Shown: one piece after another, positions 1 to 64,000 of the stretch | Numbering within the stretch: the first letter of the stretch is position 1 | Layout of the letters: every line of letters starts with the position of its first letter | From: Jatrophihabitans telluris | Lineage (GTDB): Bacteria > Actinomycetota > Actinomycetes > Mycobacteriales > Jatrophihabitantaceae | DNA: 64,000 nucleotides | Direction: 5' to 3' | Assembly (NCBI RefSeq): GCF_023516435.1 | Contig: NZ_CP097332.1 | Span: forward strand, 3,038,001-3,102,000 | Notes under the pieces: generated by a model | What the model saw: the letters and a program-made list of their open reading frames with translations, nothing else | Database searches by the model: none | What the model was told of the DNA's origin: nothing | Position numbers and translations under genes: made by a program

Positions 1-83
1 AGGTCGGTGATCCCGGCGGTGCGCAGATCCTCCGCCAGGATGCGCCCGACCTCCCCGAGACCCAGCAGCAGCACCCGGGTCAT
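1..83 (-). CDS. NAD(P)-binding dehydrogenase, N-terminal fragment
   Basis: The gene runs off the left edge, so only the first 27 codons are visible. They begin MTRVLLLGLGEVG, a beta strand followed by the G-L-G-E-V-G turn of a Rossmann dinucleotide-binding fold, as in 6-phosphogluconate/3-hydroxyisobutyrate dehydrogenase-like enzymes. The ATG overlaps the stop of the PrpF-family gene (ATGA, 80-83), so the two are translationally coupled and belong to one leftward operon. From my knowledge of such clusters, a dehydrogenase of the DUF1932/6PGDH-like group often accompanies PrpF and RraA genes. The substrate cannot be told from the fragment. Confidence 0.6.
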   Translation of the reverse strand, partial: MTRVLLLGLGEVGRILAEDLRTAGITD

Positions 84-1237
84 CCGGTTGCTCCCGCGCT
101 CCACGTGGCGGCCGGCACCATCACGTGACCGCGCATCAGCAGCCGGGCGGTGCGCAGCAGCGCGGACCGGCGAACCTCTGGAGGGTTCTGGGAACGGTCG
201 ACGTCGAGGCTGACCGTGAAGAATCCCGTCGGGTGCTCGACGACCACATCGAGGACCCCATCGACCGGGCCGTCGGCGGTCCCGTCCGGCTCGGGCGCCT
301 GGGCGACGGCTTCGGCCACCGAACCGGGCAGCAGACATGCGGTCGCCACCGACACGGCACCGAGGACGCCGATGGCCTCGTGCACGCGGTGCGGGATCAG
401 CGTGCGCGTGGACACCGTGCCGCCAGCGGTGGCCGCGGACAGCAGGCTCATCTTCGGGACGGTCTTGGCCGTCACGTCACCCAGCTTCATCAGCGGCCCG
501 GCGGCCAGGCGCACCTGTTCGATGCGCTCCAGCACGTCGGTCATCGCTTCGAGCTCGGCCGGGGTCTCCGTACCGCTCAGACCGAAGTCCGCCGCGGCCA
601 GGCACACCACGGGCATGCCGTTGTCGATGCAGGTGACCGACAGGCCAGCGATCTCGTCGACCACGTTGCCGGTCGGCAGCAGGGCGCCGCAGGAGGACCC
701 CGCGGTGTCGGCGAATTCCAGCGGGATGGGGGCATGCCGTCCCGGCACGCCGTCGATGGCGGCCTCGCCGTCGTAGTGGACCGCACCACCGGGAGTGCGG
801 ACATGGGCGGTCGCGAGGGTGTCGGTGTTCTGCATCCAGATGCGGACGGGCGTGAGGCCGTCGCGCGCCTCGACCATGCCGTGCTCGATCGCGAACGGCC
901 CGACGGCGGCGAGCATGTTGCCGCAGTTCTGCGAGTCCGACACCTCGGGCCGGTCGGGCCAGACCTGCAGGAACAGGTAGTCCACGTCGGCGTCCGGGCG
1001 TGCCGAGCGCGAGACCACGGCGACCTTCGAGGTGAGGGGGTGCGCGCCTCCCATGCCGTCGATCTCCCGCTCGTCGGGTGAGCCCATCGCGGCGAGCAGG
1101 ACTGCGTCACGCTCGGCTCGGCCGGTCGGCAGATCGGCACGGTCGAAGACCAGCCCCTTGGAGGTGCCCCCGCGCATCACGTCGCAGGCGATCGCGGTCT
1201 GGGTCGGAGCCGGAAGCTGCCACGGCGTCTGGGTCAT
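80..1237 (-). CDS. PrpF-family 4-oxalomesaconate tautomerase (GalD-like)
   Basis: A 385-residue PrpF/diaminopimelate-epimerase-fold isomerase. Near the N-terminus is the family signature MRGGTSKGLVF (about residues 21-31), then DGMGGAHPLTSKVAVV and DSQNCGNMLAAVGPFA, the stretch holding the conserved cysteine region of the fold. Length fits the family. PrpF proteins isomerise 2-methylaconitate or, as GalD, tautomerise 4-oxalomesaconate in gallate/protocatechuate breakdown. The coupled RraA-family aldolase (start ATG overlaps the upstream TAA) favours the oxalomesaconate role, because that aldolase acts further down the same route; this is inference from context. Regulation is probably by the divergent IclR protein at 2034-2777. 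Confidence 0.8.
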   Translation of the reverse strand: MTQTPWQLPAPTQTAIACDVMRGGTSKGLVFDRADLPTGRAERDAVLLAAMGSPDEREIDGMGGAHPLTSKVAVVSRSARPDADVDYLFLQVWPDRPEVSDSQNCGNMLAAVGPFAIEHGMVEARDGLTPVRIWMQNTDTLATAHVRTPGGAVHYDGEAAIDGVPGRHAPIPLEFADTAGSSCGALLPTGNVVDEIAGLSVTCIDNGMPVVCLAAADFGLSGTETPAELEAMTDVLERIEQVRLAAGPLMKLGDVTAKTVPKMSLLSAATAGGTVSTRTLIPHRVHEAIGVLGAVSVATACLLPGSVAEAVAQAPEPDGTADGPVDGVLDVVVEHPTGFFTVSLDVDRSQNPPEVRRSALLRTARLLMRGHVMVPAATWSAGATG

Positions 1238-1920
1238 TATTGCGACCAGTCCTCGTACCGCAAGCCCTTGGCGGCGAGCCGCTCACGCATGCCGTAGACG
1301 TCCAGCCCGAGCTCGCCCGCGGCGAACCGCGAGCGCTTGGCCGCCTCGTTGTCCTCGCGGGACCGGGCCTTGTCCAGCACCGCCCCGGCGTTTTCTCGAG
1401 GCACGCAGACCACCCCGTCGTCGTCGGCCACGATGACATCTCCCGGCCGGACGTACACACCGGCGATGGTGATCGGCACCTGGCAGTCGCCCGGGGTCTC
1501 CTTCACGGTTCCCTGCGCGCTGATCACCTTCGACCACACCGGAAAACCCAGCTCGGTCAACGTCGCGACGTCCCGCACGCCGGCGTCGATGATCACGCCG
1601 CGCACTCCGCGCGCCCGCAGGCTCTCGGCCAGCAGATCACCCAGATAGCCGTCGTCGCACGGACTGGTCGGGGTCACGACGAGCACGTCGCCGGTCTGGG
1701 CCTGTTCGACCGCTACGTGCAGCGTCCAGTTGTCGCCCGGCGCGACGGTGCAGGTGAGCGCCGTGCCGGCGATCCTGGCCGGCCGATAGATGGGCCGCAG
1801 CCGGTGATGCAGCAGGCCGGTCCGTCCCTGCGCCTCGTGGACGGTGGCGGTTCCAGCCGCCGCGAGTCCGTCGACGAACTCCAGGGCGGTACGCGGGGTG
1901 TTTCGAACGACGACGGGCAC
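1237..1920 (-). CDS. RraA-family aldolase (4-carboxy-4-hydroxy-2-oxoadipate / HMG aldolase-like)
   Basis: A 227-residue protein of the RraA/class II aldolase fold. Typical stretches are [20 protein letters not shown], the loop [20 protein letters not shown] with the conserved Asp/Arg pair, and [18 protein letters not shown], where the metal- and substrate-binding Asp residues lie. It likely splits 4-carboxy-4-hydroxy-2-oxoadipate or 4-hydroxy-4-methyl-2-oxoglutarate to pyruvate plus a keto acid. It starts at GTG (1918-1920) with GGAG about 7 bases upstream, and is the first gene of the leftward operon with the PrpF homologue and the dehydrogenase. RraA proteins that inhibit RNase E share this fold, but operon context supports the aldolase. 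It faces an IclR gene across a 113-bp regulatory region. Confidence 0.8.
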
Positions 1921-1988
1921 GGAGGCTCCAGATCAGGCGGGCGGGCGGGTACTGACAGCTTCCCAGCCCAGTGGCCGCAGCGATACGA

Positions 1989-2013
1989 TCGGTTTCCGTC
2001 TGACGGAAACCGA
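1989..2013. promoter_or_regulatory. IclR-type operator, 12-bp perfect inverted repeat
   Basis: Two 12-bp arms (TCGGTTTCCGTC and its exact complement) flank one central base. The core TTCCG-N5-CGGAA form resembles operators described for IclR-family proteins. It lies midway between the RraA operon start (1920) and the IclR start (2034), so one site can control both divergent promoters. Its right edge is only 11 bp from the ribosome-binding site of the regulator, which suggests autorepression. Confidence 0.75.
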
Positions 2014-2033
2014 CCCGATTCGTAGGAGGACCC

Positions 2034-2777
2034 CTGACCACCACCGCCCGACCCTCGGTGACCGCTCGCGTACTGGCCATCCTCGCCGCGTTCGACGAGC
2101 AGCATCACCGACTGACGCTGAGCGAGATCGCCGCGGCCGCCGGGCTGCCGGTGTCCACGGCGCACCGGCTGCTCGGCGAGTTGGAGTCCTGGGATGCCCT
2201 GCAGCGTGAGGCGGACGGACGTTACGTGGTCGGTCGGCGGTTGTGGAAGGTCGGCACGCTTGCCCCGGTGGCCCGGCAGTTGCGGGAGGCGTCGCTGCCG
2301 GCCATGGAAGATCTTTACGAAGCCACCCACGAGAACGTCCAGATCGCCGTACGCGAGGGTCGGCACGCGCTCTGGGTCGAACGGATCCACGGCCGGGCGT
2401 CGGTCCCGACGCTGAGCCGGCCCGGTGCCCCGCTGCCGCTGCACGCGACCGGCGTCGGCAAGGTCCTGCTGGCCTGGGCGCCCCGCGACGTCGTCGAGGC
2501 GTGCCTGGACGAGCTGACCCTGATCACCCGGTACACCATCACCGAACGCGGCCGCATGCTGCGAGAACTCGCGACCGTCCGGCGGCTCGGGTACGCGCGC
2601 ACCGCTGAGGAACTGGGGTATGGCACCTGCTCGCTCGCGGTCCCGGTCTACGGCCAGGGACGGCAGGTCATCGCGGCCCTGGCCATCGTGACCAGCACCG
2701 TGCGCAGCGATCCGCAACGGTTCGCCTCGGCGCTGAAGGTGGCCGCCGCATCGATCACCCGCCGGATGGCGATCTGA
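2034..2777 (+). CDS. IclR-family transcriptional regulator
   Basis: Winged-helix HTH at the N-terminus (LTLSEIAAAAGLPVSTAHRL) followed by the IclR effector-binding domain (LPLHATGVGKVLLAWAPRD, then GTCSLAVPVYGQG). I choose CTG at 2034 as the start: AGGAGGA at 2024-2030 sits four bases ahead of it, and it adds the residues (M)TTTARPS, typical of actinobacterial relatives. A GTG at 2058 (239 aa) has no ribosome-binding site within reach. The effector pocket probably senses an aromatic-ring-cleavage intermediate or keto acid, judging from the divergent PrpF/RraA operon. Protein identity is firm; the CTG start and ligand are inference. The gene ends 12 bp from the convergent channel gene. Confidence 0.88.
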   Translation: MTTTARPSVTARVLAILAAFDEQHHRLTLSEIAAAAGLPVSTAHRLLGELESWDALQREADGRYVVGRRLWKVGTLAPVARQLREASLPAMEDLYEATHENVQIAVREGRHALWVERIHGRASVPTLSRPGAPLPLHATGVGKVLLAWAPRDVVEACLDELTLITRYTITERGRMLRELATVRRLGYARTAEELGYGTCSLAVPVYGQGRQVIAALAIVTSTVRSDPQRFASALKVAAASITRRMAI

Positions 2778-2789
2778 CCGGGCGGCGGC

Positions 2790-4124
2790 TCAGCGCGAGG
2801 GGCAATCGCAGCGTGCGGTCGCCCGTACCGGCCGGCGCGCATCGGCGGCACCCGGCGGGTAGACCGCCGCGTGGTGATCGCGCACGTAGACGAGGCGATA
2901 GTCGACGTCCGACAGCGCGAGGCTGACCGCCTGCGCGGTCAGGGTCGACACGTCGCTGACCTGGCCGATGCGAAACAACGAGCGCGTCTCGGCGATCACG
3001 TCGTCGTCGCCGGCTCGGAGCACGACCGCGATCTCAGGAGCGACCGCGAGCGCGGCGAGGGAGACCTCCACGTTGTCGAGGTCGTCCGAACCCATCGCGG
3101 CCAGTGCTCGGGCCCGGCCCAGCGACAGCCGCTCCAGCACCGCGCGGTCCTCGGCATGGGCGATGAGCACCGGGATCCGGGCCGCCTTGGCCAGCCGGAG
3201 GTTCGCCGCCTGCGGGTCACGTTCGACCGCGACCACCGGTACGTGCAGCTCCCTCAGCCGCATGCACAACCGCAGGCCGACCTGGCCCAGACCGACGACG
3301 ACGACGTGGTCGCGGCGCGGAAGGGTCCGGGAACCGATCAGGCCGATACTTCGGGTCGACAGGGTCCGGTCGACCAGCCCGGCTGTGAACAGGGCGGTGA
3401 ACACGATCGTCGCAAGCATGCCGAAACTGGAGACGACCAGGTACCAGATCGGTGACTGTCGACCCTCCCCCGGTCCGACGGTGGCGATCACCCTGGTCGC
3501 GTCGTAGATCGACCGGACGACGGGCTCGTGAAGTGCGGTCGAGAGCAGCACCCAGTCGACGAACAGCGTGAGCAACAGCCCGAGCAGCCCACCCAGCAGA
3601 ACCCGGCTGGTGATGTCGTGCGGGCGCAACTGCCGAGACAGTGCCGACAGCATGGTCCGCACTCGCCCGCGACCGGGCCGCCAGGGCCGCTCGACCGGAC
3701 CGTCGCGATGGTCGCTGACCGTCCGGTCCCGGCCCTGCTCGTCGCGAATCACGGCAAGTTCGCCCAGGCACGCCCCGACGATCGAGGCGACCGAGACGTC
3801 GGCCGGTGAGGTGGCGGTGCAGTTCGGCACCGCCCGGATCAACTGCTCGGCCACGGTCCGGTCGAATACCGTTGCCACGAGCCTGACCCGGGGCCGCACA
3901 TGCTCGACCAGCAGCGCGTACCTGAGGGCCACGACGTCGCCCCGCACCAGCACCGCCACCGCCGACACCTCCGCGGTCAGGGCGGCGCGCAGTTCACCGT
4001 CTGTCGGCTCGGGCAGGTGGGTGACCGGCAGGCCCTGTTCGACCAGCGACGCGCACAACCGCCGAGCTACCTCTACGTTGCCGATGATCACGGTCTGCGC
4101 GGGGCTGTTGGCCGCGTCGGTCAT
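2790..4124 (-). CDS. Two-TM ion channel-like protein with two RCK/TrkA-N domains
   Basis: A 444-residue membrane protein built as RCK - two transmembrane segments - RCK. The first Rossmann-like domain (about 10-120) has a degenerate turn (IIGNVEVA). The membrane part runs about 175-250, with TM1 near LLGGLLGLLLTLFVDWVLL, a pore-like loop holding TVGPG (215-219) and TM2 near FGMLATIVFTALFTAGLV. The second RCK domain begins HVVVVGLGQVG (273-283), an intact NAD-binding turn, with an acidic residue at the next strand (AVERD). It is probably a nucleotide-gated K+ channel or related transporter subunit in the plasma membrane. The filter differs from TVGYG, so ion selectivity is uncertain. The start has GAGGA before the ATG; it follows tetR by 38 bp and is probably cotranscribed. 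Confidence 0.72.
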   Translation of the reverse strand: MTDAANSPAQTVIIGNVEVARRLCASLVEQGLPVTHLPEPTDGELRAALTAEVSAVAVLVRGDVVALRYALLVEHVRPRVRLVATVFDRTVAEQLIRAVPNCTATSPADVSVASIVGACLGELAVIRDEQGRDRTVSDHRDGPVERPWRPGRGRVRTMLSALSRQLRPHDITSRVLLGGLLGLLLTLFVDWVLLSTALHEPVVRSIYDATRVIATVGPGEGRQSPIWYLVVSSFGMLATIVFTALFTAGLVDRTLSTRSIGLIGSRTLPRRDHVVVVGLGQVGLRLCMRLRELHVPVVAVERDPQAANLRLAKAARIPVLIAHAEDRAVLERLSLGRARALAAMGSDDLDNVEVSLAALAVAPEIAVVLRAGDDDVIAETRSLFRIGQVSDVSTLTAQAVSLALSDVDYRLVYVRDHHAAVYPPGAADARRPVRATARCDCPSR

Positions 4125-4162
4125 GATTCCTCGCTCTCACAATCGGGGCTTGCACGAGCACG

Positions 4163-4759
4163 TCACGGCGCGCTCAGAGCCGTGCGGACGTAGCTGAGGA
4201 TGAGCTCTTCGGCTGTGCCGGCGTCGATGTCGTACTCGTCCAGGACGACGTAGAAGCCGTAGCCGTCCTCCAGGGCGACGATGTTCCGGGCAACGGTTCG
4301 CGCGGGCGCGGCGGTGTCGAACGCGCCGACCGCTTGCCCGGCGACGATGATCGAGTGATAGATGCCTACCTGACGTTCAAAGTATAAACGGGTGAGGGCA
4401 GCGAATTTGCTGTCCCGGAACGCCGTGCCTTCGAACTCGTAGAGCGCCCGCACGAGCTCGTCGTCCGGCCCGCTAGGAAGGCCACCCCGCAAGGCCACGA
4501 CCAGCTTCTCCCAGGGATCGTCGACCGCGTCCACGGCCTCCTCCCGCAGGCGGCAGAAACGTTCCTTGGCTTGGTGGTGTACTTCGACGAGGAGGGCGTC
4601 CAGCTCGCTGAAGTAGTACAAAACCGCACCGGACGTCAGGCCGGCTTCGTCGGCGACGTCCCGCAACCGCACGGAGGACAGGCCGAGCTTGACGATCGCG
4701 CGTTGGGCCGCGGCCACGATCTGGGCTCGGCGCTCGCTCTGATTCTTCCTCCGGGACAC
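4163..4759 (-). CDS. TetR-family transcriptional regulator
   Basis: A 198-residue repressor. The N-terminal HTH is clear: RRAQIVAAAQRAI, then LRDVADEAGLTSGAVLYYF, which matches the TetR recognition helix pattern. The rest is the helical ligand-binding and dimer domain. The GTG start at 4757-4759 has no Shine-Dalgarno sequence, and the upstream bases form one arm of a 37-bp palindrome, so the transcript may be leaderless. It lies 88 bp after the DUF309 gene and 38 bp before the RCK channel gene, which it may control. The palindrome over its own start suggests autoregulation. The ligand is unknown. Confidence 0.85.
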   Translation of the reverse strand: MSRRKNQSERRAQIVAAAQRAIVKLGLSSVRLRDVADEAGLTSGAVLYYFSELDALLVEVHHQAKERFCRLREEAVDAVDDPWEKLVVALRGGLPSGPDDELVRALYEFEGTAFRDSKFAALTRLYFERQVGIYHSIIVAGQAVGAFDTAAPARTVARNIVALEDGYGFYVVLDEYDIDAGTAEELILSYVRTALSAP

Positions 4760-4791
4760 AGGGGCGATCGTCTCACGACCGCCCCTGTGTC
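4755..4791. promoter_or_regulatory. 37-bp near-perfect palindrome over the tetR start
   Basis: Outer arms of 12 bp (GACACAGGGGCG and its complement, 4755-4766 and 4780-4791) and inner arms of 4 bp (TCGT/ACGA, 4768-4778) share one centre at 4773. Only the 4767/4779 pair is unmatched around a 3-base middle. The left arm contains the GTG start codon of the TetR gene. It may be the TetR operator, a strong RNA hairpin ending transcription from the DUF309 gene, or both. No T-tract follows on either strand. Confidence 0.7.
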
Positions 4792-4847
4792 ACCGCTCCC
4801 GCAGCGCTTGACACGGCGTCCATGTGCCGACATTCTTTGACCATCGA

Positions 4848-5309
4848 TCAGCGAATGAGGGGCGGCGCAGGCAGCACGACCGGCACCTGCGCCGAGCAGC
4901 GATCCTGCTCGTCGCGCGACCACGCCCGCAGCGCGTGCACATCGAGGTCGACCGAGGTGCCGGCCTCGTACGGGACGAGCGCGGCGCTTCCGCGCCTGAG
5001 CAACGCCAGCGCTCCCACGCGATTGCCACGGGCGGCGTGGGTCACCCCGACGGCCAGTTGAGCCAGCCCGCGCCACAGCTCCCGCTCGCTGTCCGGCGCC
5101 TGTTTCCAGGCGTCCTCCAGGACCTCGTGGGCGTGGAAGGGGCGGCCGGCTCGAAACAGCCGGTCGGCCTCCAGCAGGGCTTGCTCGGACGAGCGGACGA
5201 CGGGCTCCCCGTCGACGAACTCACCCGGGCTGCCGTAGGGCAGCGGACGTCCCAGCTCATCTCGCGGCCGGCGATTGCGCCGCGGCCTGCTCGTTGCGTC
5301 GGCATTCAT
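4848..5309 (-). CDS. DUF309 family protein
   Basis: A 153-residue soluble protein with the DUF309 helical signature: LFRAGRPFHAHEVLEDAWK (about 52-70) followed by ELWRGLAQLAVGVTHAARGN. The family is widespread and has no settled function; conserved His and Glu in the HAHEVLEDAW stretch hint at a small metal- or ligand-binding helical bundle. It begins 72 bp after the rhaB stop on the same strand, so it may be the tail gene of the rhamnose operon, or a separate unit with tetR. The first 30 residues are Arg/Pro-rich and probably disordered. Confidence 0.75.
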   Translation of the reverse strand: MNADATSRPRRNRRPRDELGRPLPYGSPGEFVDGEPVVRSSEQALLEADRLFRAGRPFHAHEVLEDAWKQAPDSERELWRGLAQLAVGVTHAARGNRVGALALLRRGSAALVPYEAGTSVDLDVHALRAWSRDEQDRCSAQVPVVLPAPPLIR

Positions 5310-5381
5310 GGGCCAGGGCCATCCAACCGGTGAGGGGACTTCAGGGTATCGCCGGCCGGGGTTGTCCGTCCCCGGGACGAC

Positions 5382-6854
5382 TCAACCGTAGATCCGCGCC
5401 TCGGCCGCGGCCCAATCCCGCTCCTGCCCACTCGGCCGGAAGCGGGTGACGGGTTCGGCGGTGCTGCTGATCCGCCGCAGGTCTGACAGGTGCCCGTTGA
5501 TCGCGCCGATCGCGCGGGCCTGCACCAGCGCGTTCCCGATCGCCGCCGCTTCCACGGGTCCGGCCAGGACGGGCAATCCCGTTGCGTCAGCGGCCAATTG
5601 GCACAGCAGGCCGTTGCGAGCGCCGCCTCCGACGACGTGGACGACACTGACGTCGGTGCCTGAGAGCTCGGCGGCCTGGCGCACGGTTCTGCGATACGCC
5701 AGAGCCAGGCTGTCCAGGATGCACCGCACGACCGCGGCCTGGGTGGCGGGTTGGGGCTGCCCGGTCTCGGCGCAGTACTCCCTTATTCGAGAGGGCATAT
5801 CTCCCGGCGGCAGGAAGCGGATGTCGTCGGGGTCGATCAGGCTGCGATGGCCCGGCTGCGTGGCCGCCGAGCCGATGAGCGCGGCGAGGTCGACCGTCTG
5901 GCCCGCCGCCTGCCAGCTGCGGACCGACTCCTGCAGCAGCCACAAGCCCATGACGTTGCGCAGGAAACGGGTGGTTGCGTCGACGCCGCCTTCGTTGCTG
6001 AAGTTGGCTCGGCGGCTGGCGTCGGTCAGCACAGGTCGGGTGAGCTCCAACCCGACCAGCGACCAGGTTCCGCAGGAGATGTAGGCGAAGCCCTCCCCCT
6101 CGGCCGGCACTCCGACGACGGCCGAGGCGGTGTCGTGGGAACCGACACACACGACCCGGGACGACGCATCCAGGCCAGTGCTCTCCTGGACCTCGGGGCG
6201 CAGCGCCCCCAACACCGTGCCGGGATCGACGATCTCGGGCAGCAGGCGCGCGACCCCGGCAAGCGTCGCGAGAATCTCCGGCGACCACGTCCGGGTGTGC
6301 GCGTCGACCAGGCCGGTGGTCGTGGCGTTGGTGTATTCGGCTGTGCGAACCCCGGTCAGCCAGTAGTTGAACAGGTCAGGGACGAGCAGGAGCTCGCGCG
6401 CGATCTGCATCGCCGGAGCGTCGAGACTGGCCGCCAGCTGGAAGACCGTGTTGAAGGGCAGGTGCTGAATGCCGGTGCGTTCATACAGGATCTGGCGCGG
6501 CAATCGCTCGAAGACCGCGTCCGCGGCACCGGCTGTCCGCAGATCACGGTAGTGCACCGGATTGCCGATGAGGCGGCCATCCTCGGCGATGAGTCCGTAA
6601 TCGACGGCCCAGGAGTCGACGCCGATCGAATCGACCGGGCCGTGAACCTGGCGCGCGCGCCGCAGACCCTCCAGGGCCTCGCGATACAGGTAGAGCACAT
6701 CCCATTCCAGCGAACCGGCCACGCGCACCGGCAGGTTCGGATAGCGGTGCAGCTCCACGAGGGTCAACGCATCGGCGGAGACCGTCGCGGACAGCACCCG
6801 TCCGGACGAGGCGCCGAGGTCGATGGCGACACAATGCGCTGGCGGTGGGCTCAC
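5382..6854 (-). CDS. rhaB: Rhamnulokinase
   Basis: A FGGY-family sugar kinase of about 490 residues. The N-terminal phosphate loop is VAIDLGASSGRVL, a middle motif is VCVGSHDTASAVVGVP, and the C-terminal adenosine motif is VHVVGGGARNGLLCQLAAD; the line SIGVDSWAVDYGLI is typical of rhamnulokinases. It phosphorylates L-rhamnulose to rhamnulose 1-phosphate. I take the GTG at 6852-6854 as start, with AAGGAC six bases upstream; it gives the family's usual length. A longer reading to 6959 would overlap the upstream gene and adds unconserved residues. It is the last catabolic gene of the rhamnose operon. Confidence 0.9.
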   Translation of the reverse strand: MSPPPAHCVAIDLGASSGRVLSATVSADALTLVELHRYPNLPVRVAGSLEWDVLYLYREALEGLRRARQVHGPVDSIGVDSWAVDYGLIAEDGRLIGNPVHYRDLRTAGAADAVFERLPRQILYERTGIQHLPFNTVFQLAASLDAPAMQIARELLLVPDLFNYWLTGVRTAEYTNATTTGLVDAHTRTWSPEILATLAGVARLLPEIVDPGTVLGALRPEVQESTGLDASSRVVCVGSHDTASAVVGVPAEGEGFAYISCGTWSLVGLELTRPVLTDASRRANFSNEGGVDATTRFLRNVMGLWLLQESVRSWQAAGQTVDLAALIGSAATQPGHRSLIDPDDIRFLPPGDMPSRIREYCAETGQPQPATQAAVVRCILDSLALAYRRTVRQAAELSGTDVSVVHVVGGGARNGLLCQLAADATGLPVLAGPVEAAAIGNALVQARAIGAINGHLSDLRRISSTAEPVTRFRPSGQERDWAAAEARIYG

Positions 6855-6933
6855 GGCAGTCCTTGTCTCGGCTGGCAACGGCGGATCAGTCCTCGATCGG
6901 AGGCCGACGTGCAGTGCGGGCTCGGTCGCGTTC

Positions 6934-8976
6934 CTAGCGCAGGAACGCCGCCGCGACACCTGCGTCGACCGGTACGTGCAGCCCGGTCGTCAGCGCCAGT
7001 TCCCCACCGGTGAGGGCGAAGACCGCGTCCGCGATGTGTTCGGGCAGAACCTCCTTCTTCAGTAGCGTGCGCTGAGCGTAGAAGGCACCGAGCTCCTCCT
7101 CGGGGACACCGTAGACGGCCGCGCGTTCTGCGCCCCAGCCACTGGCGAAGATTCCCGATCCGCGAACGACCCCGTCGGGGTTGACCCCGTTGACCCGGAT
7201 GCCGTCCGCGCCCAACTCGGCAGCCAGCAAGCGCACCTGATGCGCCTGGTCGGCCTTGGCCGCCCCGTAGGCGACGTTGTTCGGTCCGGCGAAGATGCTG
7301 TTCTTGGAGGAGATGTAGACGATGTCGCCGCCGAAGCCCTGGGCGCGCATGAGCTTGGCGGCCTCCCGTGAGACAAGGAAGGAGCCGCGGGCCATGACGT
7401 CATGTTGCAGGTCCCAGTCCCGCAGGGTCGTTTCGGTCAGTGGTTTCGAGATCGACAGGCCGGCGTTGTTCACGACCAGATCGACACCGCCGAAGGCCAG
7501 TGATGCCTGCGCGAAGGCCAGGGCGATCTGTTCCTCGCTGCTCACGTCTACGGTCACGGCCACCGCGACGTCGCTGTTGCCGATCTCGGCGGCCACGGCG
7601 GCGGCGTTGCCGGCGTTCAGGTCGGCGATCACCACACACGCGCCCTCGGCCGCGAGCCGATGGGCAATGGCCTTGCCGATCCCGGAACCGGCCCCGGTCA
7701 CGAGCGCGACGCGGGTGGCCAGCGCCTTCGCCTTGGGCATCCGGGCGAGCTTGGCCTCCTCCAGCGCCCAGTACTCGATGCGGAACTTCTCCGACTCGTC
7801 GATCGGGGCGTACACCGAAAGCGCCTGGGCGCCACGCATCACGTTGATGGCGTTGACGTAGAACTCCCCGGCCACTCGAGCCGTTTGGGCGTCCTTGCCG
7901 AAGGAGAACATGCCCACGCCGGGGACGAGCACGATCGCGGGGTCAGCGCCGCGCATGGCCGGGGAGTCGGCGCTGGCGTACTTGTCGTAGTAGGCGGCAT
8001 AGTCGGCGCGGTAGGCGGCGTGCAGTTCCCGCAGCCGGGCGGTCACGTCCTCGATCGGCGCGGTGGGCGGCAGATCCAGCACGAGCGGCTTGACCTTGGT
8101 TCGCAGGAAGTGATCGGGGCAGGAGGTACCCAGTGCCGCCAGCCGGGGATGATCGGTGGCCTGAAGGAAGTCGAGGACCACCTCGGCGTCGGAGAAGTGC
8201 CCGATCTGCCGACGGTCCGTCGAAGCCAACCCTCGGATGAGTGGCGCCAGAGCAGCAGCGCGAGCACGCCGATCCGTCTCCGGAAGCGGTGCATAGCCGG
8301 CCAGCGGCGGCCCGAAGGGTTCAGGCCTGCCCCGCTCGGCGATGAACTGTTCGGCGGTGCGAATGATTTCCAGCGAATGGGAGGCGGATTCCTCGCTGGT
8401 CGCCCCCCACGCCGTCACTCCGTGGCCGCCGAGGATGCAGCCGATTGCCTGCGGGTTTTGCGCGGCGATGGCGGCGATGTCCAGGCCGAGCTGAAAACCG
8501 GGGCGGCGCCACGGCACCCACACGACCCGGTCACCGAAGCACTCGGCCGTCAAGCGCTCACCGTCGGCTGCGGTGGCCAGCGCGATCCCGGAGTCGGGAT
8601 GCAAGTGGTCGACGTGCGGCTGGGCCACGAGTCCGTGCATGGCCGTGTCGATTGACGGAGCCGCACCACCCCTGCCGTGCAGGCAGAAGTCGAACGCGGC
8701 GACCATCTCGTCCTCCCGCTCGACGCCGGGATAGACCTCCACGAGCGAACGCAGACGATCCAGCCGAAGCACGGCGAGCCCGGCCGGCGTCAGCGTGCCG
8801 AGGTCTCCACCGGAGCCCTTGACCCAGAGAAGTTCGACCTCCTCCGACGTCACCGGATCGATCGCCGTCCCTTTCGCCGAGGTGTTCCCGCCGGCGTAGT
8901 TGGTGTTGCGAGGGTCGGCGCCGAGCGCGTTGGATCGTGCGATGAGCTGTGCCACGGTGGTTGCTTCGTCGGCCAT
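6934..8976 (-). CDS. Bifunctional rhamnulose-1-phosphate aldolase / short-chain dehydrogenase
   Basis: A 680-residue fusion. The first ~400 residues are a class II aldolase/adducin domain: TNYAGGNTSAK, then the metal ligands around HVDHLHPDSGIAL and ILGGHGVTAWG. The last ~260 residues are a short-chain dehydrogenase with the NAD loop VTGAGSGIGKAIA, the NNAG strand, and the Tyr-x3-Lys pair in VAYGAAKADQAH. Such fusions (RhaEW type) cleave rhamnulose 1-phosphate to DHAP and L-lactaldehyde, and the dehydrogenase half oxidises the lactaldehyde, so no separate aldehyde dehydrogenase is needed. AAGGAA precedes the ATG. It sits between rhaI and rhaB. Confidence 0.9.
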   Translation of the reverse strand: MADEATTVAQLIARSNALGADPRNTNYAGGNTSAKGTAIDPVTSEEVELLWVKGSGGDLGTLTPAGLAVLRLDRLRSLVEVYPGVEREDEMVAAFDFCLHGRGGAAPSIDTAMHGLVAQPHVDHLHPDSGIALATAADGERLTAECFGDRVVWVPWRRPGFQLGLDIAAIAAQNPQAIGCILGGHGVTAWGATSEESASHSLEIIRTAEQFIAERGRPEPFGPPLAGYAPLPETDRRARAAALAPLIRGLASTDRRQIGHFSDAEVVLDFLQATDHPRLAALGTSCPDHFLRTKVKPLVLDLPPTAPIEDVTARLRELHAAYRADYAAYYDKYASADSPAMRGADPAIVLVPGVGMFSFGKDAQTARVAGEFYVNAINVMRGAQALSVYAPIDESEKFRIEYWALEEAKLARMPKAKALATRVALVTGAGSGIGKAIAHRLAAEGACVVIADLNAGNAAAVAAEIGNSDVAVAVTVDVSSEEQIALAFAQASLAFGGVDLVVNNAGLSISKPLTETTLRDWDLQHDVMARGSFLVSREAAKLMRAQGFGGDIVYISSKNSIFAGPNNVAYGAAKADQAHQVRLLAAELGADGIRVNGVNPDGVVRGSGIFASGWGAERAAVYGVPEEELGAFYAQRTLLKKEVLPEHIADAVFALTGGELALTTGLHVPVDAGVAAAFLR

Positions 8977-9029
8977 CTGCGGTTCCTTTGTCTGTGCGGC
9001 GAATCGGGTTCGGTCTCGAGCCGGCGGAG

Positions 9030-10193
9030 TCAGGCGCCCCAGCCGGCCGGCGATCCGCCGACTCGCTCGGCCACGATCTGCTGCGCGTAGCCGGAGGCGG
9101 CGTAAGCGGCCATCGGATCGGGGTCGAGCCCGAGGTTTCGGCGGTGCTCGGCCAGCATCGGACGGACGTCGGTGTTGTAGGCGTCCATCAGGACGGCGTT
9201 CGCGCCGAGAACATCACCGGCGTTCTGCATCCGCTGCAGGGCATCGGTGTCGACGAGCAGTGCCTTGGCGGCTGCCTCCTGGACGTTCATCACCGATCGG
9301 ATCTGCCCGGGAATCTTCGGCTCGATGTTGTGGCACTGGTCGAGCATGAAGGCCACTTCGGTACGCGGATCGAAGCCGTCGCCCTGGGACACCTCGTGCA
9401 GGATGCGGAACAGCTGGAACGGGTCGGCCGAACCGACCATGAGGTCGTCGTCGGCGTAGAAGCGCGAGTTGAAGTCGAAGGCACCGAGCTTGCCCGCCCG
9501 GAGCAGGAAAGCGACGATGAACTCGATGTTCGTCCCTGGTGCGTGATGGCCGGTGTCGACGCACACCTTGGCCCGTTCACCCAGCTCCAGGCAGTGGGCG
9601 AAGGAGGTTCCCCAGTCCGGGACATCCATCGTGTAGAACGCGGGTTCGAAGAGTTTGTACTCCAGGATCAGCCGCTGATCGTCGCCAAGCCGGGCGTAGA
9701 CGGCGTGCAGGGCCTCGGCCAGGCGGTCCTGCCGGGCCCGGATGTTGTCCTGGCCCGGATAGTTCGTGCCGTCGGAGAACCAGAGCTTGAGATCACGCGA
9801 GCCGGTCTGGTCCATCACGTCGATGCAGTCGAGCAGGTGGGCAACGGCCTTCTTGCGGATGAGCGGATCGGGATTGGTCACGCTGCCCAGGCGATAGTCG
9901 TCGTCCTGGAACACGTTCGCATTGATCGTGCCCAGTCGCACGCCGCGTTGCTCGGCGTGGCGGCGAAGCTCTGCGTAGTCCTCCACCTTGTCCCAAGGGA
10001 TGTGCAGCGCGACGGACGGGGCACTGCCGGTGTATCTGTGCACCTGCGCGGCGTCATCGATCTTCTCGTAGGGCGTGCGCGGCACTCCAGGCTGAGCGAA
10101 GACCTTGAATCGGGTCCCTGAGTTGCCGAACGCCCATGAGGGAAGTTCGACGTCGAGCTGGAGCAGAGTCGATGTGATCGAGTCGATGTTCAC
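9030..10193 (-). CDS. rhaI: L-rhamnose isomerase
   Basis: A 387-residue TIM-barrel sugar isomerase of the type found in actinobacteria and rhizobia, distinct from E. coli RhaA. Metal-site stretches are LILEYKLFEPAFYT, VCVDTGHHAPGTNIEFI, and AFDFNSRFYADDDLMVGSAD. It converts L-rhamnose to L-rhamnulose with a divalent metal. The GTG start at 10191-10193 follows a purine-rich ribosome-binding site (GAGGGAAGA). It is spaced about 50 bp from both rhaM and the aldolase gene within the operon. Confidence 0.92.
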   Translation of the reverse strand: MNIDSITSTLLQLDVELPSWAFGNSGTRFKVFAQPGVPRTPYEKIDDAAQVHRYTGSAPSVALHIPWDKVEDYAELRRHAEQRGVRLGTINANVFQDDDYRLGSVTNPDPLIRKKAVAHLLDCIDVMDQTGSRDLKLWFSDGTNYPGQDNIRARQDRLAEALHAVYARLGDDQRLILEYKLFEPAFYTMDVPDWGTSFAHCLELGERAKVCVDTGHHAPGTNIEFIVAFLLRAGKLGAFDFNSRFYADDDLMVGSADPFQLFRILHEVSQGDGFDPRTEVAFMLDQCHNIEPKIPGQIRSVMNVQEAAAKALLVDTDALQRMQNAGDVLGANAVLMDAYNTDVRPMLAEHRRNLGLDPDPMAAYAASGYAQQIVAERVGGSPAGWGA

Positions 10194-10242
10194 GCTCTTC
10201 CCTCTTCCTTGATCGAGTGGGTGGGTGGGCTGGGCACGATGC

Positions 10243-10569
10243 TCATGCGAGGTGAAAGGCTTCGGGCAACGGGATCATCGCCGCGTCCGCCGTGCCCGCG
10301 CCTTCGTCCAGGCCGAGGAAGAACGGTGCCATCTCCCGCTGCCAGCGTTCGTTGACCTCGCTGCCCTGCATCCGCTGCCGCGCCAGCTCGAAGTCCTCGG
10401 TCTCGAGGTAGCCGACGACCGTTCCGTCATCACCGACGAAGATGGAGTAATTGTGCCAGCCTGCCGCCGACAGGCTCGAGCGCATCTCGGGCCAGACGGC
10501 TGCGTGCCGGTTTCGGTACTCGGCCACCGATTCCGGTCGGATTCGCAGGGTGAAACAGATGCGGTTCAT
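10243..10569 (-). CDS. rhaM: L-rhamnose mutarotase
   Basis: A 108-residue alpha/beta-barrel dimer protein starting MNRICFTLRIRP. The active-site region EYRNRHAAVWPEM carries the conserved Tyr and His, and WHNYSIFVGDDG and the Trp in NERWQREMAPFF complete the family pattern. It speeds interconversion of alpha and beta L-rhamnose so that imported sugar suits the isomerase. The ATG at 10567-10569 has AGGGGA upstream; a longer reading to 10608 lacks conservation. It lies between the rhaS lipoprotein gene and rhaI. Confidence 0.92.
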   Translation of the reverse strand: MNRICFTLRIRPESVAEYRNRHAAVWPEMRSSLSAAGWHNYSIFVGDDGTVVGYLETEDFELARQRMQGSEVNERWQREMAPFFLGLDEGAGTADAAMIPLPEAFHLA

Positions 10570-10628
10570 GAGATCCCCTGAGTCCGGTCGCGCCGGGTTC
10601 AGTGACACCCGACGCGACCGGAAGCTCG

Positions 10629-11735
10629 TTAGAAGTTGAACTGGTCGATGTTGTCCTTGCTGAAGACGGTCGGCTTGCCCAGCAGGATGATTCCGCTGGC
10701 GCCGATGGTGTAGCTGCCCAGATCGCCGGCGGTGAAGGTCTCACCACTCGCGCCCGTGATCTGACCGGAGGACAGGGCAACGGCGGTGTACGCCGCGAGC
10801 TGTCCGAGTTTTCCGGGATCCCACAGCTCGAACCCGGCGACGGTGCCGTCCTTGACGTACTGGCGCATGTCATTGGGTGTGCCGAGCCCGGTCAGCATGA
10901 CCTTGCCCTTGTACGACGAGCCCGACAGATACTGCGCCGCCGCCTTGATGCCGACCGTCGTCGGGCTGATGATGCCCTTGAGGTTCGGGTACTGCTGCAT
11001 GAGGCCCTGGGTCTGCTGGAACGAGGTCTGGGCGTCGTCGTTGCCGTAGGCGACCTTGACCAGTTTCATGTTCTTGTACTGGGGCTTCTTGAGTTCGTCC
11101 TTCATGAAGCCGATCCAGGTGTTCTGGTTCGTCGCGGTCTGGGCGGCGGACAGAATCGCGATGTCGCCGGTGTAGTTCAACTGCTTGCCCAGCAGCTGCA
11201 CCTCCGATCGACCGAGATCCTCCGACGAGGCCTGCGACACGAACACCTGCCGGCAGTCAGGGTTGGTATCGGAGTCGTAGGTCACCACCTTGATGCCGTT
11301 CTTCATCGCCTGTTTGAGGGCGGTGCACAGCGCTCCGGCGTCCTGGGCCGAGACCGCGATCGCTGCGACCTGCTGCTGGGTCAGGGTGTTGACGTAGGAG
11401 ACCTGACCGGCGGTGTCGGTGGCACTGCTCGTCCCGACCTCCTTGTACGTCTCACCGAGCTTGGTGAGCGCGGTCTTGCCGCCACCGTCGGAGGTCGTGA
11501 AGTACGGGTTGTTCACCTGCTTGGGCAGGAAGGCGACCGTCAGGCCGGTCTTGAGCGGAGCATTCGGGTTGGCCGAACCGGAGGCAGACGTCGTAGCCGA
11601 GCCTGACCCGGACGAGCTGGTGCTGGTTGCGGTGTTCTTTGTCGTACTTCCACAGGCACTCAGGCCCAGCGACAACACCGCCAGCGCTGTACCGGCTACG
11701 AGGAGCCGGCCGCGACGAGCAGTCTTCTCAGACAT
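10629..11735 (-). CDS. rhaS: Rhamnose ABC transporter substrate-binding lipoprotein
   Basis: A 368-residue periplasmic-binding-protein family 1 (sugar) protein. It has a lipoprotein signal with lipobox LSAC near residue 28, followed by a Ser/Thr/Gly-rich linker. The mature part has VAFLPKQVNNPYF, VTYDSDTNPDCRQVF, and IISPTTVGIKAAAQYL, typical of RhaS-like rhamnose binders. It captures L-rhamnose at the outer membrane face and delivers it to RhaP/RhaQ. The start MSEKTARRGR at 11735 gives a normal signal peptide; a longer reading to 11795 does not. The gene lies between the permeases and rhaM. Confidence 0.9.
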   Translation of the reverse strand: MSEKTARRGRLLVAGTALAVLSLGLSACGSTTKNTATSTSSSGSGSATTSASGSANPNAPLKTGLTVAFLPKQVNNPYFTTSDGGGKTALTKLGETYKEVGTSSATDTAGQVSYVNTLTQQQVAAIAVSAQDAGALCTALKQAMKNGIKVVTYDSDTNPDCRQVFVSQASSEDLGRSEVQLLGKQLNYTGDIAILSAAQTATNQNTWIGFMKDELKKPQYKNMKLVKVAYGNDDAQTSFQQTQGLMQQYPNLKGIISPTTVGIKAAAQYLSGSSYKGKVMLTGLGTPNDMRQYVKDGTVAGFELWDPGKLGQLAAYTAVALSSGQITGASGETFTAGDLGSYTIGASGIILLGKPTVFSKDNIDQFNF

Positions 11736-11787
11736 GGTCGACCTTTCGGGGTGAGAGCGTTCCGGGGTGCGGTGTGCAGTACCCGGG

Positions 11788-12855
11788 TCAAGCACTGGCG
11801 GATGCCGCTCGCTTTACCGCAGAGACAACCCTGCGCCGAGCGGCGTATTGGCGAACCTGACGAGCCGTACGCGGTGCTAGTACGGATACGACGAGGAGAA
11901 CTCCCGTGACGATGATCTGCGTCTGGGCCGAGACATCCTGCAGGCTCATCACGTTCTGCAGGGTGCCGAGCAGGAACACGCCGGCGATCGCACCGAGAAT
12001 GGTGCCCTTGCCGCCGTCGAAGTCGATGCCGCCGAGCAGAACCGCGGCGACGACGGACAGTTCGAGGCCGGTGGCGTTGTCGTAGCGGGCGCTCGCATAG
12101 TGCAGCACCCAGAACACCCCGGTCGCCGAGGCCAGCAACCCGGTCAGGGCGAACAGGATCAAGCGGGTCCGGCGCACCCGTAGCCCGGCGAAGTAGGCGG
12201 CCTGTTCATTTGCTCCGATCGCGAACACGGCTCGACCGAAGCGGGAGACGTGCAGCAGCACGACCGCCAGCACAACGAGGACGAGGTAGGGAATCGCCGC
12301 GGTGGGCACGAACGAGCTGCCGATCCGTCCCGAGCCGAAAGTCAGGTACTGCTCGGGAAAGTCCGTCACCGCGTTGGCGCCGAGGATGATCTGGGCCAGG
12401 CCGCGGAACAGGGCCAGGGTGCCGATCGTCACGGCCAGAGACGGCAGGCCCAAACGAGTGACCAGCAGGCCGTTGAGCAGGCCACCGAGCAGACCGACGG
12501 CTAGGCAGATCGGGATGATCTGCTGGATCGGCCAGCCGTTGTTCCACAGCGCGCCCATGATCGCGCCGGAAAGGCCGGCCATCGACCCGACCGACAGGTC
12601 GATCTGCCCCGAGGCGACCAACATGCACATGGGCAGCGCGATGATCGCGATCGGCAGGGTGTTTCCGATCAGGAAGGACAGATTCAGGGAGTTGCCGAAA
12701 TTCTTGACGCTGCCGAAGGAATAGAGCAGCACGAGGACGAGGACCACTGCTACGACGCTGTCCCAGCGCACGAGCGCGCCGAAGCCGCGCTCCCTGAACT
12801 CCTTCGACGTAGCGGCGGCAGGACCAGGGTCCGCTGCCGGGGCGGTCTCAGACAT
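11788..12855 (-). CDS. rhaQ: Rhamnose ABC transporter permease (second)
   Basis: A 355-residue inner-membrane permease of the ribose/rhamnose (BPD_transp_2) family with about eight to ten hydrophobic helices. Family motifs are MLVASGQIDLSVGSMAGLSG, then NGLLVTRLGLPSLAVTIGTL, and the EAA-like loop ELSVVAAVLLGGIDFDGGKG. I use the ATG at 12853-12855, with GAGGAG about ten bases upstream. It overlaps the end of rhaP by 8 bp, indicating coupled translation. It pairs with RhaP to form the channel powered by RhaT. Confidence 0.88.
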   Translation of the reverse strand: MSETAPAADPGPAAATSKEFRERGFGALVRWDSVVAVVLVLVLLYSFGSVKNFGNSLNLSFLIGNTLPIAIIALPMCMLVASGQIDLSVGSMAGLSGAIMGALWNNGWPIQQIIPICLAVGLLGGLLNGLLVTRLGLPSLAVTIGTLALFRGLAQIILGANAVTDFPEQYLTFGSGRIGSSFVPTAAIPYLVLVVLAVVLLHVSRFGRAVFAIGANEQAAYFAGLRVRRTRLILFALTGLLASATGVFWVLHYASARYDNATGLELSVVAAVLLGGIDFDGGKGTILGAIAGVFLLGTLQNVMSLQDVSAQTQIIVTGVLLVVSVLAPRTARQVRQYAARRRVVSAVKRAASASA

Positions 12856-13891
12856 GGCGGGCACTCCTCTTCCTCAGGGTGCGGGCTATTCGTACGGCAA
12901 CGACGCGGTCGACCGCGATGGCCAGCAGCAGCAGGAATCCGTCGATGGCCTGGACCCATACCGAGCTGATGCCCAGCGACGGCAGCATGCTGTTGATCGA
13001 GGTGAGCAGCAGCGCGCCGAGGGCCGCGCCGTAGACGCTTCCGGAGCCACCCGTGAACGCCACACCGCCGACGACGACGGCGCTGACGACGGTGAGCTCG
13101 AATCCGCTGCCCGTGCCGCTGTCGACGTTGGCGAATCGGGCCATGTACAGGCAGCCGGCCAGGCCGGCCAACGCGCCACACAGGATGTAGACCTGGATGA
13201 TGCGGCGCCGGACCGGCGTCCCGGCGAGCCTGGCCGCTTCCGGATTGGACCCCAGGGCGTAGAAGTCGCGCCCGGTCCGGTAGTTGCGCAGGAACACCCC
13301 GGTCGCGATCAAGACAACCACGGCCAACAGCGCCAGCCAGGGGACGGCGCCCACTCCCCCGTGCCCGAACGACAGGAATCCAGGTGACAGGTCGGCCGCG
13401 GTGATCTGCCGGGATCCGACCCAGAGGGAATCGACGCCGCGGATGATGTAGAGGGTTCCCAGTGTGACGACCAGGGACGGGACCTGGCCGAAGCTGACGA
13501 GCAAGCCGTTCAGCAGGCCGAAGGCCACGCCGACCGCGAGGGCGGCGAGTACGGCCACGACGACCGAACCGCCGCCCTTGAGCACGTCGCCGGTCGCGAA
13601 CGCGGCTACTCCGAGGATCGATCCAACCGACAGATCGACGTTGCGCGTCATGACGACGACGGCCTCGCCGCAGGCGACGAGGACCAGGATCGCCGCGTTC
13701 AGCAGGAGATCCTTGACCCCCTGCTCGGACAGGAAACGGGAGTTGTCCACCTGCGTGCCGATGAGCAGGACGGCGATAACGCCGACCAGGGCGATCTCAC
13801 GAAGCCGCAGCAGCGTGTCGACGAGGCGGTGCGTCGCGCTGGGCCGCACCTGCCCGGCCGTCTCGGGCTGCAACGGCACGGTGGCGGTCAC
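12848..13891 (-). CDS. rhaP: Rhamnose ABC transporter permease (first)
   Basis: A 347-residue multi-span permease of the same family as its neighbour RhaQ. Motifs include [40 protein letters not shown], and the coupling loop [20 protein letters not shown]. Its GTG start overlaps the stop of the ATPase gene (GTGA at 13888-13891). The two permeases probably form a heterodimer in the cytoplasmic membrane. The Arg-containing stretch before the first helix is on the cytoplasmic side. Confidence 0.88.
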
Positions 13892-15402
13892 GCGGCCTCT
13901 CCCACGCCGGACCGGGTCGCCGCGCTGACGACGTTCTCCTCGGTGGCCTCGTCCCGTGAGAACTGGGCGACGAGCCGTCCCTCACGCATGACCAGCACCC
14001 GGTCGGCCATCCCGAGGACCTCGGGAAGGTCGGAGGAAATCATGAGAATGGCCAGTCCCTGCGCGGCCAGACCGGACAGCAGCCGATGTACCTCGGCCTT
14101 CGTTCCCACGTCGATGCCCCGGGTCGGTTCGTCGACGATGAGAACGTGTGGGTTGATGGCCAGCCACTTGGCCAGCACCACCTTCTGCTGATTACCGCCG
14201 GACAGGGTCGAGACGGAGTCGGCCAGCTTGTTGTACTTGACCTGTAGGCGTTTGGCCCAGTCCTTGGCTCGGGAACGTTCCCGGCGCGGCAGCATGAACC
14301 CGGCGATGCCCAGTGCGCCGAGCCCGGGTAGGCAGATGTTGCGACCGATCGGCATGTCCATGACCAGGCCCTGCTCACGTCGGTCCTCGGGCACCAGGGC
14401 CAGGCCGGACGACATCGCCGCACTGGGCGAGCCGGGCCTCAGCCGCCTGCCGTTGACGGTGACCGCGCCCGCGTGGCTGCGATCGACGCCGAAGATCGCA
14501 CGCGCCACCTCGGTGCGTCCCGCGCCCACCAGACCAGCCAGCGCCACGATCTCGCCCTTGCGGACGTCAAAACTGATGTCGGCGAAGGCACCTTCGCGGG
14601 TGAGCCGCTCGACGTGCAGGGCGACCTCGCCGATCTCGGCCACCTGCTTGGGGTAGAGCTGGTCGAGGTCGCGGCCGACCATGCGGCGGATCAGGCCGTC
14701 CTCGGTCAGCTCGCTCACCGGCTCGCTGGAGATCCAGCGGCCGTCGCGCAAGGTGGTGACCGAATCGCAGAGGCTGAAGACCTCCTCCAGGCGATGCGAG
14801 ATGAACAGCACTGCCGCACCTTGGTCGCGCAGCGTCCGGACGACGGCGAACAGGCGCGCCACTTCGCTGGCCGTGATGGCCGCGGTCGGCTCGTCCATGA
14901 TCAGCACCTTCGCGTCGAAGGAAAGCGCCTTGGCGATCTCGACCATCTGCTGGTCGGCGATGGACAGCCCGCGGGCGACGTCATCGGGGGCGAGTTGGAC
15001 CCCGAGGCGGGCGAAGAGATTCGCGGTGGCCTGCTTGATCGCCTTGTGGTCCACCCGGCCCAGGCTTGCCCGGGGCTGGCGCCCCATGAAGATGTTCTCG
15101 GCGACCGACAGGTCCGGGAACAGCGTCGGTTCCTGATAGATCACCGCGACGCCGGCATCGCGGGCATCCGCCGGCCCGCGAAAGACGACGGGCTCACCGT
15201 TGAGCAACACGGTGCCGGCATCGGGCTGGTACACCCCGGCCAGGGTCTTGATCAGGGTCGACTTACCGGCCCCGTTCTCGCCGGCGAGTGCGTGGACCTG
15301 CCCACCCATGAGCGAGATGGACACGTCGGTGAGGGCGGCGACGCTGCCAAATGACTTGCTGACACCCGCCAGGCCCAGCACGCCGGTGTCTGCTCCTGCC
15401 AT
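13888..15402 (-). CDS. rhaT: Rhamnose ABC transporter ATPase (double domain)
   Basis: A 504-residue protein with two ABC nucleotide-binding domains in tandem, as usual for ribose/rhamnose importers. Domain 1 has Walker [10 protein letters not shown], signature [15 protein letters not shown] and Walker [10 protein letters not shown]. Domain 2 has the atypical loop [16 protein letters not shown], signature [15 protein letters not shown] and [14 protein letters not shown]. It hydrolyses ATP to drive RhaPQ. This is the first gene of the operon; GAGGAGG precedes the ATG. The 270-bp region towards lacI holds a TGAAAGCTTTCA operator. Note that rhaT here names the ABC ATPase, not the E. coli rhamnose-proton symporter. 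Confidence 0.92.
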
Positions 15403-15462
15403 GTCGCCTCCTCGTTCGAAGTCGTGTGAATCCTGCGCGCCATGGGACGAATTTTTCGTGTG

Positions 15463-15474
15463 TGAAAGCTTTCA
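15463..15474. promoter_or_regulatory. LacI-family operator (perfect 12-bp palindrome)
   Basis: TGAAAGCTTTCA is a perfect palindrome of the form bound by many LacI/GalR regulators. It lies 60 bp upstream of rhaT and about 200 bp upstream of the divergent lacI-type gene. On the rhaT side a TTGGCA hexamer is just upstream, so the site could overlap the rhaT promoter. I found no second copy of the exact 12-mer in this intergenic region. Confidence 0.7.
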
Positions 15475-15591
15475 GAGCGGCGTTGCCAAAAAGGTAATGC
15501 CGCGAAGCGCGGCCGTCAATGGGGAGTTTCCGGCTTGTTACCGGACAGGGCCGCTCGCTAAGCTCCTCTCGATTCCGGGAAGGGTGGTCGC

Positions 15592-15675
15592 GTGAAGCCG
15601 AGAACTCGTATGGCACAAGGGCCTTACCCGCCCGATGCCTGCCGGGTCGACCTCGGCGCCGGCGGCCCCCCGTGA
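15592..15675 (+). CDS. Possible 27-aa leader ORF coupled to the LacI-type regulator
   Basis: A GTG at 15592 with GGGAAGGG eight or so bases upstream opens a 27-codon frame (begins MKPRTRMAQG, rich in Pro, Gly and Arg). Its TGA overlaps the GTG chosen as start of the regulator (GTGA at 15672-15675). The regulator has no ribosome-binding site of its own, so translation may depend on this leader. There is no run of regulatory codons typical of attenuation. It may be only a coupling device, and the short frame could be chance. Confidence 0.4.
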   Translation: MKPRTRMAQGPYPPDACRVDLGAGGPP

Positions 15676-16934
15676 GCGGGCCAGTGCGAATCACGCAGGT
15701 GGCCGACCACGCCGCCGTGTCGATTGGCACCGTTTCAAATGTGTTGAATCGTCCCGAGCGGGTTTCGGCGTCCACCCGCGAACGAGTGCTCCGGGCGATG
15801 GACGAACTCGGCTTCAGTCGCGACTCATCGGCTGCGGCAACGGGCGCGGGGTCGGCGCCCCCGCCGGAGGAGCTCGCGTCGTCCCCGCGCGAGCCGGACC
15901 GTCGATCGGCCGGGATCGTTGCGGTCGCCAAGCGCGCCCGGGTGTCGGTGGGGACGGTCTCGAATGTGCTCAACCGCCCCGACAAGGTGACGCCCAAGAC
16001 CCGAGACCGCGTGCTGCGCGCGATCGAGGAACTGGGCTTCGTCCGCAACGAGGCGGCGCGGCAGCTGCGCATCGGGCGGAGCCGCACCGTCGGGCTGATC
16101 GTGCTCGACGTGGCCAACCCGTTCTTCGTCGACATCGCGGGCGGGGCTGAGAAGACCGCGGAGAAGTCCGGCCTGTCGCTGGTCATCTGCAACAGCTCCG
16201 AGCTTCCCGATCGCGAGGCCCACTACCTGAGCCTGCTGGAGGAGCAGCGAAGCTTCGGGATTCTGCTCACGCCGGTGATGACGAAGAACCCGCGGATCGA
16301 GGAGATCCGCAAGCGGGGCACGCCGGTCGTACTCGTCGACCGGGCTTCCGGCCGTGGGCAGTGCTCGGTATCGGTGGACGACGTCTCAGGTGGGCAGAGC
16401 GCGGTGAACCACCTGATCGGCCAGGGACACGAGAGGATCGCGTTCGTGGGCGGCCCGCGTTCGATCAAGCAGGTTCAGGATCGTCTGAAGGGTTCACGCC
16501 TGGCCCTGGACGAGGCCGGGATGCCTACCTCCTCGCTGGTCACGTTCGACACCGACGCGCTCACCGTCGCCGAGGGTCGGCGCGCGGGCGCTTGGCTGTC
16601 CGGACTCAGCCGGGCGGACCGCCCCACGGCGGCATTCTGCGCCAACGACCTGCTCGCGCTCGGACTCCTGCAGGAGATGACCAGCCAAGGACGATCCGTT
16701 CCGCAGGATTTGGCCATCATCGGTTACGACGACATCGACTTCGCCTCCGCGGCGGCGGTTCCCCTCAGCTCGGTCAGGCAGCCCCGCCAGTTGCTCGGAC
16801 AGACCGCGACGGAGCTGTTGATCGACGAGGCCGCAGGCGACCCGGCACACAAGCATCGCCAGGTCGTGTTCCAGCCCGAGCTCGTCGTTCGCGATTCCAC
16901 CCGGCTGCGGCGGGCTCACCCCAAGCGTGGCTGA
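15672..16934 (+). CDS. LacI-family regulator with two tandem HTH domains (rhamnose operon regulator)
   Basis: From the GTG at 15672 the protein has 420 residues, longer than the usual ~340. Residues 7-50 form a LacI HTH (ITQVADHAAVSIGTVSNVLN). Residues 80-133 form a second (VAVAKRARVSVGTVSNVLN), followed by the hinge-like FVRNEAARQLRIGRSRTVG. Between them is an Ala/Pro/Ser-rich linker of about 30 residues. The rest is the periplasmic-binding-protein-like effector domain (VGLIVLDVANPFFVDIAGG to IIGYDDIDFASAAAVPLSSV). It faces the rhamnose operon and is its likely repressor, with rhamnose or a rhamnose phosphate as inducer by inference. It overlaps the end of the convergent tetR gene by 19 bp. 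Confidence 0.9.
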   Translation: MSGPVRITQVADHAAVSIGTVSNVLNRPERVSASTRERVLRAMDELGFSRDSSAAATGAGSAPPPEELASSPREPDRRSAGIVAVAKRARVSVGTVSNVLNRPDKVTPKTRDRVLRAIEELGFVRNEAARQLRIGRSRTVGLIVLDVANPFFVDIAGGAEKTAEKSGLSLVICNSSELPDREAHYLSLLEEQRSFGILLTPVMTKNPRIEEIRKRGTPVVLVDRASGRGQCSVSVDDVSGGQSAVNHLIGQGHERIAFVGGPRSIKQVQDRLKGSRLALDEAGMPTSSLVTFDTDALTVAEGRRAGAWLSGLSRADRPTAAFCANDLLALGLLQEMTSQGRSVPQDLAIIGYDDIDFASAAAVPLSSVRQPRQLLGQTATELLIDEAAGDPAHKHRQVVFQPELVVRDSTRLRRAHPKRG

Positions 16935-17635
16935 TCGGCAGCGCGCCGCCGATCGGGGGCGGTAGCAATTCGGCTCGGTACGGGCGGCAACAGGGCCGCG
17001 ATGAGTGCCTCGCCGACGAAGTCCCCGTACCGCCCGGCGGACCATCCGGATTTGAGTACGAGCAGGTCGTAGAACTCGGCCGAGCTGTAGGTCCACAGAA
17101 TGTCGGACGCCTGGGTGACGGATAAGCCCGGCCGAAGCCAGCCACGGCGCTGCAACCTACGGGCGTTGCGCCGCATACGTTCCCGGCGTTGTCCCTCGGC
17201 CTCGGCCAGCAGCTCGGCCATGTCGGGGTCGGACGCCGATGCGGCGCGGATCAGGAGCATGATCGGGCCGACCTCCGGAGCGACCTCGGTGGTGAGCCTC
17301 CCCCAACCGCGCAGGACCACCCGGGGGTCACTCTCGGACGTGCTCAGCGCATCTGAACGAGCCGGCGCGGGCACAGCCCCACGTCCTTGGCCTTGGGAGC
17401 CCCGCAGGCCGCGCTCCCACAACGCGCGCACAACCCCTGACTTGCCTCCGAAGGCCTTGTAGACGGTCTCGACGGAGACCTCGGCCTGCGCGGCGATCCC
17501 GGCGATGGTCGTAGCGGCGTAGCCCGATTCGAGCAGCTGCTGACGGGCGATGTCGAGAATGCCGGAGCGGGTCCGCGCGGCCTGTTCCTGACGGCGGCTG
17601 GCGTCGTAGCGGCGCCTGACCTTGACTTCCGGCAT
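16916..17635 (-). CDS. TetR-family transcriptional regulator
   Basis: A 239-residue regulator starting MPEVKVRRRYDASRRQEQAA. The HTH is ILDIARQQLLESGYAATTIAGIAAQAEVS then VETVYKAFGGKSGVV. The C-terminal helical domain carries an Arg-rich helix (RRERMRRNARRLQRRGWL). The start at 17635 is set by the usual spacing to the HTH; a reading to 17719 would extend into the divergent gene. It faces the NTF2-like/NmrA-like pair across 61 bp and probably controls it. Its 3' end overlaps the lacI-type gene tail-to-tail. Ligand unknown. Confidence 0.87.
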   Translation of the reverse strand: MPEVKVRRRYDASRRQEQAARTRSGILDIARQQLLESGYAATTIAGIAAQAEVSVETVYKAFGGKSGVVRALWERGLRGSQGQGRGAVPAPARSDALSTSESDPRVVLRGWGRLTTEVAPEVGPIMLLIRAASASDPDMAELLAEAEGQRRERMRRNARRLQRRGWLRPGLSVTQASDILWTYSSAEFYDLLVLKSGWSAGRYGDFVGEALIAALLPPVPSRIATAPDRRRAADQPRLG

Positions 17636-17696
17636 ATTTCGTTCCAGAGTTGTGTATCGAATATTGGGCGAGCATAGCAAGCCTGGGGAGCTCCAG

Positions 17697-18113
17697 ATGA
17701 ACGACCCGCGCAGCGTCATCGATCATCTGGTCCAGGTAACGAACGACCACGACCTCAACGCGCTGGTCGACTGCTTCGCCCCGGACTACGTCAACCAGAC
17801 GCCCGCGCATCCGGCACGCGGATTTCTCGGCCGCGATCAGGTCAGGCGCAACTGGGCCACGATCTTCGCCGGTGTTCCTGATCTGTCCGTGCGCGTGGTG
17901 GCGGCTGCGAGCGACGGTGACGAGGCCTGGACCGAATGGCAGATGGCCGGAACGCGCGTCGACGGACAACCGCATGCGATGGCGGGCGTCATCGTTTTCG
18001 TCGTGCGACAAGGACTGATCTCGTCCGGACGGTTCTACCTCGAGCCGCTCGATGTGTCCAGCGGTAACGCCGATACCGCCGTCGATCGGCTGATCAACGG
18101 TTCGGCGTCGTGA
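17697..18113 (+). CDS. NTF2-like (SnoaL-type) protein
   Basis: A 138-residue alpha+beta cone protein. It begins MNDPRSVIDHLVQVTNDHD, then ALVDCFAPDYVNQTPAHPA and RNWATIFAGVPDLSVRVV, the usual SnoaL order. Such folds act as small isomerases/cyclases or as ligand-binding proteins; no catalytic assignment is possible here. GGGGAG lies about eight bases before the ATG. Its stop overlaps the start of the NmrA-like gene (GTGA), so the two are made together, perhaps acting on one small molecule. The divergent TetR gene is the likely regulator. Confidence 0.8.
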   Translation: MNDPRSVIDHLVQVTNDHDLNALVDCFAPDYVNQTPAHPARGFLGRDQVRRNWATIFAGVPDLSVRVVAAASDGDEAWTEWQMAGTRVDGQPHAMAGVIVFVVRQGLISSGRFYLEPLDVSSGNADTAVDRLINGSAS

Positions 18114-18967
18114 TCCTCGTCGCCGGCGGCACCGGCACGCTCGGCCGCCAGGTAGTCGCCCGCCTGGTGTCATCCGGCCATCAGGTACGGGTGCTGACCC
18201 GTGTCGCTGCCCACGCCGCGGGACTCGGTGCGCAGGTCTCGATCGGTGACGTGCGCGATCCGTCCAGCCTGGCAGCCGCGTCCACCGGATGCGAGACCGT
18301 GGTGGCGGCGACGCACGGCTTTCTCGGCGGACGCGGAGGCGGCCCCGAGGCGATCGACAATCACGGCAACGCGAATCTGATCCGAGCAGCGGTCGATGCG
18401 GAGGTCTCGCATTTCGTGCTGCTCTCGGTGCTCGGCGCGAGTGCGGCCCATCCGCTGTCACTGCATCGAGCCAAGCATGCCGCCGAGCAACACCTCTACA
18501 ACAGCGGCCTTTCCTGGACGGTGCTGCGGCCGTCGGCCTACGTCGAGACCTGGACGGGCGTGATCGGCGCCCCGCTGGCCGACGGCGGCCCGGCGCTCGT
18601 GTTCGGCCACGGCGACAATCCGATCAACTTCATCGCGGCCTCCGACGTGGCCGCGCTCGTCGAACGCGCGATCACCGATGAATCGCTGCGCTGCGAGACC
18701 ATCGACGTTCCCGGACCGGACAACCTGACGATGACGGAGTTCGCTCGTTTGCTCGGAGCGCGTCGGATCAAACGGATCCCACGCGGCGCACTTCGCGCCA
18801 TGTCCATCGCCGCCGCACCGGTCGCTCCGGCCTTCGCCCGGCGCGCGGCCACCGCGTTGGTCATGGACACCACCGACATGACCGCCGACGCGCACTCGCT
18901 GTGCGCGAGGTTCCCCGACCTGTCCTGGCGTTCGGCCTCCGACGTCCTGCGCTCGCGCGAGGCGTGA
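18110..18967 (+). CDS. NmrA-like / atypical SDR NAD(P)-binding protein
   Basis: A 285-residue protein with the N-terminal NAD(P) loop VAGGTGTLGRQVVARL (GxxGxxG) and Arg residues after the second strand (VRVLTRV), favouring NADP. The central part HFVLLSVLGAS and WTVLRPSAYVETW follows NmrA/quinone-oxidoreductase-2-like proteins. The classical catalytic Tyr-x3-Lys is not evident, so it may be a redox sensor or an atypical reductase. It is translationally coupled to the NTF2-like gene. About 200 bp follow before the ABC pair, in which I see no gene. Confidence 0.8.
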   Translation: MILVAGGTGTLGRQVVARLVSSGHQVRVLTRVAAHAAGLGAQVSIGDVRDPSSLAAASTGCETVVAATHGFLGGRGGGPEAIDNHGNANLIRAAVDAEVSHFVLLSVLGASAAHPLSLHRAKHAAEQHLYNSGLSWTVLRPSAYVETWTGVIGAPLADGGPALVFGHGDNPINFIAASDVAALVERAITDESLRCETIDVPGPDNLTMTEFARLLGARRIKRIPRGALRAMSIAAAPVAPAFARRAATALVMDTTDMTADAHSLCARFPDLSWRSASDVLRSREA

Positions 18968-19170
18968 GCATCACCGACGCGAGGCGTGGCCTGCGGCTAC
19001 GGCACCGCGGGACCCGTGCCGTCGCCATCGAGGACGACCGGGTCGGGGGCGGCCGGTGCGCAGCGACCTCTGAACGCATCGGGGTCCGGTCAGGGATTTC
19101 CCTGAGGCGCCGCGGTGGCTGACCCCGCATTCTGAGCAGGACGCGACGTCACTGCTCGGAGGGGGCTTTC

Positions 19171-20094
19171 ATGATCTCGGTCCGGGACCTGCACAAGCAC
19201 TACGGAACCGCCCGCGCGGTGGACGGGCTGTCCTTCGAGGTTCGGCCGGGGCACGTAACCGGATTCCTCGGACCGAACGGAGCCGGCAAGTCCACGACGA
19301 TGCGAATGATCATGGGCCTGGACGCACCGTCGTCGGGGACCGCTACCGTCAACGGACGCCCGTACCGTGACATCCACCGGCCGATGTTCGAGGTCGGAGC
19401 CGTCCTCGAGGCCAGGGCGGTACACGGGGGTCGTAGCGCGTTCAATCACCTGCTCTGTCTGGCGCAGAGCAACGGTATCGGTCCTCGACGCGTCCGCGAG
19501 GTGTTGGAACTCGTCGGTCTGGACGGTGTCGCCCGTCGGCGCGCGCAGGGATTTTCGCTCGGGATGGCGCAACGACTCGGGCTGGCCGTCGCGCTGCTCG
19601 GCGACCCGCCGGTGCTGCTCTGCGACGAACCCGTCAACGGCCTTGATCCAGAGGGGATTCTCTGGATCCGCACCCTGTTGCGCCGGCTGGCCGAAGAGGG
19701 CCGGACGGTGCTGGTGTCCAGCCACTTGATGAGCGAGATGGCGCTGACTGCCGATCATGTGGTCGTCATAGCTCAGGGGCGCTTGCTCGCCGAAGGTCCC
19801 ACCGCGCAGATCATCGCCCATGGCGCGGTGAGCGAGGTGACCCTCCGCTCGCCACAGGCGGCCGCCTTCAGTCCTGTGCTTCAACTCGCCGGCGCAGACG
19901 TATCCCCGGGCGGCGACGGTCCCGAGACGCTGCGTATCACGGGGTTGAGCGCCGTGCGGGTGGGTGAGCTGGCCGCGCAGCGGCACATCACGCTGCACGA
20001 ACTGACCACCCGTGCCCCGTCCTTGGAGGAGGCCTTCATGGCTCTGACCCGTAGCCATCTCGATTTCCAGATAGCAGAAGCGAACGCGTCATGA
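19171..20094 (+). CDS. ABC-2 type exporter ATP-binding protein
   Basis: A 307-residue ABC ATPase with Walker A GFLGPNGAGKSTTMRMIMG (around residue 35), signature FSLGMAQRLGLAVALLGDP, Walker B VLLCDEPVNGLDPEG and H-loop VLVSSHLMSEM. The C-terminal ~80 residues are the extension common to drug/bacitracin-type ABC-2 exporters. GGAGGGGG precedes the ATG. The gene overlaps the permease (ATGA), so both are made as one unit. It probably exports a toxic lipid-like or peptide compound, but nothing in the sequence names the substrate, and no two-component system or other regulator is directly attached. Confidence 0.9.
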   Translation: MISVRDLHKHYGTARAVDGLSFEVRPGHVTGFLGPNGAGKSTTMRMIMGLDAPSSGTATVNGRPYRDIHRPMFEVGAVLEARAVHGGRSAFNHLLCLAQSNGIGPRRVREVLELVGLDGVARRRAQGFSLGMAQRLGLAVALLGDPPVLLCDEPVNGLDPEGILWIRTLLRRLAEEGRTVLVSSHLMSEMALTADHVVVIAQGRLLAEGPTAQIIAHGAVSEVTLRSPQAAAFSPVLQLAGADVSPGGDGPETLRITGLSAVRVGELAAQRHITLHELTTRAPSLEEAFMALTRSHLDFQIAEANAS

Positions 20095-20906
20095 GCGCCG
20101 CCACCGGCACACCGGTCCTGCAGGGCTCTGGCCCGTCCATCGGCCTTGGGAACGTCCTTCGCTCGGAGTGGACCAAGCTCACCACCGTCCGCTCCACATA
20201 CTGGACCGCCGTGGTCGCCCTGCTGTCGACGGTCGCGCTCGGCGCGGCCATCTGCGCGCGCATGGCCCAAGAGATCTCCATCGGCAAGCAAACCGTCGAC
20301 GGGTTGGATGCGACGACCTTCAGTCTCAGCGGAATCTACCTCGCGCAGATCGCGGCCGGCGCCCTCGGTGTGCTGGTGGTCAGTTCCGAATACGGCACCG
20401 GCATGATCCGCGCGAGTCTGGCTGCCGTGCCGCAACGAGGCGCCCTCCTGGGCGCCAAGGCGGCCGTTTTCGGCGCCGCGAGCCTGGTTCTCGGCGAAAT
20501 CATGTCCTTCGGCGCCTTCGGGGTGGGCCAGGCCCTGCTGGGCCGGGCGCACGCCGGAGTCTCGCTCAGCGATCCCGGCGTGCTGCGCGCGGTCTTCGGC
20601 GGCGGTCTGTACCTGTGCACAGTCGGCCTGCTCGGGCTCGCGATCGGGGTACTCGTCAGGCACACGGCAGGCGCGCTGTCCGCCTTCTTCGGAGTTCTCT
20701 TCGCGCCCAGCGTGGTCATCGACCTGCTACCGCCCAGCTGGCACAACGCCATCCACTACATGCCCGCCAACGCCGGCTCGCAGATCCTCACCGTGCAACG
20801 CGGCGCCGGTGCCCTGGCGCCATGGGCCGGCTTCGCCCTGTTCTGTACCTACGGAGCAGCAGCTATGGCTGCCGGGTACGTGCTGCTGCTTCGCCGCGAC
20901 AGCTGA
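20091..20906 (+). CDS. ABC-2 type exporter permease
   Basis: A 271-residue membrane protein with about six hydrophobic helices. It begins with a cytoplasmic stretch ending NVLRSEWTKLTTVRSTYWT, the usual lead-in of this permease type, then TM1 (AVVALLSTVALGAAICARM). Others lie near IAAGALGVLVVSSEYGTGMI, VFGAASLVLGEIMSFGAFGV and TVGLLGLAIGVLV. The SEYGTGMIRASL motif is typical of ABC-2 permeases coupled to drug-type ATPases. It is the partner of the ATPase directly upstream. The 186 bp that follow contain only short GC-rich inverted repeats. Confidence 0.88.
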   Translation: MSAATGTPVLQGSGPSIGLGNVLRSEWTKLTTVRSTYWTAVVALLSTVALGAAICARMAQEISIGKQTVDGLDATTFSLSGIYLAQIAAGALGVLVVSSEYGTGMIRASLAAVPQRGALLGAKAAVFGAASLVLGEIMSFGAFGVGQALLGRAHAGVSLSDPGVLRAVFGGGLYLCTVGLLGLAIGVLVRHTAGALSAFFGVLFAPSVVIDLLPPSWHNAIHYMPANAGSQILTVQRGAGALAPWAGFALFCTYGAAAMAAGYVLLLRRDS

Positions 20907-21092
20907 GCCGCCGCCGGCGGCACGAATCGCCCCGGTGCCGCCGCGGCGCATCACACGCATCAGAGCCACCTGAGAGCGATGTTGCAGTCCGGTCACGGGA
21001 CCCCGACCCGGTCAGTCGTGGCATAGCCTGATGCCGCGTCGCTACCGGCTTCAGCAGCAGGCCAGCGACGAGATCCGACCGAGGTGAGTGTC

Positions 21093-21374
21093 ATGAAACC
21101 AAGCCATGGTTTGTCCAGCCCGCATTCAGATCACTACTTCGCCGACCTGATCGAGCGACTCGCCTTCGAGTACGAGGGCACCCTGTCGGTCTGCTTCATC
21201 GTGGATGTCGTGCGTCAGTGCCGTGCGCAGCTGGCGGGATCGCCGAAGCCGGCCCTACCCGAACTCGTCGAGCGGCTGGCTCGCTGTCGCCTCGAGGAAC
21301 TCACCGAGGCCAAACCGGATTCCGCACCCGGAGGCAGACTCGGCACCGATGTTGCGGCGGGGCCTCACCGCTGA
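21093..21374 (+). CDS. Small helical protein of unknown function
   Basis: A 93-residue protein from the ATG at 21093 (GAGG about nine bases upstream; a GTG at 21084 is too close to that site). Residues 15-75 predict three helices: HYFADLIERLAFEYEG, LSVCFIVDVVRQCRAQLAG and ALPELVERLARCRLEEL. This resembles the small three-helix dimerisation units seen alone or fused to phosphatases in mycobacteria and relatives. The tail is disordered. It ends 12 bp before the convergent phoU-like gene. No function can be given. Confidence 0.6.
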   Translation: MKPSHGLSSPHSDHYFADLIERLAFEYEGTLSVCFIVDVVRQCRAQLAGSPKPALPELVERLARCRLEELTEAKPDSAPGGRLGTDVAAGPHR

Positions 21375-21386
21375 TCGCGAGGGGGC

Positions 21387-22076
21387 TCAGCGACGGCCTC
21401 CGGACCATCCTTCACGCGGCTCGACCGGCGCCAGGTGCTCGGCCGTGATGACGAAATAGACGCGTCGCGCGACCGAAACCGCTTGGTCGGCGTAGCGCTC
21501 GAAGTAACGGCCGAGCAGGCTGACATCGATGGCGGTGTTGACCCGCGCTCCGGTGTGCTCGGCGAGCAGCAGCGCAAACATCTGCCGGTGCAACCGGGTC
21601 ATCTCCTCGTCGCCGGCGGGCACTCTGGCCGCCAGCGTCGGGTCGCGGCTCGCGAGCGCCGCGGCGACGTCGGCGGCGAGGCCGACCGCGACTTCTCCCA
21701 TGCCCGTGATCGTGGCACGCAGCGGTTCGGGCACGGCATGGTCGGGATATCTCAGCCGGGCCGCCCGGGCTACGTGCGCCGCCAGGTCACCCATGCGCTC
21801 GAGGCCGGCGGCGGCCGGGATGGTCGCGGTCAGCAGCCGCAGGTCGGTGGCGACCGGTTGCTGGGTGGCAAGGAGGGTGAATACGAGTTCGTCGAGTTCA
21901 GCCCGCCGGGTGTCGAGCTGGACATCACCGGCGATGACCTGCTCGGCAATCTGGAGGTCGGCCTCCTCGAGGGCGAGCGATCCGCGGACCATCGCGAGGC
22001 GAGCGAGTTCGGCCAGCTCGTACAGGGACTGCCAGACGTGGTCGAGTTCAGCGTGGTACTGGCTTCGTGCCTGCAC
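21387..22076 (-). CDS. phoU: PhoU-like protein
   Basis: A 229-residue all-helical protein with two PhoU three-helix repeats. The motifs are ELDELVFTLLATQQPVATDLRLL and, near the C-terminus, SLLGRYFERYADQAVSVARR with the usual E/D-x-x-x-D metal-cluster residues, as well as LERMGDLAAHVARAA. PhoU proteins modulate phosphate uptake and PhoR signalling. The GTG start is preceded by AAGGAGGTGA, a perfect Shine-Dalgarno sequence, placed inside the end of the GH15 gene two bases away. There is no pst or phoR gene here, so this is a stand-alone paralogue at the end of a carbohydrate/redox operon. Confidence 0.85.
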   Translation of the reverse strand: MQARSQYHAELDHVWQSLYELAELARLAMVRGSLALEEADLQIAEQVIAGDVQLDTRRAELDELVFTLLATQQPVATDLRLLTATIPAAAGLERMGDLAAHVARAARLRYPDHAVPEPLRATITGMGEVAVGLAADVAAALASRDPTLAARVPAGDEEMTRLHRQMFALLLAEHTGARVNTAIDVSLLGRYFERYADQAVSVARRVYFVITAEHLAPVEPREGWSGGRR

Positions 22077-22078
22077 GG

Positions 22079-23893
22079 TCAGCTCACCTCCTTCGGGTCT
22101 TCGGACAAGGTTATCGCGGCGTTGATCAGGGCCAGCAGACTCAGGGCCTGCGGGAAGTTACCGAGGAAGGCTCCGTCGGCGGGTGTGAGCATCTCCGCGA
22201 ACAGGCCCACTTCGTTGGACGAGGCGAGCAGCTCCTCGAAACGCTGACGGGCCTGTTCGCTTCGGCCACACAGGTGCAGCGCGGACACCATCCAGAAGGA
22301 ACAGGCGACAAAGCTGCCTTCCTCGTGGTGCATCCCGCTGTAGCGGAAGAGGTGGGGCCCGGAGCCGAGTTCGTCCTGCAACGCGTCCAGAGTGCGACTC
22401 ATGCGCTCGCCTCGGTCGAAACCACTGATGGCATGCAGGAGGATCGAGGCGTCAAGCTCGTCGGTGCCGGGGTACCACCGGTAGGCCTGGCGTTGTTCGG
22501 ACCAGCCGTGCTCGTCGACCCACTGACGAATGCGGACCGCCTCGGCCCGCCATCGCGACGGGTCCGCGGCAAGGTGGCCCTGTTCGCACAGGCGCACGGC
22601 TGTCACCAGCGCCTGCCAGCAGCCCAGTTTCGACGTGACGTAGTGCCGTTCTTCGGGCAACTCCCACATACCCGCGTCCGGCCGTCGCCAGCGATCGCAG
22701 GCAAGGTCGGCGACTGCTTCGAGCTGACGAGCCGTCTCGGTGTCCAGCACGTTGCCGGCGTCGACGTAGCGAGCCACGATGTCCAGCAAGTCGCCATAGA
22801 CACCGAGTTGCAACTGGCTCACCGCACGGTTACCCGTCACCACCGGCCCGATCCCGCGCCAGCCCGGGACGTCTGGCTCGGTTCGTTCGTGGGACGGGGT
22901 GCCGTCGAGCTGATAGAACACCGCCGGATCCGGGCCGTGCTCGCGAATCGTGGCCAGCAGCCAGCTGATGGCGCTGTGTGTCTCCTCCCGCAGGCCGAAG
23001 CGGAACAGCGCCTTCAACGAGTACGCCATGTCTCGAACCCAGGCGTAGCGGTAGTCCCAATTCTTACCGCCGCTTGGATCCTCGGGCAGGGACGTGGTCG
23101 CCGCGGCGGCGATCGCCCCGGTCGGCGCATGGATCAGCAGTTTCAGCGCCAGGGCGCTTCGATGCACGGGCCCGGACCACTCACCGTCCCAATGGAAGGC
23201 TGAACTCCAGTCCTGCCAGTTGGCGATCGTGCGGTCCACACCCTCGTCCAACGCCTGCAGGGACGGGACCTGCAGCGGTTCGCGCTCCGTCGCGACCAGC
23301 CCGATCAGGTGATCCACCCCGACTTCGCTCCTGAATCGGAAACGGACTTCCCGATCGTCGCGCTCGATATGGTCGTGGCCGCGCGACTGGACGCTCATGG
23401 TCAGGCCGTCGAGTCGAATGAGCGTCGTCTCCGGGCCGGGCTCCAGCCACGGTGAGGCCGTGTTGAGGCAGGTGCCAGGACGTACCGTCGCCTCGAATTC
23501 CACCGATCCGGAAAGCCCACTCAGCCGCCGGACAAGCTCGGCCCACGGCAGCCGGCCGGCGACGCCCGTGTTCATCGAGTCCGTCACGCGCGCCTGGCCA
23601 GAGGGCGTGCGATAGACCGTGCACAGCACGTTTGTGCCTTCCACATATGACCGTTGCACCGTGTACGGCCCGACCGGAGCCAGGGACATGAAGCCCCCGT
23701 CAGCCGCGTCGAGCACCGCCGCGAAGGCCGGTACCGAGTCGAGATCGGGCAGCGGCAACCAGTCGATCCGGCCGTCGGAGGCGATCAGGGCCACGGTCCG
23801 GCCGTCGCCGATCGCGGCGTACTCGGCGATGTCGATATAGCCGGCCCCATCCCGGCGGCCCGGCCCGGCCCGCCCCAGCCCAGCGACGCTCAC
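22079..23893 (-). CDS. Glycoside hydrolase family 15 protein (trehalase/glucoamylase-like)
   Basis: A 604-residue protein with the N-terminal beta domain of bacterial GH15 enzymes (YAAIGDGRTVALIASDGRIDW) and an (alpha/alpha)6 catalytic barrel. Key stretches are GKNWDYRYAWVRDMAYSLKA, WELPEERHYVTSKLGCW with a candidate catalytic Glu, and the C-terminal LGNFPQALSLLALINAA. Actinobacterial members include trehalases and glucan hydrolases; no signal peptide is seen, so it probably acts in the cytoplasm on trehalose or glycogen-type substrates. The GTG start at 23893 overlaps the stop of the flavin oxidoreductase gene (GTGA). A longer reading to 24169 lies inside that gene. Confidence 0.87.
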   Translation of the reverse strand: MSVAGLGRAGPGRRDGAGYIDIAEYAAIGDGRTVALIASDGRIDWLPLPDLDSVPAFAAVLDAADGGFMSLAPVGPYTVQRSYVEGTNVLCTVYRTPSGQARVTDSMNTGVAGRLPWAELVRRLSGLSGSVEFEATVRPGTCLNTASPWLEPGPETTLIRLDGLTMSVQSRGHDHIERDDREVRFRFRSEVGVDHLIGLVATEREPLQVPSLQALDEGVDRTIANWQDWSSAFHWDGEWSGPVHRSALALKLLIHAPTGAIAAAATTSLPEDPSGGKNWDYRYAWVRDMAYSLKALFRFGLREETHSAISWLLATIREHGPDPAVFYQLDGTPSHERTEPDVPGWRGIGPVVTGNRAVSQLQLGVYGDLLDIVARYVDAGNVLDTETARQLEAVADLACDRWRRPDAGMWELPEERHYVTSKLGCWQALVTAVRLCEQGHLAADPSRWRAEAVRIRQWVDEHGWSEQRQAYRWYPGTDELDASILLHAISGFDRGERMSRTLDALQDELGSGPHLFRYSGMHHEEGSFVACSFWMVSALHLCGRSEQARQRFEELLASSNEVGLFAEMLTPADGAFLGNFPQALSLLALINAAITLSEDPKEVS

Positions 23894-24861
23894 AGCTCCC
23901 GCAGCCGCGGCAGGACCTTCGTGGCGTAGAACTCGAAGAAGCCTTCGGCGCTGGTCGAGTCGCGGGCGGCACCCACCTGGCTGATGTGAATGTCGTCGAA
24001 CCCGGCCTCGGCAAAGGGGATGAACGCATCGACGTGGGCCTGGACGTCGTCGCCACAGGTGATCGAATCGGCCACCATCTCCGGCGTGACGAGTTGGCTG
24101 GCCTGCGCGAAGTGCGCGGGACTGGGCAAGGTCTGGGCCAACTCCCCCGGCAGGGACTCGTTTGCCCACAACGCGTGCGCCGTCCTGACGGCCGCCTCCC
24201 GATCACCGGACCAGCAGACCTTGTAGCCGGCCTGCATGGGCTTGCCCTCGCCGCCGTTGTCGCGAAACACCCGGATGAGGTCCTGGTCCGGCTTCGTCGT
24301 GACGTACCCGTCGCCGATCCGGCCGGCCAACGCCGAAGCCTTCGGCCCGAAGCCGGAGATGTATACCGGTGGCGGCTGGGCGGGCAACGTGAAGAGCCGA
24401 GCGTTCTCGACCTGGTAGTGCGGGCCGTGGTGGTTGACGTACTCGCCGCTCCACAGGGCGCGCATGACCTCGACGGCCTCCTCGAGCATGGCCAGCCGCT
24501 CATCGGCGTTCGGCCACCGAGCGGCGGTTATGTGCTCGTTCAGCGCTTCGCCGCTGCCCACACCAAGGACGAACCTGCCGTTGGTCAGGTGTGCGGCGGT
24601 TGCCGCTGCCTGGGCCACGATTGCCGGATGGATGCGCACTGTCGGGCAGGTCACCGCCGTCGCGATGGGCAGGCTGGTGACCTGAGAAAGCGCGCCGATG
24701 ACGGACCAGACGAACGGGGAGTTGCCCTGCTCGTCGTTCCACGGGTGGAAGTGGTCGGAGATCCACAGGCAGTCGAAGCCGGCCTGTTCGGCCAGCTTCG
24801 CCTGCTCGATGACCTGATGAGCGTCGTATTCTTCGCACGACAAGAAGTAGCCGATCCGCAT
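23890..24861 (-). CDS. F420-dependent LLM-class oxidoreductase (glucose-6-phosphate dehydrogenase-like)
   Basis: A 323-residue luciferase-like TIM-barrel protein starting MRIGYFLSCEEYDAHQVIEQ. The stretches CLWISDHFHPWNDEQGNSPF, VGSGEALNEHI and GEYVNHHGPHYQVENARLF follow the F420-dependent G6PD-related group. These enzymes use deazaflavin F420 to oxidise or reduce small molecules. The start has GGGAGG five bases upstream. It is the first gene of a coupled operon with a GH15 hydrolase and a PhoU-like gene. G6PD activity is plausible beside a glucose-releasing hydrolase, but related subfamilies have other substrates. Confidence 0.82.
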   Translation of the reverse strand: MRIGYFLSCEEYDAHQVIEQAKLAEQAGFDCLWISDHFHPWNDEQGNSPFVWSVIGALSQVTSLPIATAVTCPTVRIHPAIVAQAAATAAHLTNGRFVLGVGSGEALNEHITAARWPNADERLAMLEEAVEVMRALWSGEYVNHHGPHYQVENARLFTLPAQPPPVYISGFGPKASALAGRIGDGYVTTKPDQDLIRVFRDNGGEGKPMQAGYKVCWSGDREAAVRTAHALWANESLPGELAQTLPSPAHFAQASQLVTPEMVADSITCGDDVQAHVDAFIPFAEAGFDDIHISQVGAARDSTSAEGFFEFYATKVLPRLREL

Positions 24862-24927
24862 TGTGCCTCCCTGAGGCATCTCCGCGAGCCGGACTGGTGC
24901 TTGAGGCCGTCACTCGCTCCATTGACC

Positions 24928-26400
24928 CTAGCGGTCGGCCCCGGGTGCCCGCACCCTCGCCCGCCGTGGTGTCGACCTGCCGACCACGGCGGCTCCGACC
25001 ACAGCCACCGCGCAGGCGGCCCAGAGGGCGTGGTGAAGGCCGGTGACGTAACCAGCCGGGTCGCCGCCGAAGGCCGACGCGGTGGGAATGAAGCTGCCCA
25101 GGGTGGCGATGCCGAGCGCGACTCCGGTCTGGCGGAAGGTGTCGTTGATCCCGGTGGCCAAACCAGCCTGCGTAGCAGCGCTTTCCTGCAGGACGAGGCC
25201 GCTCATCACCGGGTTGAACACGCCGGTGGCCCCGCAGGCCAGCACGATGCCGGGCATGGTCGCCACCCATGACGAATGTTCGTCGGCCAGGGTCAGCAAC
25301 GCGAGACCGGCGGCGACGCCGAGCAGCGAGACCGCCAGGGCCACAGTGGGCCTGACTCGGCCGACAAGCTTCGAGGTGGACGCGGCGACGACGATCATCA
25401 GCAAGGTGCCCGGAAGGTAGATTGCTCCGGTTTGCACGGGGGAAAGCCCGAGCACCCCCTGGGCGTACAACGAGACATAGAGCAACACCGCGAACAGCGA
25501 CGATGATATGGCGAAGGCCGCGACCTGGGTTGTGGCGAAGACCCGGTTCGCGAACATCGGCAGCGGCAACATCGGGTGCGAGGATCCGTGCTCGATGGCG
25601 AGGAACGCGATCAGGCAGGACACACCGCCGCCCAGACACAGCAGAACCAGCGCGGACGTCCAACCGTCGGCGTCGCCACGGAGCAGGCCGGTGATGAGGG
25701 CGAGCAGGGCCGCGGTCAGCACCGTCTGGCCGGGCCAGTCGATGCGCCGGGGATGGGGGTCTTGAGATTCCTCCACCCACCGCAGCGCCACGGCCGCGAC
25801 CAGGACCCCGATCGGCACGTTGATGAGGAAGATCCATCGCCAGCCGGCGTGTTCGGTGAGCAGTCCACCCACCAACGGACCGATGGCGAACGAGGCGCCG
25901 ATGGTGGCGCCGAAAGCGGCCAGCGCGGCCGTGCGGCCGTTGCGGTCGGGAAAGGCGTGTCCGAGCAGCGCGAGCGGCACCGCGAACAGCGCTGCCGCAC
26001 CGATACCCTGCACGGCGCGGGTTGCCACGAGCAGTCCGGCGGACCCGGCGGCGCTGCAGCCGAGGGAACCAAGGCTGAAGACCGCGAGACCGGCGAGCAG
26101 GATCCGCCGGCGTCCAAGCCGGTCGGCCAACGAGCCGGCGGTGAGCACGAGGGCCGCAAGCGGCAGGGTGTACGCATCGACCGCCCACTGCACGCCAGGC
26201 AGATCGGTGTGCAGGTCCAGAGCGATGCTGGTCAGAGCGGTGTTCACGACGGCGATGTCGAGCATCAGCATCGCGGTGGCGATACACACGACGGCCAGCG
26301 TGATCCGGGAGCTCGTTGACTGCCGGGTGGCCCGCTTTCGGCCGGTATTGCCGAGCGATTCTGTCGGCGTGAACGCGGACTGGTCGACGGTGCTGGTCAT
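24928..26400 (-). CDS. MFS drug transporter, DHA2 (EmrB/QacA) family
   Basis: A 490-residue membrane protein with fourteen predicted helices. Motif A is LTAGSLADRLGRRRILLAGL, with LDIAVVNTALTSIALDL in TM1 (motif D1) and GPLVGGLLTEHAGWRWIFLINVPIG in the motif-C region. It is likely a proton-driven exporter of toxic compounds. I take the ATG at 26398-26400 (MTSTVDQSAF), which overlaps the stop of the upstream membrane protein gene (ATGA). A much longer open frame, to 27657, exists but runs through other genes. The divergent HTH/NB-ARC gene is its likely regulator. Confidence 0.88.
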   Translation of the reverse strand: MTSTVDQSAFTPTESLGNTGRKRATRQSTSSRITLAVVCIATAMLMLDIAVVNTALTSIALDLHTDLPGVQWAVDAYTLPLAALVLTAGSLADRLGRRRILLAGLAVFSLGSLGCSAAGSAGLLVATRAVQGIGAAALFAVPLALLGHAFPDRNGRTAALAAFGATIGASFAIGPLVGGLLTEHAGWRWIFLINVPIGVLVAAVALRWVEESQDPHPRRIDWPGQTVLTAALLALITGLLRGDADGWTSALVLLCLGGGVSCLIAFLAIEHGSSHPMLPLPMFANRVFATTQVAAFAISSSLFAVLLYVSLYAQGVLGLSPVQTGAIYLPGTLLMIVVAASTSKLVGRVRPTVALAVSLLGVAAGLALLTLADEHSSWVATMPGIVLACGATGVFNPVMSGLVLQESAATQAGLATGINDTFRQTGVALGIATLGSFIPTASAFGGDPAGYVTGLHHALWAACAVAVVGAAVVGRSTPRRARVRAPGADR

Positions 26401-26891
26401 GATCGCCGCCGCGAGGAGCCGACCGGTGGGGTCGAGGTGATGACGACACCACGGAGGTTCTGCACGCTCAGATAGAGCGCCAGCATCAACAGCCCCGTGT
26501 AGACGTCGTTCTCGAACCACCCGAACGTGGTCTGCTGGGCGATGGTGAAGGTGGCGGGATAGACGAACAGGGCGACCGCGATGAGGGCGCTCAGCGCAAT
26601 CGCGACGGTCCACATCGAGCGTCGGCCCGTGTTTCGGCTCAAGGCGGCCAGACCGAACCCGACGGCGTAGAAACACCATGCGGCCGGCGCCATCGCGTCG
26701 AAGCTCGAGTCGGCGGTTCCGACCGCGGTGAGGTAGACCGTGTAGACGGCCGACAGCGCGAACGCCGCGAAAACCGCAATGCTGGTCTGCTGACGGTAGG
26801 TACGGATTCGGGCCGCCGGCCACGAAGGGTCTGGTTGAACCGCGCCGCGGCCGGAGTCGACACGGCCTGGCTGCTTGCTTGTCGTAGTCAT
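26397..26891 (-). CDS. Four-TM membrane protein of unknown function
   Basis: A 164-residue protein starting MTTTSKQPGRVD after a conventional spacing. Four hydrophobic helices are visible: SIAVFAAFALSAVYTVYLTA, APAAWCFYAVGFGLAAL, TVAIALSALIAVALFVYP, and VYTGLLMLALYLSVQNL. No enzymatic motif is seen. It is coupled to the MFS exporter by an ATGA overlap and read first, so it may assist or be regulated with that pump. The start is chosen at 26891 because the longer reading to 26945 adds an unlike, Cys/Pro-rich segment. Confidence 0.72.
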   Translation of the reverse strand: MTTTSKQPGRVDSGRGAVQPDPSWPAARIRTYRQQTSIAVFAAFALSAVYTVYLTAVGTADSSFDAMAPAAWCFYAVGFGLAALSRNTGRRSMWTVAIALSALIAVALFVYPATFTIAQQTTFGWFENDVYTGLLMLALYLSVQNLRGVVITSTPPVGSSRRRS

Positions 26892-26991
26892 GGGCACAAC
26901 CCTGGCGGCCACGCCGAGACCAGGACACCCACAACGCCACCACATCAGGTCTACAGTCGTCCGGCTCCCGGTTGCCGACCCCGATCGTTGT

Positions 26992-26997
26992 TAGGAT
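26992..26997 (+). promoter_or_regulatory. -10 hexamer TAGGAT of a likely leaderless promoter
   Basis: TAGGAT ends seven bases before the GTG start at 27004, the distance expected between a -10 box and the first transcribed base. There is no ribosome-binding site, so the transcript probably begins at the start codon. A convincing -35 box is not seen. Confidence 0.5.
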
Positions 26998-27003
26998 TCG
27001 GCC

Positions 27004-29361
27004 GTGGCGGCGCACGAGCCCGACGAGGCAGACTTCGCCGTGCGTTTGCGGCGCTTTCGCACAGCCGCCGCGCTGACTCAAGAGGAACTCGCAGACCGGG
27101 CCGGGCTGTCCCACAAGGCCATCGGCGCGCTGGAGCGCGGCGAACGGCGCCGTCCCTACCCGAATACGGTCCGCGCGCTCGCCGACGCGCTGGGTCTGGA
27201 AGCTGCCGATCGCGCCGAACTCGTCCGCGCGGCGACCGGATCTGTTGTCACGGCCGGTTCGCCCGACCTGGTCGGCGAACGCGCTAACCGATTCCGCCTT
27301 ACCGCCGCAGCGCCGTTGATCGGCCGAGGCGCCGAACTGAGCGAGCTGCTCGCCCTGCTCCGGTCGGGACCGTCCAGGCTGATCACCCTGACCGGACCGG
27401 GAGGTGTGGGAAAGACGAGTCTGGCGCTTGCCGCTGCTGCTGAATTCGGCGCTGAATTCGCCGGCGAGGTCGCCGGAGAGATCGCCGGCGTGGTCACTGT
27501 GGTCGACCTGGCCGGCGTCCGGGAGGCGGGGCTGGTGCTGCCCGCGGTGGCTCGCTCGTACGGCCTGCAGCTCAGCACCCGCGACGAGGTGCTCCAGGTG
27601 TTGACGGCACACCTGCAGGACCGGCCTCGGCTGCTGGTGCTGGACAACCTGGAACACCTGCTCGCGGCGGCGGCGGACATCGCCGACGTGGTCGCCGCCT
27701 GCCCGTGCCTGCGGCTGCTGGCCACCAGCCGCGCTCCCCTGCGCGTCCGCGTGGAACGGGACTACCCGCTCGGGCCTCTTGCTCTTCCCCGGTCGACGGA
27801 CGTCAACGCGGTTGCGGCGTCACCCGCGGCCCGGCTGTTACTGGACCGCGCCGGCGCCGCCCGGGACTTTGCCCTCAGCCCACGGACCGCCGCATCGATC
27901 GCCCAGATCTGCCACCGTCTCGACGGAATTCCGCTGGCCCTGGAACTGGCCGCTGCCCACGCCCGGTTCCTGGGGCCGCAGGCTCTGTTGGCGCGCTTGG
28001 ACCAGGCCGTCGCCTCGCCTCGATCGCGCGATCGCCCAGCTCGGCAATCGACGATGCGGGCAACGATGGACTGGAGTGTCGAGCTGTTGACCGCGGACGA
28101 GCAGGCTCTGCTCGCTCGGCTGTCGGTGTTCGCGGGCGGATTCACCATCGAGGCGGTGGAGGTGGTGGCCGCCGAAGGCCTGGACACCTTCACGGCGCTG
28201 GGCGGCCTGGTGGAGCAATCCCTGGTGATGCCTGGCCGGGCACCTGCTGCCCCGTACAGGCTGCTGGAACCGGTGCGGCAGTACGCCGCCGCCCGGCTCA
28301 GCGCGGACCAGACCGCCGGCCTGGCCGCCCGGCACGCCGCGTACTACGCAGACCTCGCTCGAAGCGCTCGTGACGGCTTGCGCAGCGCCGATCAGGCCGG
28401 CTGGCTCGACCGGCTGGAACGCGAGCATGCCAACCTCACGGCCGCCGTCACGACGCTGATCGATATCGGACACCGATCAGCCGCCGGAGGGGTGTTGGCC
28501 GACACCTGGCTGTACTGGGCGCTGCGGGGCGCCGCCGGCGAGGGTCTGGGCTGGGCGGCTCGAGTGCTGCAGGCACCCGATGCGCTGAGCACGTCCGGCC
28601 GCGGGGCCGCACAGCTTGCCGTAGCCGGATTGCGTTACGCCACTGGGGATCCGGTAGGCATGTATGCGGCTGCAGCCGAGGCCGCGGCTGAGCTTCGGGA
28701 CTCTCCCGACTCGCACCGGCTTCGGGAAGCACTCGTCCTGCTGGGATCGGCAGCCGCGTTCGTCGGCGACTTCGAGGCGGCCTGGGAGCATCTGGCGTCC
28801 GCGGAAGCCGAAAGTCGCGCGGTGGCCGATCTCTGGGCGCTTGCGCACGCGCTCGCGGCTCACGGTCAGCTGCACCTTCGGACGAACGACTTCCAGGCGG
28901 GGCGCAGGTCCCTGGACGAGGCTGAGGTGGTCTCGCGCCGCCTGGGCAGTCCGTTCACATTGGCCACGGTGCTCAACGTCAACGCCGGGCTTCTTCTTTC
29001 CGTGGGCGAGGACGAGGCGGCGCTGGTCCGCCTGGAGGAGGCTGCGCAGCTGTCGATCGGGCTCGCGAGCAATTGGAACCTCATCGTCACTCTGCCGGCG
29101 CTCGCGCTCGTGGCCACCCGGCAAGAACTGCCGCAGCTTGCGGTCGCGTTGTTCTCCGCCGCTGAACGCGCCGCGAACGCCTCGTCGCTGGTCGTGGCGT
29201 TCCCGCCGTACCTGGAGTCGACGGACCACTGCCTACGTGGCCTGCACTCCGTACTCAGCGACGAGGAATTCGAGCGCGCGTGGGAGCGCGGCCGCAGCCT
29301 CGACCTTCGCGAGATCGATGGCTGGGTGTCCTCGATCAGAGCCCGGCTCGGACCGCGGTGA
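27004..29361 (+). CDS. HTH / NB-ARC ATPase / TPR-like regulator
   Basis: A 785-residue STAND-type regulator. Residues 10-75 form an XRE-type HTH (LTQEELADRAGLSHKAIGAL). The NB-ARC ATPase follows with LIGRGAELSELLALL, Walker A TGPGGVGKTS (130-139) and Walker B LLVLDNLEHLL (210-220). The C-terminal 400 residues are repeated helical hairpins of TPR character. Such proteins act as ligand-triggered transcriptional switches, and it faces the MFS exporter operon across 112 bp, so it probably controls that pump. The GTG start has a -10 box exactly seven bases upstream. Its 3' end overlaps the hemerythrin gene by 26 bp. The signal is unknown. Confidence 0.85.
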   Translation: MAAHEPDEADFAVRLRRFRTAAALTQEELADRAGLSHKAIGALERGERRRPYPNTVRALADALGLEAADRAELVRAATGSVVTAGSPDLVGERANRFRLTAAAPLIGRGAELSELLALLRSGPSRLITLTGPGGVGKTSLALAAAAEFGAEFAGEVAGEIAGVVTVVDLAGVREAGLVLPAVARSYGLQLSTRDEVLQVLTAHLQDRPRLLVLDNLEHLLAAAADIADVVAACPCLRLLATSRAPLRVRVERDYPLGPLALPRSTDVNAVAASPAARLLLDRAGAARDFALSPRTAASIAQICHRLDGIPLALELAAAHARFLGPQALLARLDQAVASPRSRDRPARQSTMRATMDWSVELLTADEQALLARLSVFAGGFTIEAVEVVAAEGLDTFTALGGLVEQSLVMPGRAPAAPYRLLEPVRQYAAARLSADQTAGLAARHAAYYADLARSARDGLRSADQAGWLDRLEREHANLTAAVTTLIDIGHRSAAGGVLADTWLYWALRGAAGEGLGWAARVLQAPDALSTSGRGAAQLAVAGLRYATGDPVGMYAAAAEAAAELRDSPDSHRLREALVLLGSAAAFVGDFEAAWEHLASAEAESRAVADLWALAHALAAHGQLHLRTNDFQAGRRSLDEAEVVSRRLGSPFTLATVLNVNAGLLLSVGEDEAALVRLEEAAQLSIGLASNWNLIVTLPALALVATRQELPQLAVALFSAAERAANASSLVVAFPPYLESTDHCLRGLHSVLSDEEFERAWERGRSLDLREIDGWVSSIRARLGPR

Positions 29362-30010
29362 CGTATCGCCGGTAGCGCCAGGCACCCCACGTCCGCAGCA
29401 GGATGCGGATGGGGGCTGGAACCGCGCTCAACATCGCGTGACGCTCCGAAGGCGAAGCGTCCTCCAGGATCATCCCGCACATGATGGGGAGCTCGGATTT
29501 CTTCATCGCGGCCAATCCGTGTTCGCCCAGTGCGTTCCACTCCTGTTGGGTGATGTGCCGTGCCGCCAACGGGAGGATGTGCGCCTCCTCCTCGTCGAGG
29601 TGTTCCAGCAGCGCCGTTCGCAGTGCGCTGACCGTGGTGGCGACCTCCTCCGTGACGGCGGGCCGCAACTCGGACTCCCAGCGGGTGATCGCCGGTGAGA
29701 GGCGCGCGAGGAGGTCCTCCACGTGCCGGTGCTGGCGTTCCATCCGCTCGATGAGCTCTCGTGACGGGCGTGCTCGCTCGAGCAGCAACGGCCAGAGCAG
29801 CTCGTCCTCGCCGCTGTGGTGCAGGTGCAGGCCGGCCAGCACGAGCCGCGCGTGCCGGGCGACGACAGCGGCACGTTTCGCGTCGCCGATCCCTACGCCG
29901 CGGACCAGCCGGTCGATGATGGCCAGCTCGCGGCGGAATACGCGGTGCACGACGACCATGTCGTGAACGTCGATGAGTTCCAGGGTGAGGTTGTCAGGTG
30001 TCGATGTCAT
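29336..30010 (-). CDS. Hemerythrin-domain protein
   Basis: A 224-residue cytoplasmic protein with a hemerythrin-like four-helix bundle. Candidate di-iron ligands are His in DVHDMVVVHRVF, His/His/Glu in LHLHHSGEDELLWP, His in ERQHRHVEDLL and His-Glu-His in LLEHLDEEEAHILPL. These proteins bind O2, NO or act in redox sensing. The ATG at 30008-30010 is chosen because it starts the domain; the longer frame to 31849 is antisense to the MMPL gene reading. It overlaps the convergent regulator gene and may be transcribed from its own promoter, because a strong hairpin (30171-30206) separates it from the MMPL gene. Confidence 0.85.
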   Translation of the reverse strand: MTSTPDNLTLELIDVHDMVVVHRVFRRELAIIDRLVRGVGIGDAKRAAVVARHARLVLAGLHLHHSGEDELLWPLLLERARPSRELIERMERQHRHVEDLLARLSPAITRWESELRPAVTEEVATTVSALRTALLEHLDEEEAHILPLAARHITQQEWNALGEHGLAAMKKSELPIMCGMILEDASPSERHAMLSAVPAPIRILLRTWGAWRYRRYVTAVRAGL

Positions 30011-30170
30011 GCGGTAAGCCTGTCCGGCGGCATCGCGGACAACCACCCACAGCACCCCCACGCAGCCACCACACTTGTGCTTCGGCCACGACATTCGATC
30101 CTGGCCGCCCGTCTCCCCGAAGGTCTGCTTCTCTAGGCTGTCGGCCGCCGGACCGGACCAGGCCACCCAG

Positions 30171-30206
30171 CTGGCGCGATCCGGCCGGATGGCCGGATCG
30201 CGCCAG
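30171..30206 (-). terminator. Strong hairpin after the MMPL gene
   Basis: Sixteen-base arms (CTGGCGCGATCCGGCC and its exact complement) flank a 4-base loop GGAT. It starts 8 bp beyond the MMPL stop codon on that gene's strand. The stem is perfect and GC-rich, but no T-run follows, as is common in actinobacterial terminators. It should isolate the MMPL transcript from the hemerythrin gene downstream. Confidence 0.75.
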
Positions 30207-30213
30207 ACCCAGG

Positions 30214-32403
30214 TCAATGGGAAAACGTCACCGACGGCAGCACCCTCCCGAGCCAGGCGGGAAGGTGCCACGCGGCGTGCCCGGCGATGCGAAGCACCAC
30301 GGGCAGCACGAGGAGGCGGACGAGCAGGGCGTCGAGAAACACGGCGACGGCCAGGATGATGCCCATTTCCTTCGGGGCGAGCGGGCCGGCCAGGGCGAAG
30401 GTCAGGAACACCGCGACCATGACGGCGGCGGCAGCCAGGACGACCCGGCCGGAGGTCTGCAGCGCCATCCGCATCGCGTAGTCGGGGTTGCCGGTGCGGT
30501 CGTAGTGCTCGCGGGCCGAGGACAGCAGAAACAGGGTGTAGTCCATGGCGACGCCCGACAGCATGGCGCCGAAGAACAACGGCCCCCAGGCGTCCACGAA
30601 GCCCTGCGGCTCGAAGGCGAGCGCGCCGGACAGGTGGCCGTCCTGGAAGATCCACGTGGCGACGCCGAATGCCGCGGCAATCGAGGCGAGGTTGGTCACC
30701 ACACCGGCGAAGGCGACGAGCGGGGAGCCGAGAGCGACCAGCAGCAGGAGGAAGCCCAGGCCGATGAGCAGACCGAACACCAGAGGCGTCCGCGCGGCGA
30801 TCACCCTTTCCAGATCGTGGTTCTCCGCCGCAGCGCCGCCGACGAGCGAGCCCGTTGGCAGCTCCCTGCGCAGTCGTTCGATGCTCGCCCCGGTGGCCTT
30901 CGCCGAGGCGTCCGTGGTCGGGGTCGCCAGGGTCAGGCTCCATCCTTGGCTGATTCCCGCCGGCATCACTGCGGCGATACCGCGATCTTCGCCGAGCGTG
31001 GTGAGCGCGATGGGCGTATCCGGCCGCCGGGTGAGCACGGACAGCGTGCCCGGTGCCCCCGGGCCGAAGGCGTCGGCGATCTGCACATAGCCGGCGCGGG
31101 CGCTCTGCGACGCTGGAATGATCGAGATGCTCGGCATTCCGGTGTGCAACGCGGTCACCGGCCAGGCGAGAAAACTCAGTAGGGCAACGGCTAGACCACC
31201 GGCCAGCCACGGTCGGCGGTGAAGCAAAGCGCCCCAGCGGTCCAGTACCCGTGATAGGCCCGAGGGCGATCGGTCGTGCTTCTTGGATCGAGCGAAGCGG
31301 ATCGTGCCGGCGTCGATACGAGTGCCGAGTCGGCCGAGTACGGCGGGCAGCAGCGTCAGGGTGGCCGCGAGTACGGCCACGACGGCGAGCATGATGCCGA
31401 GCGTCACGCCTCGAAACGCCGGGCTCGGCACCAGCAGAACGGTGGACAGCGAGACCAGCACCGTGACGCTGCTGAACGCGACGGCCTTGCCCGCGGTGTC
31501 CATCGTCTCGGCTACGGCCGCGAGCGATCGAGCAGCGACGTCGGGCTCGTCTGCCCGTCCGCGCAGCGCCGCACGGAAACGAACCACGATGAACAGCGCG
31601 TAGTCGATGCCGAGCGCGAGGGCGAACATCATGGCGAAGTTCATCGCCCAGATACTCACCGGGGCCACGTGGGTGGCCAGTACAAGCGCGCCCGCTGCGG
31701 TCACCAACCCGGCGAGGGTGAGCATCAGGGGCAGGCCGGCGGCGACCAGGCTGCCGAACGCAAGGACCAGCACGACCATGGTGACGGGCCAGGACAGCAC
31801 CTCCGACCTGATCATCGCGGCGTGGTTGACCTTGTTGAAGTTCGCCCACAGCGCGCTTGATCCGGTCAGCTGCACCGTCACCGACCCGGTCGAGAGCTTT
31901 CGCAGAGGTCCGTTCAGTTCATCGGCCGCGCGGACCATGGCGTTCGCATCGGCGGCGGCACCTGCCTGCACGACCGCCGTGCGGCCGTCCCTGGAGACGC
32001 TCAGTCCAGGTTGGGGTGGCACGACCGTGCTGATGCGGCGGTCGTCCTTGAGTGCGGCCGTGATCCGGGCGATGACGCGCTGTGCGTCCGGATCGGAGAA
32101 GATCGTGCGCGTCGAATCGTGGACGACCACCTGTAGGGCGGTCGAGCCGAGGCCGGCGAAGTCCTTGGCGATCACGTCGCGGGCGGCTATCGATTGGCTG
32201 CCGCTGTCCTGCCACCCTCCGCCGGAAAGCACCGACTCCACTTGGGGCGCGAACGCGCCGAAGGCTCCGACGATGACCAGCCAGCCCACCAGTACGACGC
32301 GCAGGTGCGTGGCCGACCAGATTCCCAGTCGGGACATGCGGCCGCCGGGGGCAGCGCCTGCCGCGGCCTCCGGATATGTGAATGCTGCTCTCGTTGTGCT
32401 CAT
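30214..32403 (-). CDS. MMPL/RND-family transporter
   Basis: A 729-residue membrane protein with the two-fold MMPL plan: one N-terminal helix (VVLVGWLVIVGAFGAFAP), an extracytoplasmic domain, five helices, a second extracytoplasmic domain and five helices. The proton-relay Asp-Tyr pairs are in ALALGIDYALFIVVRFR and LSGVAMDYTLFLLS. The first loop carries GGGWQDSGSQS, usual in actinobacterial members. It probably exports lipids or drugs. I start at MSTTRAAF (ATG 32401-32403), with AAGGAG upstream. The divergent HxlR regulator faces it across 215 bp and likely controls it. Confidence 0.88.
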   Translation of the reverse strand: MSTTRAAFTYPEAAAGAAPGGRMSRLGIWSATHLRVVLVGWLVIVGAFGAFAPQVESVLSGGGWQDSGSQSIAARDVIAKDFAGLGSTALQVVVHDSTRTIFSDPDAQRVIARITAALKDDRRISTVVPPQPGLSVSRDGRTAVVQAGAAADANAMVRAADELNGPLRKLSTGSVTVQLTGSSALWANFNKVNHAAMIRSEVLSWPVTMVVLVLAFGSLVAAGLPLMLTLAGLVTAAGALVLATHVAPVSIWAMNFAMMFALALGIDYALFIVVRFRAALRGRADEPDVAARSLAAVAETMDTAGKAVAFSSVTVLVSLSTVLLVPSPAFRGVTLGIMLAVVAVLAATLTLLPAVLGRLGTRIDAGTIRFARSKKHDRSPSGLSRVLDRWGALLHRRPWLAGGLAVALLSFLAWPVTALHTGMPSISIIPASQSARAGYVQIADAFGPGAPGTLSVLTRRPDTPIALTTLGEDRGIAAVMPAGISQGWSLTLATPTTDASAKATGASIERLRRELPTGSLVGGAAAENHDLERVIAARTPLVFGLLIGLGFLLLLVALGSPLVAFAGVVTNLASIAAAFGVATWIFQDGHLSGALAFEPQGFVDAWGPLFFGAMLSGVAMDYTLFLLSSAREHYDRTGNPDYAMRMALQTSGRVVLAAAAVMVAVFLTFALAGPLAPKEMGIILAVAVFLDALLVRLLVLPVVLRIAGHAAWHLPAWLGRVLPSVTFSH

Positions 32404-32568
32404 GAGTTGTCTCCTTGAATCGTTGTCGAACACTCAGCAGCATCTGTGCTCTGACCAGGCGCGACGAGTAGCCGATTCGTACCGGGCCGGCGGACCGAAC
32501 ACGCCGGACGAACGTGGACACAACGGCGTCGGTGGCGGGACGGCCTCGCCCAATCAGGGACCTGCGAG

Positions 32569-32583
32569 GTACAACATCTGTAC
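32569..32583. promoter_or_regulatory. Short inverted repeat between MMPL and HxlR genes
   Basis: GTACA and TGTAC arms with a 5-bp spacer lie 36 bp before the HxlR start and 166 bp before the MMPL start. It is a plausible operator for the HxlR protein, but the arms are short and no other copy was found. Confidence 0.35.
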
Positions 32584-32618
32584 TAGTGGCCGCACGCCTG
32601 AGGGAGGAGAGTTTCGAC

Positions 32619-33317
32619 GTGACCCGCTATACCGACTACTGCCCGATCGGCACGGGCATCGACGTGTTCGGTGACCGCTGGACGCCGCTGGTGATCCGAG
32701 AGATGTCCGTCGGTGCGACAGGGTTCAACGAGATCCATCGGGGCATTCCCCGCATCAGCCGCACGCTGCTATCGCAGCGGCTGCGCACGCTGGAGTCCCA
32801 CCGCCTGGTGCGTCGCGAAACGGGCGGGCAAGGCCGATCGGGCAGTTACGTCCTCACCGACGCCGGACAGGCCCTTGTTCCGATCGTCTGGTCGATCGGC
32901 CATTGGGCCGCCCGCTGGCTGTACACCGACCCCACCGAACAGGTCTGCGACGGGCAGTCCCTGCTGTGGCGCATGCACCAACGCGCTGACGCGGCGAACC
33001 TGCCGGCAATGCGCACCGTCGTGCAGGTGATCTTGACCGGGGCCGGTGGGGCGGAAGGCTGGCTCGACATAGACCGCGACGGCATGACCGTCTGCAAGGA
33101 CGACCAGGGTAAGGATGTCGATCTGGTCGTGCAGGCCGAGACCGGACAGCTGTACAAGTGGCTCGCGGGGATCACGCCGTTCCGTGAACTCGTCGCTTCC
33201 GGCCATGTTCGTCTGATCGGGCCCAGCCGAATGGCACGCGCGTTTCCCACCTGGTTCACGCCGGCTCCCTTCGGCGACGACCTGCGCCGCTCCTCGCGGC
33301 GGGTGCCAACGCGCTAG
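32619..33317 (+). CDS. HxlR-family regulator with SCP2-like C-terminal domain
   Basis: A 232-residue protein from the GTG at 32619 (GGGAGGAGA nine bases upstream). The N-terminal domain has the HxlR form: DYCPIGTGIDVFGDRWTPLV with a conserved Cys, then ISRTLLSQRLRTLESHRLV and a wing. The C-terminal ~110 residues resemble a sterol-carrier-protein-2-like fold (EGWLDIDRDGMTVCKDDQGK), suggesting lipid-like ligand binding. It is divergent from the MMPL gene, which is probably its target. A longer reading to 32514 adds unconserved residues. About 280 bp follow with no credible gene before the tRNA. Confidence 0.87.
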   Translation: MTRYTDYCPIGTGIDVFGDRWTPLVIREMSVGATGFNEIHRGIPRISRTLLSQRLRTLESHRLVRRETGGQGRSGSYVLTDAGQALVPIVWSIGHWAARWLYTDPTEQVCDGQSLLWRMHQRADAANLPAMRTVVQVILTGAGGAEGWLDIDRDGMTVCKDDQGKDVDLVVQAETGQLYKWLAGITPFRELVASGHVRLIGPSRMARAFPTWFTPAPFGDDLRRSSRRVPTR

Positions 33318-33595
33318 GAAGCAGTTCCTCCGCCACCCTGAACTTGCACGCGCGGGGACTGCACCGTGTCGTGTGCTGATCGCGCGCATCGCCGCGGCTG
33401 AGCGGTGGGGTCGCACGAGCGCCGGAACAGCAGCAACCGAGCCGGCAAGACGGGGTCTCCGCGCGAAGTTCGAGCGCGAGGCCGATCCAGACGGCGCGCT
33501 GTCACGGAAGGAACGAGTGTGCTCGCTTGAACGAGTGGGTACGGGCTTTCGTCGACCTGTGGAAAACGAGATCCGGCCTGTGCGGTTGGGGATTG

Positions 33596-33669
33596 TGGGG
33601 CGGGTGGGACTCGAACCCACGACCCAGGGATTATGAGTCCCCTGCTCTAACCGGCTGAGCTACCGCCCC
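33596..33669 (-). tRNA. tRNA with CAU anticodon (Met or Ile2)
   Basis: The minus strand folds into a full cloverleaf: 7-bp acceptor (GGGGCGG with CCGCCCC, 33663-33669 and 33597-33603), D arm with AGCTCAGCCGGTTAGAGC, 5-bp anticodon stem around CTCATAA (anticodon CAT at 33633-33635), and T arm GTGGG-TTCGAGT-CCCAC. Discriminator is A at 33596; CCA is not encoded. It is not an initiator (paired 1-72 base and no three G-C anticodon-stem pairs). Whether it is elongator Met or lysidine-modified Ile(AUA) cannot be settled by eye. Confidence 0.95.
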
Positions 33670-33778
33670 GCGAGGGACGGCCACTGGCACCCTCACGGCA
33701 GGCCGTCCGGAAACACCGGTACGACGAGCCGTCGCTAGCCTAGCCAACGGGCCCGCCGGCGCCCGCACCGCCGCGCGA

Positions 33779-33859
33779 CCGGCCACACGTCGGACGGCCG
33801 AGCTACCGGTCACACGTCGGACGGCCGTGCCACCCGGTCACGGCTGGACGGCCGAGCCA
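33779..33859. repeat. Three tandem copies of a ~27-bp repeat
   Basis: Copies begin at 33779, 33806 and 33834 with the shared pattern CCGGYCACACGTCGGACGGC and a variable tail GAGCTA/GTGCCA/GAGCCA. Copies one and two differ at few bases; the third is shorter by one base and has GGCTGG instead of ACGTCGG. The array lies in the ~300-bp gap between the tRNA and the double-CxxC gene; the rest of that gap (33670-33967) holds no credible gene. Confidence 0.75.
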
Positions 33860-33967
33860 GAGACCGTCCAGCGGCTGTGCGTTTGCGCGAGGACGTTGCA
33901 CAGACAGCCCGCCGTCGATGAGAATCGAATTTCGTTCACGCCGAACAACGCCGCGGGGGCCGATTCG

Positions 33968-34354
33968 ATGTTGGAGCCAGCCGACGCTGTCGGCGACGCG
34001 CCGGTCGACCCGGCGACCGGTAGGCATCGGCGCCGGCGACGAGCCGATCAGTCACCGTTCGAGGACCACTGCGACAGCTGTCACGGCGAGGGTCTGCAAA
34101 TCGCCCCGGCCTACCTGCAATGGGTCGAGACCGTCGATCAGCTGCGCGCGCGACTGGATTCCGTGGCAGGGCCGATCGAGGCTGGGATCGTTGCCGACCA
34201 GCTCAAGCGACACGAATCCCAGCCACCCGCGGGCGAGTGGGACTGGACGTGCCCGGATTGCCGCGGCCTGGGTGCTGTCCCAACCGAAGAGGGTCACGCC
34301 TTGCTGGCCTTTCTCGACCGGCACAATCGGCTGCCCTACGACCGTCGTCCGTAG
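33968..34354 (+). CDS. Small double-CxxC (zinc-ribbon/DnaJ-like) protein
   Basis: A 128-residue protein from the ATG at 33968 (a G-run seven bases upstream). It has a basic stretch RHRRRRRADQ, then CDSCHGEGLQI, a helical middle (LQWVETVDQLRARLD), then CPDCRGLGAV. The two CxxCxGxG units are like the zinc-binding elements of DnaJ, and four Cys suffice for one zinc site. No function can be given. A longer reading from 33827 would start inside the tandem repeat and is unlikely. It precedes glnT by 108 bp. Confidence 0.6.
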   Translation: MLEPADAVGDAPVDPATGRHRRRRRADQSPFEDHCDSCHGEGLQIAPAYLQWVETVDQLRARLDSVAGPIEAGIVADQLKRHESQPPAGEWDWTCPDCRGLGAVPTEEGHALLAFLDRHNRLPYDRRP

Positions 34355-34462
34355 TACCCCGACGTGGTAGCACCAGTTTGACCGCGCGGTAACGTCGTCG
34401 AAACTACCGACTCGTCTACTTACATGAAACGCCGGTTCACACCAGTAGACTCCGGAGACGCG

Positions 34463-35836
34463 ATGTCCCTCACGGTCAGTCCCGAAACCGAACGGCCTCC
34501 GGCACGCGCGGCGGCCACTACCGCGTCGCTGGCCGAGCTTGCCCGCGCCGACGAGGTCCGGTTCATCCTCGCCACCTTCACAACCCTCAACGGCAAGCCG
34601 TGTTCAAAGCTCGTCCCCGTCGAAGAGGCTGACGCGCTCGAACAGGACGGAGTCGGCTTCGCCGGCTACGCCGCCGGCTCGATGGGCCAGCTCCCCCGCG
34701 ACCCGGACGTCATCGCGGTCCCTGACATCGCCAGCTACACCCCGCTGCCCTTCGTCCGACCCGGCCTTGCCCTGGTGCACTGCGACCCCTACGTCGAGGG
34801 ACGCCCTTTCGCCTTCGCGCCCCGAGTCATTCTTCGTTCCCTGATCGCCAGAGCCGCCGAGCGCAATCTCACCCTGATGGCCGGGGCCGAGGTCGAGTAC
34901 TTCCTCGTGCACCGCCGCCCGGACGGTACGCTCGTGCCGGCCGATTCTCGCGACGACGCCGCGCAACCCTGCTACGACGCCCGTGGCCTGACCCGGATGT
35001 ATGACCACCTGACCGCGGTCTCGGACGCGATGGTCGCCCTGGGCTGGGGGCCGTACGCCAGCGACCACGAGGACGGCAACGGCCAGTTCGAGCAGAACTT
35101 CCGCTACGCCGACGCCCTGACCACCGCCGACCGCGTCGTCACCCTTCGCTACATCATTCAGGTACTCGCCGAGCAGCGGGGCATGACCGCGACCTTCATG
35201 CCCAAGCCCTGGACCGACCGAACCGGAAACGGACTGCACCTGCATCTGTCTCTGTGGCAGGACGGTGACTCCCGCTTTCCCCGACCGGCCGACGCGGAAG
35301 ACCCCTACGGACTCGGACTGTCCGGCCTCGCTTACTCCTTCGTCGGCGGTCTGCTCGATCACGCCGCCGGGCTGCACGCGCTCATCGCCCCGACCGTCAA
35401 TTCCTACAAGCGCACCGGTGCGCGCACGACCGCCTCGGGCGCCACGTGGGCACCGACCCAGGCCAGCTACGGCGGAAACGATCGCACCCACATGGTGCGG
35501 GTACCGGACGCTCAGCGGGTCGAACTACGGGCAGGGGACGGATCGGCCAACTCGTACTTGGCGATCGCGGCCGCCCTCGCGGCGGGCCTCGACGGCGTCG
35601 TCCGCAACGCCGACCCCGGCCCCCCGGGAGTCGCGCGGACCACAACCATGCCCCGGACCCTGCTGGATGCGGTCCACGCTCTCGACATCGACCCGGTCAT
35701 CCAAGCCGTGCTGGACTCGGTCGACCCGGCCTGTGGCGTTTCCGACTACTACGCAGCCCTCAAACGGGAGGAGTTCTATTCCTGGCACAACACCGTCTCG
35801 GACTGGGAAGTCGACCGTTACCTGACCGCCATCTGA
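34463..35836 (+). CDS. glnT: GlnT-type glutamine synthetase / gamma-glutamylmethylamide synthetase
   Basis: A 457-residue enzyme of the glutamine synthetase superfamily in the GlnT group. Active-site stretches are MAGAEVEYFLV, HEDGNGQFEQNFRYAD, NGLHLHLSLWQDG and KRTGARTTASGATWAP, with RVELRAGDGSANSYLAIAAA near the end. It adds ammonia or an amine to glutamate with ATP. In N-methylglutamate pathway operons the related GMAS makes gamma-glutamylmethylamide from methylamine, and the next three genes match that pathway. The ATG at 34463 has GGAG six bases before it. Simple glutamine synthetase activity is the alternative. Confidence 0.85.
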   Translation: MSLTVSPETERPPARAAATTASLAELARADEVRFILATFTTLNGKPCSKLVPVEEADALEQDGVGFAGYAAGSMGQLPRDPDVIAVPDIASYTPLPFVRPGLALVHCDPYVEGRPFAFAPRVILRSLIARAAERNLTLMAGAEVEYFLVHRRPDGTLVPADSRDDAAQPCYDARGLTRMYDHLTAVSDAMVALGWGPYASDHEDGNGQFEQNFRYADALTTADRVVTLRYIIQVLAEQRGMTATFMPKPWTDRTGNGLHLHLSLWQDGDSRFPRPADAEDPYGLGLSGLAYSFVGGLLDHAAGLHALIAPTVNSYKRTGARTTASGATWAPTQASYGGNDRTHMVRVPDAQRVELRAGDGSANSYLAIAAALAAGLDGVVRNADPGPPGVARTTTMPRTLLDAVHALDIDPVIQAVLDSVDPACGVSDYYAALKREEFYSWHNTVSDWEVDRYLTAI

Positions 35837-35915
35837 CCGGATCACGAACCGACCAGCCGGTCTGCTCCACCGAAGCCATCCGAAACCAGAACTCATCGAG
35901 CCAGAAGGGCCGCCC

Positions 35916-36821
35916 ATGTGCGGAATCGTCGGCATTCAGTTGCGGGACGAAACCCTGTATCCCAACCTCGGGGCATTGTTGACTCCGATGCTCTGCCACG
36001 CTGCCCATCGCGGCCCGGACTCAGCGGGCGTCGGGCTGTACGGCGATGCCCGCTACACCCGTCCCGGATTCAGCTCGATCTCGGTGTTGCTCGGTGAGGT
36101 CGAAGTCAGCCAGGTGACTACCGCGCTCGCCCGCGACCGTGACCTCGGCGCGGTCGAGGTCACCGCCGCCGGACCGACGACGGTCATTCGGGCGGCCACG
36201 GAGCCGTGGACGCTCGAACGCGGCGTGGCCGAAATCCTCGACGGCACCGGGGCAATCATCATCGGCCGAGGCCGCGAACTCGCCGTACTGAAAGGCACCG
36301 GCGACCCGAGCGCCCTGGCCGCCACCTTCGATCTGACCAGGGCAACCGGGTATCAGGGCATCGCTCACACCCGGATGGCCACCGAGTCCGCCGTCACCTC
36401 CGCGCACAGCCACCCGTTCTCGGTCGCTGCCGACCTGTGCCTGGTCCACAACGGCTCTTTCGCCAACCACGCCACCATCCGTCGTCAACTCCAGGCCGAG
36501 GGCCACGTCTTCGACAGCGATAACGACTCTGAGGTCGGCGCGCGCTATCTGGCGCACAAGCTGTCCGAAGGATCGGATCTCGAGAAGGCGCTGCGTCAAC
36601 TGTGCGATGAATTCGACGGCTTCTACACACTGCTCGTCACCACCGCGGACTCGTTCGCCGTCGTCCGCGACGCGATCGCCTGCAAACCCGCGGTCATCGC
36701 CCAAACGGACTCCTGGGTCGCGATGGCCTCGGAATACCGCAGTCTGGCGGGACTTCCCGGAATCGACCAGGCTCGGCTGTTCGAACCCGAGCCGGAGGAG
36801 GTGTACCTGTGGCAACGCTGA
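35916..36821 (+). CDS. glxB: Class II glutamine amidotransferase (GlxB / MgsA-like)
   Basis: A 301-residue Ntn-type amidotransferase. Cys2 in MCGIVGIQ is the nucleophile once Met is removed, followed by HAAHRGPDSAGVGLYG, HTRMATESAVTSAHSHPFS and LVHNGSFANH, the amidotransferase order. In GlxBCD/MgsABC complexes this subunit takes ammonia or methylamine from the glutamine-like donor. AAGGG precedes the ATG. The 3' end overlaps glxC, showing operon organisation. I infer the donor could be gamma-glutamylmethylamide made by glnT. Confidence 0.88.
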   Translation: MCGIVGIQLRDETLYPNLGALLTPMLCHAAHRGPDSAGVGLYGDARYTRPGFSSISVLLGEVEVSQVTTALARDRDLGAVEVTAAGPTTVIRAATEPWTLERGVAEILDGTGAIIIGRGRELAVLKGTGDPSALAATFDLTRATGYQGIAHTRMATESAVTSAHSHPFSVAADLCLVHNGSFANHATIRRQLQAEGHVFDSDNDSEVGARYLAHKLSEGSDLEKALRQLCDEFDGFYTLLVTTADSFAVVRDAIACKPAVIAQTDSWVAMASEYRSLAGLPGIDQARLFEPEPEEVYLWQR

Positions 36822-37555
36822 CGCCCACCGACCCGCAGCCGACCACTGACCGCCGTGCCGAGCGCACGACAAAGGTCGTCGATCTGGCCTCGAGCTCGGT
36901 CCGCGAGCTCAACCAGGCCCTGCACGAGAGCAGCAGCACCGGCGGCGAATCCTCCGCCGTCGAATGGGTGATCACGAACCCGCAGGGCGAACACGCCATC
37001 GCGTGCGGTCTGACCGAGCCGGTACACGTCCGAATCGAGGGCCACGTCGGTTATTACTGCGCTGGCATGAACCAGCGGGCACACGTGGAAGTCCGGGGTA
37101 ACGCCGGCGTCGGCCTGGCCGAGAACATGATGTCTGGACGGGTCGACGTTTCCGGCGACGCATCCCAATCGGCCGGCGCGACCGGTCACGGCGGCCTGTT
37201 GGTCATCAACGGAAATGCCGCCGCGCGCTGCGGAATCTCCATGAAGGGCATCGACATCGTCGTCGGCGGCAACGTCGGCCACATGAGTGCGTTCATGGCC
37301 CAGGCAGGTCGACTGGTGATCTGCGGCGACGCCGGTGATGCACTGGGCGATTCGCTGTACGAGGCCCACCTCTATGTCCGGGGCACCGTCAAGTCCCTCG
37401 GCGCCGACTGCGTGGCCAAACCGATGCGCGCCCACCATCACACCGAGCTGGCCGACCTGCTGAGCCGAGCCGCAATGGCCTACTCCACCGCGGAATTCAC
37501 CCGTTACGGCTCGGCCCGCTCCCTCTACAACTTCCACGTCGACAATGCCTACTGA
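36809..37555 (+). CDS. glxC: Glutamate synthase alpha-subunit C-terminal-like protein (GlxC / MgsB-like)
   Basis: A 248-residue protein with the right-handed beta-helix of the glutamate synthase C-terminal (GXGXG) domain. Repeats of Gly-Asn/Asp-Ala-Gly are clear: RGNAGVGLAENMMSGRVDV, VINGNAAARCGISMKGID, VGGNVGHMSAFMAQAGRLVI, ICGDAGDALGDSLYEA. It is the structural partner joining amidotransferase and synthase subunits. Starts with GTG at 36809 with GGAGGAGG upstream, overlapping the end of glxB by 13 bp. Confidence 0.87.
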   Translation: MATLTPTDPQPTTDRRAERTTKVVDLASSSVRELNQALHESSSTGGESSAVEWVITNPQGEHAIACGLTEPVHVRIEGHVGYYCAGMNQRAHVEVRGNAGVGLAENMMSGRVDVSGDASQSAGATGHGGLLVINGNAAARCGISMKGIDIVVGGNVGHMSAFMAQAGRLVICGDAGDALGDSLYEAHLYVRGTVKSLGADCVAKPMRAHHHTELADLLSRAAMAYSTAEFTRYGSARSLYNFHVDNAY

Positions 37556-37579
37556 TACCCACTTCGACGGAGATCGCCG

Positions 37580-38938
37580 ATGACCAGCGCGAACACCGAC
37601 AGCGGGACGGCCAGCTCCGGCCTGCGCGAGTCGGCCACCTTCGACCGAGCCACCATCCACGAAATTCAGCGTGCGGCCGAGACGGGTGTGTACGACATTC
37701 GCGGTTGGGGCGCCAAACGAGCGGTCCCCCACTTCGACGATCTGCTGCTGCTCGGGGCCAGCATGTCCCGTTACCCACTGGAAGGTTATCGGGAACGCTG
37801 CGACACCGATGTGGTCCTCGGCGACCGGCACGCGAAGTTCCCCCTGCACCTGCAGATCCCCGTGACCATCGCCGGCATGTCCTTCGGTGCCCTGTCAGCC
37901 CAGGCCAAGGAGGCACTGGGCCGCGGCGCCAGCGAGGTGGGTACGTCGACGACGACCGGCGACGGCGGGATGACGGCCGAGGAGCGGGGCCAGTCCAAGC
38001 ACCTGGTGTACCAGTATCTGCCCTCGCGCTACGGCATGAATCCCGATGACCTCCGGCGGGCCGACGCCATCGAGATCGTGCTCGGTCAGGGGGCCAAACC
38101 AGGCGGCGGAGGCATGCTGCTCGGCCAGAAGATCACCGAACGGGTGGCCGGCATGCGGACCCTGCCGGTCGGGGTCGACCAGCGCAGCGCCTGCCGTCAT
38201 CCCGACTGGACCGGTCCGGACGACCTGGAGATAAAGATCCGCGAGCTGCGGGAGATCACCGACTGGGAAAAGCCGATCTACGTCAAGGTCGGAGCTACCC
38301 GGACGTACTTCGATGTGGCCCTGGCGGTGAAGTCGGGCGCCGACGTCGTGGTGGTGGACGGGATGCAGGGTGGCACGGCCGCCACTCAGGAGGTCTTCAT
38401 CGAACACGTGGGTATTCCCACCCTCGCCGCCATCCCGCAGGCGGTGCAGGCCCTGCAGGAGCTGGGCATGCACCGCAAGGTTCAGCTGATCGTCTCCGGC
38501 GGCGTCCGCAACGGTGCCGACCTCGCCAAGTGCCTGGCGCTGGGGGCCGATGCCGTTTCCATCGGTACCGCAGCGCTGATCGCGCTCGGTGACAACAGTC
38601 CGCGCTTCGCCGAGGAGTACCGAGCACTCGGATCTGAAGCCGGTTTCTACGACGACTACCAGGACGGACGAGACCCCGCGGGCATCACGACCCAGGATCC
38701 GGAGTTGTCGGCCCGACTGGATCCGGTGCTGGGCGGGCGCCGGCTCGCGAATCTCCTCCGTGTCATGACGATGGAGGCCCAAACCCTGGCCCGCGCCTGT
38801 GGCAAGGCACACGTCCACAACCTGGAGCCGGAGGATCTGGTCGCGCTCACCATCGAGGCGGCCGCGATGGCGCGCGTCCCGCTGGCCGGCACGTCATGGA
38901 TCCCGGGGCGGCCCTCCCGCGACGGCGACCGCTGGTGA
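37580..38938 (+). CDS. glxD: FMN-binding glutamate synthase family protein (GlxD / MgsC-like)
   Basis: A 452-residue TIM-barrel protein. It has the synthase stretches VTIAGMSFGALSAQAKEAL, QGAKPGGGGMLLGQKI, KVGATRTYFDVALAVKSGAD, VDGMQGGTAATQEVFIEH and IVSGGVRNGADLAKCLALGA, where FMN and 2-oxoglutarate bind. The Cys ligands that hold the 3Fe-4S cluster in classical GOGAT are not evident: the equivalent region reads DGRDPAGITTQ. I believe this is usual for GlxD, though only from memory. It would reductively transfer (methyl)amine to 2-oxoglutarate. GGAG precedes the ATG. Confidence 0.87.
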   Translation: MTSANTDSGTASSGLRESATFDRATIHEIQRAAETGVYDIRGWGAKRAVPHFDDLLLLGASMSRYPLEGYRERCDTDVVLGDRHAKFPLHLQIPVTIAGMSFGALSAQAKEALGRGASEVGTSTTTGDGGMTAEERGQSKHLVYQYLPSRYGMNPDDLRRADAIEIVLGQGAKPGGGGMLLGQKITERVAGMRTLPVGVDQRSACRHPDWTGPDDLEIKIRELREITDWEKPIYVKVGATRTYFDVALAVKSGADVVVVDGMQGGTAATQEVFIEHVGIPTLAAIPQAVQALQELGMHRKVQLIVSGGVRNGADLAKCLALGADAVSIGTAALIALGDNSPRFAEEYRALGSEAGFYDDYQDGRDPAGITTQDPELSARLDPVLGGRRLANLLRVMTMEAQTLARACGKAHVHNLEPEDLVALTIEAAAMARVPLAGTSWIPGRPSRDGDRW

Positions 38939-38942
38939 CCCG

Positions 38943-40118
38943 ATGAGTTCGCTCGTCCACCCGAACCTGGAGGAGCTGCCCGACCGGGCCGATGTGGTCG
39001 TCGTCGGCGCTGGGCTCACCGGCGCGGCGGCGGCCTGGGCCGGCACGCGGCGCGACCTGTCGGTCGTCGTCCTGGAGCAGTTCACCATCGGCCACGCGCA
39101 CGGCAGCTCACACGGCAGCGCGCGCATCGTCCGGCGCGCCTACCCCGACGAGCTCTACGTCGGGCTAACCGGACGAGCGTTCGAACTCTGGCAGGAGCTG
39201 GAAGCCTCGGCCGCAATGCCCATCCTGACCATGACCGGAGGCATCGATCACGGCGACCGGCGCGACCCCGAACGCATCGCCGAGATCTTCAGCCGCGCCG
39301 GCGTCCGGCATGCGCTGCTCGGGGCGGGCGAGGCGGAATCCCGCTGGCCCGGCATGCGCTTCGACGGACCCGTGCTGTTCCACCCCCAAGCCGGGGTGAT
39401 GGACGCCGACCGCGCCATCCAGGCCTTTGTGGGCCAGGCCAAAGCCGGCGGAGCCCTGGTGTTCGAGAACGCCTCGATGCTCGACGCCCAGCTGGACCCG
39501 GGCGGCGTCATCGTGCAAACCAGCATCGGAACCGTCACCGCGCGACGGCTCGTCCTCGCCGCGGGTGGCTGGCTGGCGGGTCTGGCCGAATCGCTGACCG
39601 GAACCCGGCTGCGCCTACCGCGACTGAGCGTGACCCAGCAGCAGGCGTTCCACTTCGAACGTAGCGAGCCAGACGTCGAGTGGCCGATCACCGTGCACAA
39701 GCTTGCGAGTGGGGCGGGCCTTCAGGCCTACCACCTGCCCGGGGGCCGCGATGGTGGGCCGGACCACGATCGCAAGATCTCCGAACACTGCGGAACCACC
39801 GGCCCGACGACACCCCTGACCCGCGACGGCCTCATCGACCCGACCGTGCGGGAGCGCGTCACGTCTTACGTGCGGGAATGGCTACCGGGCCTCGTGCCGC
39901 TGCCACGCCGCGAGGTCAGCTGTCTCTACACCTCCACCGACAACGAGGACTTCCTGCTCGACATCGTCGACAATCGCATCGTGATCGCCTCGCCCTGCTC
40001 CGGCCATGGCGCCAAGTTCGCCCCGGTGCTGGGCGAAATCATCACCGGCCTGGTCACCGGCGAAGCGCGGCCGGATCCGCGATTCTCCCTGGCCGGGCAT
40101 CTAGCCTGGACCTCATGA
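38943..40118 (+). CDS. Monomeric sarcosine oxidase-type FAD oxidoreductase
   Basis: A 391-residue MSOX/MTOX-family flavoprotein. The N-terminal FAD loop is VVVVGAGLTGAAAAWAG (18-34) with Glu45 after the second strand. HGSSHGSARIVRRAYPDE (53-70) matches the family signature. Cys327 in SCLYTSTDNEDFLLD lines up with the cysteine that binds FAD covalently in monomeric sarcosine oxidase, and CSGHGAKFAPVLGE closes the fold. It oxidises a secondary amine; in this operon N-methylglutamate is the obvious candidate, giving glutamate and formaldehyde. It starts 4 bp after glxD and overlaps the regulator (ATGA). Confidence 0.87.
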   Translation: MSSLVHPNLEELPDRADVVVVGAGLTGAAAAWAGTRRDLSVVVLEQFTIGHAHGSSHGSARIVRRAYPDELYVGLTGRAFELWQELEASAAMPILTMTGGIDHGDRRDPERIAEIFSRAGVRHALLGAGEAESRWPGMRFDGPVLFHPQAGVMDADRAIQAFVGQAKAGGALVFENASMLDAQLDPGGVIVQTSIGTVTARRLVLAAGGWLAGLAESLTGTRLRLPRLSVTQQQAFHFERSEPDVEWPITVHKLASGAGLQAYHLPGGRDGGPDHDRKISEHCGTTGPTTPLTRDGLIDPTVRERVTSYVREWLPGLVPLPRREVSCLYTSTDNEDFLLDIVDNRIVIASPCSGHGAKFAPVLGEIITGLVTGEARPDPRFSLAGHLAWTS

Positions 40119-40753
40119 CTCACAGCGTCGGTGCCGGATCACCCGAGCGGGAGATCACCGCCGAGTCGATCGGCGAAGGCGATCTCGAACGCAGCATCGC
40201 CCGACAGGTTCGGCACTATCGGGCGCAGGCGGGTCTGTCCATCGCCGAACTCGCGAGCAGGGTGGGCGTCAGCAAGGCGATGATCTCCAAGATCGAGAAC
40301 GCCCAGACCTCGTGCAGCCTGACCACCCTGGCCCGGCTGGCGACCGGTCTGTCCGTCCCGGTCACCGCGCTGTTCCGCGGCGTCGACACCGAGCGCGAGG
40401 CCGTCTTCGTACCGGCCGGACACGGCGCTCGGATCGTGCGCCGCGGGAGCCGGGTCGGGCATCAGTACGAGTTGCTGGGTGCGCTGCGGGGAGAACACAA
40501 ACGCATGGAGGCCGTGCTGGTGACCCTGACCGAGTCCTCGGAGGTTTTTCCGCTCTTCCAACATCCCGGCACCGAGCTGCTCTACATGCTGGACGGAGAA
40601 ATGGTCTATGGGCACGGCGATTCCAGCTACCTGATGAAGCCGGGCGACTCGATGCAGTTCGACGGCGAAGGCCCGCACGGGCCGCAGGAGTTGCACCGCC
40701 TGCCGATCCGTTTCCTGTCCATCACCGCCTACGGCGACACCGCCGCGAGCTGA
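40115..40753 (+). CDS. XRE-cupin transcriptional regulator
   Basis: A 212-residue regulator. An XRE HTH lies at about 28-80 (LSIAELASRVGVSKAMISKI). A C-terminal cupin domain follows, with LFQHPGTELLYMLDGEMVY, SYLMKPGDSMQFDGEGPHGP and RFLSITAY. In related regulators (PuuR and others) the cupin senses small amines or their derivatives. Its ATG overlaps the oxidase stop (ATGA), so it is the last gene of the glnT-glx operon and probably controls it in response to an amine substrate. Motifs for the HTH and cupin are firm; the ligand is inference. Confidence 0.87.
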   Translation: MTHSVGAGSPEREITAESIGEGDLERSIARQVRHYRAQAGLSIAELASRVGVSKAMISKIENAQTSCSLTTLARLATGLSVPVTALFRGVDTEREAVFVPAGHGARIVRRGSRVGHQYELLGALRGEHKRMEAVLVTLTESSEVFPLFQHPGTELLYMLDGEMVYGHGDSSYLMKPGDSMQFDGEGPHGPQELHRLPIRFLSITAYGDTAAS

Positions 40754-40801
40754 CGCCGACGACGGCAACGTACCGCACCGCACCCGCCGATCCCCTGTTG
40801 C

Positions 40802-43027
40802 TCAGCGATCGACCAGCCCGGCCGGCAGCGCGCGTTCGTGCAGCACAGTCAGCCGCTGGGTGGGCCGGCTCATGGCCACGTACAGATCGTTGACCCCGCG
40901 CCGGCGCTCAGCCACGATCGCGGCCGGCTCCACGACGAGCACGCTGTCGAACTCGAGGCCCTTGGCCTGGCCCGCGGTCAGCACGACGATTTCCGGCGAG
41001 CCTTCGTCCACGGCCGCGGACAGCGCGCCCTCGATCGCCGCCTGCAGGCCGGCCGGCACGATCACCGCCACCGATCCCCCGGCGGCCTGGCGCTGTTCGG
41101 CCAGCGCCGTCATGACCACGTCCTCGATCAGGTCGAGCTCTACGCGCCGGACCACCGGAGGCTGATGCCCCTCGCGGGCCGAGGTCAGCGTGCCCACCCC
41201 GATACCGGCCGCGGTCATCACAGCGATCGCGTCGTCCATCACCACCCGGGGCGTCCGGTAGTTGACGCTGAGCTGAGACAGCCGCCAGCGGTCGCGCACA
41301 TAACGGTCGAGCACCTGACCCCAGTTCGTGGCGCCGGCCGAGGATGAGGTCTGGGCCGGGTCCCCGACCAAGGTCATCGATCGGGTCGGGCAGCGGCGCA
41401 TCAGCATGCGCCATTGCATCGCTGACAGCTCCTGGGCTTCGTCCACGACGATGTGCCCGTAGGCCCAGGACCGGTCGCCGGCGGCGTGCTCGGCCACCGT
41501 GCGCCGTTCCCGTTGCCCGGCGTAGCGATCGACCAGGTCGTCGGCGGTCACGGCTCCGACGGCGCCGAAGGTCTCCAGGCTCTGCTCGGCGAACTCCAAC
41601 TCGCCGACCCGTTCGGCCGCCCGGCGCGCGGCGGCGGCCCGGGCGACGGCGTCGTCCTCACCGAGCAACTCGGCCGCCTCGTCCAGCAACGCGACATCGG
41701 CAACCGACCACGGCTCGCCGGCCTCGCGATGGAGCAGCTGGCGGTCGCGCTCGGACATGCCGCCTGTCGCGGCCCGGCGAAAGCCCGGATCGGAGTACAG
41801 CTCGGTGAGCAGTTGTTGCGGGGTCAGCGGCATCCAGAGCAGGTTGATCTCGCGCCGAACATCCCGGCTGTCCCGCAGCGAAGTGACCAGCTCGGCCCTG
41901 GTATCGGCCGAGCCGGTTCCGGTCAGTTCGATGTCCAAGGCCTTGGCGTAACGCTGCACCAGCAGTTCCAGCAGCTCGACCACGAACACGGTGCGGGCCT
42001 CGTTGTGCGGCTTGCGCGAGTTACGGGCTCGCTGCCGAGCGGCGAAGGCGTCGTTCTCGGTCAACAGCACGGTGGTGCCGTCGATCTTCAACGGAATCGA
42101 CTTGCGGGGAAGGCGCTGGCGGGCACGAACCGCCCCGGAAACAACCCGGATCATGCGCCCGGATCCCTTGAGGCGTTCGACTTCGGCCGATTCGCCGACC
42201 ACCGTGGACACCCCCGGAAACAGCTCGCCCGGGGTGGCCATGACGACGCCCGTCTCGCCGAGACTGGGCAGCACCTGTTCGATGTAGTGCAGGAAGCGCC
42301 GGTTCGGTCCGACGAGCAGGACGCCGCTGCGCTCCAGCCGCTGGCGGTGCGCATAGAGCAGATACGCCGCGCGGTGCAGGGCGACCGCGGTCTTGCCGGT
42401 GCCTGGACCGCCCTGCACGACCAGGATCCCGGCCAGCTGATCGCGCACGATGCGATCCTGCTCGGCCTGGATGGTGGACACGATGTCACGCATCTGACCG
42501 GTGCGGTGGGCGTTGAGGGCCAGCATCAGCGCGCCCTCGTCGGAGACGGTGGTTTCGTCGCGCGGCTCGTCGGTGAAGGCCTGATAGTCGAGGATCTCGT
42601 CGGAGATCGCGGTCACCCGGCGTCCGGAGGTCGTCAGGTGCCGGCGACTCAGGACGCCTTGCGGGTCGGCCGGCGTGGCCTGGTAGAACGGCTCGGCTGC
42701 GGGCGCGCGCCAGTCGATGAGGATTCGCGCGCCGGTGGCGTTGGCCAGGCCGATCCGGCCGATGTGATGGTGCGAGCCGTCGAGCAGGTCGAGCCGTCCG
42801 AACGCCAGCCGGTCCGAGACCGCCCGTAACCGGGCGAGCTGGTCGGCGTGCAGCGTGGCGAAGGCATCCCGCTCCGCCCGTGCGGCCGGGGTCCCCGCGG
42901 TCGGGCCGCGACGGGTCTCCTCCAACATGCGGGCCGTCTCGGCGGTGACCTCGTCGAGACGGCGGTACAGCGAATCCAGCGTCGCCTGCTCCTGGATGAG
43001 CTGGCGGTCGGCCGAGGACGTGCTGAT
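40802..43027 (-). CDS. helR: RNA polymerase recycling motor ATPase HelR/HelD-like
   Basis: A UvrD-like superfamily 1 ATPase of about 741 residues. It has an N-terminal coiled coil, then LRAVSDRLAFGRLDLLDGS, IDWRAPAAEPFY, Walker A VQGGPGTGKTAVALHRAAYL, HIVVDEAQELSAMQWRML (Walker B) and LYVAMSRPTQRLTVLHE (motif VI). HelD/HelR binds RNA polymerase, remodels it and frees stalled enzyme, giving rifamycin tolerance in some actinobacteria. The first in-frame ATG is at 42928, but the frame stays open 33 codons upstream, with a conserved-looking helix (DRQLIQEQATLDSLYRRLDE). It reaches an ATC (43025-43027) six bases after AGGAG; I take that as the start. Confidence 0.85.
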   Translation of the reverse strand: MSTSSADRQLIQEQATLDSLYRRLDEVTAETARMLEETRRGPTAGTPAARAERDAFATLHADQLARLRAVSDRLAFGRLDLLDGSHHHIGRIGLANATGARILIDWRAPAAEPFYQATPADPQGVLSRRHLTTSGRRVTAISDEILDYQAFTDEPRDETTVSDEGALMLALNAHRTGQMRDIVSTIQAEQDRIVRDQLAGILVVQGGPGTGKTAVALHRAAYLLYAHRQRLERSGVLLVGPNRRFLHYIEQVLPSLGETGVVMATPGELFPGVSTVVGESAEVERLKGSGRMIRVVSGAVRARQRLPRKSIPLKIDGTTVLLTENDAFAARQRARNSRKPHNEARTVFVVELLELLVQRYAKALDIELTGTGSADTRAELVTSLRDSRDVRREINLLWMPLTPQQLLTELYSDPGFRRAATGGMSERDRQLLHREAGEPWSVADVALLDEAAELLGEDDAVARAAAARRAAERVGELEFAEQSLETFGAVGAVTADDLVDRYAGQRERRTVAEHAAGDRSWAYGHIVVDEAQELSAMQWRMLMRRCPTRSMTLVGDPAQTSSSAGATNWGQVLDRYVRDRWRLSQLSVNYRTPRVVMDDAIAVMTAAGIGVGTLTSAREGHQPPVVRRVELDLIEDVVMTALAEQRQAAGGSVAVIVPAGLQAAIEGALSAAVDEGSPEIVVLTAGQAKGLEFDSVLVVEPAAIVAERRRGVNDLYVAMSRPTQRLTVLHERALPAGLVDR

Positions 43028-43079
43028 GGCTGGCTCCTGACGACGGGCGGCGGCGCTGGCCCGGACCGGTCCGGGACGT

Positions 43080-43104
43080 CGGTCGAAACGAGGAGATTCG
43101 ACCG
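43080..43104. promoter_or_regulatory. Inverted repeat upstream of helR
   Basis: Eight-bp arms CGGTCGAA and TTCGACCG with a 9-bp spacer lie about 55 bp upstream of the helR ribosome-binding site and 27 bp downstream of the phosphodiesterase stop. It is placed to be a helR operator. I do not see a clear rifamycin-associated element of the type known for some helR genes. Confidence 0.4.
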
Positions 43105-43130
43105 GCGATCTAGTCTAGTCGCTTCCGCGG

Positions 43131-43622
43131 TCAGCTCACCGGCACGATTTGGCAGCGCTGGATTCGTCCGTCGCCGACGTCCAGGACGGCGATCGTCCCG
43201 TGGGGCTGGCGGCGCTTGTCCGTCGGCGATCCCGGGTTGAGCAGGCGCTGCCCGGCCAGCTCGGAGTCCCAGGGAATGTGCGAGTGACCGAAGACGACCA
43301 GCCGGGCGAGCGGGAAGCGACGCCGAAGGCGCAACTCTCGGCCCGTCCGGGGACCGCTGTCGTGGATCATCGCAACCGACAGCCCCTCGATGTCGAACTC
43401 GAGGACTTCCGGCGCCGGCCATCGCGCGACGTCCGGGCCGTCGTTGTTGCCACGCACCACGCGCACCGGGGCGAAGCCACTGAGTTGCTCGAGCACGGCC
43501 GGCGTGCACACATCGCCCGCGTGCAGGATCAGCTCCGCGGCCGAGAGCTCGTGGGCCACGGCCGGCGGGCACGCCTTCCAGAACCGCGGGGCATGAGTGT
43601 CGGACAGGGCAACCACTCGCAT
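43131..43622 (-). CDS. YfcE/MJ0936-family metallophosphodiesterase
   Basis: A 163-residue calcineurin-like phosphoesterase starting MRVVALSDTHAPRFW. Metal-binding motifs appear in order: SDTH, HAGDVC, VRGNNDG, IHDSG and GHSHIPWD. It likely cleaves phosphodiesters with a two-metal centre, substrate unknown. The start at 43622 is fixed by the motif position near the N-terminus; the longer reading to 43709 includes the TTGCATAG repeats. It lies upstream of helR on the same strand and is divergent from the GAF-ANTAR gene. Confidence 0.87.
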   Translation of the reverse strand: MRVVALSDTHAPRFWKACPPAVAHELSAAELILHAGDVCTPAVLEQLSGFAPVRVVRGNNDGPDVARWPAPEVLEFDIEGLSVAMIHDSGPRTGRELRLRRRFPLARLVVFGHSHIPWDSELAGQRLLNPGSPTDKRRQPHGTIAVLDVGDGRIQRCQIVPVS

Positions 43623-43659
43623 GAGGGCATTCTCGCAGCCGCCCCTGGGTGCTCGGAGT

Positions 43660-43711
43660 TTGCATAGATTCGGACCAACGCTTGCATAGATTTCTGCGCT
43701 ACTTTGCATAG
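43660..43711. promoter_or_regulatory. Three direct repeats TTGCATAG with exact 22-bp spacing
   Basis: TTGCATAG occurs at 43660, 43682 and 43704 on the plus strand. The first two extend to TTGCATAGATT, the third to TTGCATAGGT. The 22-bp period is about two helical turns, so three protein units would sit on one face. They lie between the divergent phosphodiesterase (43622) and GAF-ANTAR (43783) starts. A direct-repeat operator for the nearby MerR/B12 regulator is one candidate explanation. Confidence 0.75.
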
Positions 43712-43782
43712 GTCACCGGCCAGTCGAAGAGCGGCGAGTCGGCGGCAGCGAAGAGATTCGCCCATTCCGAGAGGGATGATCG

Positions 43783-44523
43783 ATGTCGATCACCGCCGAG
43801 TTCGTCCGGGCCCGCTTGTTCGCCGAACTCGCCCAGGATCTGGCCGCACAGCCTGACGCCACCACGGCCGTCAATCGCGTGCTCAGCCAGGCCGTGGCCC
43901 TGACGGGATGCGAATCGGCCGGGTTGTGGGTGCTCACCCCCTCGGGAAACGGCAAGTTGCGGGCGTGCACCGAGCCCGGGCTGGCGGAGCTCGCCGACAA
44001 GCTCATCGCCGAGCAACGACGCGGAACCGTCTGGGACTGTCTCGTCGACGCCGACGCCGTGTGGGTGTCCGACACGTCACGAGAGCCACGCTGGCAACTG
44101 CACGACCGATCCGTCGACGCGGCGTTCGTGAAACACGCCTCCCCCCGGGCGATGGCCGGTTTCGCCCTTCGGGTGGATGGTCAGGTCAGCGGAGTGCTCG
44201 TCCTGGGCTCGTCGCAGGCCGGCTTCTTCGACCAGGAGGTGCTCGCGACCGCTCGCATCTTCGCCCAGCACGCGGCGATCGGCCTGGAGGTGACGAACCG
44301 GGCGGTCAAGACGCGCAACCTGGAAGGCGCCCTGGACTCCAATCGCCGGATCGGCGTGGCCATCGGCATCCTGATGTCCCGGCAGCACATCACCGAGTCA
44401 CGGGCCTTCGACCTGCTGCGCCGGGATTCGCAGAACGCACACCGCAAGCTTCGGGACGTGGCCGAGCACGTCATCCTGACCGGACAGCTCCCGTCCGCCG
44501 AACAGCGCGTCCTGGCCTCGTGA
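43783..44523 (+). CDS. GAF and ANTAR domain protein
   Basis: A 246-residue protein. Residues 10-170 form a GAF sensor domain (AVALTGCESAGLWVLTP, AMAGFALRVDGQVSGVLVLG, ARIFAQHAAIGL). The last ~60 residues are an ANTAR RNA-binding domain (RRIGVAIGILMSRQHITESRAFDLLRRDSQNAHRKL, in part). ANTAR proteins prevent transcription termination by binding paired hexaloop hairpins in target leaders. GAGAGGGA precedes the ATG. It is followed 25 bp later by the MerR/B12 regulator, so an environmental signal may act at both transcription-start and termination levels. Targets are not visible here. Confidence 0.9.
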   Translation: MSITAEFVRARLFAELAQDLAAQPDATTAVNRVLSQAVALTGCESAGLWVLTPSGNGKLRACTEPGLAELADKLIAEQRRGTVWDCLVDADAVWVSDTSREPRWQLHDRSVDAAFVKHASPRAMAGFALRVDGQVSGVLVLGSSQAGFFDQEVLATARIFAQHAAIGLEVTNRAVKTRNLEGALDSNRRIGVAIGILMSRQHITESRAFDLLRRDSQNAHRKLRDVAEHVILTGQLPSAEQRVLAS

Positions 44524-44548
44524 GGAGCGCCCCGACCGGCCCGGACCG

Positions 44549-45448
44549 ATGAACGAAGACCCGCCGACCACCGGCCAACCCCCCGCCGGTGCTGGGCAGC
44601 CGGGTCCCGACGCAATTCCGTTGTCGTCGGCGGCCCGGCTGCTTGGCGTGCCCATGCCGACCCTGCGCTCCTGGGAGCTTCGCTACGGAATCCCCGCCAT
44701 GGACCGGGAATCCGGACGGCACCGCCGCTACAACAACGCCGAACTCCACGCCATGCGGCTCATGCGCGACGAGATCGCCCGCGGGAAGCGGGCCAGCGTC
44801 GCGGCGCATTCGGTGCAGCAGATGCTCGGTCAGGCCGGCCCCGCGCGGGGATATCTGGACAGGTTTCTCGCGGCCGCCGAGCAGGAGAACCCGGCGGCGA
44901 TCCGCCGGCAACTGGACCGGGCACGCGAGGGTCTGGGCCTGGGGGCGTGCATCGACGACGTCCTGCTACCGGCCCTGCACCAGGTGGGTACGTGGTGGCA
45001 GACCGGCCGCTGCGACATCGACCAGGAACGGCTGACGACCGAAACCGTGCGGGGGTGGCTGGATCGCCAGTCCTCGCTGGCCCCGCCGACGGTCGATCCG
45101 ACCCCGATCGTGCTCGCCTGTGGCCCGAGCGACCTGCATACCGTGGGGCTCGAGTCCTTCGCGCTGCTCCTGCGCATGCGAGGCCGCAGTTGCCGGGTGC
45201 TCGGCGCCCGGACGCCCGCGCTGGCGCTGATCACCGCGATCCAGGCCTCTGGCGCCCGACAGGTCGTCATCGTCTCGCATCTGAGTTCCGGGCGGCACCG
45301 CGCGGTGGAATCCTTGCGGCAGGTCGCCGCGCTGGGTGTGCAGACCTACTTCGCGGGCAACGCTTTTTCCTCTACCGCGGCAAGGCGCGGTGTGCCGGGT
45401 GAGTACCTGGGCACTCGGCTGCAGGATGCCTGCTCGGCCCTGCTCTGA
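44549..45448 (+). CDS. MerR/B12-binding regulator (CarH/LitR type)
   Basis: A 299-residue regulator. A MerR HTH occupies about 23-90 (LSSAARLLGVPMPTLRSWEL, RHRRYNNAEL). A helical bundle (100-175) and a Rossmann-like B12 domain follow, with D195-L-H197-T-V-G200, the DxHxxG cobalamin motif. In CarH the helical cap has W-x9-E-H, which shapes photochemistry; here it is W150-x9-E160-R161, so the His is Arg. B12 binding is therefore likely, light response uncertain. It forms an operon with the GAF-ANTAR gene; phased repeats lie upstream. It ends 6 bp from a convergent gene. Confidence 0.87.
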   Translation: MNEDPPTTGQPPAGAGQPGPDAIPLSSAARLLGVPMPTLRSWELRYGIPAMDRESGRHRRYNNAELHAMRLMRDEIARGKRASVAAHSVQQMLGQAGPARGYLDRFLAAAEQENPAAIRRQLDRAREGLGLGACIDDVLLPALHQVGTWWQTGRCDIDQERLTTETVRGWLDRQSSLAPPTVDPTPIVLACGPSDLHTVGLESFALLLRMRGRSCRVLGARTPALALITAIQASGARQVVIVSHLSSGRHRAVESLRQVAALGVQTYFAGNAFSSTAARRGVPGEYLGTRLQDACSALL

Positions 45449-45454
45449 ACGCGG

Positions 45455-46156
45455 TCAGTGCGTGCAGCCCGCTTGCCCGGCCAGTAGAGCGAGATCGTCG
45501 AAGCCCACGAGCAACGTGCTGCGATGCACGCCGAGCGTCGTGTAGAAAACGCGAAAGCGCACCGGCAACGGAGCCACGCAGCTGACCCGGGCCGTGAACA
45601 CGGTCTGGATCCAGAGCGACTGACCGTGCGAGACGAGTTGCCCGAACGGCCGGCCGCGACAGTCCGCGTGCGCGATCGATTCCTGGTGCAATCCGGCCAG
45701 CGGAAGGTCGGCCTGCCAACTGGTCACGCGGATCGGGTTGATCTCGACATTGGTGAGCTCGATGCCGACCGTGACGCGGCGGCCCTTCTGCTCCGCGCAG
45801 ACCTTGCCGGTCTGGCTCAGGCCCACGAAGCTGTCGGCGGGCGAGCCGTTCGGTGACGGCGCGACCAGCGACAGTGTGGCACTCGGGGACGGGCGGGGCG
45901 GCGCCGCTGAGCCCCGACGATCACGATTGATCAGCGACACCAGGCCGATCACCACCAGCGCGGCGACGACCGCCGCCACGACGATGCGCCCGGACGTCCA
46001 GGGCCGCGCGCCGCCCGGCGGCCCGGTCGCAGCATCACCAGAGGCCGGGTCGGTGATCGAGGCGTCGGAATCGGCGGACTCGTCCGTCCAGGCCAGCAGA
46101 ACCTCCGGCTGGTCCCGGGACAGCCGGTCCGCCGATGGCAGATCGTCCTTGCCCAT
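45455..46156 (-). CDS. Single-TM membrane-anchored protein of unknown function
   Basis: A 233-residue protein with a ~50-residue N-terminal cytoplasmic part rich in Asp/Ala, one helix (RIVVAAVVAALVVIGLVSLI, about 57-76), a Pro/Ser linker, and an outside domain of ~140 residues. That domain contains four Cys spaced for disulfides (VCAEQKG, HADCRG, VSCVAP, AGCTH) and beta-rich strands (VTVGIELTNVEINPIRVTSW). No known family was recognised. It is convergent with the B12 regulator and lies 37 bp after the lipoate ligase stop on the same strand. Confidence 0.75.
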   Translation of the reverse strand: MGKDDLPSADRLSRDQPEVLLAWTDESADSDASITDPASGDAATGPPGGARPWTSGRIVVAAVVAALVVIGLVSLINRDRRGSAAPPRPSPSATLSLVAPSPNGSPADSFVGLSQTGKVCAEQKGRRVTVGIELTNVEINPIRVTSWQADLPLAGLHQESIAHADCRGRPFGQLVSHGQSLWIQTVFTARVSCVAPLPVRFRVFYTTLGVHRSTLLVGFDDLALLAGQAGCTH

Positions 46157-46192
46157 CGGCCCAATGTAACCGGCCGCACGAGCCGCGTTCGG

Positions 46193-47242
46193 CTACGGGA
46201 TGCGGCCGATCCATTCGGGCGTGGCGAACTTGTTCTCGATCAGGTCGGCCGCGATGCGCTGTTCGTCGGCGCTGACGTCCGAGGGTGTCAGCCCATAGCG
46301 CTTGGCGAAGCTGGCCAACATGGCCTCGATGATCGCCTCGCGCGGCAGCCCGGTTTGAGACCGCAGCGGATCCACCCGTTTGGCGGCCGAGGCCGTGCCC
46401 TTCATGGACAGCTTCTCCCGCCCGATGCGCAAGACCTCGGTCATCTTGGCGGAGTCGATGTCGTAGGCCATCGTGACGTGATGCAGCACCGCGCCGTTGG
46501 CCAACCGCTTCTGAGCGGCTCCGGCGATCTTGCCGGCCGGTGAGGTGATGTCGTTCAAGGGCTGGTACCAGGCCCTGATGCCGAGCTCGCCCAGCGCGCC
46601 GAGCACCCAGTCGTCGAGGAAGGCGTAGGAGTCTTGGAAGGACAGGCCCTCCACCAGCGACGCCGGTGCATAGATCGAGTAGGTGATGGTGTTGCCGGGT
46701 TCGACGAACATCGCGCCGCCGCCGCTGATCCGGCGGACCACCTCGATGCCGTGGCGGGCCGCCCCGTCCGGGTCGACCTCGTTGGACAGGGACTGGAACG
46801 ACCCGATGACCACGCAGGGCGAGGCCCACTCCCAGACCCGCAGCACAGGTCCACGACGGCCGGAGCCGACCTCCTCGATCAGGGTTTGATCCAGCGCCAT
46901 GTGGTAGTTCGGGCTCTTGGGACCTTCGTGAATCAGCGACCACTGGTGATCGGTCCAACTGGTCGCCTGCGACAGCGCACGTCGCACCGCGGTGGCGACG
47001 TCGGCGGTGCTGAAGCCGTACATGACCGTCGACGGCGAGAGAACCGCGTCCATGCGCGCCGTCAGCTCCATCGCGCTGGACCGCACCGAAGCCCCGTCGA
47101 GGGTCCGGTTGATGTCGGCCAGGGCCTCGTCCGGTTCGAGGAAGAAGTCGCCTGAGACGTGGACGTCGCGCAGTTGCCCGTCGATCACGTCGAGGTCGAC
47201 GACGACCAGCTTGCCCGAAGGAACCTTGAACTCACCGTGCAC
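46193..47242 (-). CDS. lplA: Lipoate-protein ligase family protein
   Basis: A 349-residue protein with an N-terminal accessory domain (HGEFKVPSGKLVVVDLDV, VSGDFFLEPDEALADIN) fused to the catalytic biotin/lipoate ligase domain. The latter has YHMALDQTLIEEV, VVIGSFQSLSNEVD, the lipoyl-AMP loop VVRRISGGGAMFVEPGN and SPAGKIAGAAQ with the catalytic Lys. It attaches lipoate to 2-oxoacid dehydrogenase E2 or GcvH. I choose GTG at 47242 (AGGGG eight bases upstream) because family members begin there; ATG at 47278 or TTG at 47308 are alternatives. The order accessory-then-catalytic is the reverse of E. coli LplA. Confidence 0.87.
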   Translation of the reverse strand: MHGEFKVPSGKLVVVDLDVIDGQLRDVHVSGDFFLEPDEALADINRTLDGASVRSSAMELTARMDAVLSPSTVMYGFSTADVATAVRRALSQATSWTDHQWSLIHEGPKSPNYHMALDQTLIEEVGSGRRGPVLRVWEWASPCVVIGSFQSLSNEVDPDGAARHGIEVVRRISGGGAMFVEPGNTITYSIYAPASLVEGLSFQDSYAFLDDWVLGALGELGIRAWYQPLNDITSPAGKIAGAAQKRLANGAVLHHVTMAYDIDSAKMTEVLRIGREKLSMKGTASAAKRVDPLRSQTGLPREAIIEAMLASFAKRYGLTPSDVSADEQRIAADLIENKFATPEWIGRIP

Positions 47243-47338
47243 GACTCGAACCCCTAGCTCGACGAGGACCGCCGACATCAAGCCGCGACGGTGTACCGAA
47301 CCGGACAACGCCCGGCCTCACCACGGTAATCCCGGCAC

Positions 47339-50300
47339 TCAAGCGCGCCGGCGACGCCGTCCGGTGAGAAGCAGCACCAATCCGCCGAGCAACAGCCCGA
47401 GCGCGGACCACGACATGGCCGTGATGGGGGTACCGGTCGCGGCAAGGCCGCCGCCGGCGACATCGACGATCACCTGGCCGCAACCGGCGGTCCCGGTCGC
47501 ACACAGTCCGGTGGCACCGACCCGGCCGCCCCGCGGACCGCCGTTGTTGTCGGGCTGAGGATCCGGCGTGTCCGTCTGCACGATCTGGGCGGTGTTCTGG
47601 GCGGTGCTCGACTCGACGATCTGGGTCAGCGACAGCGTGGCCCGTTGGCCGACCGCGAGATCGCCCAGATCCCACCGTCCGCTGGCCAGGTCGTAACTGC
47701 CCTGACTCCACGAGGCGGTGCTCGGCGCCAGGCCGCTGGGGTTGTCGGTTACGGCCACCGACCGCGCGACGGACGGGCCGCGGTTGGTCACCGTCACGGT
47801 GAATCGGGCCTGGCCACCCATGCCGATCCGGGCGTCGGCGATGGTCTTGCTCAGGACCAGGTCGGCCGAGGTCTGGCTGGTGGCGATCGCCGCCGCCCGG
47901 TTGTTGGCCGGAACACCGTCGTAGGTGTCGCTGGCCACGACGACCTGGTTGATCACCTTCCCGCCGGGAAGCAGGTTCGCGTTCGCCGTCCCGGTGATCG
48001 TCTCACTCAGGTTCGAGTCGGCCGGCAGCGACGGATAGGTGCACTGCACCACTACGGGATAGTCGGCCAGCGTGTAGGGACCATAGGCCGAGCCGAGCCG
48101 GTCGAGGTCGGACCTGGTCGTGGCGCGCGTGATGCAGGAGGCGCCGTCGATGTGTGCGTCGGCCGTGCCGACCGCGGCCGTGATCACTGCCGGCACCGGG
48201 TCGATGGTCGTGACGTTGGTCGCCACGCTGGGACCGGCATTGGTGACCGTGACGGCGTACGCCACCGGAGCGCCGGCGACCACACCGGAGCCGTCCAGTT
48301 CGGCACCGACCCCGAGGTCCGCGGCCGTGGTGACCGGCAGCGATCCGGTATCGGCCGGGCCGCCACCGCACTGGTCGGTGCAGCCGTGGGTACCGGCCGG
48401 GTTGGTCACGGCGTCGTAGTCGGCGTTGACGGTCGCGATGTTCTGCGCGTCGCCTACCGCGGTCACGACGCCGGTGATGTGGAACAGGGCGCTGTCGAAG
48501 GACGACGCGATGACGGTGCCGGTCAGCGTGTTCGCGGCCGAGCCGGTGGTGTCGCAGATGGCCGTGCCGGTGGTGGTACAGGTGATCTGGCTGACCTGCA
48601 CGATGGCGGGCACGGTGTCGTGCACGGAGGCCAGGCCGACGCCGCCCCCGGCATTGGTCACGGTGATCGTGTACACGATGGTGTCGCCGACGTGGTAGTT
48701 GCTGTGATCGGCGGTCTTGGTCTCGGTGATCACCGGGTTGTCGGCAACGGGCAACGCCGGAGTGCTCGCCTCACCGCCGCCGCATTGGCCGTTGCAGCCG
48801 TCCGTGGTGGGCGTGATCGTGGCCGTGTTGCCGACGTCGCCGGTGCCCAGGACCTGGCCGGTGATCACGAAGCTTCCGCTGGTCCCGCCGGCAAGGGTGA
48901 TGCTGCCCGAGACGGCGTTGCTCTGCGGACCGTGCACGCAGCTACCCGGGGCCGGGGCATCGCAGCTGACCATGACGTGCTGGACGTTGGCCGGCACGGT
49001 ATCGGTCACGGTCGCGGTGCCGGTGCCGCCGCCGATGTTGTTGACGGTGATGAAGTAGGTGATGTTCTGGCCGTAGACATAGCTGCTGCGGTTGGCCGTC
49101 TTGGTCTGGGTGAAGACCGGGTTGTCAGAGGCCAGCAACAGTCCGGTCCCGGCCGATCCGCCACCGCACTGCGTGCTGCAGCCAGGCGTTCCGTTGGGGT
49201 TGGACGTGCTGTCGTAATTGGGGTTGATCGTGACGAGGTTGGCGACCGAGCCGGAGGTGAGCACCGTTCCGATCACGGTGTAGACGACGCTGCGGCCGGC
49301 CGGGATGCTGACCGCGCCCCGGACGGAGTTCCCCGACCCCGTCGACGTGCAACTCGCTCCGGTGGCCGGCGCGCACGTCACCGCGGTGACGCCGACCGTC
49401 GGCGTCACCTCGTCGAAGACCGATGCGGTGCCGCCGCCGGAACCGGTGTTGTTCACGGTGATCGTGTAGGTGATCGCCTGACCGACGATGTAGGCGGCGG
49501 CATCGCTGACCTTGGTCTGGGTGAAGACGGGGTTGTCGGTTGCGGCCAGCGGACCGGTGCCGGCGTCGCCGCCGCCGCACTGAGCCGAGCAGCCGGGGGT
49601 CGTGGCGGCGACGGTGGCGGTGTTGGCCACCGATCCGATCGCGTTGACCGTGCCGACGACCGTGAACGTACTGACGGCTCCCGCCGCGAGGCTGACGGTG
49701 CCGGCCAGCGTGTTGCCCGACGATCCGGTTGTGGCACAGGCCGAACCGGACGGCGCGGTGCAACTGATCGAGGTCACCGAGATTCGCGACGGCACGGCGT
49801 CGGCCACGGTCGCGGTGCCCGGGCCGGTGCCGGTGTTGGTGACGGTCACCGTGTAGGTGATGGCCTGACCGAGGATGTAACCGGCCGAGTCGGCGGTCTT
49901 CGTCTGGGTGAACACGGGGTTGCCCGCCGCGTCGATCACGCCGGTGCCGGCTGTACCGCCGCCGCACTGACCGGCGCAGCCGACCGTGGTCGGGGTGACG
50001 TCGGCGATGTTGGCGACGCTGCCGGCCGAGGTCACCCGTGCGCTGATCGTGACGGTGACCGAACTTCCGGCGGCCACCGACACCGACGCGGCGACGGAAT
50101 TACCTTGTGGGCCGGGGCTGCAGGCCGACGGGGCCGCGGCCGCGCAGGTCACCGAACCCACCGTGACCGTGCCGGGAACCGTGTCGGTGACCGTGGCGGT
50201 ACCGGCTCCCGAGCCGGTGTTGGCCACCGTCACCGTGTACGTGATGGGTTGACCGACGATGTAGGCGGCCGCGTCGGTGGTCTTGGTCTGGGTGAAGAAG

Positions 50301-53300
50301 GGCGCGTCACCGATCGGGAGCGCCCCGGTGTCCGCGGCGCCCCCGCCGCACTGGCTGCCGCAGCCGGCGGTGCGAGGCGTCACGTCGGCACGGTTGCGGG
50401 CCGAACCGGCGGCGTTGGCGACACCGACGATCGTGTAGACCGCCTGGCCGGACGCGGCGAGGGTGACCAGACCGCTCACGCTGTTTGCGCTGGTGCCGCT
50501 GGTCGTGCAGGTGCCGCCGGTCGCCGCGCAGCTGACACCGGTGACCGTGACCGTCGACGGCACGGGGTCGGTCACCGAAGCGCTGCCCGCGCCGGCGCCG
50601 GTGTTGCTGACCGTGACGGTGTACGTCACGGTCTGGCCGACGATGTAGGACGCCGAATCGGCAGTCTTGGACTGGGTGAACACCGGGTTGGCGGTGATCG
50701 GGATGCTGCCGGTGCTCGCGCTGCCGCCGCCGCACTGGGTCGTGCACCCGGCCGTGGTGGGTGTGATGGTGGCGGAGTTGGCGGCATCGCCGGCGCTGGA
50801 GGCGGTGCCGGTCAGGGTGAAGGTCGCTGACTTGCCGACGGCCAGATTCACCTGGCCGGACAGGGTGTTTCCGCTCGATCCCGTGGTGTTGCAGCTGGAG
50901 CCGGAGGGGGCCGCGCAGCTCACCGCGGCGATCGAGACCGCCGACGGGGCGGTGTCGGTGATGGTCCCGGTCCCGGTCCCGGTGCCGGAGTTGGTCACCA
51001 CGATCCGGTAGCTGACGGGCTGACCGAGCAGATAACTCGTTCGGTCCGCGGTCTTGGTGATCGTGAAGGACGGGTGGTTGCCGGCCGGAACCGGGCCGGT
51101 GCCGGCGTCCCCGCCGCCGCACTGGTCGGCGCACCCGCCCGTCGTCGGCGTCACGCTCGCGGTGTTGGCAAGGTCACCGGCGCTGCTGACGAACCCGGTA
51201 ACGGTGAAGGTTGCGGTGGTTCCCGCCGCGAGATCGACCGAGCCGGAGACCGAGTTCGACTGTGGTCCGGCCACGCAGCCGTTGCCGGCGTCGGGTGCGG
51301 AGCAGGTCACCGACGAGACATCGACGGCGGCCGGGACCGTGTCGAGCACGGTGGCGGTGCCAGGCCCGGCGCCGGTGTTGTTGACCGTGATCGTGTAGGT
51401 GATCGCCTGCCCGACGATGTAGGAGGCCGAATCGGCAACCTTGGTCTGGGTGAACAGCGGCTGGTCGCCCGCGCTCAGCGGTCCGGTGCCGGCGGTTCCA
51501 CCGCCGCACTGGGTGGTGCAGCCGGCCAGGGTCGGCGTCACGGTGGCCGTGTCGGAGATGTCTCCGGCGCCGGTGACGGTCCCGGTGACGAAGAACTGCA
51601 CCTCACCGCCGGCCGGTACCGACATCGTCGCGTGGATCGAGTTCGCGCTGCTGCCGGTGGTGGAACAGCTGGCGCCCGCCGTAGCCGAACAGGACACCGA
51701 GGCCACGCCGACGGTGCTTGCGACGACGTCGGAGAGCTCAGCCGTGCCCGGACCCGAGCCGGCGGCGCTGTTGTCCACGGTGATCGTGTAGACGATGGCC
51801 TGCCCGACGATGTAGGTCGCGGAGTCGGCGGACGTGCTCACGTTCAGGTCGGGCGCCGGCGTGGCCGTCAAGGCGGGCGTGGCGGCGGTGCCGCCGCCAC
51901 ACTGGGTGGTGCACCCCGCAGTCGTAGGCGTCACCGTGGCGCTGTCGGTGACCGTGCCGGTGGCCACGACCGTGCCGGAGACGTGCAGCTGAACCGATCC
52001 CCCGGCCGGGATGTCCACGCTCGCCGAGACGTTCTGCCCGGCCGAGCCGGACGGATCGCAGGCGGCGGTCCCGGTGGCGGTGCATGTGACGGCGACCGAG
52101 CCGACCGCTGCGGGCACGGTGTCGGCCACGCTCGCCGTGCCCGCGCCCCCGCCGGTGTTGCGGACGGTGATCGTGTAGTTGACGGGCTGGCCGACGATGT
52201 AGGAGCCCGTGTCGGCGCTCACCGTCGGGGCGAAGACGGGATCGGTGCCGGAGGAGACCGCTGCGGTGGTCGCCTCACCGCCTCCGCACTGGCTCGCGCA
52301 CCCGGGCGTGGTCGGGGTGATGATCGCCGTGTTGACCAGGGAACCCGCTGAGGTCACCGTCCCGGAAACCGTGTACACGACCGCGCTGCCGGCCGGCATG
52401 CTCACTGATCCGGCAACGCTGTTGCCCGACGAGCCGGTGGTGTCGCAGCTCGCCCCGCCACTGATCTGGCACGTCACGGCGTTGACGGCCACATTGGCGG
52501 TGACCGGATCGTCGACGGTGGCGGTGCCGCCGCCGGCCCCGGTGTTGTCGATCGTGATCGTGTAGGTGATCGGGTCACCCACGGAGTAGCCGGCGGCGTC
52601 GGCGGTGTTCGTCGGGACGAAGACCGGATTGTCGGTACTGGCCAGGGGGCCGGTGTCGGCGGTGCCGCCGCCACACTGACCGGCACAGCCGCTGGACGTC
52701 GGGGTGACGGTGGCCGTGTTGGCCACGCTGCCGGCCGAGATCACCGTTGCGCGGACGGTGTAAACAGCGCTGCCGCCTGCGGGCAGCTTCACCGCTCCGG
52801 CGACCGTGTGACCGCTGGAGCCGGTGGTGTTGCACTGCCCGCCGCTGCTGACGCCGCAGGTCACGCTGACGCTGCCGACGGTGGCCGGAACGCTGTCGGC
52901 GACCGAGGCCAGGCCCGTCCCGCCCCCGGTGTTGGCGACCGTGATCGTGTAGGTGATGGGCTGGCCGACCAGGTATGAGCTGTCGTCTGCGGTCTTGGTC
53001 TGAGTGAAGACCGGCGTGCTGCCCGCGGTCAGGGCGGCCGTGCTGGCCGTCCCGCCGCCGCAGTCGTTGCCGTGGGCACAACCGGCGTCGGTGGGCGTCA
53101 CGGTGGCGGTGCTGGCCACCGACCCGGAGGCGGAGACGGTGCCGGTGACGACGTAGCGAGCGGATGCCCCAGCGGCCAGGGTCGCCGCTCCGGCCACGGT
53201 GTTGCCGCTGGAGCCGGCGGTGTCACAGCTGTTGCCGGTCGCGGTCGTGCAGGTCACCGACGTCACGGTCACGGTGGCCGGGACCGGATCGCTGACCGAC

Positions 53301-56300
53301 ACGGCGCCCGCGCCGAGCCCGGAGTTGGCGACCGTGACGGTGTAGGTGATCGGCTGGCCGAGCAGATAACTGGACGAATCCGCGGTGTTGGTCTGGGTGA
53401 AGTGGGGACGGTCCCCGATCGTGACCGGTGCGGTACTGGCGTCCCCGCCGCCGCACTGCCCGGCGCACCCGGGCGTGGAGGCGCTGACCGTGGCCGTGTT
53501 CGTGGCGTCCCCGGCCGCGACCGCGACGCCGTCGACCGAGTAGGTCACGCTGCCCCCGGCCGGGATGCTGACGCCGCCGGTGACGGTGTGCCCGGACGGC
53601 CCCGCCGCGGAGCAGGAAGCGCCGCCGGTCGCCGAACAGCCCACCGAAACCGAGCCGACCGTCGCCGGCACGGTGTCGCTCAGCGTGGCGGTTCCGGCCG
53701 CCAGACCGCTGTTGCCGACCACGATCGAGTAGTGCACCGGCTCGCCGACCAGATAGGCCGTGGCCGAAGCCGTCTTGGTCACGGTGAAGTTCGGGATGTC
53801 GCCGGCGCTCAGCGGCCCGGTAGTGGCCGCGCCACCGCCGCATTCGGTGCTGCAACCGGCCGTGGTCGGCGTGATCGTGGTGGTGTCGGCCAACGAGCCG
53901 GTGCCGTTCACGGTGCCGACGACGGTGTACGTCGCGGTGGCCGCGGGCAGCAGGGTGACGCGGCCGGCCAGGCTGTGTCCCGACGATCCCGTGGTGTTGC
54001 AGGTCGAGCCGTTCGGAGCATCGCAGGACACGGAGGCCACCGTGACCAGGGCCGGAATTTGACTGGCGACGGTCGCGGTACCGGCCACCAGCCCCGAGTT
54101 GCCGACGGTGAGGGTGTACGTGATCGCCTGGCCGACGAGGTAGCCGGACTGGTCGGCGGTCTCGGTCTGGGTGAACACCGGCCGGTTCTGGGCGCTGGCC
54201 GTCGCGGTCGCGCTGCCGCCACCGCACTGCGCCGCGCAGCCGGTACTGGTCGGCGTGACCGTCGCGGTGTTGTTCAGGGAACCGGCCGCGGCGACCGTAC
54301 CGGCCACGACGTAGCTGGCGCTGGCCCCGGCGGTCAGCGTGAGGGTGCCCGAGACCGACTGCCCGGACGATCCGGTGGTGTTGCAGGAGTTGCCCGGGGC
54401 CGTGCAGGTGACGCCGGTGACCGTCACGGTGGAGGGGACGGTGTCGGCGACCGATGCGCTGCCGCCGCCGGCGCCGTTGTTGGTCACCGTGATCGTGTAG
54501 CGGATCGGATCGCTGGTGAGATAGCCCGCGCGGTCGGCGGTCTTGGTGATGACGAAGTGCGGCGAGTGGGCCTGCCTCGCCGGGGTGCTGGCCGCTCCGC
54601 CGCCGCACAGCACCGGTGTGCAGCCGGCACTGGTAGCGGTGACGGTCGCTGTGTTGGACACCGCACCGTCGGCGATCACGGTGCCGTTGACCGAGTAGAC
54701 GAGCTGTCCACCGGCCGGAATCGTCATGCTGCTGGCGACGGAGTTCCCGTCCGCGGGGGGCGTGCAGGTCGCGCCGGAGGCCGACGCGCAGCTGGCCGAG
54801 ACGTCGCCGACGGTCGCCGGCACCGTGTCGGCGAGGTTCGCCGTTCCGGGGACCTGGCCGGCGTTGGTGACCGTCACGCTGTAGGTGATCGGATCGCCCA
54901 GGCTGTATGAGGCCTTGTCGGCGCTCTTGGTCTGGCTGAAGCTCGGGTACCGGACGAGGGTCGTCGTGGCGCAGTCCGCGGCGCTGGTGCAGCTGCCGTT
55001 GGCGCCGGTCGCGGTCACGATGTCGTGCAGCGCGTTGTCGCCGCCGGTCGGGGCCTTCACGGTCACCGAGAAGGAGACCGTCGCGGTCTGGCCCACGGCC
55101 AGCGGGCCCGCTCCGCTGAGCGTCGTGGTCCCCGCGAAACTCCAGCCGGCCACGGTGCTCGTGGCGTCGCCGTTGTACGTGGCGTCGTCGAGCACGCCGG
55201 CCAGGTCGGCGCTGAACGAAGCCAGGGTCGCGCCGGCGTAGGCATTGTCACCGGTGTTGGTGATCGTCACTGTGTATCCGACGGTCCCGCCAGGCACCGT
55301 GGTGGCTGGGGAGACGCTGGAGCTGACCGTGTACTGACGGTTCCATTCGAGTACGACCAGCCCGTTGCCGCCGGCTTGTCCGGTCGCGCCGGGCGTCCCG
55401 CCCTTGGCCACGCCCGCGACGTACTGGGGGTCGCTCGGGTTGGCCGCGGCCCCGCCCGTCCCCGTCCCCGAGGTGTTCGTGCCGTTGCCGCCGGCGGTGG
55501 TCGAGGCCTGGGTGACGCCGGTGACCCCGGTGTAACTGGAGCCGCCACCACCGTCGCCGTTGTCGTGCGCGGGCACGAGCGCGGACTGGGCGTCGTCGCA
55601 GATCCCGCCGCCGCCGCCGTACCAGCCGGCACCGCCGCCGCCACCACCCTCGTTGTTCTGGGTGCCGACCGGATTGGTCGGCTTGTCCGACGATCCGGCG
55701 CCACCGTGCAGCGCTGATCCGGACTGGGCGGGGACGCTCGCGCACTGGTAGTCGGTCGAGCTGGCGCCGGTGCCCCCGGCGCCGCCGGCGCTCTGGGTTC
55801 CGCCGCGTCCGTTCAGGCTCGCGTTGGCCGCGTCCTGCCCGCCCGTGTCTCCCCCGCCGCCGCCGGCGACCTGATCGGCGCTGCTCGCCCCCGGAGCTGC
55901 CCCGCCCCCGGCGCCGGCGATGATCAGGGCCCCGGCCGGTGCCGGGTGGGTACCGGTGAACAGGCCGGACAGGCCGCCGCCGGATGCTCCCCGGGACAGC
56001 GTCGGGTCGGCGTTGACGGCGTTGTTGGTGGAGCCGCCACCGGCGCCGCCGCCGCCGTAGGTAGGTGTCAGCGAGTTCGGTTGACCGCCCTGGCCGACGA
56101 CGACACCGAGGTCCTGCCCGGGAGTCACGGCGAGGATTGCGGTGGCGAACCCGCCGCCGCCGCCCCCGCTACCGCTGACGGACGCTCCGTTGTAATCGGT
56201 ATCGGGCGCGCCGCCGCCTGCGCCCCAGACCTTCGCTTTGATCGTGGTGACGCCGTCGGGAACGGTGAAGCTCTGGTCGGCGCCGGAGTAGGTCAGACGG

Positions 56301-56509
56301 ACACAGTCGGTGAAACCGGGCTCAGCCGTGCAGTTGGCCTGGGCCGCGGATGCGGGACCGGCGCCGGTGGTGGCGTCGACGACGGCCCACGCGACGGCTC
56401 CGCTGAGGGCCAGCGAGACCGCAGCCAGGACGGCGCTGGTCCGATTGAGCAGGGGACGCCGATTCCAGCCGACCGCTCCTTTGAGCGCAGCTGAATGACG
56501 ACCCACCAT
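47339..56509 (-). CDS. Giant secreted cell-wall protein with Gly-rich head and about 20 DUF11 modules
   Basis: About 3056 residues. A signal peptide (helix TSAVLAAVSLALSGAVAWAVV, then ASAAQA) is followed by a ~310-residue glycine-rich domain (VPDGVTTIKAKVWGAGGG, then many GGGG runs) of the kind found in ALK-type and bacterial surface proteins. About 20 DUF11 modules follow; 17 share four cysteines, two near VTC..C and two in GCxxQCGGG. The end is LAATG (codons at 47432-47446), a hydrophobic helix and RRRRR, a sortase signal of the LAxTG type used by class E sortases. It is likely a covalently bound surface fibre or adhesin. The ATG at 56509 has GGGAG upstream; a GTG at 56566 is an alternative. 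Confidence 0.85.
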   Translation of the reverse strand: MVGRHSAALKGAVGWNRRPLLNRTSAVLAAVSLALSGAVAWAVVDATTGAGPASAAQANCTAEPGFTDCVRLTYSGADQSFTVPDGVTTIKAKVWGAGGGAPDTDYNGASVSGSGGGGGGFATAILAVTPGQDLGVVVGQGGQPNSLTPTYGGGGAGGGSTNNAVNADPTLSRGASGGGLSGLFTGTHPAPAGALIIAGAGGGAAPGASSADQVAGGGGGDTGGQDAANASLNGRGGTQSAGGAGGTGASSTDYQCASVPAQSGSALHGGAGSSDKPTNPVGTQNNEGGGGGGAGWYGGGGGICDDAQSALVPAHDNGDGGGGSSYTGVTGVTQASTTAGGNGTNTSGTGTGGAAANPSDPQYVAGVAKGGTPGATGQAGGNGLVVLEWNRQYTVSSSVSPATTVPGGTVGYTVTITNTGDNAYAGATLASFSADLAGVLDDATYNGDATSTVAGWSFAGTTTLSGAGPLAVGQTATVSFSVTVKAPTGGDNALHDIVTATGANGSCTSAADCATTTLVRYPSFSQTKSADKASYSLGDPITYSVTVTNAGQVPGTANLADTVPATVGDVSASCASASGATCTPPADGNSVASSMTIPAGGQLVYSVNGTVIADGAVSNTATVTATSAGCTPVLCGGGAASTPARQAHSPHFVITKTADRAGYLTSDPIRYTITVTNNGAGGGSASVADTVPSTVTVTGVTCTAPGNSCNTTGSSGQSVSGTLTLTAGASASYVVAGTVAAAGSLNNTATVTPTSTGCAAQCGGGSATATASAQNRPVFTQTETADQSGYLVGQAITYTLTVGNSGLVAGTATVASQIPALVTVASVSCDAPNGSTCNTTGSSGHSLAGRVTLLPAATATYTVVGTVNGTGSLADTTTITPTTAGCSTECGGGAATTGPLSAGDIPNFTVTKTASATAYLVGEPVHYSIVVGNSGLAAGTATLSDTVPATVGSVSVGCSATGGASCSAAGPSGHTVTGGVSIPAGGSVTYSVDGVAVAAGDATNTATVSASTPGCAGQCGGGDASTAPVTIGDRPHFTQTNTADSSSYLLGQPITYTVTVANSGLGAGAVSVSDPVPATVTVTSVTCTTATGNSCDTAGSSGNTVAGAATLAAGASARYVVTGTVSASGSVASTATVTPTDAGCAHGNDCGGGTASTAALTAGSTPVFTQTKTADDSSYLVGQPITYTITVANTGGGTGLASVADSVPATVGSVSVTCGVSSGGQCNTTGSSGHTVAGAVKLPAGGSAVYTVRATVISAGSVANTATVTPTSSGCAGQCGGGTADTGPLASTDNPVFVPTNTADAAGYSVGDPITYTITIDNTGAGGGTATVDDPVTANVAVNAVTCQISGGASCDTTGSSGNSVAGSVSMPAGSAVVYTVSGTVTSAGSLVNTAIITPTTPGCASQCGGGEATTAAVSSGTDPVFAPTVSADTGSYIVGQPVNYTITVRNTGGGAGTASVADTVPAAVGSVAVTCTATGTAACDPSGSAGQNVSASVDIPAGGSVQLHVSGTVVATGTVTDSATVTPTTAGCTTQCGGGTAATPALTATPAPDLNVSTSADSATYIVGQAIVYTITVDNSAAGSGPGTAELSDVVASTVGVASVSCSATAGASCSTTGSSANSIHATMSVPAGGEVQFFVTGTVTGAGDISDTATVTPTLAGCTTQCGGGTAGTGPLSAGDQPLFTQTKVADSASYIVGQAITYTITVNNTGAGPGTATVLDTVPAAVDVSSVTCSAPDAGNGCVAGPQSNSVSGSVDLAAGTTATFTVTGFVSSAGDLANTASVTPTTGGCADQCGGGDAGTGPVPAGNHPSFTITKTADRTSYLLGQPVSYRIVVTNSGTGTGTGTITDTAPSAVSIAAVSCAAPSGSSCNTTGSSGNTLSGQVNLAVGKSATFTLTGTASSAGDAANSATITPTTAGCTTQCGGGSASTGSIPITANPVFTQSKTADSASYIVGQTVTYTVTVSNTGAGAGSASVTDPVPSTVTVTGVSCAATGGTCTTSGTSANSVSGLVTLAASGQAVYTIVGVANAAGSARNRADVTPRTAGCGSQCGGGAADTGALPIGDAPFFTQTKTTDAAAYIVGQPITYTVTVANTGSGAGTATVTDTVPGTVTVGSVTCAAAAPSACSPGPQGNSVAASVSVAAGSSVTVTISARVTSAGSVANIADVTPTTVGCAGQCGGGTAGTGVIDAAGNPVFTQTKTADSAGYILGQAITYTVTVTNTGTGPGTATVADAVPSRISVTSISCTAPSGSACATTGSSGNTLAGTVSLAAGAVSTFTVVGTVNAIGSVANTATVAATTPGCSAQCGGGDAGTGPLAATDNPVFTQTKVSDAAAYIVGQAITYTITVNNTGSGGGTASVFDEVTPTVGVTAVTCAPATGASCTSTGSGNSVRGAVSIPAGRSVVYTVIGTVLTSGSVANLVTINPNYDSTSNPNGTPGCSTQCGGGSAGTGLLLASDNPVFTQTKTANRSSYVYGQNITYFITVNNIGGGTGTATVTDTVPANVQHVMVSCDAPAPGSCVHGPQSNAVSGSITLAGGTSGSFVITGQVLGTGDVGNTATITPTTDGCNGQCGGGEASTPALPVADNPVITETKTADHSNYHVGDTIVYTITVTNAGGGVGLASVHDTVPAIVQVSQITCTTTGTAICDTTGSAANTLTGTVIASSFDSALFHITGVVTAVGDAQNIATVNADYDAVTNPAGTHGCTDQCGGGPADTGSLPVTTAADLGVGAELDGSGVVAGAPVAYAVTVTNAGPSVATNVTTIDPVPAVITAAVGTADAHIDGASCITRATTRSDLDRLGSAYGPYTLADYPVVVQCTYPSLPADSNLSETITGTANANLLPGGKVINQVVVASDTYDGVPANNRAAAIATSQTSADLVLSKTIADARIGMGGQARFTVTVTNRGPSVARSVAVTDNPSGLAPSTASWSQGSYDLASGRWDLGDLAVGQRATLSLTQIVESSTAQNTAQIVQTDTPDPQPDNNGGPRGGRVGATGLCATGTAGCGQVIVDVAGGGLAATGTPITAMSWSALGLLLGGLVLLLTGRRRRRA
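47560..55340. repeat. In-frame array of DUF11 modules, period about 387 bp
   Basis: On the plus strand, the complement of the QCGGG codons recurs near 48366, 48778, 49160, 49575, 49965, 50345, 50729, 51115, 51507, 51896, 52283, 52671, 53060, 53446, 53835, 54226 and 54600. Spacing is 374-415 bp, mostly 380-392 (about 129 codons). One outer module without the cysteines lies at the 5' end of the gene and two at the 3' end. Copies are similar but not identical, so the array is old or under selection; recombination and misassembly are both possible. Confidence 0.85.
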
Positions 56510-56855
56510 GCGACCTGCTCCCAGCGACCCGATCTCGGTTTGATCATCGCGCACCAAGGGCAGCACCGCCCTGAGCCACGCGGGTTAAGTAAAGAGACTG
56601 TTGTGACGAATGGCAACCGCACAGATATGTATGGAACGGATTAACAGGACACAGTTTGGTAACACTCTGCAATCAAGGGCTCACTGTGCAGGCTCAACGG
56701 ATCAGCTCACCGGATCGGGCGTTCTCCTGACGCCGGGCAGCGGTGGTCGCACTGGTGCGACTTACCGGTTGTGCTCGCGAGCCTGGGTGACGGTCACATC
56801 ACGTCATCGGCACGAACGCGGCGCGGGGGCCAGGTTGCCCCGACCCCCGCGTGTG
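56510..56855. other. Non-coding region upstream of the giant gene
   Basis: No gene is credible here. It is less GC-rich than its surroundings (for example AAGTAAAGAGACTGTTGTGA around 56587), which fits the promoter region of the giant gene on the minus strand. The part nearer the tRNA holds a GC-rich stretch (GCGGGGG...CCCCCGC, 56823-56850) that can pair and may be the tRNA terminator. Confidence 0.4.
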
Positions 56856-56928
56856 CTCCCCCATCTGGACTCGAACCAGAAACCCTTCGATTAACAGTCG
56901 AATGCTCTGCCAATTGAGCTATGGGGGA
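56856..56928 (-). tRNA. tRNA-Asn (GTT)
   Basis: The minus strand gives a complete cloverleaf: acceptor TCCCCCA with TGGGGGA, D arm TAGCTCAATTGGCAGAGC, anticodon stem TTCGA/TCGAA with loop CTGTTAA (anticodon GTT at 56893-56895), and T arm TCTGG-TTCGAGT-CCAGA. Discriminator G at 56856 fits Asn. CCA is not encoded. Confidence 0.96.
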
Positions 56929-57126
56929 ATGCCCTCGACTGTCCCGCACAGACGAGGATCGAACCAATGTCGAACGATCACCGCTCGGCGGGCAGCGCGT
57001 AGAAGAATAACCCATTGCCGAGGCAGTCCGTACTCGGGTGGCCGCCGGTGGCAGACTGAGCCCGACGCGGCCGCGCGGGACCACTGCACCCTGCCGTGCG
57101 GCCCACCGGTACAGAGAGGCCTCCCC

Positions 57127-57402
57127 ATGAAGCCATCGTTCATCGTCGGCGCCCTGGTGGGTTACGTGCTCGGCGCCCGGGCCGGACGCGAGCGCTACGA
57201 GGACATCGTCGCCATCGCCCGGCGGGTTGCCGGCAGCCAGACCATCCAGTCCACCGCCGGGGTGCTCCAAGCCCAGGCCGGCGAACTCGCGGCCAGGGCC
57301 CGCGACCGCGTCTTGGACCACATCCCCCTGCTCAAGACCCAGACCCACGCCGCGCCCAGCGCCCGCGTGCCCGCCAACAACGGCTATCACGGCACCCGCT
57401 GA
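57127..57402 (+). CDS. Small YtxH-like membrane-associated protein
   Basis: A 91-residue protein starting MKPSFIVGALVGYVLGARAG, a short hydrophobic segment with Gly spacing like YtxH proteins, followed by an amphipathic helix (RYEDIVAIARRVAGSQTIQS, LQAQAGELAARARDRVLD). It may be a small membrane-anchored stress protein; no specific role is known. GAGAGG lies upstream of the ATG. The larger open frame starting at 56851 crosses the tRNA and is not used. It is upstream of the transglutaminase cluster but has its own spacing. Confidence 0.7.
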   Translation: MKPSFIVGALVGYVLGARAGRERYEDIVAIARRVAGSQTIQSTAGVLQAQAGELAARARDRVLDHIPLLKTQTHAAPSARVPANNGYHGTR

Positions 57403-57452
57403 CTGAGCGGAGGAGTTTTCACAGTCGTCACCGGTAGGGCTGCGCGCTTCCG

Positions 57453-57458
57453 TAGGAT
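57453..57458 (+). promoter_or_regulatory. -10 hexamer TAGGAT of a likely leaderless promoter
   Basis: TAGGAT ends six bases before the GTG at 57465, the same layout as at 26992-26997. No ribosome-binding site is present, so transcription and translation probably start at the same base. No strong -35 box is evident. Confidence 0.5.
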
Positions 57459-57464
57459 GCCGAC

Positions 57465-60400
57465 GTGGCCGTGACGACGATGCTGGAACACCGCACCAGT
57501 TACGCCTTCGACCGTCCCGTCCTGCTCGGCCCACAGTTGGTGCGGCTACGCCCCGCGCCACACACCCGCACCCCGGTGCTCGCCTACAGCTTGTCCGTCG
57601 GCGGCGGCCAGCACTATGTGAACTGGCAGCAGGACTCCTTCGGCAACCATGTCGCGCGACTGGTCTTCCCCGGCCCCGTCACCGAGCTCGAGATCACCGT
57701 GTCCATGACCCTGGACATGACCGTGATCAACGCCCTGGACTTCTTCGTCGACAGCTACGCCGAGCGGTTTCCGTTCGACTACCCTGCCGAGCTGGCCCGC
57801 GACCTGGCGGTGTACCGGACCGACACCACGACGGGCAGCGATTTTGCCGGACCGGAGCGTGCGGCCGTCCAGGCGTGGCTGGGCGCCGCCGGGCTCACGC
57901 CCGACTCGCTGCGCGGCACGAGCTCGGTGAGCGTGCTGGGCGAACTCAACCGCGCCGTGGCCAACGGCATCGCCTACGAGGTCCGTCTCGAACAAGGTGT
58001 GCAGGACCCGACCGAGACGTTGAGCCGGGCGATCGGATCATGCCGGGATTCCGGCTGGCTGCTGGTCGCGGCGGCCCGCGAGCTCGGACTCGCCGCGCGG
58101 TTCGTCTCCGGATATCTGGTCCAGCTCGCACCGGACATCCCCGACGCCCACAACCCGATCTCGGGCGACCACACCGACCTGCACGCCTGGGCCGAGGTCT
58201 TCCTGCCCGGGGCCGGCTGGATCGGGTTGGACGCGACCTCGGGCCTGTTCACCGGCGAGGGGCACATCCCGCTGGCGGCCACGCCGCGGCCGGGCGAGGC
58301 GGCCCCCATCAGCGGCACCCGGTCCGAGGCCTCGGCCGCCCTCGATTTCGAGAACCGGGTCACCCGGGTGATCGACCGGCCGCGGGTCACCAAGCCGTAC
58401 ACCGACGCGCAATGGCAGGACGTCCTCGAACTCGGCGAGGCGGTCGACGCGCGGCTGAGCGCGGACGACGTCCGGCTGACGATGGGCGGCGAACCGACCT
58501 TCGTCTCGGCCACCGACACCCGCGCCCCCGAATGGAACGTCGCGGCCGACGGCGAGGACAAGCGCCTTCGGGCGATCGAACTCGCCTCCCGGCTGCGGGA
58601 CCACTACGCCCCGACCGGCCTTGTTCAGCACGGCCAGGGCAAGTGGTACCCGGGGGAGCCGCTGCCGCGCTGGCAGATGGCGATCTACTGGATGACCGAC
58701 GGATCACCCTTGTGGCACAAGGGTGATCTGCTCGACGCGCCGTGGGCGCCCGCCACCCACGAACCCGGGCAGGGCGTGGAACTGGCGGGCCGGCTGATGG
58801 CCGAGATCGCCCTGCGCCTGGGCATCGACCCGGCGGCCGGACAGGTGCAACCGGCCTACCCGGATCTGCTTCAGCGGATGGTGGCCGAGACGCAGCTACC
58901 GTCCGGGCCGCCGCCGACCGCGGACGAATCACGTGGACTGTTCGCCGACGCGCGCGCTGATCGCATCGGCGAGCTCGACACCGAAACCGGCCGACCGGTC
59001 GGCTGGGTTCTGCCCCTGCACCGCGCCGAGGACGGCCGCGGATGGGCCACCACGACTTGGCGGTCCCGTCGCGGGCGCATCGTGCTCATCGAGGGAAACT
59101 CCCCCATCGGGATGCGGCTCCCACTCAGCTCGATCGCCTGGTCTCCCGGCTTCGGGTGGCCAGAGCGCTCCGCCTTCGCCCCGCTCGACCCGCTCCCGGC
59201 GGCCCGGACCGCGTCCGGGATCGGGACGGGCGGCCCGGGCGGGACGGGCGGCGGGGGCCACCGTGCACGACCGGCCCAAGTGGTCGCGGTCGAAGGCGCG
59301 CCGACGACGGCCCTGACCGTGGAATCGCGCGAGGGTCACCTGTGTGTCTTCCTGCCCCCGTTGCCCGACCTGCCCGCGGCGATGGAACTGCTCGGCATCG
59401 TCGAGGAGTCAGCCGCCGCGCTGGGCACGCCGGTCGTGCTGGAGGGGTACCCGATCCCGGGCGATGAGCGCGTGCAGAGCCTCACCGTCACCCCGGATCC
59501 GGGGGTCATCGAGGTGAACGTCCAACCGGCCGCGTCCTGGCCGGAGCTGGTGGAGATCGTCGAGACCCTGGACGCCGCGGCGCGGGAATCGGGCCTGGCC
59601 ACCGAGAAGTTCGGCTACGACGGGACGCACACCGGTACCGGCGGCGGCAGCCATCTCACCCTCGGCGGACGCCGCCCGGCCGACAGCCCACTACTGCGCC
59701 GTCCGTCGCTGCTGGTCAGCCTGCTCACCTTCTGGCAGAACCATCCCGGCCTGTCCTACCTGTTCTCCGGACGATTCATCGGCCCGACCAGCCAAGCGCC
59801 ACGGGTCGACGAGGCCCGCAACGACTCCCTGTACGAGCTCGACATCGCCTTCGCCGAACTGGATCGGCTCGGCAGCGACGAGGTGGATGCGGTTCGGCCC
59901 TGGACCGTGGACCGGGCGCTGCGGCACCTGCTGACCGATCTCACCGGCAACACCCACCGCGCCGAGTTCTGCATCGACAAGCTGTTCAGCCCCGACTCCG
60001 ATCGAGGCCGGCTCGGTCTGCTGGAACTGCGCGGTTTCGAGATGCCGCCGCATCCGCAGATGTCGCTGGTGCAGGCGCTGCTGGTGCGCGCGCTGGTGGC
60101 CCGGTTCTGGCGTGAGCCCTACCGGGCGCCGCTGGTGCGCTGGGGCACGCGGTTGCACGACCAGTTCCTGCTCCCGGCCTTCGTCGCCGCCGATCTGGAC
60201 CAGGTGGTGGCCGAACTGCGCGGTCACGGACTCCCGTTCGACCGCGAATGGCTCGTGCCGTTCGAGGAGTTCCGCTTCGCGCGACTGGCCGAAGCCGACT
60301 TCGGCGGGGTCGAGGGACCGGTGATCGGCTTCGAGCTCCGGTCGGCGATCGAGCCGTGGCACGTCCTCGGCGAGGAAGCCACCGGCTCGGGCACGGCCCG

Positions 60401-60881
60401 CTACGTCGACTCCTCGCTCGAACGGTTGCAGGTACGGCTGTCCGGCGCGGTGCCCGGCCGCCACGAACTGCGTTGCAACGGCTTCGCGGTCGCGCTGCAC
60501 CCGGTTCCCGGCGAGGCGGGGCTCGTGGCCGGGATCCGGTACCGGGCCTGGGCGCCCCCCTCGGCCCTGCACCCCACGATCGGGATCCACTCGCCGCTGG
60601 ACTTCGAAGTGATCGACACGATCGGCGGCCGAACGATCGGTGGTCTGACCTATCACGTGACCAACCCGAACGGGCACGGCTACGACGCGCCTCCGGTCAA
60701 CGCCGGCGAGGCCGAGGCCCGTCGCGCCGGGCGCATTCGCCGCGCCGAATGGGCCAACACCGCCGCCTCGCCCGCCCGGCCGAACCTGCACCCCCTGGCG
60801 CGGCTGAGCGAGTACCCGGTCACCTTCGACCTGCGCACCGTGACGGCCGGCCACGGCGCCGTGGGCGGGGCGGATCAGTGA
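57465..60881 (+). CDS. Transglutaminase-like protein with DUF2126 domain
   Basis: A 1138-residue protein. Residues 1-90 are the bacterial transglutaminase N-terminal domain (LEHRTSYAFDRPVLLGPQ). The papain-like core has Cys in AIGSCRDSGWLL, His in DLHAWAEVFLPG and Asp in IGLDATSGLF, a complete triad. The remaining ~800 residues are DUF2126 (VRLTMGGEPTFVSATDTRAP onward), of the amidoligase type. Comparative genomics has linked this domain set to ATP-grasp peptide ligation and protein modification. It is coupled to the next gene (GTGA), and the substrate is unknown. The GTG start is consistent with the -10 box upstream. Confidence 0.85.
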   Translation: MAVTTMLEHRTSYAFDRPVLLGPQLVRLRPAPHTRTPVLAYSLSVGGGQHYVNWQQDSFGNHVARLVFPGPVTELEITVSMTLDMTVINALDFFVDSYAERFPFDYPAELARDLAVYRTDTTTGSDFAGPERAAVQAWLGAAGLTPDSLRGTSSVSVLGELNRAVANGIAYEVRLEQGVQDPTETLSRAIGSCRDSGWLLVAAARELGLAARFVSGYLVQLAPDIPDAHNPISGDHTDLHAWAEVFLPGAGWIGLDATSGLFTGEGHIPLAATPRPGEAAPISGTRSEASAALDFENRVTRVIDRPRVTKPYTDAQWQDVLELGEAVDARLSADDVRLTMGGEPTFVSATDTRAPEWNVAADGEDKRLRAIELASRLRDHYAPTGLVQHGQGKWYPGEPLPRWQMAIYWMTDGSPLWHKGDLLDAPWAPATHEPGQGVELAGRLMAEIALRLGIDPAAGQVQPAYPDLLQRMVAETQLPSGPPPTADESRGLFADARADRIGELDTETGRPVGWVLPLHRAEDGRGWATTTWRSRRGRIVLIEGNSPIGMRLPLSSIAWSPGFGWPERSAFAPLDPLPAARTASGIGTGGPGGTGGGGHRARPAQVVAVEGAPTTALTVESREGHLCVFLPPLPDLPAAMELLGIVEESAAALGTPVVLEGYPIPGDERVQSLTVTPDPGVIEVNVQPAASWPELVEIVETLDAAARESGLATEKFGYDGTHTGTGGGSHLTLGGRRPADSPLLRRPSLLVSLLTFWQNHPGLSYLFSGRFIGPTSQAPRVDEARNDSLYELDIAFAELDRLGSDEVDAVRPWTVDRALRHLLTDLTGNTHRAEFCIDKLFSPDSDRGRLGLLELRGFEMPPHPQMSLVQALLVRALVARFWREPYRAPLVRWGTRLHDQFLLPAFVAADLDQVVAELRGHGLPFDREWLVPFEEFRFARLAEADFGGVEGPVIGFELRSAIEPWHVLGEEATGSGTARYVDSSLERLQVRLSGAVPGRHELRCNGFAVALHPVPGEAGLVAGIRYRAWAPPSALHPTIGIHSPLDFEVIDTIGGRTIGGLTYHVTNPNGHGYDAPPVNAGEAEARRAGRIRRAEWANTAASPARPNLHPLARLSEYPVTFDLRTVTAGHGAVGGADQ

Positions 60882-63598
60882 CCGCAGAGGTCGAACCAAC
60901 CGCATCGCCAGCCCATACGCCACAGCCATCGCCACTGCCACCGCCACTGCCATCGCCACCCGCTGTGCAACGTCTGGGCTATCACCGCACCGATCGGGAC
61001 GGCGCACACATCGGCGCGGGCACGCACCCCGGCAGGGACAGCGGCTCGTCCGTCCGGATGGACGAGATGCTCGACGCGGCCGGCGGGCTACGGCCGTCGT
61101 GGCGGGGCGTCGACGACGTCCTCGGCGAGCTCGGCGCGAGCGGCCTGGCCGAACGCAGCCGCGCCATCGCCCGGCTGCTGGAGGACGACGGTGTCACCTA
61201 CCGCGCCCACGGCGGAGTCGGCGACCAGCCCTGGAAACTCGACCCGATCCCGCTACTGGTGGACGAGAGCGAATGGGCGGTGCTGGAACCGGGGTTGTCC
61301 CAGCGGGCCGAACTGCTGGACCGGATCCTCGCCGACTTGTACGGACCACGACGCTTGATCAGCGAAAGACTGCTCCCCCCCGAACTGGTCTTCGCTCACG
61401 CCGGGTTCCTGCGCGCCGCCGATCAGATCAAGATCCCGGGCGGCAGGCAGTTGTTCCTGTCCTCCACCGATCTCGCTCGCGACGAGCACGGCCAGTGGCG
61501 GGTGCTGGCCGACCGGACCCAGGCCCCGTCCGGGGCCGGTTACGCCATGGAGAACCGCAGCGTGCTCTCCCGCGCGCTGCCAGGCCTCTACCGGGGCACG
61601 GGGATTCACCGCATCGCCCCGTTCTTTCGCACGATGCGCCAGTCGCTGCACCGGATCGCGGAGGAGACCGTCCGCTCCCGCGGGCTGCTCGCCGCGCCCA
61701 GGATCGTCCTGCTCAGCCCTGGTACGGAAAGCGAAACGGCCTTCGACCAGGCTTTTCTGTCCTCGCTGCTGGGCATCCCGCTGACCGTCGCCGCTGATCT
61801 GACCGTGCGCGACGGCCGGGTCTGGCAGCGTTCGCTGCACCGGCTCGAACCGGTCGACGTCATCCTGCGCCGGGTGGACGGAATCTTCTGCGACCCGCTG
61901 GAGCTGCGGCCCGACTCCCAGCTCGGCGTGCCCGGCCTGGTCGAGGCGGCCCGCGCCGGCACTGTGGCCGTCGTCAACTCTCTCGGCGCCGGAGTCCTGG
62001 AGAACCCGGGGCTGTTCCCGTTCCTGCCCGTCCTCTGCCGCGCGCTGCTCGGTGAGGACCTGCGGGTGCAATCGGCGGAAACCTTCTGGTGCGGTGACCC
62101 GCTGGCACGAGCGCACGTGCTGAGCCACCTCGACGCGCTCGTCGTCAAACCGATCGCACGCCAGATCGGGTCCAGTTCGCGGCTCGGATGGACCCTGTCG
62201 GCAAAGGAGAAAACCCGCCTCAGGTCGCGCATCGAAGCCGAACCGCACAGCTGGATCGGCCAGTCCCCGCTGGCGATGAGCACCGCGCCGACCCGCACTC
62301 CGGGCTATTGCGCAACCGGCAGCGGCCTCGACGCGAGGCCCGTCGTGCTGCGCACCTTCGGTGTGCTCGACGAGGACACCTACCAACTGATGCCCGGCGG
62401 CCTCACCCGCGTCCCCGCCGACAGCGAGAGCATCGTCATCTCCAACGCGACCGGTGCGATCAGCAAGGACGTCTGGATCCTGTCCAGCGCCGGGGCCGTG
62501 GCCGACGAAGGTGAGCTGAGTCGCTTGGTCGGCCTGACCGGTCCGGAGACCGTGTCGGCAGCCGTGTCGCCGCGCGTCGCCGAGGACCTGTACTGGCTGG
62601 GTCGTTACGCCGAGCGCGCCGAGGACGTCCTGCGCCTGTTGCGGGTGGTCGACAACCGCTGGCGTGACGTCCACCCGGCTCCGGACGCGGCACTGGCCCG
62701 CTGCCTGGTGACGTTGCTGCAGACCTTGACCGCGGTGACGTCGACGTGGCCGGGTTTCGTGGGCGACGGGGCGGGCGCGCGGTTGTCCGAACCGCTGGCC
62801 GAGATCAGGTCGCTGCTGGGCGACGAGCGGCGGCGCGGCAGTCTCGCGCACGACCTGTTCCGGGTACGCGGCCTGGCCAACGCGGTGCGCGATCAGCTGT
62901 CCTCCGACACCTGGGCGGTGTTGTCGGGGCTGGATCGAGGACTGGTTCCGTTCAGCCCGCCGACCGCCGCCGAGCCTGGCCTGACCGAGGCCATACAGGC
63001 CATCTCGGCCGGTCTGACGAGCCTGTTGCAGGCCATGCTGGCATTCTCGGGGCTGGTGGCCGAGAGCATGGTCCGCGACACCGGCTGGTATCTGCTCGAC
63101 GCCGGCCGCCGGGTCGAGCGGGCCCAGCAGCTCGTCGGCCTGTTGCGCTTCTCGCTGATGGATTCCAACCCGGCCGACGCGGAGTCGCTGGTGCTGGAAT
63201 CGATCCTCATCGCCGCGGAGAGCATCATCACCCACCGCCGCCGCTACCCGGCGCGGGTTCGCGTGGATACCGTCCTGGAACTGCTGCTGACCGACGTGGG
63301 CAATCCCCGGTCGCTGGCCTACCAGCTCGGCGCACTGCGCGCGGATCTGGAGCGGACGGAGGACGACGCGGCCGCGGCCGCGCTGGAGGACATCGCCACG
63401 CTGCAACAGGTGGTCGGCGACCTTGACCTACCGGCGCTGGCCGCGACCGACGGCACGGCGCGAACGGTCCTGAGCGAGGAACTGGCCGGGCTGGATCGCC
63501 GGTTGCGCGAGCTGCACCATCGCATCGACTCCGCCTACTTCACCAAGCCGGGCGAGTTGCAACCGTTGGACCCCTTCAGCCTGCTGGAATCCGCATGA
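60878..63598 (+). CDS. Circularly permuted ATP-grasp protein fused to an alpha-E domain
   Basis: A 906-residue protein starting with GTG at 60878, overlapping the previous stop. The first ~35 residues are Pro-rich (PSPLPPPLPSPP) and disordered. The cp-ATP-grasp part carries LYGPRRLISERLLPPELVFA, VFRRVDG-like ILRRVDGIFCDPLELR, VVNSLGAGVLENPGL and VLSHLDALVVKPI. The C-terminal ~300 residues are an alpha-E helical domain (VAEDLYWLGRYAERAEDVLR). Elsewhere these two halves are often separate genes. The enzyme likely forms amide or peptide bonds with ATP, together with the two transglutaminase-type proteins; target unknown. Confidence 0.85.
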   Translation: MTAEVEPTASPAHTPQPSPLPPPLPSPPAVQRLGYHRTDRDGAHIGAGTHPGRDSGSSVRMDEMLDAAGGLRPSWRGVDDVLGELGASGLAERSRAIARLLEDDGVTYRAHGGVGDQPWKLDPIPLLVDESEWAVLEPGLSQRAELLDRILADLYGPRRLISERLLPPELVFAHAGFLRAADQIKIPGGRQLFLSSTDLARDEHGQWRVLADRTQAPSGAGYAMENRSVLSRALPGLYRGTGIHRIAPFFRTMRQSLHRIAEETVRSRGLLAAPRIVLLSPGTESETAFDQAFLSSLLGIPLTVAADLTVRDGRVWQRSLHRLEPVDVILRRVDGIFCDPLELRPDSQLGVPGLVEAARAGTVAVVNSLGAGVLENPGLFPFLPVLCRALLGEDLRVQSAETFWCGDPLARAHVLSHLDALVVKPIARQIGSSSRLGWTLSAKEKTRLRSRIEAEPHSWIGQSPLAMSTAPTRTPGYCATGSGLDARPVVLRTFGVLDEDTYQLMPGGLTRVPADSESIVISNATGAISKDVWILSSAGAVADEGELSRLVGLTGPETVSAAVSPRVAEDLYWLGRYAERAEDVLRLLRVVDNRWRDVHPAPDAALARCLVTLLQTLTAVTSTWPGFVGDGAGARLSEPLAEIRSLLGDERRRGSLAHDLFRVRGLANAVRDQLSSDTWAVLSGLDRGLVPFSPPTAAEPGLTEAIQAISAGLTSLLQAMLAFSGLVAESMVRDTGWYLLDAGRRVERAQQLVGLLRFSLMDSNPADAESLVLESILIAAESIITHRRRYPARVRVDTVLELLLTDVGNPRSLAYQLGALRADLERTEDDAAAAALEDIATLQQVVGDLDLPALAATDGTARTVLSEELAGLDRRLRELHHRIDSAYFTKPGELQPLDPFSLLESA

Positions 63599-64000
63599 GC
63601 CGTACCTACCACCTGGTGCACACGACCCGCTACGAGTACGAAGCGCCGGTCGAGCGCAGCTACGGACGGGCTCACCTGCTGCCCAGCGACAGCGACCGGC
63701 AGCGGGTGCTCGATCGCGAGCTGGAGATCTCCCCGGTGCCCTCGGACACCAACGATCACCTCGACTACTTCGGCAACATCTCGACCTTCTACCTCGTCCG
63801 GCGCCCGCACACCACGCTGACCGTGACCGCGCGCAGCCGCCTGCTGGTCGACCGGCCGCGACCGGACGTGGCCCAGCTCGACACGCTCACGTGGGAAGAT
63901 GTACGGGACTCGCTCGCAGAATCGCCCGCGATCGCCGAGTACCGCCTGGCCTCGCCCCGAGCCCGGGCCTCGACCGAGGTCACCACTTATGCCCGCAGCA
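63595..64000 (+). CDS. Transglutaminase family protein, N-terminal fragment
   Basis: The first 135 codons of a gene that runs off the right edge. It begins MSRTYHLVHTTRYEYEAPVE, the N-terminal domain seen in bacterial transglutaminases (YEYEAPVERSYGRAHLLP), with DYFGNISTFYLVRRPHTTLT. The catalytic core lies beyond the window. It overlaps the ATP-grasp/alpha-E gene (ATGA), completing the common three-gene module. It is shorter in design than the DUF2126 protein at 57465, as usual for the second transglutaminase of such clusters. Confidence 0.85.
   Translation, partial: MSRTYHLVHTTRYEYEAPVERSYGRAHLLPSDSDRQRVLDRELEISPVPSDTNDHLDYFGNISTFYLVRRPHTTLTVTARSRLLVDRPRPDVAQLDTLTWEDVRDSLAESPAIAEYRLASPRARASTEVTTYARS

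Follow-up and report, generated by a model that had tools for sequence, protein, structure and literature searches.

A glnT-glxBCD operon with a single-chain flavin oxidase as a candidate variant of the N-methylglutamate pathway

Methylamine commonly serves as a source of nitrogen and of C1 units, and the established N-methylglutamate (NMG) route for its use ends in a four-subunit, folate-linked dehydrogenase. In a 64-kb window (the whole stretch of DNA that was analysed), an operon of six genes appears to encode an NMG pathway that ends in a single-chain oxidase and serves mainly to obtain nitrogen from methylamine. We give this reading, whose substrates, products and regulation we infer, a probability of about two in three. 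The NMG pathway itself is known; the variant with a single-chain oxidase as its last enzyme would be new. Gene order, family membership, active-site conservation, recurrence among relatives and the negative search for the four-subunit enzyme were obtained by computation.

In the proposed pathway, the GmaS-type synthetase GlnT would use ATP to join methylamine to glutamate, giving gamma-glutamylmethylamide. The NMG synthase GlxBCD would then free methylamine from this amide and join it to 2-oxoglutarate to form NMG. A flavoenzyme of the monomeric sarcosine oxidase (MSOX) type would use O2 to oxidize the N-methyl group of NMG, releasing glutamate, formaldehyde and H2O2, and would take the place of the folate-linked NMG dehydrogenase MgdABCD. 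The XRE-cupin protein encoded by the last gene is probably a sensor of NMG or of an amine, and expression of the operon is probably tuned by a nitrogen signal of the GlnR type.

The operon and its genes

The six genes lie on the + strand between 34463 and 40753 in the order glnT, glxB, glxC, glxD, MSOX-type oxidase and XRE-cupin regulator. A predicted regulatory site precedes them:

34389..34404, + strand: GlnR-box-like site, GTAAC-n6-GAAAC, upstream of glnT
34463..35836, + strand: glnT, gamma-glutamylmethylamide synthetase (GmaS)-like; a second in-frame ATG at 34424
35916..36821, + strand: glxB (mgsA-like), class II glutamine amidotransferase subunit, N-terminal MCGIVG, GATase_6
36809..37555, + strand: glxC (mgsB-like), GXGXG-domain subunit, GTG start, overlapping glxB
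37580..38938, + strand: glxD (mgsC-like), FMN-type glutamate-synthase-domain subunit, Glu_synthase
38943..40118, + strand: oxidase, MSOX-type FAD oxidase, DAO, proposed N-methylglutamate oxidase
40115..40753, + strand: XRE-cupin regulator, HTH and Cupin_2, ATGA overlap with the oxidase stop

These coordinates, the common strand and the family matches bear out the initial annotation, which had described glnT, glxB, glxC and glxD followed by a monomeric oxidase. The operon proteins exceed the Pfam cut-offs of GATase_6, GXGXG, Glu_synthase, DAO, HTH and Cupin_2, and the amidotransferase, GXGXG and FMN-synthase chains of an NMG synthase are all found in one operon. Only 4 bases separate glxD from the oxidase gene, and the oxidase stop is shared with the XRE-cupin start (ATGA), an overlap that agrees with the coupling of these two genes claimed earlier. 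The identity of GlxD is 81-89% across the best 80 of 583 loci ranked by GlxD similarity. The arrangement is not due to chance, because it recurs among the actinobacterial loci of this named set, whose shares are biased by the ranking: the MSOX type is present in 13 of 54, and in 10 of these the genes follow the order seen in the window, namely glxD, oxidase and XRE. Two of the other three have an amidohydrolase gene before XRE, and the third has Amt after glxD.

The oxidase, its relatives and the missing dehydrogenase

The oxidase is a DAO-fold single chain that belongs to the MSOX/MTOX/NikD family by its fold and by the aligned residues C327, K278, R64 and K358. It matches MSOX in sequence (1el5_A, E 1.2e-40), and its predicted fold (mean pLDDT 90.0) has MSOX as the best PDB match (9u3b_A, TM 0.86). 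MSOX 1el5 and the N-methyltryptophan oxidase 2uzz have the same fold, with TM of ~0.86 and 0.85. Identity to MSOX is ~28%, and the positions of the covalent-FAD Cys, the catalytic Lys and the carboxylate Arg/Lys are shared. Cys327, earlier described as an apparent covalent-FAD residue, aligns with the covalent-FAD Cys315 of the MSOX chain, and MSOX R49, R52, Y254, K265, H269, Y317 and K348 align with R61, R64, Y263, K278, H282, Y329 and K358. Judged by this alignment, the oxidase keeps the flavin, O2 and carboxylate residues of MSOX, which we take to include the CxY motif for covalent FAD, the catalytic Lys and the carboxylate-binding Arg and Lys. Its scores lie below the cut-offs for two established names, the monomeric sarcosine oxidase of NCBIfam soxA_mon (189.7 bits against 479.65) and the NCBIfam N-methyl-L-tryptophan oxidase (216.3 bits against 257).

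Within the oxidase clade, Ala357 replaces the Phe after SGHG, and Cys352 replaces another Phe, as it also does in two outgroup rows. Of the 23 operon-borne rows, 21 have Lys253, as opposed to 3 of 16 others; the site had been chosen once 14 rows were inspected. Among the 9 operon rows added later, 8 have this Lys, compared with 3 of 10 non-operon rows from that clade (p 0.015) and 3 of all 16 non-operon rows (p 0.001), relatedness being ignored in both comparisons. In a first tree, the MSOX types borne by operons formed one clade, inside which lay a single non-operon row (L091). A wider tree puts ten non-operon rows within or beside this clade, and an operon-only clade was dropped.

MgdABCD was not found in the single-contig genome by searches for SoxD, the alpha subunit and SoxG, the check outside the operon that the initial annotation had proposed. 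SoxD gave no match, and the 14 control genomes were silent too; the alpha subunit gave none among the 16 of 31 candidates scored. Similarity to SoxG is confined to an 839-aa protein of the dimethylglycine-oxidase type, with positive controls in 0 of 14 genomes. This protein is a single chain with the domains DAO-FAO_M-GCV_T, encoded ~150 kb from the operon. On these searches, with SoxD and SoxG controls positive in 0 of 14, a set of mgdABCD elsewhere in the genome was rejected, and because MgdABCD was not found we call the operon a variant rather than the canonical NMG pathway. A copper amine oxidase was not found in the genome (1 of 14 controls positive), so no other methylamine route from that enzyme is indicated there.

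The distribution of the oxidase was assessed in 393 sampled Actinomycetes genomes, a fairer sample than the named loci; scoring covered the 4 best candidates of each genome. GlxD is present in 41 of them, and its operons carry the MSOX type in 8 cases, a single SoxB-like chain in 21, mgdA and mgdC in 5, and no oxidase in the stretch read in 7. In each of the 8 genomes that contain GlxD together with an MSOX-type relative, the two lie within 6 kb of each other: the oxidase directly follows glxD in six (<=16 bases by match ends), lies 0.66 kb after glxD in one and stands upstream of glnT in one. A second MSOX-type relative occurs elsewhere in 1 of the 8. MSOX-type relatives are also present in 37 of the 352 genomes without GlxD, which indicates that the enzyme family is wider than the NMG pathway. 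By presence alone the co-occurrence is weak (8/41 against 37/352, p 0.08), and the case therefore rests on adjacency. Operons of several actinobacterial families retain the oxidase. Among 26 proteobacterial loci, the stretches read show mgdA in 18, a single-chain type in none and no oxidase in 8, some of whose stretches end early.

With <=16 candidates scored per genome, the search for a full-length MgdC-like alpha subunit was negative in 5 of the 14 genomes with the MSOX type and in 23 of the 29 remaining actinobacterial genomes with the operon (the mgd-type L043 aside); a SoxA/MgdC-like alpha subunit is present in the other 9 MSOX-type genomes, truncated at a contig end in one case. tBLASTn was added, since high-GC frame calling had hidden the oxidases of L015, L054, L066 and L111. 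The same frame calling hid the XRE-cupin gene of L081, which is absent from the locus tallies. Residue comparison of the SoxB-like and MSOX types covered 30 of 31 SoxB-like frames after a length filter. Its middle region cannot be relied on, since the window's oxidase itself was misaligned there, and none of the conclusions draws on this comparison.

The relatives outside the operon raise the question of whether the oxidase is instead a general enzyme, or one for a different N-methyl amino acid such as sarcosine or N-methylalanine, that is merely co-regulated while another enzyme, for example the 839-aa protein, demethylates NMG. The oxidase may act on other N-methyl amino acids, since MSOX-type relatives exist without the operon (37 of 352 GlxD-less genomes). 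Non-operon relatives were taken from 13 loci of GlxD-less genomes and from L170, whose genome also has an operon copy, with some neighbours scanned. In two such GlxD-less loci, L161 and L162, the oxidase stands beside an amidohydrolase and Amt with the glx genes absent, and L161 has an ornithine-cyclodeaminase-like gene as well. The presence of a DAO-FAO_M-GCV_T protein in the same genome also fits a general oxidase, as do the 7 of 41 operons read without an oxidase, where some other enzyme may act. We nevertheless consider this explanation unlikely. The oxidase gene is tightly coupled to the regulator and to glxD, the MSOX type lies close to GlxD in 8 of 8 genomes, and no operon carries more than one oxidase type in the stretches read (0 of 41). 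Moreover, the genome has a separate oxidase, at G000:347852, that resembles characterised MSOX more closely (38% to 1el5, and by its place in the tree), and for this reason a housekeeping sarcosine oxidase is a disfavoured reading of the operon enzyme. The suggestion in the initial annotation that the single oxidase could replace the four-subunit enzyme is thus supported by the GmaS-like GlnT, by the negative search for mgdABCD, by the retention of the oxidase in operons of several families and by the presence of at most one of the three oxidase types in each operon read.

Amine specificity of the synthetase

GlnT appears from its residues to be GmaS-like and no glutamine synthetase. It scores 578.6 bits against TIGR03105 (cut-off 469.6), and its closest solved structures are GmaS 7cql (7cql_A, E 7.1e-112) and the glutamate-methylamine ligase 9qur. 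Identity to the Rhodovulum enzyme RhGmaS is 48%, and the proteobacterial operon copies are farther from it (median 41.5%). GlnT retains K30', Y147, D177, E179, E186 and N188, that is, six of the seven proposed methylamine-site residues of RhGmaS. The equivalent of the ammonium-binding Asp50 of glutamine synthetase is Ala80, matching A48 of RhGmaS; the roles of these residues are described in the available text of PMC7948447. The six retained residues and the Ala are identical in all 51 actinobacterial and all 26 proteobacterial GlnT rows, which come from 77 of 80 loci after partial, split or missing frames were left out.

The seventh residue differs: at the position of RhGmaS Q175, Ala is present in 51 of 51 actinobacterial GlnTs and Gln in 26 of 26 proteobacterial ones, and a larger amine is therefore possible. 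GlnT and GlxBCD could then act on ethylamine or another short alkylamine, with the oxidase freeing the matching aldehyde. RhGmaS itself accepts ethylamine and propylamine, though its lowest Km is for methylamine, according to the sections of PMC7948447 available. We regard a different amine as improbable, given the conservation of the other six residues and the neighbourhood of related operons. HODM (dimethylamine-monooxygenase-type) genes adjoin 12 of the 54 named actinobacterial operons and 2 of the 40 sampled ones, although none of the MSOX type (0 of 13 named, 0 of 7 sampled). They were not found in the window's own genome either (1 of 14 controls positive), which provides no upstream support for methylamine there. 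MSOX is itself an N-demethylating enzyme, which also speaks against another amine.

Ordinary ammonia assimilation by a type III glutamine synthetase, a split glutamate synthase and an unrelated oxidase suits GlnR control as a means of general nitrogen supply and agrees with the names given to GlnT by NCBIfam (type III glutamate-ammonia ligase) and to GmaS 7cql by PDB, but it is highly improbable in view of the nearest solved relatives, and a plain GS/GOGAT operon was rejected on the loss of the ammonium-binding Asp and the presence in the genome of a further full-length frame for glutamate synthase (1574 aa, containing GXGXG).

Known systems and regulation

The proteobacterial NMG pathway (gmaS, mgsABC and mgdABCD, as in Methyloversatilis universalis and SAR11) shares with the window a GmaS-like synthetase and an NMG synthase of three parts encoded in the same order; an XRE-cupin relative likewise occurs in most pseudomonad loci examined. 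It differs in having mgdABCD, whereas here one MSOX-type chain occupies that slot. An actinobacterial Gma and MgsABC cluster has been proposed for methylamine oxidation in Mycobacterium sp. 141 and 155 (PMC5023230). In the available part of that paper, the last step is given to an mgdABCD-like set elsewhere, ~1,365 gene numbers apart in strain 141, and a single-chain oxidase in the cluster is not mentioned. The SAR11 monomeric sarcosine oxidase is located by a glycine betaine transporter (PMC3160333, in part). In M. smegmatis, msmeg_6259-6264 comprise amt1, glnT, glxB, glxC, glxD and a putative oxidoreductase (6264), and GlnR binds upstream of amt1 (PMC4222082, PMC4617892, as far as their available text extends). 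By Mycolicibacterium gene order alone, msmeg_6264 is expected to be of the SoxB-like single-chain type, unlike the window's MSOX type. No single-chain NMG oxidase is described in the available portions of the open-licence PMC literature searched, including PMC3160333, PMC5023230, PMC7948447, PMC4617892, PMC4222082, PMC10704036, PMC8875376 and PMC5520151.

A broader proposal is tentative but plausible. The actinobacterial NMG pathway may usually end in a single-chain flavoenzyme, the dehydrogenase having been replaced on two or more occasions by enzymes from separate branches of the DAO fold, the MSOX type of the window and the SoxB-like type of mycobacteria, rhodococci and Nocardia. Such pathways would be folate-independent and would supply nitrogen under GlnR, releasing formaldehyde and, for the MSOX type, H2O2; Lys253 would bind the side-chain carboxylate of NMG. 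If this is true, surveys based on mgdABCD would miss most such Actinobacteria (a single chain in 29 of 41 GlxD operons as opposed to mgdA and mgdC in 5). The C1 unit would exit as free formaldehyde rather than methylene-folate, the physiology would be closer to nitrogen scavenging than to methylotrophy, and the nitrogen-regulated operon of M. smegmatis would gain a likely function. The oxidase would also provide a simple enzyme for an N-methylglutamate assay.

The GlnR-box-like site is a predicted one that fits the GlnR boxes of Streptomyces coelicolor and Mycobacterium smegmatis given in the available text of PMC10704036. The strict motif occurs 4 times in the 64-kb window, compared with 1.5 expected, and 9 of 100 shuffles reach 4. 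It lies upstream of glnT in only 6 of 59 actinobacterial regions (0.55 hits expected) and 0 of 26 proteobacterial ones, two loci without a usable glnT start being left out. A promoter scan upstream of the operon found nothing. The regulator, earlier called an amine-type XRE-cupin protein, is XRE-cupin by its HTH and Cupin_2 matches above the cut-offs, but the amine-type label is weak, since the top-scoring named model, PuuR, gives 38.8 bits and has a far higher cut-off of 211. An XRE-cupin homologue was found by sampled operons of every oxidase type. In M. smegmatis, the expression of msmeg_6259-6264 in nitrogen starvation is GlnR-dependent, being higher in the wild type than in a glnR mutant (PMC4222082, with PMC4617892, in the parts available).

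Operon layout and the N-methylglutamate pathway

The window (G000:C1:3038001-3102000) belongs to a genome assembled as a single contig of 4.19 Mb. The gene content and arrangement of the operon given in the initial annotation proved right in detail when compared with gene coordinates, NCBIfam and Pfam, which confirmed the gene families. Four bases separate the glxD stop codon from the oxidase start, and the oxidase stop codon is overlapped by the start of the regulator gene. The "amine-type" label of the regulator had weak backing, PuuR scoring 38.8 bits where the cut-off is 211; the rest of that observation stood.

Features of the operon and its upstream region
Plus strand: compact operon of glnT, glxB, glxC, glxD, an MSOX-type (monomeric sarcosine oxidase) gene and an XRE-cupin regulator gene
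34389-34404: GlnR-box-like site
33827-34354: small ORF preceding the operon; anti-TRAP-like match, weak DnaJ-type zinc motif
33595-33669, minus strand: tRNA-Met (cat), about 800 bases before glnT

The N-methylglutamate (NMG) pathway is well known, and its last step is performed by the four-subunit dehydrogenase MgdABCD, as outlined in excerpts of PMC3160333 and PMC7948447. Gma and MgsABC have been reported in two Mycobacterium strains, for which the last step was assigned to distant mgdABCD-like genes (PMC5023230). We infer that the operon is a variant of this pathway, with NMG as the putative oxidase substrate. Since the open-licence literature searched, with subscription journals largely outside, yielded no single-chain NMG oxidase, we regard the operon as a new form of the pathway.

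Judged by sequence, GlnT is a GmaS-type (gamma-glutamylmethylamide synthetase) enzyme, and the solved structures most similar to it are GmaS 7cql and the glutamate-methylamine ligase 9qur. The proposed methylamine site of Rhodovulum GmaS consists of Y147, Q175, D177, E179, E186, N188 and K30', and its Ala48 occupies the position of the ammonium-binding Asp50 of glutamine synthetase (PMC7948447, in part). In the alignment, six of these seven residues recur in the window GlnT, whose Ala80 corresponds to Ala48. The same residues occur in the 51 actinobacterial and 26 proteobacterial GlnT rows used, except at Q175 (residue 212 of the window GlnT if the 34424 start is used), which is Ala in 51/51 actinobacterial and Gln in 26/26 proteobacterial proteins. 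W189, a neighbouring residue of the ATP site, differs as well. The split between Gln175 and Ala follows lineage without exception and may shift the amine size preference of GlnT; Ala here would leave space for a slightly larger amine.

The single-chain oxidase and the four-subunit enzyme

Monomeric sarcosine oxidases are closest to the window oxidase by sequence and by predicted fold, and its Cys327 lines up with Cys315, the residue of MSOX that carries covalent FAD, as had been proposed. In a midpoint-rooted tree of 75 rows with long branches, the MSOX-type operon proteins form a clade that excludes MSOX, 7exs and a paralogue from the window's own genome. SoxB-like oxidases, a second single-chain type, form their own clade, as does MgdA. 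That paralogue is a second MSOX-like oxidase (L117, G000:C1:347852-348988), which has 38% identity to Bacillus MSOX 1el5 and is nearer to it than the operon oxidase.

The MSOX-type family extends beyond the operon. Relatives at E 1e-50 occur in 45 of 393 genomes, 37 of them without GlxD. In the eight genomes where the two occur together, glxD always has an MSOX-type copy no more than 6 kb away: immediately behind it in six, 0.66 kb behind it in another, and upstream of glnT in the last. One of the eight has a second copy elsewhere. In a wider tree, one clade contains 23 operon and 10 non-operon rows. This mixed clade and the relatives without GlxD indicate that the operon takes its oxidase from a larger family, probably of N-methyl amino acid oxidases. 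Position 253 is Lys in 21/23 operon rows versus 3/16 non-operon rows, and those three all belong to the 10 non-operon rows of that clade. Lys253 was first spotted in 14 operon rows and then checked on nine further ones, where it occurred in 8/9 versus 3/10 non-operon rows of the clade (p 0.015) or 3/16 of all non-operon rows (p 0.001), both values ignoring relatedness. Lys253 closes strand 249-253 of the predicted structure; the residue aligned with Met245 of MSOX lies on the same strand. Lys253 is a possible specificity residue and might bind the side-chain carboxylate of NMG.

Searches for mgdABCD elsewhere in the genome, suggested at the outset, found none. SoxD (PF04267) had no match, a weak search by itself since none of the 14 control genomes had one either. 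SoxG (PF04268) matched only within one single-chain DAO-FAO_M-GCV_T protein of 839 aa, of the dimethylglycine-oxidase type. A full-length MgdC query at E 1e-30 had no match among the 16 of 31 candidates scored, and the same query does detect alpha subunits in other genomes. With at most 16 candidates scored per genome, no alpha subunit was found in five of 14 MSOX-type genomes (J. telluris, Streptomyces spiroverticillatus, Streptomyces sp. 8K308, Salinibacterium soli and Cryobacterium luteum), nor in 23 of 29 other actinobacterial operon genomes, the mgd-type locus L043 being set aside. The remaining nine MSOX-type genomes each have a match, truncated in one case at a contig end. Sarcosine oxidases rather than MgdC may account for these matches; the MgdC query does not distinguish the two enzymes.

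Variation of the last enzyme and origin of the operon

Among 80 named loci, the best of 583 by GlxD similarity, the 54 actinobacterial ones comprise 13 of MSOX type, 35 SoxB-like, one with mgdA and mgdC, and five without an oxidase in the stretch examined; the 26 proteobacterial ones have mgdA in 18 and no oxidase in eight in that stretch. The SoxB-like genes mostly follow glxD, with eight just upstream of glnT and three a few kb away; one copy is fragmentary, lying at the edge of the stretch, and four were detected by tBLASTn. These loci were retrieved by GlxD, and a fairer sample is provided by the 393 genomes, which were taken from the class Actinomycetes. GlxD occurs in 41 of them, window included: eight MSOX type, 21 SoxB-like, five mgdA plus mgdC, and seven without an oxidase in the stretch examined. 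No locus examined had two types together. An XRE-cupin homologue adjoins 7/7 MSOX-type, 20/21 SoxB-like, 5/5 mgd-type and 6/7 oxidase-less sampled operons, window excluded. Synthetase, synthase and regulator are thus a nearly constant module, and it is mainly the last enzyme that varies.

Loci L112, L113, L122, L123, L124, L125, L128, L140, L156 and L081 showed none of the three oxidase types in the stretch examined. They have glnT and glxD, mostly the entire glnT-glxBCD, and all except L156 (L081 included) have the XRE-cupin homologue.

GlxD was not found in eight other genomes of the genus and 15 of the family (11 of these 23 at least 90% complete), and was present in 6/37 genomes of the order, which makes acquisition of the operon by transfer probable, though its relatives may instead have lost it. 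The six are of MSOX type (L111, L115), SoxB-like (L114, L116, both also in the 393-genome sample) or without an oxidase (L112, L113). The base composition of the operon does not stand out. The tRNA-Met gene at 33595-33669 would be a possible insertion point if the operon was transferred.

Neighbouring genes and nitrogen regulation

The product of dimethylamine monooxygenase is methylamine (cf. PMC5520151). Genes of this type (HODM) occur within the stretch examined in 12/54 named actinobacterial loci (10 SoxB-like, two oxidase-less, none MSOX type) and in 2/40 sampled loci, both SoxB-like. The J. telluris genome was searched for HODM and copper amine oxidase, and neither was found. Amt genes lie by 6/13 MSOX-type and 24/35 SoxB-like named loci.

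In M. smegmatis under nitrogen starvation, msmeg_6259-6264 were all higher in the wild type than in a glnR mutant (11.67-, 16.11-, 10.36-, 7.40-, 7.01- and 5.06-fold), and GlnR bound DNA upstream of amt1 (PMC4222082, in part). Nitrogen limitation also raised msmeg_6260, 6261 and 6263 (PMC4617892, in part). Going by gene order, msmeg_6264 would be of the SoxB-like type.

An allantoate-amidohydrolase-like gene (NF006770) adjoins 14/54 named and 6/40 sampled actinobacterial operons, and both copies scanned score well above the cut-off. Loci L161 and L162, which are without glx genes, combine it with an MSOX-type oxidase and Amt, and L161 additionally has an ornithine-cyclodeaminase-like gene.

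Allantoate-amidohydrolase-like genes
L010:10490-11785
L035:10104-11333
L161, L162 and others
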